A stretch of DNA of 40,417 nucleotides, taken from assembly GCA_945865695.1 (NCBI GenBank), contig CAMBFX010000009.1:1-40417 (forward strand). Direction: 5' to 3'. Position numbers and translations under genes: made by a program. The DNA comes from Chryseobacterium gleum. GTDB lineage: Bacteria; Bacteroidota; Bacteroidia; Flavobacteriales_D; UBA2798. Of the stretch, positions 1 to 40,417 are shown piece by piece. The notes under the pieces were generated by a model that did no database searches, had not been told where the DNA came from, and saw only the letters and a program-made list of their open reading frames with translations. Within the stretch, counting starts at the first letter, position 1, and each line of letters begins with the position of its first letter.

Positions 1-758
1 CGATTAAATCCATCTGTATTAGAATCATTATTAATCATTCTAACCGTAAAGGTATTGGCAACTGCAGCTGTAGGAATTACTTCTATTGGACGATATCTGG
101 TTGTGCCAACACTTGATCCTGTTGGAAATAAATAAACCGCAGAAACAATAGTGGACCTAGATAAAAATCCTGGGGCAACACTACTTACAAATCCTTCCGA
201 TCCGGGAGTCGTATTATTAGTTACAGCAGCTGTTGAAGTATTTAACACGAAAAACGAATTTCCATCCGTGGATAGCTCTCGATTGTTAATGGTTAATATT
301 CCATTGGTGCCAGTATTTGCGTTTACATTCACTAAAGTTTTCTTACGATTATTCCCAACACCAGATCCGGTTAAGGTCAAATTATTGAAAGTAGTTACTG
401 TTCCGTTTGTGCTGGTGATCAATTGTTCTGTATTCCCGAATAATTCTACGGTGCTATTTCCTCCATTAAATGTGGCATCATTAATCCAATCTTGTTCTAC
501 ACGCAAAGTTCCATCACCACTCGCAGTTGATGTAGAATTAATTTCAAAATTTCCTGGAGTTGGGAAGGTCGAGTTTTTTGTAATCGTAATGGAACCATTA
601 TTTAAAAATGAACTACTGTTGGAAATTTCCATACCGCCATTTGAAATCATTGATGCACCTGTATTCACTTGAATAGTGGCTCCGTTCGAAAAGAAAATTT
701 GCGAATAGGAATTTAATCCTGCAAATAATGTGAATAAAACGAGTAAATTTCTTTTCAT
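1..758 (-). CDS. Secreted protein, N-terminal part (runs off the window)
   Basis: This is the first 252 codons of a minus-strand gene whose 3' part lies outside the window. The start ATG at 758 gives MKRNLLVLFTLFAGLNSYSQ, a clear signal peptide ending in the SxSQ-type cleavage context common in Bacteroidota. The mature part is rich in Asn, Thr, Ser and Gly, with short repeated beta-strand-like stretches (GGMEISNSSSFLNNGSITI, GGNSTVELFGNTEQL). That is typical of large surface or exported beta-solenoid proteins of this phylum, often with a T9SS signal at the far C-terminus, which cannot be seen here. There is no recognisable catalytic motif. The export call is secure and the function unknown. 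Confidence 0.8.
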   Translation of the reverse strand, partial: MKRNLLVLFTLFAGLNSYSQIFFSNGATIQVNTGASMISNGGMEISNSSSFLNNGSITITKNSTFPTPGNFEINSTSTASGDGTLRVEQDWINDATFNGGNSTVELFGNTEQLITSTNGTVTTFNNLTLTGSGVGNNRKKTLVNVNANTGTNGILTINNRELSTDGNSFFVLNTSTAAVTNNTTPGSEGFVSSVAPGFLSRSTIVSAVYLFPTGSSVGTTRYRPIEVIPTAAVANTFTVRMINNDSNTDGFN

Positions 759-1040
759 CTTCTTTAACTTAACATCTTAAAGATACAATTATATCGTATA
801 AGGTTGCATGGGTTCAATAATTTAACAAAAAATAATTGATTTGCTATCTGTTTTATCAAGTATATCGAGGAATGCTTTGGCATATTATTTAGTCTTAAAT
901 ATTTGATTAACTAACAATTGCTTTTTTGAAATTGACTAATTCGTTTAATTTATTGATTCCAAAAACGACAAATATTTTAATATCAAATACTGGTTAAAGT
1001 AAAAAAATCAAGGTGTTTTTAAACGGGTAAAAAAAGAATC

Positions 1041-1074
1041 AAAAAAAATACCTCAAATTTTATTTCGAGGTATT
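1041..1074 (-). terminator. Rho-independent terminator of the aconitase gene
   Basis: On the minus strand an 8-bp stem (AATACCTC / GAGGTATT) with an 11-nt loop is followed by eight T. It lies 23 bp past the aconitase stop codon. The rest of the 338-bp gap 759-1096 is AT-rich; I see no gene in it, and its left end must hold the promoter of the secreted protein starting at 758. Confidence 0.8.
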
Positions 1075-1096
1075 GAATAATTAAGAAGTTAAAAAA

Positions 1097-3364
1097 TTAA
1101 GCTTTAATACTTGCTCGAATAATATTTAATGCTCCTCCAGCCTTAAACCATTCTATTTGCTGAGCATTATAACTGTGATTTACTTTAATAGAATCTTTAC
1201 TTCCATTGGAGTGATTAAAAATCATGATTAACTGTTGACCAGGTGCAAAATAATTCAAACCAGCGATTTCGATTATATCATCTTCTTGAATTTTAGTGTA
1301 ATCTTCTTTGTTGTCAAAAGTTAAAGCTAACATCCCTTGTTTTTTCAAATTGGTTTCATGGATTCGAGCGAATGATTTTACCAATACCGCACGAACACCT
1401 AAATGACGAGGTTCCATAGCCGCATGCTCACGAGAAGAACCTTCACCGTAATTCTCGTCACCAACAACAATAGTTCCTATATTTTCAGCTTTATAAGCAC
1501 GTTGAACTTTTGGAACACCATCATAAGCACCCGTTAATTGATTTTTTACATTATCTGTTTTTTCATTGAAAGCATTAACAGCACCGATTAACATGTTATT
1601 GGAAATATTATCTAAATGTCCACGATATTTCAACCACGGTCCTGCCATTGAAATATGATCGGTTGTACATTTTCCTTTTGCCTTAATTAATAATTTTAGA
1701 TTTTTTAAATCGACCCCTTCCCAAGCTGCGAAAGGATCTAGTAATTGCAATCTATCGGAAGTAGGAGATACTTTTACAGAAACAGAAGAACCATCTTCAG
1801 CGGGTGCTAAAAATCCGGCATCTTCAACTGCAAATCCTTTTTTAGGTAACTCATCACCTGTTGGTGCATCCAATTTTACTTGCTCACCTTTTTCATTGGT
1901 TAAAGTATCTGTTAACGGATTAAAAGAAAGATCACCTGCGATTGCCAAAGCTGTTACTAATTCTGGAGAGCCTACGAATGCAAATGTATTTGGATTTCCA
2001 TCAGCACGTTTAGCGAAATTTCTATTGAATGAATGAACAATGGTATTTTTTTCTGCTTTCTCAGCACCTGTTCTATCCCACATACCGATACATGGTCCAC
2101 ATGCATTAGCAAAAACATTCGCACCAATATTATTAAAAATAGAAATGAAACCATCTCTTTCAATTGTATAACGAACTTGCTCAGATCCTGGGGTAATAGT
2201 GAACTGTGCTTTTGATTTTAAATTTTTATCTACCGCTTGTTTTGCCAATGAAGCAGAACGAGCAATATCTTCATAAGATGAATTGGTACATGAACCAATT
2301 AAACCTACTTCGATTTTTGTTGGCCAACCGTTTTTAGCTGCTTCTTCTTTCATTTTAGAAATAGGTGTTGCTAAATCTGGAGTGAAAGGACCATTTAAAT
2401 GGGGTTCTAATTCAGAAAGATTAATTTCATAAACTTCATCAAAATATTTTGCTGGATCTGCATAAACTTCTGAATCTCCAGTTAAATGTTCTCTAATTTT
2501 ATCCGCTAATTCAGCTACATCAGCACGACCGGTTGATTGTAAATAACGAGCCATTGAATCATCATAGCCGAAAGTAGAAGTGGTTGCTCCAATTTCTGCG
2601 CCCATATTACAAATGGTTCCTTTTCCTGTACAAGAAAGTGAAATTGCACCATCACCGAAATATTCTACTACTTTATCTGTTCCGCCTTTAACGGTTAACA
2701 TTCCTGCAACTTTCAATATAACATCCTTTGCAGAAGTCCAACCGTTTAATTGCCCTGTTAATTTGATACCAATTAATTTCGGCATTTTTAATTCCCAAGC
2801 TAAACCAGCCATTACATCACAAGCATCTGCACCACCAACTCCAATAGCAATCATTCCAAGTCCACCAGCATTTACAGTATGTGAATCCGTACCAATCATC
2901 ATTCCCCCTGGGAAAGCATAATTTTCTAAAACTACTTGATGAATAATACCAGCACCTGGTTTCCAAAAACCAATTCCATATTTATTGGAAACAGAAGATA
3001 AAAAGTCATAAACTTCTTGATTGGTTTTAATCGCACGATCTAAATCTTTTACTGAACTATCTTTTGCTGTAATCAAGTGATCACAATGAACAGTTGAAGG
3101 AACAGCTACTTTAGGACGTCCAGCTTGCATAAATTGCAATAAGGCCATTTGAGCTGTTGCGTCTTGCATCGCAACACGATCTGGATTAAAATCTACATAT
3201 GAAGTTCCTCTGGAATAGCCAGCAGAAGGAAGATTTTCTGCTAAATGTGAATAGAGGATTTTTTCAGTTAAAGTCATTGGTTTGCCGAGCATTTTACGAG
3301 CTGCAGCGATTTTGCCCGGCATTTCGGCATACGTTTTACGGATCATTTCGATATCAAAAGCCAT
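1097..3364 (-). CDS. acn: Aconitate hydratase, mitochondrial type
   Basis: This enzyme interconverts citrate and isocitrate in the TCA cycle, using a [4Fe-4S] cluster in the cytoplasm. At 755 residues it has the length of the mitochondrial aconitase family rather than AcnA (~890) or AcnB (~860). Visible signatures are [14 protein letters not shown] near residue 66, the substrate-binding [20 protein letters not shown] around 159, and the three cluster cysteines Cys359 (GSCTNSS), Cys422 and Cys425 (NACGPCIG). Also present are FNRNFAKR, with an arginine of the active site, and [17 protein letters not shown] in the swivelling C-terminal domain. The ATG at 3364 gives the usual short N-terminus. 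A possible -7 box (TAATTTCG on the minus strand, 3395-3402) lies 30 bp upstream. The gene is monocistronic, with its own terminator. Confidence 0.96.
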
Positions 3365-3452
3365 AGGAATTGAATTTTTAGTTTTATTGCAAGGCGAAAT
3401 TACAATTTAGAAATGTGATTAGAAAGGAAAAAAGGCAAAAAAATTTTAAATA

Positions 3453-5402
3453 TCAATCGCCCAAACTCTTTACTCCTTTTGTGATGATTAAAATATCATT
3501 AAAAGGCTTATAATCCTTGGCGTAAATAATATCAATTTTCCGAAGTGTTTTTTCGTTTTGTTGATGTTTTGGAAGAGAGGAGGAGGTTTTAATGACCCCT
3601 TTTTTGATTTTTGGTAATTTATAGCTACCAGAGCTGTTGGTGAATGAATATCCTACCCAAGATAATCTGCCGAATATAACTTTGAAAATATTTGGAAAAA
3701 ATCCTGCTTTGCGTTTTATAATTAAAATTAAAATGGGCGAAAAAAGTAGAATAATAATAGAAAAGAAAAAATCAGTTAATCGTTTATTTCTTACGTTTTT
3801 TGTTCGGGTAATTGAATTAATATCCAAAACATATAAATCACCCTGTGTATCGATGGAGTTACTTCCGATGAGATATAAACTTTCAGGCTGAGCAATTTTA
3901 AAATCAACTTTACGGCTTTCGGTTTTCGACATCAAATCAATAATTTGTTGAGCCGAATTATCTCGCGCACAAAATATAATTTCATCAATTTTATGAATAT
4001 CGATGATGTCATTTAATAAAGTAATATCGCCCAATTGATCTGCTTTTTTTTCTCCTGCAATAGGACTAACATTGGCAATAAAATCGGTAGAGTTATTGGT
4101 TTGTTTTAATAGTTCGCCTACTCGTTTTGTTTCATCAGAATGACCGATAATGGCAAATCTTTTATTGTAATTCGTGGTCAAACTATAACCGGAAATTTTT
4201 GTGAAATGAAAAATACCTCTCCATAATAAATAAGAAATGAAAACCCAAACACTTCCCATTAATAGAATTACCCGGGAAAACTGAACTTCTTTTGGTAAAA
4301 GTCCGTAAATCATCAAAAGCAATGCTGTTCCAATGAAAATACCTTTTAAAACCGCTAGTAATTTAATAGGTTTATCATATCCACCATTCAACCAAACAGA
4401 AATTAACCATAGTCCAGCATAAGATGGTAAAGCGATGTTTAATAAATCTTTTTCGAATATTTTTTCACTAAAATCACTGTATAAATTAGTAATTAGAAAT
4501 AAACCCAAAAGAATAGAGACATAATCAATAAATGGAACGATAGATTTTTTGAGAAAACGACTAAAAATTGCAGCGCCTGCTCTTAAGTAAATAGCAAAAT
4601 TGATAAGAAATGAGAAAGTCTTAGCATTTTTTTCGGAGAAATGTTTTTTCGCAAAAATGATCATCGCATTATAAAATACGAAGACATAATTAACAGAACT
4701 TTTTTTAGTGCTTTCCCCCTTGTAATGGATAATTCTTGTTTCTGGGAAATAATAGTTTTTATATCCTCCTAAAATAATTCGGTAAGACATGTCGATATCT
4801 TCTCCATACATAAAAAAATCTTCATCCAAATAACCAATTTTATCTAAAACTGATTTGCGCATCATCATAAATGCCCCTGATAGAATTTCAATTTCATGTG
4901 TTTTATCTTTGTCTAAATATCCCAAATGATATTTCGAGAATTTTTTAGAACGCGGAAATAATCGGGATAAGCCAAATATTTTATAAAACGCAACCGATGG
5001 AGTAGGTAATCCTCTTTTTGATTCGGGTAAGAAATGTCCTTTCCCATCAATCATTTTCACTCCCAAACCTCCTGAATTTGGATGCGAATCCATAAAATTT
5101 ACTGTTTTGAAAAAGGTATCTTCTTCCACTACAGTATCTGGATTCAACAATAAAACAAATTCGCCTTTCGCCATGGCAATGGCTTGATTATTGGCTTTTG
5201 AAAATCCTGTGTTAATTTTATTTTCAATGAGAATTACCTTAGGAAACTTGGCTTTAACCATTGCACAAGAGCCATCGATGGAATTATTATCCACTACAAA
5301 AACATCGCCCTCTACTTTCTCCAATGCCTTATAAACCGAGTTTAGACATTGCTCGAGGAAGTATTCTACATTGTAGTTAACGATGATAACTGAAAGCTTC
5401 AT
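3453..5402 (-). CDS. Family 2 glycosyltransferase fused to a membrane region and a reduced sugar-phosphate transferase-like tail
   Basis: Residues 1-230 are a GT2 (GT-A fold) domain: KLSVIIVNYN at the start, VVDNNSIDGS near 36, the metal-binding LLLNPDT near 84 and GEDIDMSYRI near 200. It resembles rhamnosyl/dTDP-sugar transferases of cell-surface glycan pathways. Hydrophobic helices follow at about 265-400. Residues 413-515 look like the Rossmann-type domain that precedes the catalytic part of WcaJ/WbaP-like phosphoglycosyl transferases (RFAIIGHSDETKRVGELL). At 538-586 there is KRLTDFFFSIIILLFSPI and then WVGYSF, matching the membrane entry helix and the late SLVGPRP motif of that family. 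The catalytic stretch between them (the FRQxRxG and DE-P motifs) is missing. I infer an enzyme of surface polysaccharide or glycolipid synthesis in which only the GT2 part is catalytic. The gene stands alone, not in a glycan cluster. Confidence 0.85.
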   Translation of the reverse strand: MKLSVIIVNYNVEYFLEQCLNSVYKALEKVEGDVFVVDNNSIDGSCAMVKAKFPKVILIENKINTGFSKANNQAIAMAKGEFVLLLNPDTVVEEDTFFKTVNFMDSHPNSGGLGVKMIDGKGHFLPESKRGLPTPSVAFYKIFGLSRLFPRSKKFSKYHLGYLDKDKTHEIEILSGAFMMMRKSVLDKIGYLDEDFFMYGEDIDMSYRIILGGYKNYYFPETRIIHYKGESTKKSSVNYVFVFYNAMIIFAKKHFSEKNAKTFSFLINFAIYLRAGAAIFSRFLKKSIVPFIDYVSILLGLFLITNLYSDFSEKIFEKDLLNIALPSYAGLWLISVWLNGGYDKPIKLLAVLKGIFIGTALLLMIYGLLPKEVQFSRVILLMGSVWVFISYLLWRGIFHFTKISGYSLTTNYNKRFAIIGHSDETKRVGELLKQTNNSTDFIANVSPIAGEKKADQLGDITLLNDIIDIHKIDEIIFCARDNSAQQIIDLMSKTESRKVDFKIAQPESLYLIGSNSIDTQGDLYVLDINSITRTKNVRNKRLTDFFFSIIILLFSPILILIIKRKAGFFPNIFKVIFGRLSWVGYSFTNSSGSYKLPKIKKGVIKTSSSLPKHQQNEKTLRKIDIIYAKDYKPFNDILIITKGVKSLGD

Positions 5403-5475
5403 GAATGGACGAAGTTAGGAATAAATAACGATAGAGGGAAAGTCTCAGTATGAATGAGAATTAAAAAACATTAAC

Positions 5476-6096
5476 TCAATGACGTGTCAAGGAGTTTTCA
5501 TAAGGAATACGGTGTAAAATAGATCTTCCGAGCGATTGTTCGTCAGCATACTCAAGTTCACCGCCTACAGAAATTCCGCGAACAATATTGCTCACTTGAA
5601 TATTTAAATCTTTTAATTTTCGAAAAAGGTAAAAATTGGTAGTATCACCTTCCATGCTCGACGGTAAAGCCAAAATCACTTCTTTTACTTCGTTATTTTG
5701 AACACGGTCTAATAAGGAAAGGATGTTAAGGTCGCTTGGGCCAATTCCATCCATTGGAGAAATTATTCCACCTAGCACATGATATAATCCAAAGTATTGT
5801 TGAGTGTTTTCTATGGCCATCACGTCTCGAATATCTTCCACTACGCATATCAATCCTGAGTCACGTCTTTTATTGGAACAAATCGTGCAGATTTCAGAAT
5901 CTGAGATATTGAAGCAATTTTTACAATGTAAAATTTCTTTTTTAAGCTTAGATAGGGAACGAGTGAAATTTTCTACTTCTTGTGGACTTCTTTTCAAAAG
6001 TTGAAGTACATATCGCGCAGCAGTTCTTCTGCCAACACCCGGAAGGGAGGCAAATTGATCTACGGCATCTTGTAAAAGTTTGGATGAAAAATTCAC
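5476..6096 (-). CDS. recR: Recombination mediator protein RecR
   Basis: RecR acts with RecO (and RecF) to load RecA onto gapped DNA covered by SSB. The protein shows the helix-hairpin-helix region (LPGVGRRTAARYVLQLL), a four-cysteine zinc finger (CKNCFNISDSEICTIC), a Toprim domain beginning ICVVEDIRDVMAIE, and the conserved C-terminal part with RGISVGGELEYADEQSLGRSI. An open frame extends to a GTG at 6135, but I choose the GTG at 6096. It gives an N-terminus (NFSSKLLQDAVDQFASLPGVG) that matches the start of other Bacteroidota RecR proteins and a family-typical length of 206 residues. The extra 13 residues of the longer version are not conserved as far as I recall. The gene is preceded by a long, nearly gene-free region. 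Confidence 0.93.
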   Translation of the reverse strand: MNFSSKLLQDAVDQFASLPGVGRRTAARYVLQLLKRSPQEVENFTRSLSKLKKEILHCKNCFNISDSEICTICSNKRRDSGLICVVEDIRDVMAIENTQQYFGLYHVLGGIISPMDGIGPSDLNILSLLDRVQNNEVKEVILALPSSMEGDTTNFYLFRKLKDLNIQVSNIVRGISVGGELEYADEQSLGRSILHRIPYENSLTRH

Positions 6097-6473
6097 TTCA
6101 CAAAAATAAGGTAACGTGAAGCTCAATTTAGGCACAAGGTTATAATTTATTAACAGAACGGAAACGGGTTAAGTTATAAAGTAGATATGGATTGCTTGTG
6201 ATTTTTAAAGGATTAGCCATATTTCCCCTATTTAAGCATTTAATATAAATAGGAATTTGTAATTATTTTGAGATTTGATGTCATTAAAATTATACCAATA
6301 AAAAAAATGAAAGAGGTGTTGATGTAATTATTTTGGGATAAATAAATAGGTTAATAACGATTTCCTATAGGGTTAATAGGAAAAGAGATTCACATGATTT
6401 CTAAATATAACATTCTTAAACTTAAAATCAGAAAATGAATTTTATTCTATTTATTAGATTATGAATTATTTTT

Positions 6474-6629
6474 TTAATCATAAAACTCATTCATAACTTC
6501 ATTTAGAAACTCATCATGTTTGTCGGTTTGTATCTGAAATTTCAATTAGGGTTTTTGATTCTCCGATGTAATTAAAGACTAAAATCTTTGCGCTTTTTTT
6601 AGTATTTTTTCATCATAGCCAGGTTTCAT
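6474..6629 (-). pseudogene. Probable short gene remnant with two in-frame stop codons
   Basis: On the minus strand one frame reads MKPGYDEKILKKAQRF, stop, SLITSENQKP, stop, LKFQIQTDKHDEFLNEVMNEFYD, stop. The peptide composition is like a real soluble helical protein, and the frame is kept across both stops (52 codons), which suggests a decayed coding sequence; the frame also stays open a little upstream (RIKYVEL). I do not recognise the family. The rest of the 711-bp stretch 6097-6807 is very AT-rich and I see nothing else in it. A chance reading in AT-rich DNA cannot be excluded. Confidence 0.38.
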
Positions 6630-6807
6630 CAATTCTACATACTTTATTCTAAATGAAAAAAGAATGGAAAGGTAAATTCTGAAAACGGTTAAAAATTCAG
6701 GTTTTATACCTATTTTTTTAAGTGATAATACTTTGAAAAAAATCAAGAATAAAAAAATGCTATTTATTTTTAAACATTGTTTTCAAAACTGAAACTAATG
6801 AATATAG

Positions 6808-7326
6808 TCAATTCAATTCCGAACGCTCAACTTCATATATAATGTAGTTCGGATCTGATAATTTATTTTGTTCATTAAAATCAAGTTGAAGTTCTTTTTC
6901 AAGCTTGATTTTTGTTGGGCGCAAGGTCAAAAAATAAAGCAAAATTCCAATAGAACCATAAACGAAGACTAAATTTTGCGATAGAAAAGAAGCTAAAAAG
7001 CAGGTAAGCGCGGCTATTTCTGCGAACGCAAATTGAATGATTTGAATGATAAGATAGCTTTTGAATTTTGAGGCTAATTCTTTTTCACGAGTGATTTTTT
7101 TTAATTTTACTTGGTAAAAATATTTTCCCATACTAATAATTAAAATAATGGCACTTGGAACGGCTATTAAAAATATATTCTGAGTATATAAATCAATTAT
7201 TGAAGATTCTTCATTGACTAGAACGAATATAATAGCAATAAAAATCAATTGAGCCATCATCATTCCAAGATGAAGAATGAGAAGAGTTTTTAAATAATGG
7301 CGATAGGTAATTTGAAATTTAACCAT
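6808..7326 (-). CDS. Small integral membrane protein of unknown function
   Basis: The 172-residue product has four hydrophobic helices arranged as two pairs, at about 13-37, 49-66, 92-112 and 116-134. Charged loops (KLKKITREKELASKFK) separate the pairs, and a hydrophilic acidic C-terminal tail ends in VERSELN. There is no signal peptide, no lipobox and no catalytic motif that I recognise. It lies 25 bp downstream of the PorP/SprF gene on the same strand and could be cotranscribed with it, though nothing in the sequence links it to secretion. The ATG at 7326 gives a short cytoplasmic N-terminus before the first helix and is the natural start. Confidence 0.75.
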   Translation of the reverse strand: MVKFQITYRHYLKTLLILHLGMMMAQLIFIAIIFVLVNEESSIIDLYTQNIFLIAVPSAIILIISMGKYFYQVKLKKITREKELASKFKSYLIIQIIQFAFAEIAALTCFLASFLSQNLVFVYGSIGILLYFLTLRPTKIKLEKELQLDFNEQNKLSDPNYIIYEVERSELN

Positions 7327-7351
7327 TGTTTAATTTATTCAATAAAATTAT

Positions 7352-8365
7352 TTATAAAAATCTACTACTTCTCGATCCTGTTTTACTGAGTGCGGTGGTA
7401 TAAGTAAGCATAAATTCCATCGCGTTTCCAGCTTTCGCAGCTGTTAAATTAGATAAAGTAAAATCATAAGCAGCTCCAACACTTAAAGGCCCCCAATTTA
7501 ATCGGAGAGCAGCATAAAAAGCATCTCCAAATCTCATATAAGTTCCAAAATCTAAAGAGGTTTCATCGAAAAAGACCGTTGATCGTGATGCTTCTTTTAA
7601 AATAATTTTAAAATCTGTTCCCACATTTACTATCCTATTCGGTCCTTGAAATTTGGTTAAGAAATTGGGACATATTTTTAATTTAGTATTGGGAATAGTA
7701 ATTTGTGCACCTCCGTGAACAGTAATTTTTCTAAATAATTTATCCAAAGATCCATTGAAATTTAGATCGGGTGAAGTTAAATGTGAACCAGATGCTCCCC
7801 CAAAAATTAAAAGGTCTTCAGTTATTTTCCCATTATAATATAAGCCTGCATTAATGTCAAAATCCATTGAAGAAATGGGAGCACCTTCACCATTAGGTAA
7901 AGTTTGATCGAATGCTACACCCGTAAATTGATTTCCCCAATACAATCCTCCATAACTTATCGATCTTTGTAAAAATCCAAGTTGTATTCCAGCTGCCAGA
8001 AAATGATTGTCTGCAATTTGTTGCGCATAGGATAAATTGAACATATAATTTCCTGTTGTCAATCTAGAATCACCAGCTTTATCATTATAGAAAGTAGCAC
8101 CTATTCCAATAAAATTATCATGAAGTGTTTCACGCAGAATGGGAGCATCCACAGATGCAGATATGGTTTGAAAGGGATTTCCTAAACCTCCCCATTGATT
8201 TCTGAAATTACTCATTAAACGAATATCACCGTTCATCATTCCACAAGCACCAGGATTGATCATCAATGGTGATGTATAGAATTGTGAAAAATGGATATCC
8301 TGTTGAGCCTTGGAGTTTGTCAATGCAAAAACCGAGAAGCATGCTATTATTAATTTTTTATTCAT
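7352..8365 (-). CDS. PorP/SprF family outer membrane protein (type IX secretion-associated)
   Basis: This is a 337-residue outer membrane beta-barrel of the PorP/SprF family, which supports secretion or surface anchoring of T9SS cargo, often of one specific neighbouring substrate. A signal peptide (MNKKLIIACFSVFALTNSKAQ) is followed by the family's hallmark start QDIHFSQFYTSPLMINPGACG. Conserved later segments are NFRNQW, SASVDAPI, GIGATFYNDKAGDS and the C-terminal strand GAAYDFTLSNLT. It lies 48 bp downstream of a gene for a protein with a type B T9SS C-terminal domain. That is the classic arrangement of a PorP/SprF-like protein with its cargo, and the two are probably cotranscribed from upstream of 10642. 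Confidence 0.93.
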   Translation of the reverse strand: MNKKLIIACFSVFALTNSKAQQDIHFSQFYTSPLMINPGACGMMNGDIRLMSNFRNQWGGLGNPFQTISASVDAPILRETLHDNFIGIGATFYNDKAGDSRLTTGNYMFNLSYAQQIADNHFLAAGIQLGFLQRSISYGGLYWGNQFTGVAFDQTLPNGEGAPISSMDFDINAGLYYNGKITEDLLIFGGASGSHLTSPDLNFNGSLDKLFRKITVHGGAQITIPNTKLKICPNFLTKFQGPNRIVNVGTDFKIILKEASRSTVFFDETSLDFGTYMRFGDAFYAALRLNWGPLSVGAAYDFTLSNLTAAKAGNAMEFMLTYTTALSKTGSRSSRFL

Positions 8366-8413
8366 AATTCAATATTTTATTTCATTGTGTAAATGAAAAT
8401 TTTTAATAATTAA

Positions 8414-10642
8414 TTAACGAACTAAAGTGATGTTACCTTTCATTTTGGATGATTCACCTGATGATAGAACATATTCTAACGCATAGGCAAAAACACCAGT
8501 ATTAGCATCTTTACCGTCATGAGTTCCATCCCATCCAATAGTTTGATCGGTGGTTTCAAAAACTAATTGCCCGTAACGATTATAAATTTTAAACGTCAAG
8601 TTAAGTATGCCTTGCCCCAAAACAAATAATTCATCATTACTTCCGTCTCCATTAGGTGAAAACGCATTGGGAACTCCAATTCCTTCAATAATATTTACTG
8701 TAATTAAAACGGAATCTGTTGCTGCACATCCTCCTTCTGAATAAGTAACCACATAATTAGTTGTTTCTTGCGGTAAAACAGTAGTGGAAGCACAGGTTGT
8801 ACAATTAACACCAGTTGATGGTGTCCATAAATAATTTCCAGATCCACTTCCTGTTGCTGTTATTGGAACAGAATTTCCTAAATTCACAGTTGTATCTCCG
8901 AATGCCGTAACTGAAGGTGCTGCACTAACAACTATTGAAGTGTCTGCATTATCAGAACCTGAAGCATTCGTAACTACTAAATCAATTGTATAAGTTCCTG
9001 TTGAATTAAAACAAATAGTACCTGGATTTTGTGATGTTGAACTAGAAGGTGTTCCTCCATTAAAAGTCCATGCATAAGTGGTTCCGCTTATACTGGTATT
9101 ATTTATAGTTATGCAATCTCCTTCGCAAATAGCATTACTGCTAGTTGTAAAAGAGGCAACAGGTGCTGGACAATTAACAACAGTAATATAATTATTCTGC
9201 GTTGATGTATTTGAACCTACGCCATTAGTTGCAGTTAAGGATACTGAATAAGTTCCAGGAGTGGAATAAGTAATGATAGGATTTTGTGCGGTTGAAGTAG
9301 CAGGTGTTCCTCCGGCAAAAGTCCAATTCCAAGAGGTTGGATTATTAGTTGAGTTATCAGTAAATGTTACAGTTGCTCCAACGCAAACAGATGGTGTGCT
9401 TGCCGTAAATGAAGTAACAGGTGCAGCGGTGCAAGAAGTTACTGTAATAAATCCAGCTTGTGTTTCTGTATCTGTTCCATTAGCATCGGTTACTGTAAGA
9501 GAAACTTGATAGGTTCCGGGTGTATTATAACAAATATTGGTGGGGTTTGCGGCTGTAGATGTAGAAGGTGTTCCTCCAGTGAAAGTCCAAGAAGTTGTGG
9601 TAAACGGACCGCCTGTGCTTGTATTGGTAAAACTAATACAATCAGATGAACATGGTGTTTGATTACTGGCTGTAAATGATGCAACAGGTGGAGAGGTACA
9701 ACTGGTAACAGTAATAAATCCAGCTTGTGTTTCTGTATCTGCTCCGTTGGCACTAGTAACAGTTAATGAAACCTGATAAGTTCCAGGTGTATTATAACAA
9801 ATATTGGTGGGGTTTGCGGCAGTAGAGGTAGAAGGTGTTCCTCCAGTGAAAGTCCAAGAAGTTGTGGTTAATGGTCCCCCTGTGCTTGTATTGGTAAAAC
9901 TAATACAATCCGATGAACATGGTGTTTGATCACTGGCAGTAAAAGCTGCAACAGGCGGTGTGGTTGTCGTTGCAGTCAGAGTTACATCATCAACAGCAAA
10001 CGATGGATCACCACCACTTCCGTTTCCGTCATTCACCCATCTAAAACCTATTCTAACATTTGTATTATTGTTTGCAGAAGCAGGTAAATTAATAGAAAAG
10101 GCGGTCCAAGTTCCTTGAGGAGCACAAGTGGTTGGTGTTTTTGCTAATGGATCAATGGTTGCCCATGTTGCTCCATCGAAATAAACTAATGAAGCATCAT
10201 CATTTGCACCTTCACCGTTTTCAATATAATTGAATGCAATGGAAATATTACTTTGACCCACACAACTAATAGTTGGAGATTCGCATCTTTTATCAGTTAC
10301 TTCAGCTGCTGACGAAGCATCATAGGCTGCGCCACAATCTCCAGCGGGACAAATTACTGCAAAAGTAGACCCAGGAACATTTCCAACATGCAAACTTTGG
10401 TCGCCACCTCCACCAACACCACATTGACCAGCGGCCATCCCTGCCTCGCGGTCACTTACGTAAAATTTATTGGCAGTTGCTCCATTTGCGGTTACGTTGG
10501 TTGTTGTCCATGCAATAATGGATGGGTCACAACCTGAGCCAGCCGCACAAGGAGTACCATCAAAAGTTTCGGTATAAAAAACCTGTGAAAAAGAAATGGA
10601 TGGTAATGAAATTAAAATTAGGAGGAGTAGTTTTTTTATCAT
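8414..10642 (-). CDS. PKD-repeat surface protein with gliding-motility-type (type B) T9SS sorting domain
   Basis: The 742-residue product is predicted to be exported by Sec (signal peptide 1-20, ending SFSQ) and then by the type IX system. Residues 21-225 form a Cys-rich beta-sandwich-like N-terminal region. Four PKD domains follow at about 230-315, 319-404, 408-490 and 493-573, each with the ...W-F-GG-P-S-T...N-P...G-T-Y-V-L-V-N pattern. Residues 575-650 look like a further Ig-like domain. The end (655-742; VPNAFSPNGDGSNDELFV, IYNRYGQLVFE, WDGTHDGKDANTGVFAY, KGNITLVR) is the CHU_C/gliding-motility-associated C-terminal domain. PKD domains are adhesion or spacer modules, so a surface adhesin or filament component is likely. 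Domains 1 and 2 are almost identical at DNA level. The adjacent PorP/SprF gene fits as its partner. Confidence 0.93.
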   Translation of the reverse strand: MIKKLLLLILISLPSISFSQVFYTETFDGTPCAAGSGCDPSIIAWTTTNVTANGATANKFYVSDREAGMAAGQCGVGGGGDQSLHVGNVPGSTFAVICPAGDCGAAYDASSAAEVTDKRCESPTISCVGQSNISIAFNYIENGEGANDDASLVYFDGATWATIDPLAKTPTTCAPQGTWTAFSINLPASANNNTNVRIGFRWVNDGNGSGGDPSFAVDDVTLTATTTTPPVAAFTASDQTPCSSDCISFTNTSTGGPLTTTSWTFTGGTPSTSTAANPTNICYNTPGTYQVSLTVTSANGADTETQAGFITVTSCTSPPVASFTASNQTPCSSDCISFTNTSTGGPFTTTSWTFTGGTPSTSTAANPTNICYNTPGTYQVSLTVTDANGTDTETQAGFITVTSCTAAPVTSFTASTPSVCVGATVTFTDNSTNNPTSWNWTFAGGTPATSTAQNPIITYSTPGTYSVSLTATNGVGSNTSTQNNYITVVNCPAPVASFTTSSNAICEGDCITINNTSISGTTYAWTFNGGTPSSSTSQNPGTICFNSTGTYTIDLVVTNASGSDNADTSIVVSAAPSVTAFGDTTVNLGNSVPITATGSGSGNYLWTPSTGVNCTTCASTTVLPQETTNYVVTYSEGGCAATDSVLITVNIIEGIGVPNAFSPNGDGSNDELFVLGQGILNLTFKIYNRYGQLVFETTDQTIGWDGTHDGKDANTGVFAYALEYVLSSGESSKMKGNITLVR
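9440..9965 (-). repeat. Tandem duplication of one PKD domain (267-bp period)
   Basis: Two consecutive 267-bp units (89 codons) encode PKD domains 2 and 1 of the surface protein. Long stretches match nearly base for base, for example GTAATAAATCCAGCTTGTGT at 9444 and again at 9711. The match includes silent positions, so the duplication is recent or kept uniform by recombination. Confidence 0.85.
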
Positions 10643-10776
10643 CTTAATTAGTTTTTAAATAAATGAATTTCACCTTTTGGTTCATAGCATTTCATTTTGA
10701 GGCGTTAAAGTAAGATTTTTTTTAATTCAAAAAAAGGTTTTTCTTTGAGTGATATTAACTTTTATATAAATAGGAC

Positions 10777-12555
10777 ATGGGTAAGTCAAGATTTTCACTG
10801 ATTTTATTGGTTTTATTTCCCTTGTTTAGTTGGTCTCAATTAGAAAAAAAAGATTCACTTTTAGGTAATTTTACTCCTGAATATGATGAAATTATTCAAT
10901 ATTATAAACAGTTAGCTGATAGTTTCCCTAATTCTAGATTGATTGAAATGGGGAAAACAGATATTGGTAAGCCTTTACATTTATTTGTTATTAACTCTGA
11001 ATCATTTTCAGCGATTGAAGAATTAAAAACTTCAGGAAAAGTATTTTTATTAATTAACAATGGAATTCATCCTGGTGAACCAGATGGTATCAATGCTTCC
11101 ATTCTTTTTGCCAGAGAAATTCTAAATGAAAAGAAATCTGAGTTTTTACAGAATTGTGTTATTGGAATTATTCCAGTTTACAACGTGGATGGTTGTTTAA
11201 ATAGAGGGAAATATAGTCGTGCCAACCAAGATGGCCCTGAAGAATATGGATTTAGAGGGAATGCTCGCAATCTTGATTTGAATAGAGATTTTATAAAAAT
11301 GGATTCAGAAAATGCAAGATCATTTGCGAAAATTTTCCATTCATTCAATCCACATTTATTAATTGATACACATGTTTCAAATGGTGCCGATTATCAATAC
11401 ACGATGACCTTTATTACTTCTCAAATTTGTAAGTTGGATGGAAATTTAAAACAATTGGCCATTGATAAAATTGAACCAGCGCTTCATAAACACATGAAGA
11501 AAATGAAATTTGAAATGAGTCCTTATGTGAACACTATTGGAGAAAAACCCGAGAGTGGTATTGCTGATTTTTTAGAAACACCAAGATTTGCTACTGGATA
11601 TGCTTCTTTGTTTGATGTATTAGGATTTACCACTGAAACTCATATGTTAAAACCATTTCCTCAAAGAGTAAAAGCAACGCTAGAATTTTTTAAAGGTATG
11701 AAATCGGTAATCATAGAAAATAAAGGCGAAATTTTGAAATCTAAAAAAGAGGCAGAAAAAAATACGGCTAAATTGGGAGGTAGATTGGGGTATAATTATT
11801 CTTTAGATACCTCTTCGTTTCAATTAATAGATTTTAAAGGTTATGAAGGCGTTTATCAAAAAAGTGAGGTTACAGGATTAGATAGATTATTTTATGATCA
11901 AACAAAGCCATTTACTAAAAAAATAAAATATTTCAGACACTATAAATCTGAAATTACAACCGTAAAACCTTTTTGCTATATTATACCGCAGGCATGGAAA
12001 GAAGTAGTGGAAAGATTAGCATTAAATGATGTTGAATTATATCAAGTAAAAACGGATACTACACTTGAAGCTTTTGTATATTTTATTGAAGAATTTGAAA
12101 CAACAAAAAAACCATATGAAGGTCACTATTTACATACTAAAATAAAAAATAGCACAAGAAAATTGAATATGAAAGTTTACCGAGGTGATTACATCGTTTT
12201 TACAGGGAAAAATACGGACAAGTATGTGGTAGAAACTTTGGAGCCTAATTCTATGGATTCGTTTTTTGCATGGAATTTTTTCGATGAAATTCTTCAACAA
12301 AAGGAATGGTTTTCTGATTATGTATTTGAAGATATAGCGGTTCAATTATTAAATGAAAATGCAGAACTTAAAAATAAATTTGAGGAAAAGAAAAAAGGAG
12401 ATATTAAATTTTCAGAAGATGCATTTGCGCAATTATTATTTATTTATAATGAATCAAAATACAAAGAAAAAACGCATAATCTTTACCCAGTTTATCGAAT
12501 TGAAAGTGATTCAAGTCCTGAGGCAGTGATTATAAAAAAAATAAGTTGGAGATAA
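10777..12555 (+). CDS. Secreted M14-family zinc carboxypeptidase
   Basis: This peptidase family removes C-terminal residues, or cleaves wall peptides, using one zinc ion. A signal peptide (MGKSRFSLILLVLFPLFSWSQ) sends it to the periplasm or beyond. Zinc ligands are visible as HPGE (His98, Glu101) in INNGIHPGEPDG and His199 in LLIDTHVSNGADY. Substrate-binding arginines sit in GNARNLDLNRDF, and the general base is probably Glu287 in TTETHMLKP. At 592 residues it is longer than the ~300-residue catalytic core; the C-terminal ~280 residues carry no motif I recognise and are probably a family-specific extension. The gene is monocistronic. Its stop codon directly abuts the stop codon of the convergent PAS pseudogene with no bases between, and no terminator is visible. 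Confidence 0.88.
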   Translation: MGKSRFSLILLVLFPLFSWSQLEKKDSLLGNFTPEYDEIIQYYKQLADSFPNSRLIEMGKTDIGKPLHLFVINSESFSAIEELKTSGKVFLLINNGIHPGEPDGINASILFAREILNEKKSEFLQNCVIGIIPVYNVDGCLNRGKYSRANQDGPEEYGFRGNARNLDLNRDFIKMDSENARSFAKIFHSFNPHLLIDTHVSNGADYQYTMTFITSQICKLDGNLKQLAIDKIEPALHKHMKKMKFEMSPYVNTIGEKPESGIADFLETPRFATGYASLFDVLGFTTETHMLKPFPQRVKATLEFFKGMKSVIIENKGEILKSKKEAEKNTAKLGGRLGYNYSLDTSSFQLIDFKGYEGVYQKSEVTGLDRLFYDQTKPFTKKIKYFRHYKSEITTVKPFCYIIPQAWKEVVERLALNDVELYQVKTDTTLEAFVYFIEEFETTKKPYEGHYLHTKIKNSTRKLNMKVYRGDYIVFTGKNTDKYVVETLEPNSMDSFFAWNFFDEILQQKEWFSDYVFEDIAVQLLNENAELKNKFEEKKKGDIKFSEDAFAQLLFIYNESKYKEKTHNLYPVYRIESDSSPEAVIIKKISWR

Positions 12556-13116
12556 TTAATATTTTAAACTTTCAAATGAAATTTGGTTTTCTTTTGCGAA
12601 ATGGAGAATAGCAGTAGCTTTTTCTTTTCTGTTTTTTGCATGATGGGATAATTCATCTAATTGACGTTGTATATCTAAAAAAACAATTTCTCTCTCTTTT
12701 TCGTCTTTCATTTCTTTTTCTCTCCATTCAGTTCTCAACTGTAATAATTGTGTTTCTTTAATTTTTTGTTCTGAAATATTGATCATCAATCCTCTTATAT
12801 ATTTTACACCTTCAATATTTAAACCAACTAAATGGTCTTCGATCCATAACTGAGTGCCATTGGAGGATTGAAAGCGAAATGGAATAGTTAGAAGACCGGG
12901 CCCATTAAATTTATGCCAATTTTTTATTTTAAAATTTGTTTCAACATAATCTTCTGGATGGATTAGGCCAGGAAATACATCGCGGTTCAGTCTTAATTCC
13001 TCAGCTTAATATCCAGTTAGCTCAAAAATATTTGGACTTGTAAATTCTTTATTTCCTCCTGTTTCATATAAAACAGGGTTAGGTAGTTTATTTAGTAAGG
13101 CAATTAGATTATCCAT
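12556..13116 (-). pseudogene. PAS-domain sensor protein interrupted by one in-frame stop codon
   Basis: Starting at the ATG at 13116 the frame reads as a PAS_3-type domain: a start like MDNLIALLNKLPNPVLYETGG, then FTSPNIFELTGY, a TAA stop at 13006-13008, then AEELRLNRDVFPGLIHPEDY and PFRFQSSNGTQLWIEDHLVG up to GLMINISEQK. The motif is normally TGYSAEEL, so the stop is most simply a one-base change of a serine TCA codon to TAA. After the PAS domain comes a charged coiled coil to residue 186. No kinase or cyclase domain is present. Without the stop it would be a 186-residue protein. The start overlaps the end of the Rieske gene by 8 bp, implying translational coupling. A short product restarting inside the frame is possible. 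A sequencing error is the alternative to a real pseudogene. Confidence 0.8.
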
Positions 13117-14191
13117 TTTTTAGAAAATCAGAAATTAATAAATGAAAATGATGAACGCCTTTTTCCATTTTTGGTGAAAATCTGCCTGCTGAATAAAATT
13201 TTGAAGCTGTTCCTTTTTGAACTTTTTCAACGATTGCTTCATCTTCTCTTTCTACACGATCTAATAACGCCCCTGCTCCTAAATCAATTTTACTTTCATC
13301 CCAAATATAACTTTTAAAAATCACTTTGGTAAGATTGTGTTTTATCGGACGAATAATATTTAATGATAATCCCCAAGGATAAAAATTGAACATAATATTT
13401 GGAAATAACCAAAAATAATATGCGGCTATATTTTTACCATAATCTTTAGAATATTTTGGTAGTTCAAAACAAATATCTCCACTTTTACCAACACCAATTT
13501 GCAAATTAGAATAGGGATATATTTCACTTGAATAGGTAGAATAATCTAAAGATTTTGATAAATCTGGATGTATAAATGGAATATGAAAACCTTCTAAATA
13601 ATTATCAATATATAAGGCCCAATTTGCTTTTACTAAATATTCTTGCGAACGTGATTCTGAATAAATGAAATTTTCAATGGGCATCCATCCGATTCTTTCA
13701 TTCATTTCTGTTATTAATTTTTCAAATTCAAAAGTTGGCTCCAATGATGTAAATAAAAACTGTTTCCATTTTTTTACATTTAAGGTATGTAAATCGTCTT
13801 TTTGAGTAGGAAAGTTTTCCATTTCATGCGTTTCTGGCATTGATTTGAATTTGCCCTCCATATCGAAACGTCTACCATGGTATGGGCAAGTTATATTTCC
13901 TGAAAGTTGGCAGGGATGATCAATTAATACAGCGCCTCGATGAGTGCAAACATTTGAAAGACAAATTATTTCATCATTTTTATCTCTTACTAAAAGAAGG
14001 GGTTCAGTAATAAATCCTTCCATAAAATCAAATGGAAATGCTGAATTTGTAGTTTTAATAGTCTCATTATCACAAATTATTTGCCAGCTTTTTTCAAAAA
14101 TTTGAAGTTTTGATTCTTGAAGTTTTGTGGCAGAATTATAAAACTCACCAGGTAATGTTGATGAAACTCTAATGTCTTGATTTATTGCCAT
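13109..14191 (-). CDS. Rieske non-heme iron oxygenase, alpha-subunit-like
   Basis: The protein belongs to the aromatic-ring-hydroxylating dioxygenase alpha-subunit (RHO) superfamily. The Rieske [2Fe-2S] ligands are Cys82, His84, Cys102 and His105, in CTHRGAVLIDHPC and CPYHG. The mononuclear iron site is seen in NWALYIDNYLEGFHIPFIHPDL, with His203 and His208. The length of 360 residues is typical of single-component-type members. No beta subunit, ferredoxin or reductase gene is nearby, so the substrate cannot be told; members of this superfamily also act on quaternary amines and sterols. A good -7 box (TATATTTG, 14211-14218 on the minus strand) lies 19 bp before the start. It is cotranscribed with the overlapping PAS gene downstream. 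Confidence 0.88.
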   Translation of the reverse strand: MAINQDIRVSSTLPGEFYNSATKLQESKLQIFEKSWQIICDNETIKTTNSAFPFDFMEGFITEPLLLVRDKNDEIICLSNVCTHRGAVLIDHPCQLSGNITCPYHGRRFDMEGKFKSMPETHEMENFPTQKDDLHTLNVKKWKQFLFTSLEPTFEFEKLITEMNERIGWMPIENFIYSESRSQEYLVKANWALYIDNYLEGFHIPFIHPDLSKSLDYSTYSSEIYPYSNLQIGVGKSGDICFELPKYSKDYGKNIAAYYFWLFPNIMFNFYPWGLSLNIIRPIKHNLTKVIFKSYIWDESKIDLGAGALLDRVEREDEAIVEKVQKGTASKFYSAGRFSPKMEKGVHHFHLLISDFLKNG

Positions 14192-14290
14192 AATAATCTT
14201 AGCTTTGATTCAAATATAAAAATAGGCATAGTTTTGGTATTTGTAGAATTAAGATGACGGAATTAAAAAAAAGTTTTAACTTCACAGCCA

Positions 14291-15022
14291 ATGAATAAAG
14301 TAATACTGCTATCATTTTTCACTCTTTCTGTCAATTGGGCTTTTTCTCAAGTTGATTACGAAAAACAAATGCCGCATAGTGTAAAATTTGATCGTACAAT
14401 TATTGATTCTGTTTATGGAATTCAACATTATGAACCTTTAAATATTATGTTGAGTGGGGATTCCATTAGAATGTGTGGAACTTATGCCTGTCAAAACCAA
14501 GTAAAAGATTTTTATGTGAGTGGAGAATTATTACATTCAGGTTTTTATACCGATGGGCAATTGAAATCGTATAAAAACTATTTTCCAAATGGAAATCTAG
14601 AAAGAGATTTTAGATCTATTGATTTATTTAGAAGCCAAGTGAAAATATTTTTTGAAAATGGTCAGTTGAAGTCTCAAGTAAAGTATAATGAAGGTGAGCC
14701 TCAAGAGTGGACAGATTATTACGAAAATGGCCAAATAGAAATGACGGAAGAAAAAACAAAAGCATGTACATACCATGTTTTTACAAGAACATTTTATTCA
14801 GATGGTAAACCTAGACAAGCACTTGAATTAACGGATAAGAAAAGATTGGTTTATACTTTCAAAGAATATTTTGCTTCAGGACAATTAAGCATTAATGGTT
14901 CAAAAATTTATAATGAAGAATTAGGTGATTATATCAATGTTGGAATTTGGAAATATTATAGTGAATCAGGCACTGTTATTAAAGAAGAAAAATTTGACAA
15001 CGGCACATTGGTGAAGAATTGA
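14291..15022 (+). CDS. Exported MORN-repeat protein (YwqK-like)
   Basis: The 243-residue protein begins with a signal peptide (MNKVILLSFFTLSVNWAFSQ). It then consists largely of MORN_2-type repeats of about 22-25 residues built on the pattern YxNGQLKSxxxY: GFYTDGQLKSYKNYFPNGNL, KIFFENGQLKSQVKYNEGEP, DYYENGQIEM, TFYSDGKPRQ, EYFASGQLSING and KYYSESGTVIKEEKF. Such proteins are often labelled 'YwqK family antitoxin', but no toxin gene lies beside it, and in Bacteroidota they are usually stand-alone exported proteins of unknown role. The gene appears monocistronic, converging on the RND transporter gene 50 bp downstream. Confidence 0.8.
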   Translation: MNKVILLSFFTLSVNWAFSQVDYEKQMPHSVKFDRTIIDSVYGIQHYEPLNIMLSGDSIRMCGTYACQNQVKDFYVSGELLHSGFYTDGQLKSYKNYFPNGNLERDFRSIDLFRSQVKIFFENGQLKSQVKYNEGEPQEWTDYYENGQIEMTEEKTKACTYHVFTRTFYSDGKPRQALELTDKKRLVYTFKEYFASGQLSINGSKIYNEELGDYINVGIWKYYSESGTVIKEEKFDNGTLVKN

Positions 15023-15072
15023 TTTTAGAATTCTTATTATAATCTCTTATTTCCTTTAAAAACCTATTAATT

Positions 15073-17346
15073 TCAATTGTCTTTTTTAACTTTTTTGGTT
15101 TTAAAAAACCAAATTAAAACGGGTAAATATAGCATATCGCAAATCACTGCGAAAATTAAGGTTAATCCAATTAAAAATCCAACGTAAAAAGTTCCTAAAA
15201 AGCTAGAGAATATTAATGTCATAAATCCACCCGAAAGTATTATAGTAGTCAAAATAATTGCCTTTCCAGTTGAAAGATAGGTTCGTTTCATGGCATACAT
15301 TAGCGATTTTCCTTTGGAGAGCTCGATTCTTAATCTGCTCAGAAAATGAATAGTATCGTCTACTGCAATTCCAAACGAAATGGAAAAAATCATCGATGTG
15401 GAAACTTTTAATGTGATTCCTGCCGCAGCCATAATTGCGCCAATAAATAAAATGGGAAGTATGTTTGGTAATAGAGAAATAATGACCATTTTCAGAGAGA
15501 AATTGAACATTAGTGCAGTGATTAATGAAATAATAAAAGCAGAAATGAGTAACCCATAAATAAGATTGGATGCTAGGTAAACATTGTTTTTATCAATAAG
15601 CTCAGCTGTACCGGTTAATTTATATTCAAATAATTCAGCACGATTATCTCTAGACATAAATTCATCTAATGCTTTGTTTTTATCTCTAAAAATAGCACTT
15701 CCTAAATCAGCTGTTTTTCCACTTATTCGAATGGTTTGATTATCGGAAGTAATAACAGTGCCCATGATTTTTTTAGAATCATATTTTTTTATTTTTTTAA
15801 TTAGTTTTGATAGTTCTTTTTCATTTTCAGGAAGTTTGTAATATTCTTCAGCACCAGTATGCATCGCCTTATTCAGATTTTTTATGATGGTAAGTGGCGA
15901 TAAAACAAATCCGGTTCCATATTCCTTCTCGAGGTAATTTTCAATTTTTTCGATTTCTTTTAACACTTCTAAACTTAAACCGGATTTTTTTTCATCTTTT
16001 AATTCTAAACCTAATTCAAAAGGTCGTACTCCTGCAAAATGCTTCTCGAAAAAATAAAAATTCTGTTTCATTGGGTCAGAATCTTTTAAATCCTCTACCA
16101 AATAATTATTAAAACTTAATTGGGTACAGGCAATTCCTGAAAAAATAATGGTAGCAGAAAAACTAATCATCACTCTTTTTCTGTTTCGAATTAACCAGAG
16201 GTATAAATTTGATAAGAATTTTGGCCAAATCGTGTCTTCTTCTTTTTTCTGTGAAATTTTTGGAGCCGGCATCAAAATTAATACAGCAGGTAATAATGTA
16301 AAGGAAAGTACATAGGCAAAAGTAATCCCAATCGAAGTATATAAACCAAATTCTCTAACAGGTTCGATGGGCACAAACATCAATGTAATAAAACCCACTG
16401 CAGTAGTAAAAGAGGTTAAAAATGTAGCCATTGCTACATCTTTGAAACTATCTTTCAGTGCGCGAAATTTCTCTTTTCCTTCTCTTAACTCTTCAATGTA
16501 TTTAGAAATGATATGAACAGAATCTGACATTCCAACCACAAATAAAATAGTGGGTAATACGGTTTGAACCAAGCTGATTCCTTCGCCTTGAAAAGCCATC
16601 ACACCAATGGTCCAAATAATTGATAATAGCACCACAATTACTGGAAAAACTACGCCCCAAACAGTTCTAAATGATAACGCCAGAAATACAACCACTAAAA
16701 GCAATGAGGTGATTAAGAAAAACAATAATTCGCTTTGCATTAGTTTTACATAATAACTTTGCCCAGTACTTCTACCTGCTACATGCAATTCATCAAAAGA
16801 ATATTTTTCCAATAATTTAGTTAAATCATTAGCCAATGAATCTGAACCAGCTTTTGATAAATAGGGTTTTGTTTTTAAAAAAATGGTCAATGATTTTCCA
16901 TCTTCAGATACCAGGGAATTAATTAGTGTTTTTGATTTAGCTATTCTTGCTGAATCTACATTCATCAAAGAATCTGTAGCGGGATGAACCATTTTTTTTA
17001 ACATAAAGCTACCCGTGAAATCTACAAAAATGGGCTCTTCATAATTAGTGATGGAAACGGAATTAGTAATGTTTTTTAATTTCGCTAATTGATGAGTTAA
17101 AGAGTCAACTTTAATTAAAAAATCCGTTTGATAAATTCCTTTTTTGTTGACAATTCCAATTAAAACAAAGTCATTATCAGTTTCGAATTTTTTACGATAT
17201 TCATTGAAATATTCGGTGTCAGGATCCGACTCTGGAAAGAATTTTTCAAAATCATAATCGAACTTTATGCTGGTCAAAGCATAGATGAATACAGCTGTAA
17301 TTAAACTGATTCCGATAAGAGTAAGTATGGATATTTTTTTGAGCAA
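15073..17346 (-). CDS. RND superfamily (MMPL-type) exporter
   Basis: At 757 residues this is an inner-membrane RND-type transporter with two repeated halves. Each half has one helix, a large periplasmic loop, then five helices. The first helix is at about 5-24. Helices 2-6 of the first half, around 205-360, include FVVGMSDSVHIISKYIEEL with the Asp expected in helix 4. The second half starts near 393, and its membrane block ends with ISFGIAVDDTIHFLSRLRIELS at the matching position and LIFAVICDMLYLPVLIWFF. This architecture fits the predicted-exporter/MMPL group, which moves lipids or hydrophobic compounds; the substrate is unknown. The start is a TTG at 17346: an in-frame stop lies just upstream and no ATG fits. 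The -7 box ends only 7 bp before it, so the mRNA may be nearly leaderless. Confidence 0.88.
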   Translation of the reverse strand: MLKKISILTLIGISLITAVFIYALTSIKFDYDFEKFFPESDPDTEYFNEYRKKFETDNDFVLIGIVNKKGIYQTDFLIKVDSLTHQLAKLKNITNSVSITNYEEPIFVDFTGSFMLKKMVHPATDSLMNVDSARIAKSKTLINSLVSEDGKSLTIFLKTKPYLSKAGSDSLANDLTKLLEKYSFDELHVAGRSTGQSYYVKLMQSELLFFLITSLLLVVVFLALSFRTVWGVVFPVIVVLLSIIWTIGVMAFQGEGISLVQTVLPTILFVVGMSDSVHIISKYIEELREGKEKFRALKDSFKDVAMATFLTSFTTAVGFITLMFVPIEPVREFGLYTSIGITFAYVLSFTLLPAVLILMPAPKISQKKEEDTIWPKFLSNLYLWLIRNRKRVMISFSATIIFSGIACTQLSFNNYLVEDLKDSDPMKQNFYFFEKHFAGVRPFELGLELKDEKKSGLSLEVLKEIEKIENYLEKEYGTGFVLSPLTIIKNLNKAMHTGAEEYYKLPENEKELSKLIKKIKKYDSKKIMGTVITSDNQTIRISGKTADLGSAIFRDKNKALDEFMSRDNRAELFEYKLTGTAELIDKNNVYLASNLIYGLLISAFIISLITALMFNFSLKMVIISLLPNILPILFIGAIMAAAGITLKVSTSMIFSISFGIAVDDTIHFLSRLRIELSKGKSLMYAMKRTYLSTGKAIILTTIILSGGFMTLIFSSFLGTFYVGFLIGLTLIFAVICDMLYLPVLIWFFKTKKVKKDN

Positions 17347-17353
17347 ACTTTGA

Positions 17354-17383
17354 CAAAGTTAATATGGAATATTGGTTTACCAA
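17354..17383 (-). promoter_or_regulatory. Promoter of the RND exporter gene
   Basis: On the minus strand TTG (17383-17381), 19 bp, then TAACTTTG (17361-17354) match the Bacteroidota -33/-7 pattern (TTG, 17-23 bp, TAnnTTTG). The start codon lies 7 bp further on. Confidence 0.55.
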
Positions 17384-17404
17384 GTTATTTCGTGACTACC
17401 TTTG
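17372..17404 (+). promoter_or_regulatory. Promoter of the CoA-binding protein gene
   Basis: TTG (17372-17374), 22 bp, then TACCTTTG (17397-17404) match the Bacteroidota consensus. It overlaps the divergent RND promoter. The ATG follows only 4 bp after the -7 box, which predicts a leaderless transcript. Confidence 0.55.
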
Positions 17405-17408
17405 TTAA

Positions 17409-17765
17409 ATGAAAACATTAGTTATCGGGGCAAGTGAAAATCCAGAAAGATATGCTTACAAAGCCATTCATCAGTTGGTAAAGGCGGGACATGAAGTAAA
17501 AGCAGTAGGACTAAAAAAGGGCAATGTTGCAGGAATTGAGATTGAAACGGGGAAACCAGTTTTTGAAAATATAGATACGGTTACATTGTATGTTGGACCA
17601 AACAACCAATCAGTTTTTTATGATTATATTTTATCTCTTAAACCACGTAGAGTGATTTTTAATCCGGGCACCGAAAATCCTGAATTATTTAATCTTTTGC
17701 GAGAGAATAAAATAGATTTGGAGATTGCTTGTACTCTGGTGCTTTTAGCGACCAACGCTTACTAA
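17409..17765 (+). CDS. CoA-binding (YccU-like) small Rossmann protein
   Basis: This 118-residue single-domain protein of the CoA_binding_2 family starts with the nucleotide-binding glycine motif MKTLVIGASENPERYAYKA. It continues with the family segments GHEVKAVGLKKG, DTVTLYVGPNNQ, VIFNPGTENPEL and EIACTLVLLAT, covering the whole protein. The family folds like the N-terminal domain of succinyl-CoA synthetase alpha and binds CoA; its cellular role is not settled. The gene is read divergently from the RND exporter, 62 bp apart, from its own promoter. Its stop codon overlaps the end of the decayed DinB-like gene on the other strand. Confidence 0.88.
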   Translation: MKTLVIGASENPERYAYKAIHQLVKAGHEVKAVGLKKGNVAGIEIETGKPVFENIDTVTLYVGPNNQSVFYDYILSLKPRRVIFNPGTENPELFNLLRENKIDLEIACTLVLLATNAY

Positions 17766-18197
17766 ATAATCCTTCTTAAATAATTAATTTGGCCTAAATG
17801 ATAATCTAAATGCGATTGTCAAATCAAAAGCAATTCAACATTGGTAAACTCTTTGCCTAAAAAGGTAAATTTATAGACTTTATCTAAGTCATCAGAGTTC
17901 AATTTAGAAAGCGAAATTTGAATGAAAAAGATAGATTATTTACTATTTTTATCAATTCTTCACGTTTTAAACCCGTTTAAGAAAATTTGATATTACGATT
18001 TCTAATATAACCTGTTTTATCAATTGCGGAACCAATAAAATACGTCTAATTACCGCATAAATACTGAGAAAGTGCGCCTTCCGAGTTCATTATTTCATCC
18101 CTTAAACCCATAAATTTTCATTGGTTTTTAATGCCAAAATCGCATTTTTTAATGAATTTAGGTCTCTAACTAAAATTTCTTCAATTGTCTTTATCAT
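17762..18197 (-). pseudogene. Decayed DinB-like (DUF1572-type) protein gene
   Basis: On the minus strand the region reads, in shifting frames, as a DinB/YfiT-like protein of about 145 residues. From the ATG at 18197 come MIKTIEEILVRDLNSLKNAI and LALKTNENLWV, then a stop. In another frame follow NSEGALSQYLCGN, stop, TYFIGSAIDKTGYIRNRNIKFS, stop, TGLKREELIKIVNN. In a third frame come SKLNSDDLDKVYKFTFLGKEF and TNVELLLI, stop, QSHLDYHLGQINYLRRII, stop. The order of segments (hydrophobic helix, KTGYIRNR, DLDK, FLGKEFT, HLDYHLGQINYLRR) follows the intact family. At least four in-frame stops and two frameshifts mark long-standing inactivation, not a sequencing slip. It fills the whole gap between the CoA-binding and FKBP genes. 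Confidence 0.82.
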
Positions 18198-18206
18198 TTT
18201 CTCTTT

Positions 18207-18233
18207 TTTGGCATGATTTTTAAACTATCTTCG
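18207..18233 (+). promoter_or_regulatory. Probable promoter of the FKBP gene
   Basis: TATCTTCG at 18226-18233 is a variant -7 box, the same octamer as in front of pyrR, 16 bp before the ATG. TTTG at 18207-18210 may be the -33 box, but the 15-bp spacing is shorter than usual. Confidence 0.42.
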
Positions 18234-18249
18234 CAAACCAATAATCATT

Positions 18250-18945
18250 ATGAAAAAAGTAATATTAATCTTCGCAGTCGCCATTTTTACAATGACTGCT
18301 TGTCGTTCACAAGACAAAACTAAAGAAATCAGTACTCAAAACATGGAAAACAACAAAGATTCGGTAAGTTACGGCCTCGGGTTGTTAATTGCCAAGAATT
18401 TAAAGGGTCAAGGAATTGACGCATTAAATTATGAAAAATTCATTGAAGGAATGAAAGCCACTATGAGTGGTGAAAAACCATTAATTTCTGAGCAAGAAGC
18501 AAATGCTTATATTAATGAATACATTCAATCTCTTGCTGCTGGAAAATCTGCTAAAAATACCGAAGCAGGTAAAAAGTACCTCGCAGAAAACGGAAAGAAA
18601 AAAGGAGTTACTACGACTGCCAGTGGTTTGCAATATGAAGTAATTAAAAAAGGAACAGGCGCAAAACCAAAAGATGTAAATACAAATGTAACGGCTCATT
18701 ACCACGGAACATTAATTGATGGAACCGTTTTCGATAGCTCTGTTGATCGTAATCAACCATTTGTAACTAATGTGGGGCAAGTTATTAAAGCATGGCAAGA
18801 AGCTCTTTTGATGATGGAAGTTGGAACGAAATTAAGAATCGTTTGCCCTCCTGAAATTGCATATGGTGATAGAGGTGCAGGTGGAGCGATTGGTCCTAAT
18901 TCTGTTTTGGTTTTCGAAATGGAATTAATATCCATTAATAATTAA
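18250..18945 (+). CDS. FKBP-type peptidyl-prolyl isomerase lipoprotein (Mip/FkpA-like)
   Basis: This enzyme catalyses cis-trans isomerisation of prolyl bonds in envelope proteins. The first 18 residues form a lipoprotein signal with lipobox MTAC (Cys18), so the protein should be anchored in the cell envelope. Residues 37-110 match the FkpA-type N-terminal helical dimerisation domain (DSVSYGLGLLIAKNLKGQGI, YIQSLAAGKSAKN). The FKBP domain spans about 120-230, with ASGLQYEVIKKGTG, HYHGTLIDGTVFDSS, VIKAWQEALLMMEVGTK and PPEIAYGDRGAGG-IGPNSVLVFEMEL. The active-site aromatics and the YG-ring motif are kept. Its stop codon shares a base with the start of the L,D-transpeptidase gene (TAATG), and a terminator-like hairpin lies 34 bp after the stop. 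Confidence 0.94.
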   Translation: MKKVILIFAVAIFTMTACRSQDKTKEISTQNMENNKDSVSYGLGLLIAKNLKGQGIDALNYEKFIEGMKATMSGEKPLISEQEANAYINEYIQSLAAGKSAKNTEAGKKYLAENGKKKGVTTTASGLQYEVIKKGTGAKPKDVNTNVTAHYHGTLIDGTVFDSSVDRNQPFVTNVGQVIKAWQEALLMMEVGTKLRIVCPPEIAYGDRGAGGAIGPNSVLVFEMELISINN

Positions 18946-20651
18946 TGAGTCAATACTTCTCAATTGATTTTATAACTGAAAAGCTCTCTTTAAAAGGGAG
19001 CTTTTTTGGGCTATTGGTATTGCTTTCTGCTTGTGGAAGTCCCGAAATAATTGATGAAGAATCATTGTCGGAGGAAGAAAAGACTGAAATGGTTTCATCC
19101 GAAATAAAAGCTATTCTTATTGGGAAATCAGGTTCATTTGAGTTGGAAGGTGAAACGATAATAACTACTGATTTTTTGAATAAATTATATGCTTCTGGTC
19201 AACCCGAATGGTATGATGGAAAAGAGGACTCAAACAATGGAAAATTGTTTCTTGATTTATTAAGCAAAGCTCATTATTATGGATTGGATACTGCCTTTTA
19301 TCATACTCAACTTATTCGAAACACATTAAAAAAATCCAATTCAGAAGAAGATTTTTCGTTAAAATCGAAACAGTTGGCAATAGTAGATATCTTAATTTCG
19401 GATGGAATTTTTCTATTTGCCACACATGTTAGCAAAGGTTTTTTGAATCCCGAAAAAGCGGAAGTAGTTTGGAAAAAGGATTCTTTAATAACCGATTTAG
19501 TAAAATTGGTTATTGATAATAAAGGAGAAAAACTTAAAAAAGAAATTTTAAATCTTCAACCACGTTATTTCGAATACAAAGATTTAATGATTGGATTGAA
19601 AAATTATTTGGATTCAAATAAAACATTAAGTGAAGAAAAAGTAGAATTTGCATCAATTAAAAAGGATTCTGCCACTTGTGGAAAGCAAGTTCGTGCGCGA
19701 TTGATTCATTTAAAATATTTGTCAGAAAAGGATAAAGATATGGATTCAATGGCTGTAAAAGCATTAACAAAATATCAAGAAGATCATGCTTTGGATAACG
19801 ATGGTAAAATTGGATCAAATACTTTGCAATCTCTTAGTGAATCTGAAATGGATAAGTTTAGAAGAGCTTGTTTAGCATTAGAGAAATGGCGTTGGAAAAA
19901 CCGAGATAAAGAATTTCAATTTCGTTTGAATATACCTGAATATGAATTAACCATTATTAGAAACGATTCTATTATTCATCGAGAAAGAGCCGTTACAGGA
20001 ACAGTAGTAACTCAAACTCCAGAATTAAAAGCCAAAATAAAATGGATTACACTACACCCTTATTGGCATTTACCTTATAGTATTTCAAGCACAGAGTTTC
20101 TGTATTCAGCACAACGTGATACAGCCTATATTAAAAAAGCGGGTTATCAAGTTTTCAAAGGAACTGAACTAGTAAATACCAAAGATGTTAATTGGAAAAA
20201 TTTATCGAAAAATAATTTTCCCTACCGTATACGTCAGAACGGTGGATATGGGAATAGTTTAGGTTTAATTGTTTTTCATTTTCCAAATAAGTATGATGTA
20301 TATATGCATGATACCCCTTCAAAATATTTTTTTAAAAAATCTACTAGGGCCTTTAGTCATGGATGTATGCGATTGAATGAACCATTTAAAATCGCTGAAA
20401 TTGTAATGAAAAATGAAAAACCAAAAGATACCATTACTGCTGATACTTTAAAAAAATGGGCATTAAGAGGTTATGAGCAACGAATAAATTTGAAAATTCA
20501 AGTTCCAGTTGAAGTGGATTATATTTCGGTATCTGGAAATTCTATTGGTAAAATTATTTTTCATCTTGATATTTATAAACGTGACGAAAAATTCTTGCCA
20601 TTCATCTATCCCAGAAAAAGTCAAATAGCTATAAAAGAGGAAGAAATTTAA
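18945..20651 (+). CDS. L,D-transpeptidase (YcbB/LdtD-like) lipoprotein
   Basis: This enzyme class makes 3-3 cross-links in peptidoglycan or attaches proteins to it, acting in the periplasm. The domain order fits the YcbB family. There is an N-terminal region with scaffold motifs, then a peptidoglycan-binding-like segment near 265-290 (MAVKALTKYQEDHALDNDGKIG) and the EKWRWKNRDKEFQFRLNIPEYEL linker typical of the family. The YkuD catalytic domain follows, with HPYWHLPYSIS and SHGCMRL, where Cys474 is the nucleophile and His472 its partner. A lipobox LSAC (Cys30) lies unusually far from the ATG: the first 17 residues are not signal-like and are encoded across a terminator hairpin. No better start exists between the ATG at 18945 and the lipobox. 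Confidence 0.88.
   Translation: MSQYFSIDFITEKLSLKGSFFGLLVLLSACGSPEIIDEESLSEEEKTEMVSSEIKAILIGKSGSFELEGETIITTDFLNKLYASGQPEWYDGKEDSNNGKLFLDLLSKAHYYGLDTAFYHTQLIRNTLKKSNSEEDFSLKSKQLAIVDILISDGIFLFATHVSKGFLNPEKAEVVWKKDSLITDLVKLVIDNKGEKLKKEILNLQPRYFEYKDLMIGLKNYLDSNKTLSEEKVEFASIKKDSATCGKQVRARLIHLKYLSEKDKDMDSMAVKALTKYQEDHALDNDGKIGSNTLQSLSESEMDKFRRACLALEKWRWKNRDKEFQFRLNIPEYELTIIRNDSIIHRERAVTGTVVTQTPELKAKIKWITLHPYWHLPYSISSTEFLYSAQRDTAYIKKAGYQVFKGTELVNTKDVNWKNLSKNNFPYRIRQNGGYGNSLGLIVFHFPNKYDVYMHDTPSKYFFKKSTRAFSHGCMRLNEPFKIAEIVMKNEKPKDTITADTLKKWALRGYEQRINLKIQVPVEVDYISVSGNSIGKIIFHLDIYKRDEKFLPFIYPRKSQIAIKEEEI
18979..19007 (+). terminator. Terminator-like hairpin inside the start of the L,D-transpeptidase gene
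   Basis: AAAAGCTCTC (18979-18988) pairs with GGGAGCTTTT (18996-19005) as a 10-bp stem with one G-U pair and a 7-nt loop, followed by a T tract to 19007. It sits 34 bp after the FKBP stop codon, the normal place for that gene's terminator, but within codons 12-21 of the next gene. Confidence 0.7.
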
Positions 20652-20767
20652 ATTGCTTAATCTATGTTGGGGAAATAAAATTAGGAGAAAAACCCACTTT
20701 AACTTAAATCTTGAATATTTCAATATTTACTCCTCTAAGCGTATATTGTTTTTACTTTTTAAATTAA

Positions 20768-20929
20768 ATGAACTTATCGATTTTTAAAAATGATGTTCAT
20801 CTCAAATGGTATTATGCCGAAAGTGATGATGATAGGTATGAAGTAGGACAAGATGACGCTTTTATGGTAAAAGTTCTTTTTCAATTTATCGTTAATAAAA
20901 AAGAAATACGAAAAACGGTTGTAGCTTGA
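20768..20929 (+). CDS. Short hypothetical protein, possibly a fragment
   Basis: A 53-codon frame starts at an ATG after an AT-rich leader: MNLSIFKNDVHLKWYYAESD, then acidic DDRYEVGQDDAF, then a hydrophobic strand FMVKVLFQFIVNKKEIRK. It has the amino-acid make-up of a real protein but no recognised family, and it may be the front part of a longer lost gene. It is the only content I see in the 417-bp gap 20652-21068 besides the promoter near its right end. Confidence 0.3.
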   Translation: MNLSIFKNDVHLKWYYAESDDDRYEVGQDDAFMVKVLFQFIVNKKEIRKTVVA

Positions 20930-21042
20930 TTTAATGCATTGGTATTTTAATAAAAAAGGTATAAATCTCCATTAAAATCTATTTCCAGCTAATTTCATTG
21001 GTAAAAACAGGATTAATTATAATAAATCATAACGCTTTTGCA

Positions 21043-21050
21043 TACATTTG
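21043..21050 (+). promoter_or_regulatory. -7 box of the E1 dehydrogenase gene
   Basis: TACATTTG fits TAnnTTTG exactly and lies 18 bp before the ATG. No clear TTG is found at the right distance upstream. Confidence 0.45.
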
Positions 21051-21068
21051 TAATTCAAAAATAAGCCA

Positions 21069-23072
21069 ATGTCAACAACTACCCCATCCACTTTCCATTA
21101 CGACAAAAAAAATCTAACCAACGAAGAGCTCGTTGATATTTATAAAGCGATTCAACTTCCGAGATTAATCGAAGACAAAATGTTGATTCTTCTCCGTCAA
21201 GGAAAAATTTCTAAATGGTTTTCGGGATACGGTCAAGAAGGAATTTCGGTTGGAACAACTCTAGCTATGCAAAAAGAAGAATACATTCTTCCAATGCACC
21301 GTAATTTAGGAGTGTTTACTTCCCGTGGATTACCACTTCATCGTTTGTTTGCACAATTTCAAGGAAAAGAATTAGGTTTTACCAATGGTAGAGACCGCTC
21401 TTTTCACTTCGGAGTAAAAGAATTTAATATTGTTGGAATGATTTCACATCTCGGTCCACAGTTAGGAATTGCCGATGGAATTGCGTTAGCTCATAAATTA
21501 AAAAAAGAAAATAATTGCACACTCGTTTTCTCGGGTGACGGTGGTGCCAGCGAAGGAGATTTTCATGAAGCATTAAACGTGGCAGCTGTTTGGGATTTAC
21601 CAGTGATTTTTGCCATCGAAAATAATCAATGGGGATTATCAACTCCTTCAAGCGAACAATTCCGTTGCAAACAATTTATTGATAAAGCGATTGGTTATGG
21701 AATGGAAGGAGTGCAAGTAGATGGAAATAATATTTTAGATGTTTACCATGCAGTGAAAAAAATAGGAGAGGAGATTCGTAAAAATCCTCGTCCAGTTTTA
21801 TTAGAATGCGTCACTTTTCGTATGCGTGGACATGAAGAAGCATCGGGAACAAAATATTATCCCGAAGGTTTACAAGATAAATGGAGTATTAAAGATCCAG
21901 TAAATAATTATGAAGCTTGGTTATTGCATGAAGGAATTTTAACGGAAGAAAAAGCGAATGCTATCAAGGCAGAAATAAAGCAACAAATAGTTGACGAATT
22001 AGAAATTGCTTATGCTGCACCCGAAATTTCTGTTAGCACGGATAAAGAAGTGCGTGACTTATTTCAAGCACATGATGGAAAAGCAAAAGCTCCTGCTACT
22101 GAAAAGAAAACCGATAAACGTTTGATTGATGCCATTTCTGATGCGTTGAAACAAGGAATGCAAAAACATCCCAACTTGGTTTTAATGGGTCAAGATATTG
22201 GAGAATATGGTGGTGTTTTTAAAGTAACAGATGGATTTGTGAAGGAATTCGGAAAAGAAAGAGTGAGAAATACGCCATTATGTGAGAGCGCAATCATTGG
22301 AGCAGGATTAGGTTTATCTATCTCTGGACAAAAAGCTATGTGTGAAATGCAGTTTGCCGATTTTGTTACTTGTGGCTTCAATCAAATTGTAAATAATTTA
22401 GCAAAGATTCATTATCGTTGGGGACAGAATGCAGATGTAGTAGTACGCATGCCTACAGGTGCAGGAGCTGGCGCTGGACCTTTTCATTCGCAAAGTAACG
22501 AAGCCTGGTTTTTTCATACACCAGGATTGAAGGTGGTTTATCCAGCTTTCCCAAATGAAGCAAAAGGATTATTATTGGCAGCATTAGAAGATCCAAATCC
22601 AGTAATGTATTTCGAACATAAAGCGCTTTACAGAAGTTTATCCGAAGAAGTGTATGATGATTATTTTACTGTAGAAATTGGCAAAGCTTCATTGGTAAAA
22701 GAAGGTTCTGATATTTCTATCATCACATATGGAATGGGTGTTCATTGGGCACTAAGAGCATTAGAAAAATACCCAGAAATAAAAGCAGATATCGTTAATT
22801 TAAGAACATTATTACCATTAGATACAGAGGCAATTTATGCTTCGGCAAAGAAAACAGGAAAAGTAATTGTTTTGCAAGAAGATTGTTTTACGGGAGGAAT
22901 AGGTGGTGAAATTGCAGCATTAATTTCTGAAAATTGTTTCGAATATTTGGATGCGCCTGTAGCAAGAATCGGAAGTTTAGATACTCCGGTTCCATTTTCA
23001 ATTCCATTAGAAAATAATTTTTTACCAGTAGAAAGATTTGAAGCGAAGCTGAAAGAACTCCTTAAATTTTGA
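21069..23072 (+). CDS. 2-oxoacid dehydrogenase E1, fused alpha and beta subunits
   Basis: This is the thiamine-diphosphate-dependent E1 component of a pyruvate or branched-chain 2-oxoacid dehydrogenase complex. Residues 1-335 are the alpha part: GYGQEGISVGTTLAM, MHRNLGVFTSRG, and the cofactor-binding GDGGASEGDFHEALN (156-170) ending in NNQW near 185. After a short linker (KAKAPATEKKT) residues 350-667 are the beta part: ALKQGMQKHPNLVLMGQDIG, RVRNTPLCESAIIGAGLGLS, MQFADFVTCGFNQI, and HSQSNEAWFFHTPGLKVVYP with PNPVMYFEHKALYR. Alpha/beta fusions of this length (667) are common in Bacteroidota. The alpha part resembles branched-chain/acetoin types, so the exact substrate is left open. E2 and E3 genes are not in the window. 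The next gene starts 2 bp after the stop. Confidence 0.92.
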   Translation: MSTTTPSTFHYDKKNLTNEELVDIYKAIQLPRLIEDKMLILLRQGKISKWFSGYGQEGISVGTTLAMQKEEYILPMHRNLGVFTSRGLPLHRLFAQFQGKELGFTNGRDRSFHFGVKEFNIVGMISHLGPQLGIADGIALAHKLKKENNCTLVFSGDGGASEGDFHEALNVAAVWDLPVIFAIENNQWGLSTPSSEQFRCKQFIDKAIGYGMEGVQVDGNNILDVYHAVKKIGEEIRKNPRPVLLECVTFRMRGHEEASGTKYYPEGLQDKWSIKDPVNNYEAWLLHEGILTEEKANAIKAEIKQQIVDELEIAYAAPEISVSTDKEVRDLFQAHDGKAKAPATEKKTDKRLIDAISDALKQGMQKHPNLVLMGQDIGEYGGVFKVTDGFVKEFGKERVRNTPLCESAIIGAGLGLSISGQKAMCEMQFADFVTCGFNQIVNNLAKIHYRWGQNADVVVRMPTGAGAGAGPFHSQSNEAWFFHTPGLKVVYPAFPNEAKGLLLAALEDPNPVMYFEHKALYRSLSEEVYDDYFTVEIGKASLVKEGSDISIITYGMGVHWALRALEKYPEIKADIVNLRTLLPLDTEAIYASAKKTGKVIVLQEDCFTGGIGGEIAALISENCFEYLDAPVARIGSLDTPVPFSIPLENNFLPVERFEAKLKELLKF

Positions 23073-23074
23073 TA

Positions 23075-24052
23075 ATGAATTTCTTGTTTAATTCTTTCCA
23101 ATTTTTAAAGGTAGTAAATTTTTTGCCATTTATAATAATAGTTTTTATCTTTTCCTCTTGTGAAAAAGACCAAGTTATTGTTCAATACAAAACCAAAAAT
23201 GCAATTGTTATTGTGGTGGATGGGCCGCGCTATTTGGAAACATGGGGAGATGAGCAACACCGATTTATTCCACAAAGATTTTCCAGAAAATCAGAAGCGG
23301 TAATATGTACTAAAATGTACAACGAAGGAATTACCAATACGATGAACGGACACGCAGCTTTGCTTACAGGTAATTATATTTCCATTGATAATTCAGGATT
23401 ACAGAACCCAGAATTTCCTTCTTTTCATCAGCACGCTCAATCATTTTTTGGAATGCCAGCTAACAAAACATGGATCATTGCTTCTAAAGATAAAATTGCG
23501 GCATTGGGTAATTGCACACAATCCGATTGGAAGGATTTATTTCTTCCTCAATTAGATTGTGGAGTGAGTGGATTAAATTCAGCGTATCGTCATGATAGCA
23601 TTACTTTTTTTAATGTAAAAAATATCCTAAGTACTTTTCACCCTTCTTATGTTTTGATTAATTTCAGAGAACCCGATTTTTCAGCGCATAGTGCCGATTC
23701 TTTAGGATATCTCAAAGGAATTAAAGATACCGATTCAATGGCCATTGCTTTGTTAGATTTTATTCAAAATGATCCTTTTTATTCAGGAAATACCACTTTT
23801 ATTATTACCAACGATCACGGACGACATTTGCCTGGTCAAGGTGGATATACTAGTCATGGTGATAATTGTGAAGGTTGCAGACACACTGAATTTTTTGCAG
23901 TGAGTCCTGATTTTAAAAGAAATTATATTTCGCATCAACGGTACAGTATGATTGATATTACAGCTACCATCGCAGAAATTACTGGAGTGAAGATGGAATT
24001 TGGAAAAGGAAAAGTGATGTGGGATATTTTGCAAGAATACGAAAGATGGTAG
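23075..24052 (+). CDS. Alkaline-phosphatase-superfamily lipoprotein
   Basis: The 325-residue product has an N-terminal hydrophobic segment ending in FIFSSC, a lipobox, so it is a likely envelope lipoprotein. The rest shows the metal-site pattern of the alkaline phosphatase/sulfatase/phosphoglycerate mutase fold: VIVVDGPRYLETWG with the first Asp, ITNTMNGHAALLTG with the probable Thr nucleophile, FREPDFSAHSADS, FIITNDHGRHL, and a late His in YTSHGDNCEGCRHTEFFAVSP. The substrate is unknown. The frame also opens with a TTG at 23069, inside the previous gene, but the ATG at 23075 is the natural start, 2 bp after the E1 stop. It is probably cotranscribed with E1, though no functional link is evident. 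Confidence 0.8.
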   Translation: MNFLFNSFQFLKVVNFLPFIIIVFIFSSCEKDQVIVQYKTKNAIVIVVDGPRYLETWGDEQHRFIPQRFSRKSEAVICTKMYNEGITNTMNGHAALLTGNYISIDNSGLQNPEFPSFHQHAQSFFGMPANKTWIIASKDKIAALGNCTQSDWKDLFLPQLDCGVSGLNSAYRHDSITFFNVKNILSTFHPSYVLINFREPDFSAHSADSLGYLKGIKDTDSMAIALLDFIQNDPFYSGNTTFIITNDHGRHLPGQGGYTSHGDNCEGCRHTEFFAVSPDFKRNYISHQRYSMIDITATIAEITGVKMEFGKGKVMWDILQEYERW

Positions 24053-24250
24053 TGTAGATGATTGTATGGAAATAATAATTGAAAAATTGATTTAATTTCA
24101 GTTGTTTTTTTAATATTATTTTTAGTTTAGTCCTGCTTTTTTCACTTTGGTCATATAAATAGTTAAAATTTTTAAAAATGAAGGGCTGGCACCATTGTTG
24201 AAATAATTGAAATTGAAAAAAGCAATATTTTTACTAATCAAATTTATCTC

Positions 24251-25159
24251 ATGAAAAAGTTAATATACTTCGTCGCCGCTCTTATTCTAATAGTCACTTC
24301 TTGTAAAAAAGACCCAGATCCGGTTCCAGATCCAACTCCAGTTGGCCCTCGTTTAATTTTTAAATTTAAATTTGATTCAACTCAAGTTAGATTGGATAAT
24401 TTGGGTAATCCTGTAACTATTCCAATTGGTAATGAAGCACAATCTCCAAAATTTAATTCAATGGCAGCACATTATATCGAACTTGCTCCCGGAGACTTAA
24501 CTCCATTGGGAAATGGTGAAGTAATTTATCGCGCAAACGAAAATACTTTGGGTTGGACCAATGCTGTTGAATTTGATGATTTAAATTTAGTAGGTGAAGG
24601 TGAAGAAGCATTTTCTATCCCAATTAGTCAAGTGGCATCTGGAAGCTATAAATGGATTCGTTTATCAGTGGCTTATCAGAATGCCGATATCAAATTCAAA
24701 TCTAATTCTTATGTAGGTTGGGGAACTGTAGCCTCTTTTCTTTCATTTAATACTTGGATAAATGATTTTACAATCAAAACACAAAGCATAACAGTGAATG
24801 ATGATAAACTTCAAGGCTATTGGGGATTTGAAGCCAATATTCCGTTTTTTGGATATTATACTTTAACTGGACAAGCACCCAGCGGAGCAACAACAGTTGT
24901 TAATCCATTACAAGCCACTTCACCTATTCCTGCGGGATCTTGTGTTGTAACTGCGCAGTTTGTCAACACTTCTGGAAACCCTTTCAATTTAACGATCACA
25001 GGAAACGAAACCGAGGATATTATTGTAACAGTTTCCATTTCTACCAATAAAAGTTTTGAATGGATGGAGAATAGCGGTGACCAATTATACGAACCAGCTG
25101 CTGGCGATACCTTAGTAGACATGGGCGTAAGAGGATTGATTCCGATTATTGGGTTGTAA
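24251..25159 (+). CDS. Hypothetical lipoprotein with beta-rich body
   Basis: The protein begins MKKLIYFVAALILIVTSCKK, with a lipobox (Cys18) followed by KKD and a short Pro/Asp spacer (PDPVPDPTPVGP). This spacer is typical of Bacteroidota surface or periplasmic lipoproteins. The 302-residue body is rich in beta-strand-like segments (RLIFKFKFDSTQVRLDN, YKWIRLSVAYQNADIKFKS) and hydrophobic near its end. I see no catalytic motif and recognise no named family. It may be related to MbnP-like lipoproteins, but this is a guess. It stands alone, with 198 bp before it (no gene seen) and a 7-bp tandem array starting 7 bp after its stop. Confidence 0.72.
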   Translation: MKKLIYFVAALILIVTSCKKDPDPVPDPTPVGPRLIFKFKFDSTQVRLDNLGNPVTIPIGNEAQSPKFNSMAAHYIELAPGDLTPLGNGEVIYRANENTLGWTNAVEFDDLNLVGEGEEAFSIPISQVASGSYKWIRLSVAYQNADIKFKSNSYVGWGTVASFLSFNTWINDFTIKTQSITVNDDKLQGYWGFEANIPFFGYYTLTGQAPSGATTVVNPLQATSPIPAGSCVVTAQFVNTSGNPFNLTITGNETEDIIVTVSISTNKSFEWMENSGDQLYEPAAGDTLVDMGVRGLIPIIGL

Positions 25160-25166
25160 GAATTTT

Positions 25167-25212
25167 AGTTCAAAGTTCAAAGTTCAAAGTTCAAAGTTCA
25201 AAGTTCAAAGTT
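25167..25212. repeat. Tandem array of a 7-bp unit (AGTTCAA)
   Basis: Six and a half perfect head-to-tail copies of AGTTCAA lie directly after the lipoprotein gene. The perfect copies imply recent slippage, so copy number probably varies between strains. Confidence 0.95.
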
Positions 25213-25249
25213 GTTTATGGGGCAACAAAACTAACTTGTTTTCCGTCTT

Positions 25250-25288
25250 CATTAAACATTAAACATTAAACATTAAACATTAAACATT
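25250..25288. repeat. Tandem array of a 7-bp unit (CATTAAA)
   Basis: Five and a half perfect copies of CATTAAA lie 37 bp after the AGTTCAA array and end 4 bp before the stop codon of the convergent hypothetical gene. The unit length is the same as in the two other arrays of this window but the sequence differs. Confidence 0.95.
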
Positions 25289-25291
25289 CCT

Positions 25292-26245
25292 CTAATTATT
25301 ATCCGCCTCCCCATACAAATTCCCAAATTCTTCTCTCCCAATTTGCATCGTTACTTCTTGACGAAATAAATTTCCATCAAAAGTCCACCTTCCTTCTTCG
25401 TAGAAAACATCTTCACCTTCGGCATCATCGTTTTTATGACCGTATTGAAAAGCATGATCAATCTCATTATAAGAAATATAATTATTGTCAAAATCCCAAT
25501 CTCTAAAGAAAATCGCGAAGGTATAATCACGATCTGCATTAACCGATTCTAATATTTCCATAGGTTCCAGACCATTTTCAGTAATAGAATACATCATCAC
25601 TGAATAATCAAAGCAAGAACTACAACCTTTAGTTGAACCGATGAAATAATAGCTAGGATTTTTTTCACCTGGAACGATTCCCATTTCATAAATAGTTCCC
25701 GCATAATCTAATTCAATTAATTGTTTTTTGCTCTGCCCGAATGAATCGTTCAGGCGGGCGTTGGGCAGTTTCACTTCAGCTAAATTCATGTGCATCATAA
25801 ACGTTCCGCCATTATTAGAGTACCAATTATGAATCACAACTGAACTGTCGGGAGAATAAATTTTATAAGTATTTAACATAGTATCTATTCTCAGAGATGC
25901 ATATTTTTCATTTTCTACCAATTCTTTTATTAATTGTTTTGCTCCATAATTACAACTATCTATAATTTCCCAAGCATTACCATCAGGCGAAAATTTTTCA
26001 TAATCTACAATGAATTCTTTTACTTCTTCTGGAGAATAGAAGGGAGAAACATTAGCGCCAGTTGCTAAAAGTTCATTGATAATGGCCGCCTCTTTTTGTG
26101 CTTCATGCAGTACGTCACTCTGTCCCGATATATATCGGGATTGTTTCAGAGTCTGTTTTTTGTTTTGTGAGTATTTTTTATTTTGAGCTTTAACATTCAT
26201 ACTGAAGGTTAATAATAGAAGGGCGGCAAGGACTTTCGTTTTCAT
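25292..26245 (-). CDS. Hypothetical secreted protein carrying two palindromic insertions
   Basis: A signal peptide (MKTKVLAALLLLTFSMNVKA, then QNKK) predicts export of this 317-residue protein. The body has no recognised family; notable segments are GCSSCFDYSVMMYSI with a CxxC, and an acidic stretch FRDWDFDNNYISYNEIDHAF. Two short segments look foreign to the rest and coincide with DNA palindromes: RYISGQSD (26117-26152) just after a Lys/Gln-rich stretch, and LPNARLNDSFGQS (25733-25768). Both keep the reading frame, so the gene looks functional despite the insertions. It is monocistronic, with the REP-like cluster behind its start. Confidence 0.75.
   Translation of the reverse strand: MKTKVLAALLLLTFSMNVKAQNKKYSQNKKQTLKQSRYISGQSDVLHEAQKEAAIINELLATGANVSPFYSPEEVKEFIVDYEKFSPDGNAWEIIDSCNYGAKQLIKELVENEKYASLRIDTMLNTYKIYSPDSSVVIHNWYSNNGGTFMMHMNLAEVKLPNARLNDSFGQSKKQLIELDYAGTIYEMGIVPGEKNPSYYFIGSTKGCSSCFDYSVMMYSITENGLEPMEILESVNADRDYTFAIFFRDWDFDNNYISYNEIDHAFQYGHKNDDAEGEDVFYEEGRWTFDGNLFRQEVTMQIGREEFGNLYGEADNN
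25733..25768. repeat. GC-rich nested palindrome inside a coding region
   Basis: Outer arms CTGCCC (25733-25738) and GGGCAG (25763-25768) enclose an inner hairpin, GCCCG/CGGGC with TGAA/TTCA, around a TCG loop. It is far richer in GC than the surrounding gene and stays in frame. Confidence 0.7.
26117..26152. repeat. TCCCGATA-type palindrome inside a coding region
   Basis: A perfect 18-bp palindrome TCCCGATATATATCGGGA (26123-26140) is framed by ACTCTG (26117-26122) and CAGAGT (26147-26152). A near-identical core (17 of 18 bases) recurs at 31343-31360. Confidence 0.8.
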
Positions 26246-26366
26246 TTCAATTGTTTTTATGGAACAAATATGAAATAGTTTGGATTGTCAATAGGTGCAT
26301 ATTGATTGATTGCGGCATCTGGTTTATTAATCGTGGTTTTTTGAAAGATTTTCGTTATTTTGCAGC

Positions 26367-26579
26367 AATCAGCTTTAGCTGATTGATAAAAAAACAGCAT
26401 CGAATTCTTTGTAAGCAATAAGCTTTAGCTGATTGATAAAAAATCCATCAACGTATTTTCCCGGCTTTAGCCAAACAATGACATTTCGTTTTTATCGGCT
26501 TAAGCCGATCATTAAATAAGATTTTTGTTAGGCTAAAGCCAATAAATTGCACGCATAATAATCCGTTGGCTGAAGCCAA
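26367..26579. repeat. Cluster of REP-like GGCTTTAGCC palindromes
   Basis: Six related palindromes lie in about 210 bp: AATCAGCTTTAGCTGATT (26367-26384), a near copy at 26418-26434, GGCTTTAGCC (26463-26472), ATCGGCTTAAGCCGAT (26494-26509), GGCTAAAGCC (26531-26540) and TTGGCTGAAGCCAA (26566-26579). Spacing is about 30-55 bp. The first two share a longer direct repeat including GATTGATAAAAAA. They fill most of the 425-bp gap before pyrR; no gene is seen there. Their form resembles bacterial REP elements, but no REP-associated transposase is in the window. Confidence 0.85.
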
Positions 26580-26622
26580 AGGCTTTGTTATGACAGATTT
26601 TTTCGATTAAAATTAAACTAAC

Positions 26623-26655
26623 TTGTTTCGAATTCATGATATTTAACTATCTTCG
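26623..26655 (+). promoter_or_regulatory. Promoter of pyrR-pyrB
   Basis: TTG (26623-26625), 22 bp, then TATCTTCG (26648-26655), 15 bp before the pyrR ATG. The octamer is identical to that before the FKBP gene. No attenuator or PyrR-binding hairpin is evident in the short leader. Confidence 0.5.
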
Positions 26656-26670
26656 CCTAATCAAAATTAA

Positions 26671-27225
26671 ATGAAGCCAGCGGTAATCGTCAACTCCAAT
26701 CATTTTCAGGTAATCTTAGACAGGCTTTCGCATCAATTAATAGAAAATCACGGTAATTTTTCAGAATCAGTAATTATTGGTTTACAACCTCGTGGAATTT
26801 ATGTAGCCAATCGCCTCAAGAAAAACCTCGAAATAATTATTGGTGATAAATTTCCTATTCAATGCGGGGCTTTAGATATCACCTTTTATCGTGATGATTT
26901 TAGAAGACGTGAAACTCCACTTTTGCCAAGCGCAACCAATATTGATTTTATTATAGAAAATAAAAAGGTCATTCTAGCAGATGATGTTTTTTATACAGGA
27001 AGAACCGTTCGTGCGGGATTGGATGCACTCTTAGCATTTGGTCGACCCAAGAAAGTTGAATTATTGGCATTGATAGATCGCAGATTTTCACGACAACTTC
27101 CTATTCAACCTGATTATATTGGTAAATCAGTAGACTCTATATCATCCGAAAGAGTTTCTGTAGAATGGAAAGAAGTAGAAGGAGAAGATAAAGTTGTACT
27201 TTTTACAAGTAAAGAAAATGAATAG
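26671..27225 (+). CDS. pyrR: PyrR: pyrimidine operon regulator / uracil phosphoribosyltransferase
   Basis: PyrR is a type I phosphoribosyltransferase-fold protein that binds UMP and, in many bacteria, pyr mRNA; it may also make UMP from uracil and PRPP. The 184 residues show the family core: [17 protein letters not shown], the catalytic loop region [14 protein letters not shown], and the PRPP-binding [22 protein letters not shown] with its adjacent acidic residues. [26 protein letters not shown] follows. The gene overlaps pyrB by 8 bp, matching the common pyrR-pyrB order. Whether it regulates by RNA binding here is not shown by the leader. Confidence 0.94.
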
Positions 27226-28147
27226 AGAACTAAGTGTAAAACATTTATTGGGAATCAAAGATCTTTCACCTGAAGACATTGAAACGATTTTCATTACTGC
27301 AGATAGTTTTAAACAAGTCATCAATCGTCCCATCAAAAAAGTTCCTTCCCTTAGAGATATTACCGTTGCCAATTTATTTTTCGAAAACTCAACTCGTACC
27401 AAACTTTCCTTCGAATTAGCTCAAAAAAGATTAAGTGCAGATGTGATTAATTTTTCTGCATCGGGATCCTCAGTAAAAAAAGGCGAAACTTTAATTGATA
27501 CCGTAAATAATATTCTGGCCATGAAAGTGGATATGGTTGTGATGAGACATTCTTCACCTGGGGCAGCGGTTTTCCTTTCCAAACACATCAATGCAAAAAT
27601 TATCAATGCAGGCGATGGAACGCATGAACATCCTACTCAAGCATTATTGGATGCTTATTCCATCCGTGAAAAATTGGGCTCGGTAAAAGGAAAGAAAGTG
27701 TTGATTGTGGGTGATATTTTACATTCTCGAGTAGCACTTTCCAATATATTTTGTCTTCAAAAATTAGGCGCAGAGGTAATGGTTTGCGGACCCTCGACCT
27801 TAATTCCACGACATATTCATGAATTAGGTGTAAAAGTGGAAACTAATTTAGATAAAGCTTTGGCTTGGTGTGACGTAGCCAATATGTTAAGAATTCAATT
27901 AGAACGTCAAGAAACGAGATATTTCCCTTCACTTCGCGAATATTCGATGATGTATGGGCTAGACCAAGATAGAATGAATCGCATTGGAAAAGATATTGTT
28001 GTCATGCATCCAGGCCCAATCAACCGAGGCGTTGAAATAACTTCTGAAGTGGCTGATGGTTCCAGTAGTATAATTCTAGATCAGGTAGAAAATGGGGTGG
28101 CTGTAAGAATGGCAGTAATGTATTTGCTAGCAGGGAAGATTAGTTAA
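27218..28147 (+). CDS. pyrB: Aspartate carbamoyltransferase, catalytic chain
   Basis: This enzyme joins carbamoyl phosphate and aspartate in the first committed step of pyrimidine synthesis. Carbamoyl-phosphate-binding residues are seen in [19 protein letters not shown], the mobile loop in [12 protein letters not shown], and the catalytic region in [11 protein letters not shown] and [20 protein letters not shown]. The aspartate-side residues are in MLRIQLERQ and [13 protein letters not shown] start it at the ATG at 27218 (309 residues, [20 protein letters not shown]), which overlaps the pyrR stop by 8 bp. The frame can be extended to a TTG at 27194, but that adds an unconserved leader. No pyrI regulatory chain follows, so the enzyme is likely the unregulated trimeric type. 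Confidence 0.96.
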
Positions 28148-28229
28148 ATAAACTAATCAAGTTTCATAAATCCTTTTAAAAAACAATTAAGCTTTATTAA
28201 AAATTACTATATTTGAGAAAATTGACAGC

Positions 28230-28604
28230 ATGAATTTCGAGATTACAAATAGCGAAAAATATACCCTTCTGAAAAGTAAGGTTGAGAAGTTGGATACAAA
28301 TTATGCTCCTGAATTAAAATCAGAATTGGTTTTAATTAATAAATCAGGTCAAAAAAATATTATCATCGATTTATCAGAAACTAGATATTGTGATTCATCT
28401 GGATTAAGTGCGATTCTTGTAGCGAATAGACTTTGTAAAGGATTAGAAGGTTCATTTGTATTAACAGGTTTGCAAGATTCGGTGATGAAGTTGGTCACCA
28501 TTTCACAATTACATACGGTTTTAAATATCACACCTACATTTAACGAAGCTCATGATTATATCATGATGGAAGAAGTGGAACGTGACTTAAATAATGAAGA
28601 ATAA
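28230..28604 (+). CDS. STAS-domain protein (anti-sigma-factor-antagonist type)
   Basis: This 124-residue single STAS domain resembles SpoIIAA/RsbV, which act in partner-switching circuits. The phosphorylation loop is intact: IIIDLSETRYCDSSGLSAI, with Ser56/Ser57 after Asp55. The fold continues with GSFVLTGLQDSVMKLVTISQLHTVLNI, as in the family. An acidic tail (MMEEVERDLNNEE) is added. No anti-sigma kinase gene is adjacent. A PP2C/SpoIIE-type phosphatase lies 4.4 kb away, on the other strand. TATATTTG at 28208-28215 is a plausible -7 box, 14 bp before the ATG. Confidence 0.88.
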   Translation: MNFEITNSEKYTLLKSKVEKLDTNYAPELKSELVLINKSGQKNIIIDLSETRYCDSSGLSAILVANRLCKGLEGSFVLTGLQDSVMKLVTISQLHTVLNITPTFNEAHDYIMMEEVERDLNNEE

Positions 28605-28671
28605 TTAAGAAAGAATAAAAATAATTTTATGAACTGCGAATCGCTCAATCAAACCGCCTAAAAAAAATATT

Positions 28672-29427
28672 ATGATTAAAAAACTTTTACTTGCTATTTC
28701 TGCTGTTTTTGCCATTTCATTTGCAAATGCACAATGTACTCCAGATGCTCAATTTACGTCTCCTGGGATTTACCCGGATAGTGCAACGAATATGCTGCCA
28801 GCTTACGAAACTATTGCTTATAGTCAAACAATAACCAACGTAGTTCCTGCTGATACTTGCGTGGTCATTATTTTCCCACCTTGTACCAATTTATCATTAG
28901 ATAGCGTAGTTTTAGAATCATTGACTGGTTTACCTCCAGGATTAACTTATCAATGTGATAATGCAGAATGTCAATATCCAGGAGGACAATCAGGATGTGC
29001 CATTATTTCAGGAACTCCACCACTTGGGTCTGCTGGCACTTATCCGCTTACTATTGAGTTAAACGCCTATGTGGGTGGATTTGGAATTGGAAATCCATTT
29101 ACTTTAACTTATTACAAAATAATTGTCTCTCCTGCTGCTCCAAATTCTATTGGTGAGAATGAAAATAATACATTCGCTATCAAACAAAATAAACCAAATC
29201 CATTTGAAGATATTACTTCAATAGAATATTCTTTGAATGAAGGCGGAAAAGTTTCTTTTGAAGTTTATAATTTGGTGGGAGAATTAGTTGATTCGAAATC
29301 TTTGACTGGAAATAAAGGAATGAATCGTTTGCAATATGACGGTAGTGATTTAGCGAATGGCGCATACATTTATAAAATGACTAACAACGGAAATTCAATC
29401 ACAAAAAGAATGGTGATTAGTCACTAA
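28672..29427 (+). CDS. Small secreted protein with type A T9SS sorting domain
   Basis: The 251-residue protein has a signal peptide (MIKKLLLAISAVFAISFANA, then QC). A Cys- and Pro-rich beta domain follows to about residue 160, with segments such as CVVIIFPPCTNLSLDSVVLE and GLPPGLTYQCDNAECQYPGGQ. The last ~80 residues are the type A Por secretion C-terminal domain: NKPNPFEDITSIEYSLNEGG, VSFEVYNLVGELVDS, GMNRLQYDGSDLANGAYIYK and MVISH. It is predicted to be carried across the outer membrane by the type IX system. The function of the N-terminal domain is unknown; putative Ig-like lectin or matrix-binding roles are only guesses. It has its own terminator. Confidence 0.88.
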   Translation: MIKKLLLAISAVFAISFANAQCTPDAQFTSPGIYPDSATNMLPAYETIAYSQTITNVVPADTCVVIIFPPCTNLSLDSVVLESLTGLPPGLTYQCDNAECQYPGGQSGCAIISGTPPLGSAGTYPLTIELNAYVGGFGIGNPFTLTYYKIIVSPAAPNSIGENENNTFAIKQNKPNPFEDITSIEYSLNEGGKVSFEVYNLVGELVDSKSLTGNKGMNRLQYDGSDLANGAYIYKMTNNGNSITKRMVISH

Positions 29428-29446
29428 TTAAATATATTTTAAAATT

Positions 29447-29477
29447 AAATCCCGATGGTTTTCTGTCGGGATTTTTT
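29447..29477 (+). terminator. Rho-independent terminator of the T9SS type A protein gene
   Basis: AAATCCCGA (29447-29455) pairs with TCGGGATTT (29466-29474) in a 9-bp stem with a 10-nt loop, then a T run to 29477. It begins 20 bp after the stop codon. Confidence 0.9.
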
Positions 29478-29559
29478 GTACCCTGAGGTCACTCTGAATC
29501 ATGTCCTGAATTTATTTTAGGATTATTTCAACGTCTCAAATTAGATTAAAAATGAACTT

Positions 29560-30471
29560 TTGAAATTTCAAATCACCATATTAGGATCAGGTTCTTCCTT
29601 GCCAACACTGGAACGAAATCCCACATCGCAAGTGGTGAATGTGAATGAGAATTTATACCTGATAGATTGTGCAGAAGGAACGCAAGTGCAATTGAGAAAA
29701 TTCAAAGTAAAATTTCAAAAGATCAATCATATTTTTATCTCACATTTACATGGCGATCATTATTTGGGATTGATAGGCTTAATTCAATCGATGCATTTAT
29801 TGGGCAGAAAAAATGTATTGAATATTTATGGACATCCCACCTTATTAGAAATAATCAAATTGCATAATTCGGCCTCTGAAACTTACTTGAAATATCCCAT
29901 TACTTTTCATCCGTTGAGTTATGAAGAGAAGAAATTAATTCATGAGGATTCCAAGACAAAAGTATTTTCACTTCCATTAAAACATCGAATTCCTACCTGT
30001 GGTTTTTTGTTTGAAGAAAAGGAACGTGATCTTACTATTACAAAATCGATGATTGAGAATTATGATATTCCTGTAATAGCTATTAAGGAAATTAAAAAAG
30101 GAAAAGATTTTACAACCAAAGAAGGAAAAGTTATTGCTAATTCACATTTAACTGAAAAGCCAATTCCTCCCCGCAAATATGCTTTTTGTTCGGATACCAT
30201 TTATTTTGAAAATATAATCGAGCATATTAAGCATTTCGATTTGCTTTATCACGAAGCCACTTTCTTAGATGATTTGAAAGCAAGAGCGAAGGAAACCTAT
30301 CATTCCACAGCAACCCAGGCTGCAACCATCGCAAAAAAGGCAGAAGTGAAACAATTGATGCTCGGACATTTTTCGGTTCGTTATAAAGAACATGAAAAGT
30401 TTTTGGAACAAGCTCAAGCTGTATTTAGCGAAACCACTCTGGCTCAGGATGGAATGAGCATCAACTTATAA
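29560..30471 (+). CDS. rnz: Ribonuclease Z (tRNA 3'-processing endonuclease)
   Basis: RNase Z cuts tRNA precursors after the discriminator base so that CCA can be added. This matters here because the tRNA-Lys gene in the window has no encoded CCA. The 303-residue protein of the metallo-beta-lactamase fold shows the start KFQITILGSGSSLPTLERNP, the zinc motif HLHGDH (62-67), KHRIPTCGF, PPRKYAFCSDT with the metal-bridging Asp, the HEATF segment, and YHSTATQAA with LGHFSVRY near the end. The start is a TTG at 29560; no ATG fits, and the N-terminus then matches the family exactly. Confidence 0.95.
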   Translation: MKFQITILGSGSSLPTLERNPTSQVVNVNENLYLIDCAEGTQVQLRKFKVKFQKINHIFISHLHGDHYLGLIGLIQSMHLLGRKNVLNIYGHPTLLEIIKLHNSASETYLKYPITFHPLSYEEKKLIHEDSKTKVFSLPLKHRIPTCGFLFEEKERDLTITKSMIENYDIPVIAIKEIKKGKDFTTKEGKVIANSHLTEKPIPPRKYAFCSDTIYFENIIEHIKHFDLLYHEATFLDDLKARAKETYHSTATQAATIAKKAEVKQLMLGHFSVRYKEHEKFLEQAQAVFSETTLAQDGMSINL

Positions 30472-30508
30472 ACAAATTATTGCGTTTAAAAATTAATGGA
30501 TTTTTTAC

Positions 30509-30538
30509 TTTGTGGTATCGTTTTCAATTGTATTTTTG
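30509..30538 (+). promoter_or_regulatory. Promoter of the response-regulator gene
   Basis: TTTG (30509-30512), 18 bp, then TATTTTTG (30531-30538) is a full match to the Bacteroidota consensus, 39 bp before the ATG. It is the best promoter in the window. Confidence 0.6.
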
Positions 30539-30577
30539 AATTCTATTTAAAATCGTTCTAAATAACTAAATGATTAG

Positions 30578-31252
30578 ATGATTAAGGTGTTAATAGCAGA
30601 TTCATGTGAGTTAGTTCGTATAGGACTCAGAACTGTTTTTAGTAATAATGGAACTATTTCTGTTGTTGGCGAAGCGATTTCAGGAAATGAATTATCTGTA
30701 AAAATAAAATCCTTGAAACCAGATGTGGTAGTGATTGATTACACTTCAGCTGATTTTGATATTTCTTTTATTCCAGATGCCATACAACAAAACAAGAGTG
30801 TAAAATTCATGGCCATTACCCTTATTCATAATGGAAATTCGATAATTAATGCCATGAAGTCGGGAATATTGAGTCATGTAAAAAAAGATTGCGGCATTGA
30901 TGAGATTGTAGATTGCGTGACAGAAACATCCAAAGGAAATAAATTTTTCTGCGGAAATTTATTAGACATTATTAGAAAAGAATCTATCGATATTGATAAA
31001 ATTACATCCGAAGCTTTTACTTGTGCTCCAGTAATTTTAAGTGAACGTGAATTAGAAATTATTTCTCTTATTGCGGATGGCTACACCAATCAGCAAGTGG
31101 CCGAAAAATTATTTTTATCTGCGCATACTGTCAATACACATCGTAAAAACATCATGGCGAAATTAGGGGTGAACAACACTGCCGGAATTGTGATGTATGC
31201 TGTAAAAGCCAATTTGGTCAGCCCGAATAAATATTTGTTTGCGGCTCAGTAA
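30578..31252 (+). CDS. LuxR/NarL-type response regulator with an altered receiver pocket
   Basis: The 224-residue protein has an N-terminal receiver (REC) domain (1-120) and a C-terminal LuxR-type helix-turn-helix (about 150-210; LSERELEIISLIADGYTNQQVAEKLFLSAHTVNTHRKNIMAKLGV). It is a DNA-binding transcription factor. The phosphoacceptor position is Asp54 (VVVIDY), the Thr of AITLIHN and the Lys of VKKDC are kept, but the usual acidic pair DD near the start is DS (Asp8-Ser9). Phosphorylation may therefore be weaker or absent. No histidine kinase gene is adjacent, so it is an orphan. Orphan NarL-type regulators with this layout are common in Bacteroidota. Its target genes cannot be told from the sequence. 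Confidence 0.9.
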   Translation: MIKVLIADSCELVRIGLRTVFSNNGTISVVGEAISGNELSVKIKSLKPDVVVIDYTSADFDISFIPDAIQQNKSVKFMAITLIHNGNSIINAMKSGILSHVKKDCGIDEIVDCVTETSKGNKFFCGNLLDIIRKESIDIDKITSEAFTCAPVILSERELEIISLIADGYTNQQVAEKLFLSAHTVNTHRKNIMAKLGVNNTAGIVMYAVKANLVSPNKYLFAAQ

Positions 31253-31287
31253 ATAAATAACCTTCTATTTTAATTTAATACAACCAT

Positions 31288-31719
31288 TTAAAAGGGATTA
31301 TCACTTCGTGATGGACCCATTAGTTTCCAGAGTCAGAATCAATCCCGATAGATATCGGGACTACGGTATGCTGGCGCATCCCGGTTTTTGGTTGTCATTA
31401 AGCTTATGAAAGCGGGATTATCACTTCGTGATGTACCCATTTGTCTCCGGAGTTATAATCAAAACCTCGATCGTTTTCAACGCCCGGTTTTTTGTTTTCA
31501 ATCCTCTTACAAAAGCGGGATTATCACTTCGTGATGTACCCATTTGTCTCCGGAGTCATAATCAAAACCTCGATCGTTTTCAACGTCCGGTTTTTGTTGT
31601 CATCAAGCTTACAAAAGCGGGATTATCACTTCGTGATGGACCCATTTGTCTCCGAAGTCAGAATCAAAACTCGAATTGTGACTACACAATTCTGTTTTTT
31701 GTTCCCCTCAAGCTTATGA
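31288..31719. repeat. Four tandem copies of a ~103-bp repeat next to tRNA-Lys
   Basis: The marker GGGATTATCACTTCGTGATG starts at 31294, 31414, 31517 and 31619, giving periods of 120, 103 and 102 bp. Each copy holds a small hairpin (ATCAC-TTC-GTGAT), (G/T)ACCCATT, CTCCGGAG, often CTCGATCG, then CCGGTTTTT and AAGCTT. Copy 1 (left) is longer because a TCCCGATA palindrome replaces part of the unit; copy 4 diverges after its middle. The array fills most of the 540 bp between the response regulator and the tRNA-Lys gene. GGGATT and GGACCCAT also occur in the same order in the T-arm region of the tRNA gene. Confidence 0.92.
31343..31360. repeat. TCCCGATA-type palindrome within the tandem array
   Basis: TCCCGATAGATATCGGGA differs by one base from the palindrome at 26123-26140. 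It lies in the first copy of the array, where the other copies have CTCGATCG. Confidence 0.85.
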
Positions 31720-31751
31720 AATCGAAGACGCTTTCAACGCTTTCGGGAAAC

Positions 31752-31783
31752 AAAAAACCCCGAAGCTGAAGCTTCGGGGTTTT
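31752..31783 (-). terminator. Strong terminator downstream of tRNA-Lys (works both ways)
   Basis: ACCCCGAAGC (31757-31766) and GCTTCGGGGT (31771-31780) form a perfect 10-bp stem with a 4-nt loop, extended by A/T flanks. On the minus strand a T run follows, ending tRNA-Lys transcription 14 bp past the tRNA; on the plus strand a shorter T run follows. Confidence 0.9.
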
Positions 31784-31793
31784 GATTTATCTG

Positions 31794-31866
31794 TGATCCC
31801 GCTGGGATTCGAACCCAGGACCCATACATTAAAAGTGTATTGCTCTACCAGCTGAGCTACGGAATC
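31794..31866 (-). tRNA. tRNA-Lys (anticodon TTT)
   Basis: The 73-nt cloverleaf is complete. The acceptor stem is GATTCCG / CGGGATC with discriminator A. The D arm is GCTC / GAGC with the AGCTGGTA loop. The anticodon stem is ATACA / TGTAT with loop CTTTTAA, giving anticodon TTT. The T arm is CTGGG-TTCGAAT-CCCAG. The 3' CCA is not encoded, so RNase Z processing and CCA addition are expected. Confidence 0.96.
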
Positions 31867-32026
31867 CAAAGAATTTTTATAAATCCTTTACTTTCAGGAA
31901 TTAAGATTATTAATTCTTTAAGCGGGTGCAAATATATAATTATATTCTTTTATCCAAAACAAACGATATTCACAGTTTTTAACGCTATTCACAAAATTTT
32001 ATTTTTACTTTGATAGCCAAGAGTAT

Positions 32027-32560
32027 ATGAAGGGAAAAAAAATATTTTTAGTTGGATTCATGGGGAGCGGAAAATCTACCATTGCTAAATTATTGGCTTC
32101 GGAGATGAAATTACCTCTAAAAGATATAGATGTTATCATTGAAAAAAGAGCTGAATTGACCATTTCCGAAATTTTCAAAGAACATGGTGAAGACTTTTTT
32201 CGATACTTAGAAGGAGTTGTGCTAAATGAAATATTATTAGAAGCGGGAGAAATGATGGTTAGCACTGGAGGCGGTTTGCCTTGCTTTGATCATCGAATGG
32301 AATGGATGAATAGAAATGACATCACTATCTATTTGAAATGCTCTGTTGAAACGCTTTTTAATCGCATTCAAAAAGATTCGGGTAAAAGACCATTAGTAGT
32401 TAACAGAACCGAAAATGAACTAAAGGAATTTGTTCAAAATAAATTAGATGAAAGAAAATCAATTTATGAATCGGCTTCTATTATCGTAGACGGAAATTTA
32501 TCATCCATCGAAGTAGTGCAAGAAATTCTAAAGCAAATTAAACTGCAGGCGGAGGAGTAG
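32027..32560 (+). CDS. aroK: Shikimate kinase
   Basis: This enzyme phosphorylates shikimate with ATP in the chorismate pathway. The 177-residue protein has the family pattern: P-loop GFMGSGKS (10-17), the magnesium/shikimate motif KDIDVIIEKR, FFRYLEG (the conserved Arg and Glu of the FRxxE type), the shikimate-binding STGGG, and the lid region RIQKDSGKRPLV. It is a single-domain form, not fused to other aro enzymes. Its last 23 bp overlap the convergent membrane-protein gene. The leader contains no clear consensus promoter, only TTACTTTG 14 bp before the ATG. Confidence 0.95.
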   Translation: MKGKKIFLVGFMGSGKSTIAKLLASEMKLPLKDIDVIIEKRAELTISEIFKEHGEDFFRYLEGVVLNEILLEAGEMMVSTGGGLPCFDHRMEWMNRNDITIYLKCSVETLFNRIQKDSGKRPLVVNRTENELKEFVQNKLDERKSIYESASIIVDGNLSSIEVVQEILKQIKLQAEE

Positions 32561-32927
32561 GAGGCGGTGTATTTGCACTCATCATCTTTTCTAATCTCTC
32601 AATTTTTTCTTCTAATGATTTAATCGTTTTCACATCCTGTGTAGGTGTGGTAACATTTTGTCCTTTTTCTAATTCCTTGATTTTATTTTTCAATTCCTTT
32701 TTTGCGAAATAAGAAAGAATATAATGAGTTAGAAATCCTAATCCATAAAACAAAACAATAAAAACAACCAATGGAGCAGTTGCAGTTCCAAGAATATACC
32801 AGAACTTGGTTTCTTCATTATTCTTGAAGAAGAAAATCACACACAATAAAACCAATAATCCACCAAGAATTTCCTTCTTGTATTTGATGATAAATGATTC
32901 TTCTTTTTTTTCGTTTTCAGCACTCAT
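32538..32927 (-). CDS. Small membrane protein with coiled-coil, Pro-rich tail
   Basis: The 129-residue protein has a charged start (MSAENEKKEESFIIKYKKE) and two membrane helices at about 20-38 and 48-72. A coiled-coil stretch (KELKNKIKELEKGQ and IKSLEEKIERLEKMMS) and a proline-rich end NTPPPTPPPAV follow. No family is recognised. The 3' end overlaps aroK by 23 bp on the other strand, and the Pro codons (GGAGG on the minus strand read as CCTCC on plus) make a GC-rich patch. It is separated from the upstream phosphatase gene by a 7-bp tandem array, with which it may still be cotranscribed. Confidence 0.75.
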   Translation of the reverse strand: MSAENEKKEESFIIKYKKEILGGLLVLLCVIFFFKNNEETKFWYILGTATAPLVVFIVLFYGLGFLTHYILSYFAKKELKNKIKELEKGQNVTTPTQDVKTIKSLEEKIERLEKMMSANTPPPTPPPAV

Positions 32928-32943
32928 AGGGTAGAAATTAATA

Positions 32944-32989
32944 ATTCAAGATTTAATATTCAATATTCAATATTCAAGATTCAAGATTT
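32944..32989. repeat. Tandem array of a 7-bp unit (ATTCAAG/ATTCAAT)
   Basis: Six and a half copies of a 7-bp unit (ATTCAAG, ATTTAAT, ATTCAAT, ATTCAAT, ATTCAAG, ATTCAAG) lie between two minus-strand genes, 2 bp after the phosphatase stop codon. The copies are slightly diverged, unlike those at 25.2 kb. Confidence 0.9.
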
Positions 32990-32991
32990 CA

Positions 32992-35217
32992 TCAAATTCG
33001 AACTCCGATGACACAAATATCGTCATTTTGTTCTAAATCACCTCGCCAGTTTTCTACTGAATCATTTAATAGTTGATGTTGCTCACGCATTGGCTTCTGC
33101 CAAATATTCATTAATAATTCTTCGAATTGTTTGTATTTGTATTTTTTTCCTTTTGGTCCGCCAAATTGATCGGCATAACCATCGGTAAATGTATAAACAC
33201 AATCGCCTTTTTGCAATTTCACTACATTTTCGGTAAAAGGTTTCATGGCGTCACCATAATAACCTATTGGCTGTTTATCGGCTACAAATTCGAGCATTTC
33301 TCCATTGCGAATAATATAAAATCCATTATTTGCAGCAGAGTAGGTGAGTGTCATATTTTTTAAATCATAACATGTCAAAACTAAATCCATTCCATCTTTA
33401 TTTTCACCTTCCACACCGGTTTGTTTCATTTCAGTGATGAGTTTATCACGCACGCGATCTAATATTTGTCCAGTTTTTGAAATTCCTTTTTCATTGATAG
33501 TTTCATTCAACAATGATGTTCCTAGCACACTCATGAATCCACCTGGAACTCCATGGCCTGTGCAATCGCAAGTGGCATAAATATATAATTCTGGATTTGA
33601 TGTAGTGTCGATAAAATCTGTATCCGCCCTACGTCCATCACTGGATTCTCGTCTTGAATTAGAGGAAGCGGCCACTACTTTTGTGAACCAATAAAAATCT
33701 CCACTTACAATATCTTTTGGTTTAAATAAAACAAAACTATCAGGAAATGCGTTGGTAAACTCTTCTTCCTTTGGAAGGATGGCAAATTGAATTTTACGAG
33801 CGTAATTTATTGAATCGGTAATTTCTTTATTTTTTTCTTCGATAATATGCTTTTGCATTTCCGTTGCATTCTTCTGTTTTTCAATTTCGTCTTTTTGTGC
33901 TGTAATCTCCCTATTTAATGCTGTTAATTTTTCATTCGCTTTTTGCTTCAATTTATTTCTTCTATACATCGACCAAGCTGCAAAAGCAAAGATGAGTAAA
34001 ATGATTCCTCCAATGAGAAAATAAATTCTAAGCATGAATTTTTCTTGTTCTGCTTTGGCTTTACGTTCTTTTTCTTTAAATGCCTCTTCTTGTTTTCTTT
34101 TTTCAGCCGCTAATGATTCTTCTAAAGCCCCTAGTTTTTTAGAAGCTTCTTCACTTAAAATTTCCTCATTAATCTTATTGTATTTATCTAAATTTTCATA
34201 AGCTAATTTATCATTTCCCATTAAATGGAAAGTATTCGATATTCCCAAATAAGCGTTTTTTAATTCTTCCTTAGTTTGAATTTTTTCAGCAATTTGAACA
34301 GATCGACTGAAATAAATAAATGCATTTTCTGCATCATCCGATTGTAAAAATAAATTTCCCAATCCGTTACAAACAGTCGAAATTCCTTGCTGATCTTCTA
34401 CTTCTTCTTTAATGGCTAAAGCATCCAAAAAATTTGATTTTGCTTCATCGTGCTTGCCGAAAAAGGTATTTACTTGTCCTAATCCTTCAAATGCATCTGC
34501 TTTCACATATTGATCATCATTAATCTTGGCGTATTTGATGGCTTCACGAAAACTTTTTTCTGCATCTGTGAATTTTTTCTGTCCTAAATAAACTTGCCCC
34601 ATATATAGCGATGCATCTCCTTTACGATAATTATCACCGATTTCAAACGCACGTTTGAAGTAGGTAAGAGCTTCATTCAAATTGTATTGATTTTTATGAA
34701 TGATTCCCATATTATTATTGCAACGCGCCAAATTATTTTTGTCGTTTGTATTTTCTAATTGAGCTCTTGATTTTGAAAGATAACTTAATGCATCGGCATA
34801 TTTTGCTTTGTAAACGTAAATTTCTCCAATGATATTATTGGCAATGCCTTGCCCATGTTCATCATTCAATTTTACATAAATAGCTAAGGCTTTTTTCGCT
34901 AATTCAACTCCTTCGTCATATTCATCTAAATAATATGCGGCAATACCATGATTTAAAATGGCGCGAGCTAATTCTTTTTTATTGCTACCCGCTATTTTCT
35001 CGGCACGCAATGCATATTGTAAAGCTAAATCTGGATCGGTGTTAACGGATTCTTCTGAATGGTAATTTAAATCTTCTACTTTTTTAAAAGTTTCTGGCTG
35101 GGGTTTTGCAGTCAAAGCAGAAGTTGTAGTAATCGTATCTTCTAGAGCTTTGATTTCAACGCTATGAGCGAATTGAAAGAATGAAATGCAAATTATGACT
35201 AAGATAAATCGGCTCAT
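32992..35217 (-). CDS. TPR-repeat membrane protein with PP2C/SpoIIE phosphatase domain
   Basis: This 741-residue signalling protein has a signal peptide or anchor at 1-19 and a series of tetratricopeptide repeats from about 50 to 345 (AILNHGIAAYYLDEYDEGVELAKKAL and similar). A charged coiled coil, one membrane helix near 398-418 and a second coiled coil (NREITAQKDEIEKQK) follow. The C-terminal phosphatase domain starts at SINYARKIQFAILP. Metal-binding motifs are FKPKDIVSGDFYWF, CDCTGHGVPGGFMSVLG, GMDLVLTCYD and YTFTDGYADQFGG with the late NDDICVIGV. The TPRs should lie outside the membrane and the phosphatase inside. The family dephosphorylates STAS proteins or similar. Between DFYWF and YIYATCD about 28 extra residues (rich in Ser, Arg, Asp) are inserted in frame at a nested DNA palindrome. 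Confidence 0.92.
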   Translation of the reverse strand: MSRFILVIICISFFQFAHSVEIKALEDTITTTSALTAKPQPETFKKVEDLNYHSEESVNTDPDLALQYALRAEKIAGSNKKELARAILNHGIAAYYLDEYDEGVELAKKALAIYVKLNDEHGQGIANNIIGEIYVYKAKYADALSYLSKSRAQLENTNDKNNLARCNNNMGIIHKNQYNLNEALTYFKRAFEIGDNYRKGDASLYMGQVYLGQKKFTDAEKSFREAIKYAKINDDQYVKADAFEGLGQVNTFFGKHDEAKSNFLDALAIKEEVEDQQGISTVCNGLGNLFLQSDDAENAFIYFSRSVQIAEKIQTKEELKNAYLGISNTFHLMGNDKLAYENLDKYNKINEEILSEEASKKLGALEESLAAEKRKQEEAFKEKERKAKAEQEKFMLRIYFLIGGIILLIFAFAAWSMYRRNKLKQKANEKLTALNREITAQKDEIEKQKNATEMQKHIIEEKNKEITDSINYARKIQFAILPKEEEFTNAFPDSFVLFKPKDIVSGDFYWFTKVVAASSNSRRESSDGRRADTDFIDTTSNPELYIYATCDCTGHGVPGGFMSVLGTSLLNETINEKGISKTGQILDRVRDKLITEMKQTGVEGENKDGMDLVLTCYDLKNMTLTYSAANNGFYIIRNGEMLEFVADKQPIGYYGDAMKPFTENVVKLQKGDCVYTFTDGYADQFGGPKGKKYKYKQFEELLMNIWQKPMREQHQLLNDSVENWRGDLEQNDDICVIGVRI
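33602..33678. repeat. Nested inverted repeat inside the phosphatase gene
   Basis: Paired segments nest around one centre: GTAGTG (33602-33607) with CACTAC (33673-33678), CCGC (33624-33627) with GCGG (33668-33671), and TCCA (33634-33637) with TGGA (33642-33645). The stretch encodes extra residues between conserved phosphatase motifs. The arms are short, so the structure is moderate evidence only. Confidence 0.5.
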
Positions 35218-35271
35218 TTTTCAAAAATTAACAAAGGCAAATTAAAAAATATAAATACATCATTCAAAAAA

Positions 35272-36252
35272 TTAAATTTCAAGGGTTGCTATTCTTTTTG
35301 TGCTCTGATATTTTCCTCCAGGGTAATAATCATTGTAATCAAAATTTAACCAAACATCCCCATTCTCTTCTACGTGAAAATAAATATCTTCTCCTTTGTT
35401 TTCCTTCGGGAATAAAACTTGTTTGATGAGGTAATTGATATCCTCCAAATCCTTTTCTGTTCCTACTTTCACTTCAGGATAAACATGATTGATTTCATTT
35501 CCTGAGTCATCTTTCAAAGATGTTCGAACTAATCTTACCTCTCCGCCAATGGCACGAATACATGCTGCCATTAGAATAGAATAATCATCGCAATCGCCTT
35601 TGAACTTACCATCACTTTTTAGAAGTTTGATGGTTTCACTTGCACGCGACCAATAATCTTCTCCGGCTGGATCATAAACATATCTCCATCGCGAACGTAT
35701 TTCCTTGAAGATAGAAAAGCATTGTATTGCCGTTCGTAAATTACCTCTGAATTCATATTCATCAAAATTCATGATTGCAAGATTTACTGCAAAATCTCTT
35801 ACGTCCGAATCTCTATAATTAATGGCTGCTCTAAATTGTTCTTCATTATCAAAATCTGATGGCTCGTATTTTTCAAATTGAAAACGAATTGCCCCTTCTC
35901 TTAAATTGAATAAAAATGTTTTATAATTATGATATAAATCACCGAAGCGATAAAGATCTGCAACGTGTGTAATAGATAGAGTTAAAAATCCCAGAGCAAT
36001 AGAAATGTATAGAATTTTTTTTATTTTACGTAAAAGATAAAATACAATCAAGAATATGATTAGGAAAACTAAAAAATGATCTATTCGTTGGTCGGTTGTG
36101 AATGGAACATAAATAGGTGGGATATACTTATAAAAAAAGAAAAAGGGAACTAATGAAAGAAAAACAGAAGCAATTGCTGGCATAATAATATTGAAAGCAT
36201 GTTTCAATTTTTGCCAAGCTATTTCTTTGCCTTTTTTCCAGTTAATTGCCAT
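35272..36252 (-). CDS. Membrane protein with transglutaminase-like domain
   Basis: The 326-residue protein has three hydrophobic helices in its first 100 residues (about 22-42, 59-75, 80-97). A soluble part follows, with the transglutaminase-like triad: Cys221 in GKFKGDCDDYSILMAACIRAIGG, His256 in NEINHVYPEVKVG, and Asp305 in VWLNFDYND. Bacterial members are usually cysteine peptidases or of unknown activity; the phylum has many such proteins. It lies 54 bp upstream of the TPR-phosphatase gene on the same strand, so the two may be transcribed together, with no known functional link. Confidence 0.85.
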   Translation of the reverse strand: MAINWKKGKEIAWQKLKHAFNIIMPAIASVFLSLVPFFFFYKYIPPIYVPFTTDQRIDHFLVFLIIFLIVFYLLRKIKKILYISIALGFLTLSITHVADLYRFGDLYHNYKTFLFNLREGAIRFQFEKYEPSDFDNEEQFRAAINYRDSDVRDFAVNLAIMNFDEYEFRGNLRTAIQCFSIFKEIRSRWRYVYDPAGEDYWSRASETIKLLKSDGKFKGDCDDYSILMAACIRAIGGEVRLVRTSLKDDSGNEINHVYPEVKVGTEKDLEDINYLIKQVLFPKENKGEDIYFHVEENGDVWLNFDYNDYYPGGKYQSTKRIATLEI

Positions 36253-36345
36253 TGCAACAAAAATACGGGAATAATTGAAGAAAAAGACCGTTATTCGTTC
36301 TTTGTTTTTCGTTTAAGATGAATTTCCAAACTAAGTGGAAGAATT

Positions 36346-38811
36346 CTACTGTTTAGGCTTTTTTACATCTAAAACAATTGCATCTTTGACTTTTTCTTTG
36401 GTAAGAGCCAAGTTGATCACATCAATCATCTCTTTCACATAGTGAAATTTCAATCCTTTGATATATTTTGCATCAATTTCTTCAATGTCTTTTTGATTAT
36501 CAGCAGGCAAAATTATTTCCTTAATATTTGCTCTTTTTGCAGCAAGAATTTTTTCCTTAATTCCTCCAACAGCTAAAACTTTTCCTCTCAAAGTGATTTC
36601 TCCTGTCATGGCAACAAATTTTTTCACCTTTTTTTGAGTAAAAGCAGACGCTAATGCAGTTAACATAGTAACTCCAGCTGAAGGTCCATCTTTTGGAGTG
36701 GCACCTTCAGGAACGTGAACATGCACATTCCATTTATCGAAAACTCCTTGCTTTAATCCGATTTTATCTGATTTTGCCTTCAGATATTCTAATGCAATAG
36801 CAGCGGATTCTTTCATTACATCACCTAAATTACCTGTTAAAGTTAATTTACCATTTCCTTGCGTTAAACTGGTTTCTATGAATAAAATGTCTCCACCATT
36901 GGAAGTCCAAGCTAAGCCGGTTACTACACCTGCCACCTCGTTATTCTCGTATTTATCTTTTGCATGAGCTGGCCCCAACATTTTTTTAAGATCAGCATAG
37001 GCAATCAACTTCACATATTTTTCATTCATCGCAACTTGTTTCGCTCTAAAACGAACTAATCGAGCTAATTTCTTTTCTAAACTTCTAACTCCCGATTCAT
37101 TAGTATATTCTTCAATTACTTTTTCAATTAAATCTTCTTTAATCGTGATTTTTGTAGAATCAATTCCGTGATCCTTCAATAACTTTGGCATTAAATGTCG
37201 AACGGCAATTTGAGTTTTTTCTTCAACGGTATAACCATTTACTTCTATAACTTCCATTCTATCTCTTAATGCTGGTTGGATGGTAGAAAGATTATTGGCT
37301 GTTGCAATGAATAATACTTTTGATAAATCGTAATCCAATTCAACATAATTATCATTGAAAGTGGTGTTCTGTTCCGGATCTAAAACTTCTAATAGAGCAG
37401 AAGAAGGATCTCCATGAAAATCATGACTTACTTTATCAATTTCATCCAATACAAAAACGGGATTCGATGAACCTGCTTTTTTAATATTTTGGATAATTCT
37501 TCCGGGCATTGCACCTATATACGTTTTGCGATGTCCGCGTATCTCTGCTTCATCACGCATTCCACCCAACGACATTCTTACATATTTTCTCCCTAAAGAT
37601 TCTGCCACTGATTTTCCCAATGAAGTTTTACCTACACCCGGAGGTCCGTAAAGACAAATGATTGGAGATTTCATATCACCTTTCAATTTCAATACCGCCA
37701 AATATTCAATGATTCTTTCTTTTACTTTTTCTAAACCAAAATGATCGCGATCCAAAACTTTTTGTGCGTGCTTCAAATCAAAATTATCTTTGGTTACATC
37801 ATCCCAAGGTAAATCAACAATAGTTTCGAGATAATTTAATTGAACAGAATACTCAGGTCCTTGAGGATTTAATCGCATTAATTTATCTAATTCCTTCTCA
37901 AAAGTATCTTTGGCGTGTTTCGGCCATTTCTTTTTTTCTGCTTTATCTTTTAACTCATTTGATTCCTGAACCACTGGGCTTTCACCTAATTCTTCTTGAA
38001 TGGTTTTTATCTGTTGATGTAAAAAATAATCACGTTGTTGTTTATCTAAATCATGACGTACTTTACTTTGAATATCATTTTTTAGCTCGAGAATTTGTAA
38101 TTCTTTGGTTAATCCCGAAAGTAATTTTTCTGCGCGCTCTGTAAGATTATTTTTTTCTAATAAATCTTGTTTGTCTTCAACAGGGGCATTCATGTTTGAA
38201 GAAATGAAATTCACCAAGAAAGTTGGGCTTTCAATATTTTTAATGGCAAATCCAGCTTCACTCGGAATATTTGGAGATAGGCGAATAATATTCAATGCTA
38301 AATCTTTCAGTGAACCAATCAATGCATCGAATTTTTTTCCAGTTAAATCGCTTTTCACATCTAAAAACGGAATCACTTTTGCTTTGATATATGGTTCTTC
38401 CGTTATCAATTCGGTCATGATAAAACGTTTTTTTCCTTGAATGATTATGGTTGTACTACCATCCGGCATTTTCAACATTCGAATGATGTGTGCAATCGTT
38501 CCTACTTTATGTAAATCATTGAAAGTTGGCGATTCGATATCCTGCTTTTTCTGTGAAACAACACCAATTGTTTTGTTTCCTTTATAAGCATCTTGAATCA
38601 ACTTAATGGATTTATCTCTTCCTACTGTTATTGGAATAACAACTCCTGGAAAAAGAACATTATTACGAATGGGTAAAATGGGTAAATCCGTTGGGACCGC
38701 TTCCGCATTCATTTGTTCTTCGTCTTCTTTTGAGATTAATGGAATGAATTCAGTTTCCTGGTCCATAATATTGGAGAATTGTAATATCTCGTTTAAATTT
38801 TTTTCGTTCAT
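36346..38811 (-). CDS. lon: ATP-dependent protease Lon
   Basis: Lon unfolds and degrades damaged and regulatory proteins in the cytoplasm. The 821-residue protein has the N-terminal substrate-binding domain (LPILPIRNNVLFPGVVIPIT, near 43-62) and a helical stretch. The AAA+ module has Walker A GPPGVGKTS (389-397), Walker B region PVFVLDEIDKV and sensor segments. The C-terminal peptidase domain carries the serine of PKDGPSAGVTM (about 711) and the lysine of GGIKEKILAAKRA (about 754). The length is normal, with a 40-residue acidic extension at the start common in Bacteroidota Lon. It is monocistronic, with a 194-bp AT-rich gap upstream in which I see no gene. Confidence 0.97.
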   Translation of the reverse strand: MNEKNLNEILQFSNIMDQETEFIPLISKEDEEQMNAEAVPTDLPILPIRNNVLFPGVVIPITVGRDKSIKLIQDAYKGNKTIGVVSQKKQDIESPTFNDLHKVGTIAHIIRMLKMPDGSTTIIIQGKKRFIMTELITEEPYIKAKVIPFLDVKSDLTGKKFDALIGSLKDLALNIIRLSPNIPSEAGFAIKNIESPTFLVNFISSNMNAPVEDKQDLLEKNNLTERAEKLLSGLTKELQILELKNDIQSKVRHDLDKQQRDYFLHQQIKTIQEELGESPVVQESNELKDKAEKKKWPKHAKDTFEKELDKLMRLNPQGPEYSVQLNYLETIVDLPWDDVTKDNFDLKHAQKVLDRDHFGLEKVKERIIEYLAVLKLKGDMKSPIICLYGPPGVGKTSLGKSVAESLGRKYVRMSLGGMRDEAEIRGHRKTYIGAMPGRIIQNIKKAGSSNPVFVLDEIDKVSHDFHGDPSSALLEVLDPEQNTTFNDNYVELDYDLSKVLFIATANNLSTIQPALRDRMEVIEVNGYTVEEKTQIAVRHLMPKLLKDHGIDSTKITIKEDLIEKVIEEYTNESGVRSLEKKLARLVRFRAKQVAMNEKYVKLIAYADLKKMLGPAHAKDKYENNEVAGVVTGLAWTSNGGDILFIETSLTQGNGKLTLTGNLGDVMKESAAIALEYLKAKSDKIGLKQGVFDKWNVHVHVPEGATPKDGPSAGVTMLTALASAFTQKKVKKFVAMTGEITLRGKVLAVGGIKEKILAAKRANIKEIILPADNQKDIEEIDAKYIKGLKFHYVKEMIDVINLALTKEKVKDAIVLDVKKPKQ

Positions 38812-39005
38812 TTTGTTGTCAATTTGTCATTCGAAAATTTATTTTTTCGAATTTAAGATCCGAGTTTTATTGGTTTGAAAAATTAAAACTCTTGTTACCA
38901 ATAGTTTCTCTTGCTCCTAGAATTAATTAAGTCCAGAATTATGCCAGATTAAAATTCAAGAAATTATGTCTGGTTTTATATTAATTAGTTGGTAAAGGAA
39001 AAAAG

Positions 39006-40154
39006 TTATTGATTTCGGTAAAGATGATCTAAAACTCTTTTCATTTCTGAACTGAGTTTGTGTTTTCTTCTTTCCATAACTCTTTCAACTACTTCTAATG
39101 CTTTATCCCAATCAAAAGAAACAAATCCAGCTGCTCCGCCCCAAGAATAAGAAGGAATAAATTTATCTGGAAAACCTCCGCCATAAATATTAGCCGAAAC
39201 ACCTACCACTGTTCCCGTATTAAACATGGTATTTATTCCACTTTTCGAATGATCACCCATAATTAATCCGCAAAATTGCAAACCAGTGGAGAAATAGTCA
39301 TTCTTTTCATACGACCATACTTTTACAACTCCATAATTGTTTTTGAGATTTGAATTATTCGTGTCTGCTCCTAAATTACACCATTCACCAATTACAGAAT
39401 TTCCTAAAAATCCATCATGTGCTTTATTGGTAAAACCGAAAATAATCGAATTAGAAATTTCTCCTCCTACTCTACAATGCGGACCTATTGTAGAAGCACC
39501 ATAAATTTTGGTTCCCATTTTTAATTGTGACTCTTCTCCCAATGAAAATGGCCCACGAATCATAGATCCTTCCATTACTTCGGCATTTTTTCCAATGTAA
39601 ATCGGGCCATCAGTTGTATTAAAATATGCTGCTTCACATTTTACACCTTCTTCAAAAAATATTTTTCCATTTCCAATGATTTTATTGGAAGCTGAAATGG
39701 GTTGTGATTTTTTTCCTTTTGTAATTAATTCGAAATCTTGTTCGAGTGCTTTTTTATTCTGAGAATAAATATCCCATGGAAATTGAATATTCGTTAATTC
39801 ACCTGAATATTCGATTTTTTTTAAAGTTGAAATTTCTTGATGGTCATTTGAAGAATAAGCCAATAATAAATCACCTTTCCAAAGGGCAGAGTTATTAGAT
39901 AAAGATTGAATGGCTTTCGTTAAATTAGTATCTGGTAAAATAGAAGAGCGAATAATTGTTTTTGCACCATTCCCACCTATTTTATAAAGTGGTTGAAGAT
40001 ATTTTTCGGTCAAAATATTTACTTCCGTAGAAAGATGGCGATTCCATTTTTCACGAATGGTAAGAATTCCTATGCGAATATCGGCCACAGAGCGGGTGAG
40101 TGTAAGTGGTCTTAATGTTGACCATTCTGAGAAATCTTTGAGGTTAAATTCCAT
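39006..40154 (-). CDS. GlmU-like putative sugar nucleotidyltransferase with hexapeptide repeats
   Basis: The 382-residue protein has an N-terminal region (EWSTLRPLTLTRSVADIRIGILTIREKW) seen in the Bacteroidota GlmU-related family, and a C-terminal left-handed beta-helix of hexapeptide repeats (GKIFFEEGVKCEAAYFNTTD, IYIGKNAEVMEGSMIRGPFS, GPHCRVGGEISNSIIFGFTN, GEWCNLGADTNNSNLKNNYG). The classical nucleotidyltransferase signature at the very start (LAAGxGTRM) is not present, so the first domain may not be a normal uridylyltransferase; acyltransferase activity is possible. I choose the ATG at 40154; the frame could begin at a TTG at 40172. TAAGTTTG (40161-40168, minus strand) is a -7 box only 6 bp before the ATG. 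Confidence 0.82.
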   Translation of the reverse strand: MEFNLKDFSEWSTLRPLTLTRSVADIRIGILTIREKWNRHLSTEVNILTEKYLQPLYKIGGNGAKTIIRSSILPDTNLTKAIQSLSNNSALWKGDLLLAYSSNDHQEISTLKKIEYSGELTNIQFPWDIYSQNKKALEQDFELITKGKKSQPISASNKIIGNGKIFFEEGVKCEAAYFNTTDGPIYIGKNAEVMEGSMIRGPFSLGEESQLKMGTKIYGASTIGPHCRVGGEISNSIIFGFTNKAHDGFLGNSVIGEWCNLGADTNNSNLKNNYGVVKVWSYEKNDYFSTGLQFCGLIMGDHSKSGINTMFNTGTVVGVSANIYGGGFPDKFIPSYSWGGAAGFVSFDWDKALEVVERVMERRKHKLSSEMKRVLDHLYRNQ

Positions 40155-40202
40155 ATTATACAAACTTACCAATAAAGGAATTATTTTGAGAATTTATGTA
40201 AA

Positions 40203-40230
40203 TAAAAAATCCTGACGCTAAGGTCAGGAT
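40203..40230 (-). terminator. Rho-independent terminator of the L31 gene
   Basis: On the minus strand ATCCTGAC and GTCAGGAT form an 8-bp stem with a 6-nt loop (40209-40230), followed by a T run to about 40203. It begins 23 bp past the L31 stop codon. Confidence 0.92.
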
Positions 40231-40253
40231 TCTGAATATTTAACCGTAAGCGA

Positions 40254-40417
40254 TTATTTTTTGAACTTATCGTAACGAGTTTTGAATTTATCGATACGTC
40301 CTGCTGTATCTACTAATTTCACCTTACCAGTAAAATAAGGGTGAGAAGTGTTAGAAATCTCTAATTTAATCACTGGATACTCCTGACCTTCATAGGTAAT
40401 AGTTTCATTTGAGTTAG
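40254..40417 (-). CDS. rpmE2: 50S ribosomal protein L31 (type B), C-terminal part
   Basis: The last 54 codons of the gene are in the window; the start lies beyond its right edge. The visible part reads [39 protein letters not shown] and [14 protein letters not shown]. The SHPYFTG and [10 protein letters not shown] segments are characteristic of L31. The [13 protein letters not shown] stretch matches type B, which lacks the zinc-binding cysteines of type A; the cysteine region itself cannot be checked because the N-terminus is missing. A terminator follows. Confidence 0.9.

Follow-up and report, generated by a model that had tools for sequence, protein, structure and literature searches.

Tandem repeat arrays behind tRNA genes in a Flavobacteriales family: the tRNA-Lys array and its possible link to GIY-YIG nucleases

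Introduction

The closest described arrangement is that of Escherichia coli tyrT, which is followed downstream by tandem rtT repeats containing tRNA 3' sequence; these give an RNA, rtT, which is released from the tRNA primary transcript, and they encode a small basic peptide. The array described here resembles rtT in that its tandem units are directly behind a tRNA gene (tRNA-Lys) and in that, at related loci, the unit includes the tRNA's own 3' end. It differs from rtT in that no sequence kinship is seen, a terminator parts tRNA-Lys from the array, the unit probably carries an inverted terminator and not a plain tRNA 3' end, the peptide frame is not kept, and the class of arrays touches many tRNAs. 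Of the parallel with rtT drawn by an earlier sequence-only reading of this DNA, the arrangement stands and the peptide is unsupported. Short intergenic palindromes in tandem arrangement are also shared with REP/BIME elements, but the tRNA-Lys unit is at one locus and only the inner palindrome of copy 1 is dispersed. Hairpin insertions in stable-RNA genes are also known from the intervening sequences of 23S rRNA, which go with four-helix IVP proteins (PF05635), and an IVP ORF trails one of the arrays described below, that of a tRNA-Leu(TAA) gene; unlike those insertions, the DNA affected here is tRNA-trailing and rRNA plays no part in the window. In the open papers searched, nothing relevant was found on repeats trailing tRNA genes in Bacteroidota or on Bacteroidota elements that combine GIY-YIG genes with tRNAs.

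The second system to be compared is SegB of phage T6/T4, a GIY-YIG homing endonuclease located beside tRNAs, which cuts within tRNA genes, shows RAWTSGAAC as its preferred motif, and is needed in phage T6 for a 718-bp tRNA-Tyr/segB unit to be amplified in tandem (PMC13096335). By our own identification, this motif on the opposite strand, GTTCSAWTY, is the T-loop consensus GTTCGAATC. The Flavobacteriales loci are like the SegB system in showing a GIY-YIG gene adjoining tRNAs at related loci, copies which break at a T-loop matching the SegB motif, and tandem segmental amplification at the tRNA, the SegB unit consisting of tRNA plus nuclease gene. They are unlike it in being chromosomal, with genes predicted to encode small single-domain proteins; in addition, the copied segments represent only part of a tRNA and carry hairpins in the T-loop, and the window array is without a nuclease gene.

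Genomes and searches

The window, which is the whole stretch of DNA analysed (40,417 nucleotides), belongs to contig 9 of a draft genome of 3.34 Mb (G000). Two genomes of the same family were used for comparison: G001, from a sister genus, and G002. Base-by-base reading covered 2.08 Mb of the 3.34 Mb of G000 (62%), window included, and the remainder was covered by searches. These genomes are drafts with broken contigs, in which repeats at contig ends are missed.

The tRNA-Lys locus

The locus contains the following features, in the order of the forward strand:

30578-31252, plus strand: LuxR-type response regulator gene, convergent with tRNA-Lys; its stop is 41 bp short of copy 1
31294-31413: repeat copy 1, of 120 bp; hairpin block 31294-31318 and dispersed palindrome TCCCGATAGATATCGGGA at 31343-31360
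31414-31516: repeat copy 2; hairpin block 31414-31438 and AAAACC..GGTTTT terminator-like stem 31461-31491
31517-31618: repeat copy 3; hairpin block 31517-31541 and AAAACC..GGTTTT terminator-like stem 31564-31595
31619-31720: repeat copy 4; hairpin block 31619-31643 and terminator-like hairpin 31673-31692, then a plus-strand T-run
31694-31713 and 31739-31758: arms, 85% complementary, of an imperfect inverted repeat joining copy 4 to the T-run of the tRNA-Lys terminator
31754-31783: intrinsic terminator of tRNA-Lys, two-way, with a 13-bp stem and a T-run on either side
31793-31866, minus strand: tRNA-Lys (anticodon TTT), found by ARAGORN and by Rfam (RF00005, 72.8 bits)

Going away from tRNA-Lys, the order is the two-way terminator and then copies 4, 3, 2 and 1. 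The four tandem units that the sequence-only reading had placed beyond the terminator are confirmed, with an array span of 31294-31720. Their starts are at 31294, 31414, 31517 and 31619, giving steps of 120, 103 and 102 bp; the period of about 103 bp proposed in that reading holds for the last two steps and fails for copy 1, which has 120 bp and contains the dispersed palindrome. The nearest named matches of the LuxR protein, 55-59% identical to it, come from Flavobacteriales MAGs, Crocinitomicaceae and Cryomorphaceae among them. The aroK gene adjoins tRNA-Lys in G000 and also in G001 and G002, both of the same-family genomes examined; at tRNA-Lys/aroK of these two genomes the array is absent, and the LuxR gene does not adjoin tRNA-Lys in either of them.

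A single element trailing tRNA-Arg(ACG) in contig 35 is 72% similar to the stretch from copy 4 to the tRNA-Lys terminator; the sequence of its arms differs from that of the tRNA-Lys counterpart, yet the arms are complementary.

Whole-genome searches of G000 show the unit as four copies at a single locus, so that a dispersed repeat family is ruled out. Among 100 relatives, no match to the unit was found beyond short weak ones; its 20-bp core has no match among 84,980 species, and the unit was not found in collections of viral contigs, plasmids and phages. In Rfam the tRNA itself is the sole match, leaving the repeat without a known RNA family. The refuting condition set by the sequence-only reading, a unit located mostly away from tRNA genes, has no bearing on a unit of one locus; the class of arrays, described below, withstands it.

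Structure of the repeat unit

Each unit shows the same small hairpin, as the earlier reading had stated: GGGATTATCACTTCGTGATG is identical in 4/4 copies, with 0 matches expected in shuffles, and the hairpin of this conserved block does not vary among the four. The first 27 bp of the copies (GGGATTATCACTTCGTGATG[GT]ACCCAT) have a mean pairwise identity of 98%, the next 22 bp 86%, the middle 58% and the end 72%. The middle part of every copy contains a further hairpin whose sequence varies by copy: AAAACC..GGTTTT in copies 2 and 3, the TCCCGATAGATATCGGGA palindrome in copy 1, and in copy 4 an 8-bp stem, GAATTGTG/CACAATTC, with a T-run after it.

Short frames beginning MG(T/P)SRSDNPAF had been noticed in copies 2-4. 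They are present, and copy 1 has one as well; the frames are MGPSRSDNPF in copy 1, MGTSRSDNPAF in two copies and MGPSRSDNPAF in the other, with lengths of 10, 33, 40 and 21 codons from copy 1 to copy 4. The coding of a kept small basic peptide is rejected, because neither the lengths nor the ends of the frames are conserved between copies, and the unit length is not divisible by three. The MGxSRSDNPAF frames look accidental and seem merely to restate the conserved hairpin block. An rtT-like role, in which the array would be transcribed together with the tRNA or next to it and would yield a functional small RNA or a basic peptide, is very improbable: a terminator is between tRNA-Lys and the array, the ends of the frames are unrelated, and the unit is kept in no other genome searched and has no Rfam match, although its location behind a tRNA, the identity of the hairpin block (98%) compared with the middle (58%), and a GGAG preceding the ATG of the frames would suit such a role.

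Copy 4 is the only one that folds clearly better than its shuffled versions (z -3.0 and -3.4), the values for copies 1-3 being just -1.2 to -2.2. These values bear on the idea of a selected terminator bank, that is, several two-way hairpins insulating tRNA-Lys from the convergent LuxR gene. The fold of copy 4, its terminator-like hairpin with T-run, the convergent layout, and stems whose sequences vary between copies while pairing is kept all point in this direction. We consider it improbable given the weak folds of copies 1-3, the strong terminator already present, the tRNA-Met array of the same genome, which sits between codirectional genes, and the tRNA-Lys genes of G001 and G002, which are without an array. 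The hairpins could plausibly still stop transcription coming from the LuxR gene or from tRNA-Lys, but a clear folding advantage over shuffles is seen in copy 4 alone.

Arrays behind other tRNA genes

A tRNA-associated repeat class in this lineage, suggested by the sequence-only reading, is borne out by arrays behind tRNA-His, tRNA-Met and tRNA-Gln in G000 and behind 6-7 tRNAs in G001. The DNA behind all tRNAs of G000 was inspected, and its arrays are directly after the terminators: tRNA-His, on contig 29, is trailed by 3.3 units with a length of 101 bp, and tRNA-Met, on contig 1, and tRNA-Gln, on contig 122, are trailed by two units each, of 97 bp and 159 bp respectively. The His, Met, Gln and Lys arrays have unlike sequences and a similar layout. 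In G001 arrays trail Arg-TCT, with 3.8 units of 102 bp, and Leu-TAA (112 bp), and others trail Pro-TGG, Ala-GGC and two tRNA-Met genes; G002 contains one, behind Leu-CAG. No array was found at ten tRNA-Lys loci of other families. With ORFs masked and tRNA 3' regions over 80 bp counted, arrays are present in 4/20 tRNA 3' regions of G000 against 14/534 protein 3' regions (Fisher p=0.003); when short regions are also counted, the tRNA fraction is 4/29 (p=0.011). In G001 it is 6/20 (p=3e-5, against the protein control of G000 and not G001's own). The tRNA-trailing tandem arrays are a class in this Flavobacteriales family, of which the tRNA-Lys array is one instance.

In G001, the 112-bp array of tRNA-Leu(TAA) is followed by the ORF for the 23S rRNA intervening-sequence protein (PF05635).

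Origin of the units

In tRNA sense, the conserved hairpin, ATCAC-GAA-GTGAT, is flanked on the left by GGTCC or GGTAC and on the right by AATCC. These flanks agree with the tRNA-Lys T-arm (GGTTC/AATCC) at 9/10 positions in every copy, by the count of the script, a match reached in <=1/300 dinucleotide shuffles per copy. The sequence-only reading had GGGATT and GGACCCAT in the same order in the repeat and the T-arm; this collinearity is better than chance, but an exact GGACCCAT is limited to copies 1 and 4, and copies 2 and 3 have GTACCCAT. Because the T-arm is near-palindromic, T-arm-like flanks leave the orientation ambiguous. The T-arm halves were dropped as proof of sense orientation, the T-arm being quasi-palindromic and the terminator match inverted. 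The same flank test on the Arg-TCT array of G001 gave nothing. T-arm-split hairpins seem dense in tRNA 3' regions (Poisson 2e-6), but the value comes from two loci and for this reason is not taken as strong evidence.

Array regions were also aligned with their own tRNA 3' end and trailer, using 500 shuffles. In inverted orientation, the array matched the trailer/terminator of its own tRNA for tRNA-Lys (score 41, with shuffles as high in 3/500), tRNA-Met (40, 1/500), tRNA-His (60, 0/500), tRNA-Gln (44, 1/500) and the Arg-TCT array of G001 (54, 0/500), and copy 4 of the tRNA-Lys array matches the tRNA-Lys trailer/terminator, inverted, with 0/500. On each array region, its own inverted trailer beats all 74 other tRNA 3'/trailer queries. 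The plus strand of a tRNA-Lys copy reads AATCAAAACC[hairpin]GGTTTTTTGTTTTC, and the tRNA-Lys terminator on its own strand reads AATCAAAACCCCGAAGC..GCTTCGGGGTTTTTTGTTTCCC. The alignment of the tRNA-Lys body/3' end with the units has a score of 17, equalled in 363/500 shuffles; direct copying of the tRNA-Lys 3' end was rejected, its score of 16 being below that of most other targets. The descent of the tRNA-Lys units from the inverted trailer/terminator of their own tRNA is well suggested by these alignments and not proved, because the tRNA-Lys inverted match does not stand out when protein 3' ends serve as a stricter background.

Tyrosine-recombinase integrases use the T-loop and the 3' end of tRNAs, and the units might accordingly be stacked old attachment sites from tRNA-targeting elements of this kind. 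Such a case may be present in a region (2169-2700) of G010, a genome of another family, where 17 nt of the tRNA-Lys 3' end, AATCCCAGCGGGATCAC, recur behind the gene and adjoin what appears by eye to be a tyrosine-recombinase gene fragment. For the window array this origin is highly improbable: the units are only about 100 bp long and without a long block of tRNA identity, and no integrase was noticed among the listed ORFs of the window.

Broken tRNA copies and GIY-YIG genes

Duplications of the 3' region, in direct or inverted orientation, are present at many tRNA genes of this family, and several of the direct ones enclose a small GIY-YIG gene. At seven tRNA loci, copies of the tRNA are broken in or around the T-loop, mostly between C56 and G57 (GTTC^GA). 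The tRNA-Met locus of contig 246 in G000 contains an intact tRNA, a terminator, a GIY-YIG ORF, hairpins, TTCAAATCTCTCTCTCGCTAC, which is the 3' part of tRNA-Met beginning at the T-loop, and then another terminator. The tRNA-Phe locus of G001 has a like arrangement, with two GIY-YIG copies and the junction GGGTTC[hairpin]GATTCCC. Also in G001, tRNA-Ala shows CGGTTC[hairpin]GACTCCG twice and then two GIY-YIG genes, and tRNA-Pro-GGG shows another hairpin in place of the whole T-arm. In G002, tRNA-Arg-CCG shows a GIY-YIG ORF and then GGGGT[hairpin]TTCGATTCCC, and tRNA-Leu-CAG shows AGTTC[hairpin]AGTCTCAC twice. Contig 81 of G000 (3355-3800) contains a tRNA-Ala 5' part ending in CGGTTC, in which a hairpin sits in or replaces the anticodon arm, then a GIY-YIG gene and then a complete tRNA-Ala(GGC). 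The break at GTTC^GA is clear in G000 Ala, G001 Phe and G001 Ala, and is 1-3 nt off in G000 Met, G002 Arg and G002 Leu; the tRNA-Lys array of the window shows only the hairpin between T-arm-like halves.

The GIY-YIG proteins at tRNA loci match PF01541 with 52-62 bits and have 28-52% mutual identity. Across seven genomes of five families, 14/31 small GIY-YIG genes share the strand of a tRNA located within 800 bp upstream of them, compared with 1/18 of the GIY-YIG matches in large proteins. The adjacency of a small gene has a chance of about 0.4% each, and the computed probability is about 1e-25; the events are not fully independent, because there are tandem copies at one locus, and the excess without them is still very large. 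A GIY-YIG gene adjoins a tRNA at tRNA-Met and tRNA-Ala of G000 and in six other genomes; none was found in or near the tRNA-Lys array.

G000 also contains three dispersed 32-43-bp fragments of the tRNA-Lys 3' half with no tRNA gene there: two in contig 76 (992-1034 and 5755-5786), flanking ORFs that look by eye like toxin-antitoxin genes (PIN-, HipA- and RelE-like), and one in contig 22 (15037-15074).

Formation of the arrays

Plain recombination or replication slippage would need neither nuclease nor function: palindrome-rich DNA behind strong terminators would fold back and give inverted and then tandem copies, and the tRNA enrichment would come only from strong terminators and the free space behind them. 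The copies inverted around the terminator, the arrays that also trail protein genes (14/534) and the tRNA-Lys array without a nuclease gene are as expected from such a process. It does not account for the seven other tRNA loci whose copies break in the T-loop, or for the closeness of GIY-YIG genes to tRNAs, and we hold it to be unlikely.

The explanation we prefer, at about an even chance, is that the tRNA-Lys array consists of lineage-specific non-coding tandem duplications trailing the tRNA, an ORF-less decayed member of the class marked by GIY-YIG genes and T-loop breaks. We infer both the link of the array to this class and a GIY-YIG nuclease as the cause of the arrays and the broken copies. 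A nuclease of the SegB kind would cut the T-loop of the tRNA, and repair of the break from locally copied DNA would leave one whole tRNA and one broken copy, which a hairpin in its T-loop would make uncuttable. In an array, each unit would contain a part of the trailer/terminator of its own tRNA, copied inverted and joined to a T-arm-like hairpin; the joined unit would then be amplified head to tail, recombination between copies multiplying short ORF-less units into arrays, which drift. On this account the tRNA-Lys array would have arisen long ago and be left without an ORF, its nuclease gene lost or never present. The inverted arrays may be a phenomenon distinct from the direct copies with GIY-YIG genes. 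GIY-YIG adjacency is not proof of nuclease action, and tandem arrays also trail protein genes at a low rate.

More tentatively, Flavobacteriales might contain minimal selfish elements made of a GIY-YIG nuclease with a single domain, which would cut the universal T-loop of tRNAs and carry a replacement tRNA part and a terminator, the host tRNA being restored with each insertion and ORF-less derivatives giving rise to arrays; this we regard as possible, at somewhat less than even chances. If true, these proposals would give a reason why fast-changing repeat arrays trail tRNA genes in this family, provide the orphan small GIY-YIG genes of Bacteroidota chromosomes with a defined target, the T-loop, extend the nuclease-driven tRNA amplification of phage SegB to cellular genomes, and offer a ready case for testing how a selfish nuclease survives inside an essential gene by bringing the missing piece.

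Other repeats

The dispersed palindrome of the TCCCGATAGATATCGGGA type (TCCCGATA..TATCGGGA) is found in the window at 26122-26155 and 31343-31360, and in contigs 12, 43 and 76. A separate intergenic repeat of about 108 bp (or 67 bp), both dispersed and tandem, with the palindrome CCTCCCCTT..AAGGGGAGG, is found in contig 11 (14755-15033), contig 79 (3404-3641) and contig 40 (8826-9000). The window also contains perfect or near-perfect heptanucleotide tandem repeats at 25167-25212, 25250-25288 and 32944-32988 (AGTTCAA, CATTAAA, ATTCAAG).
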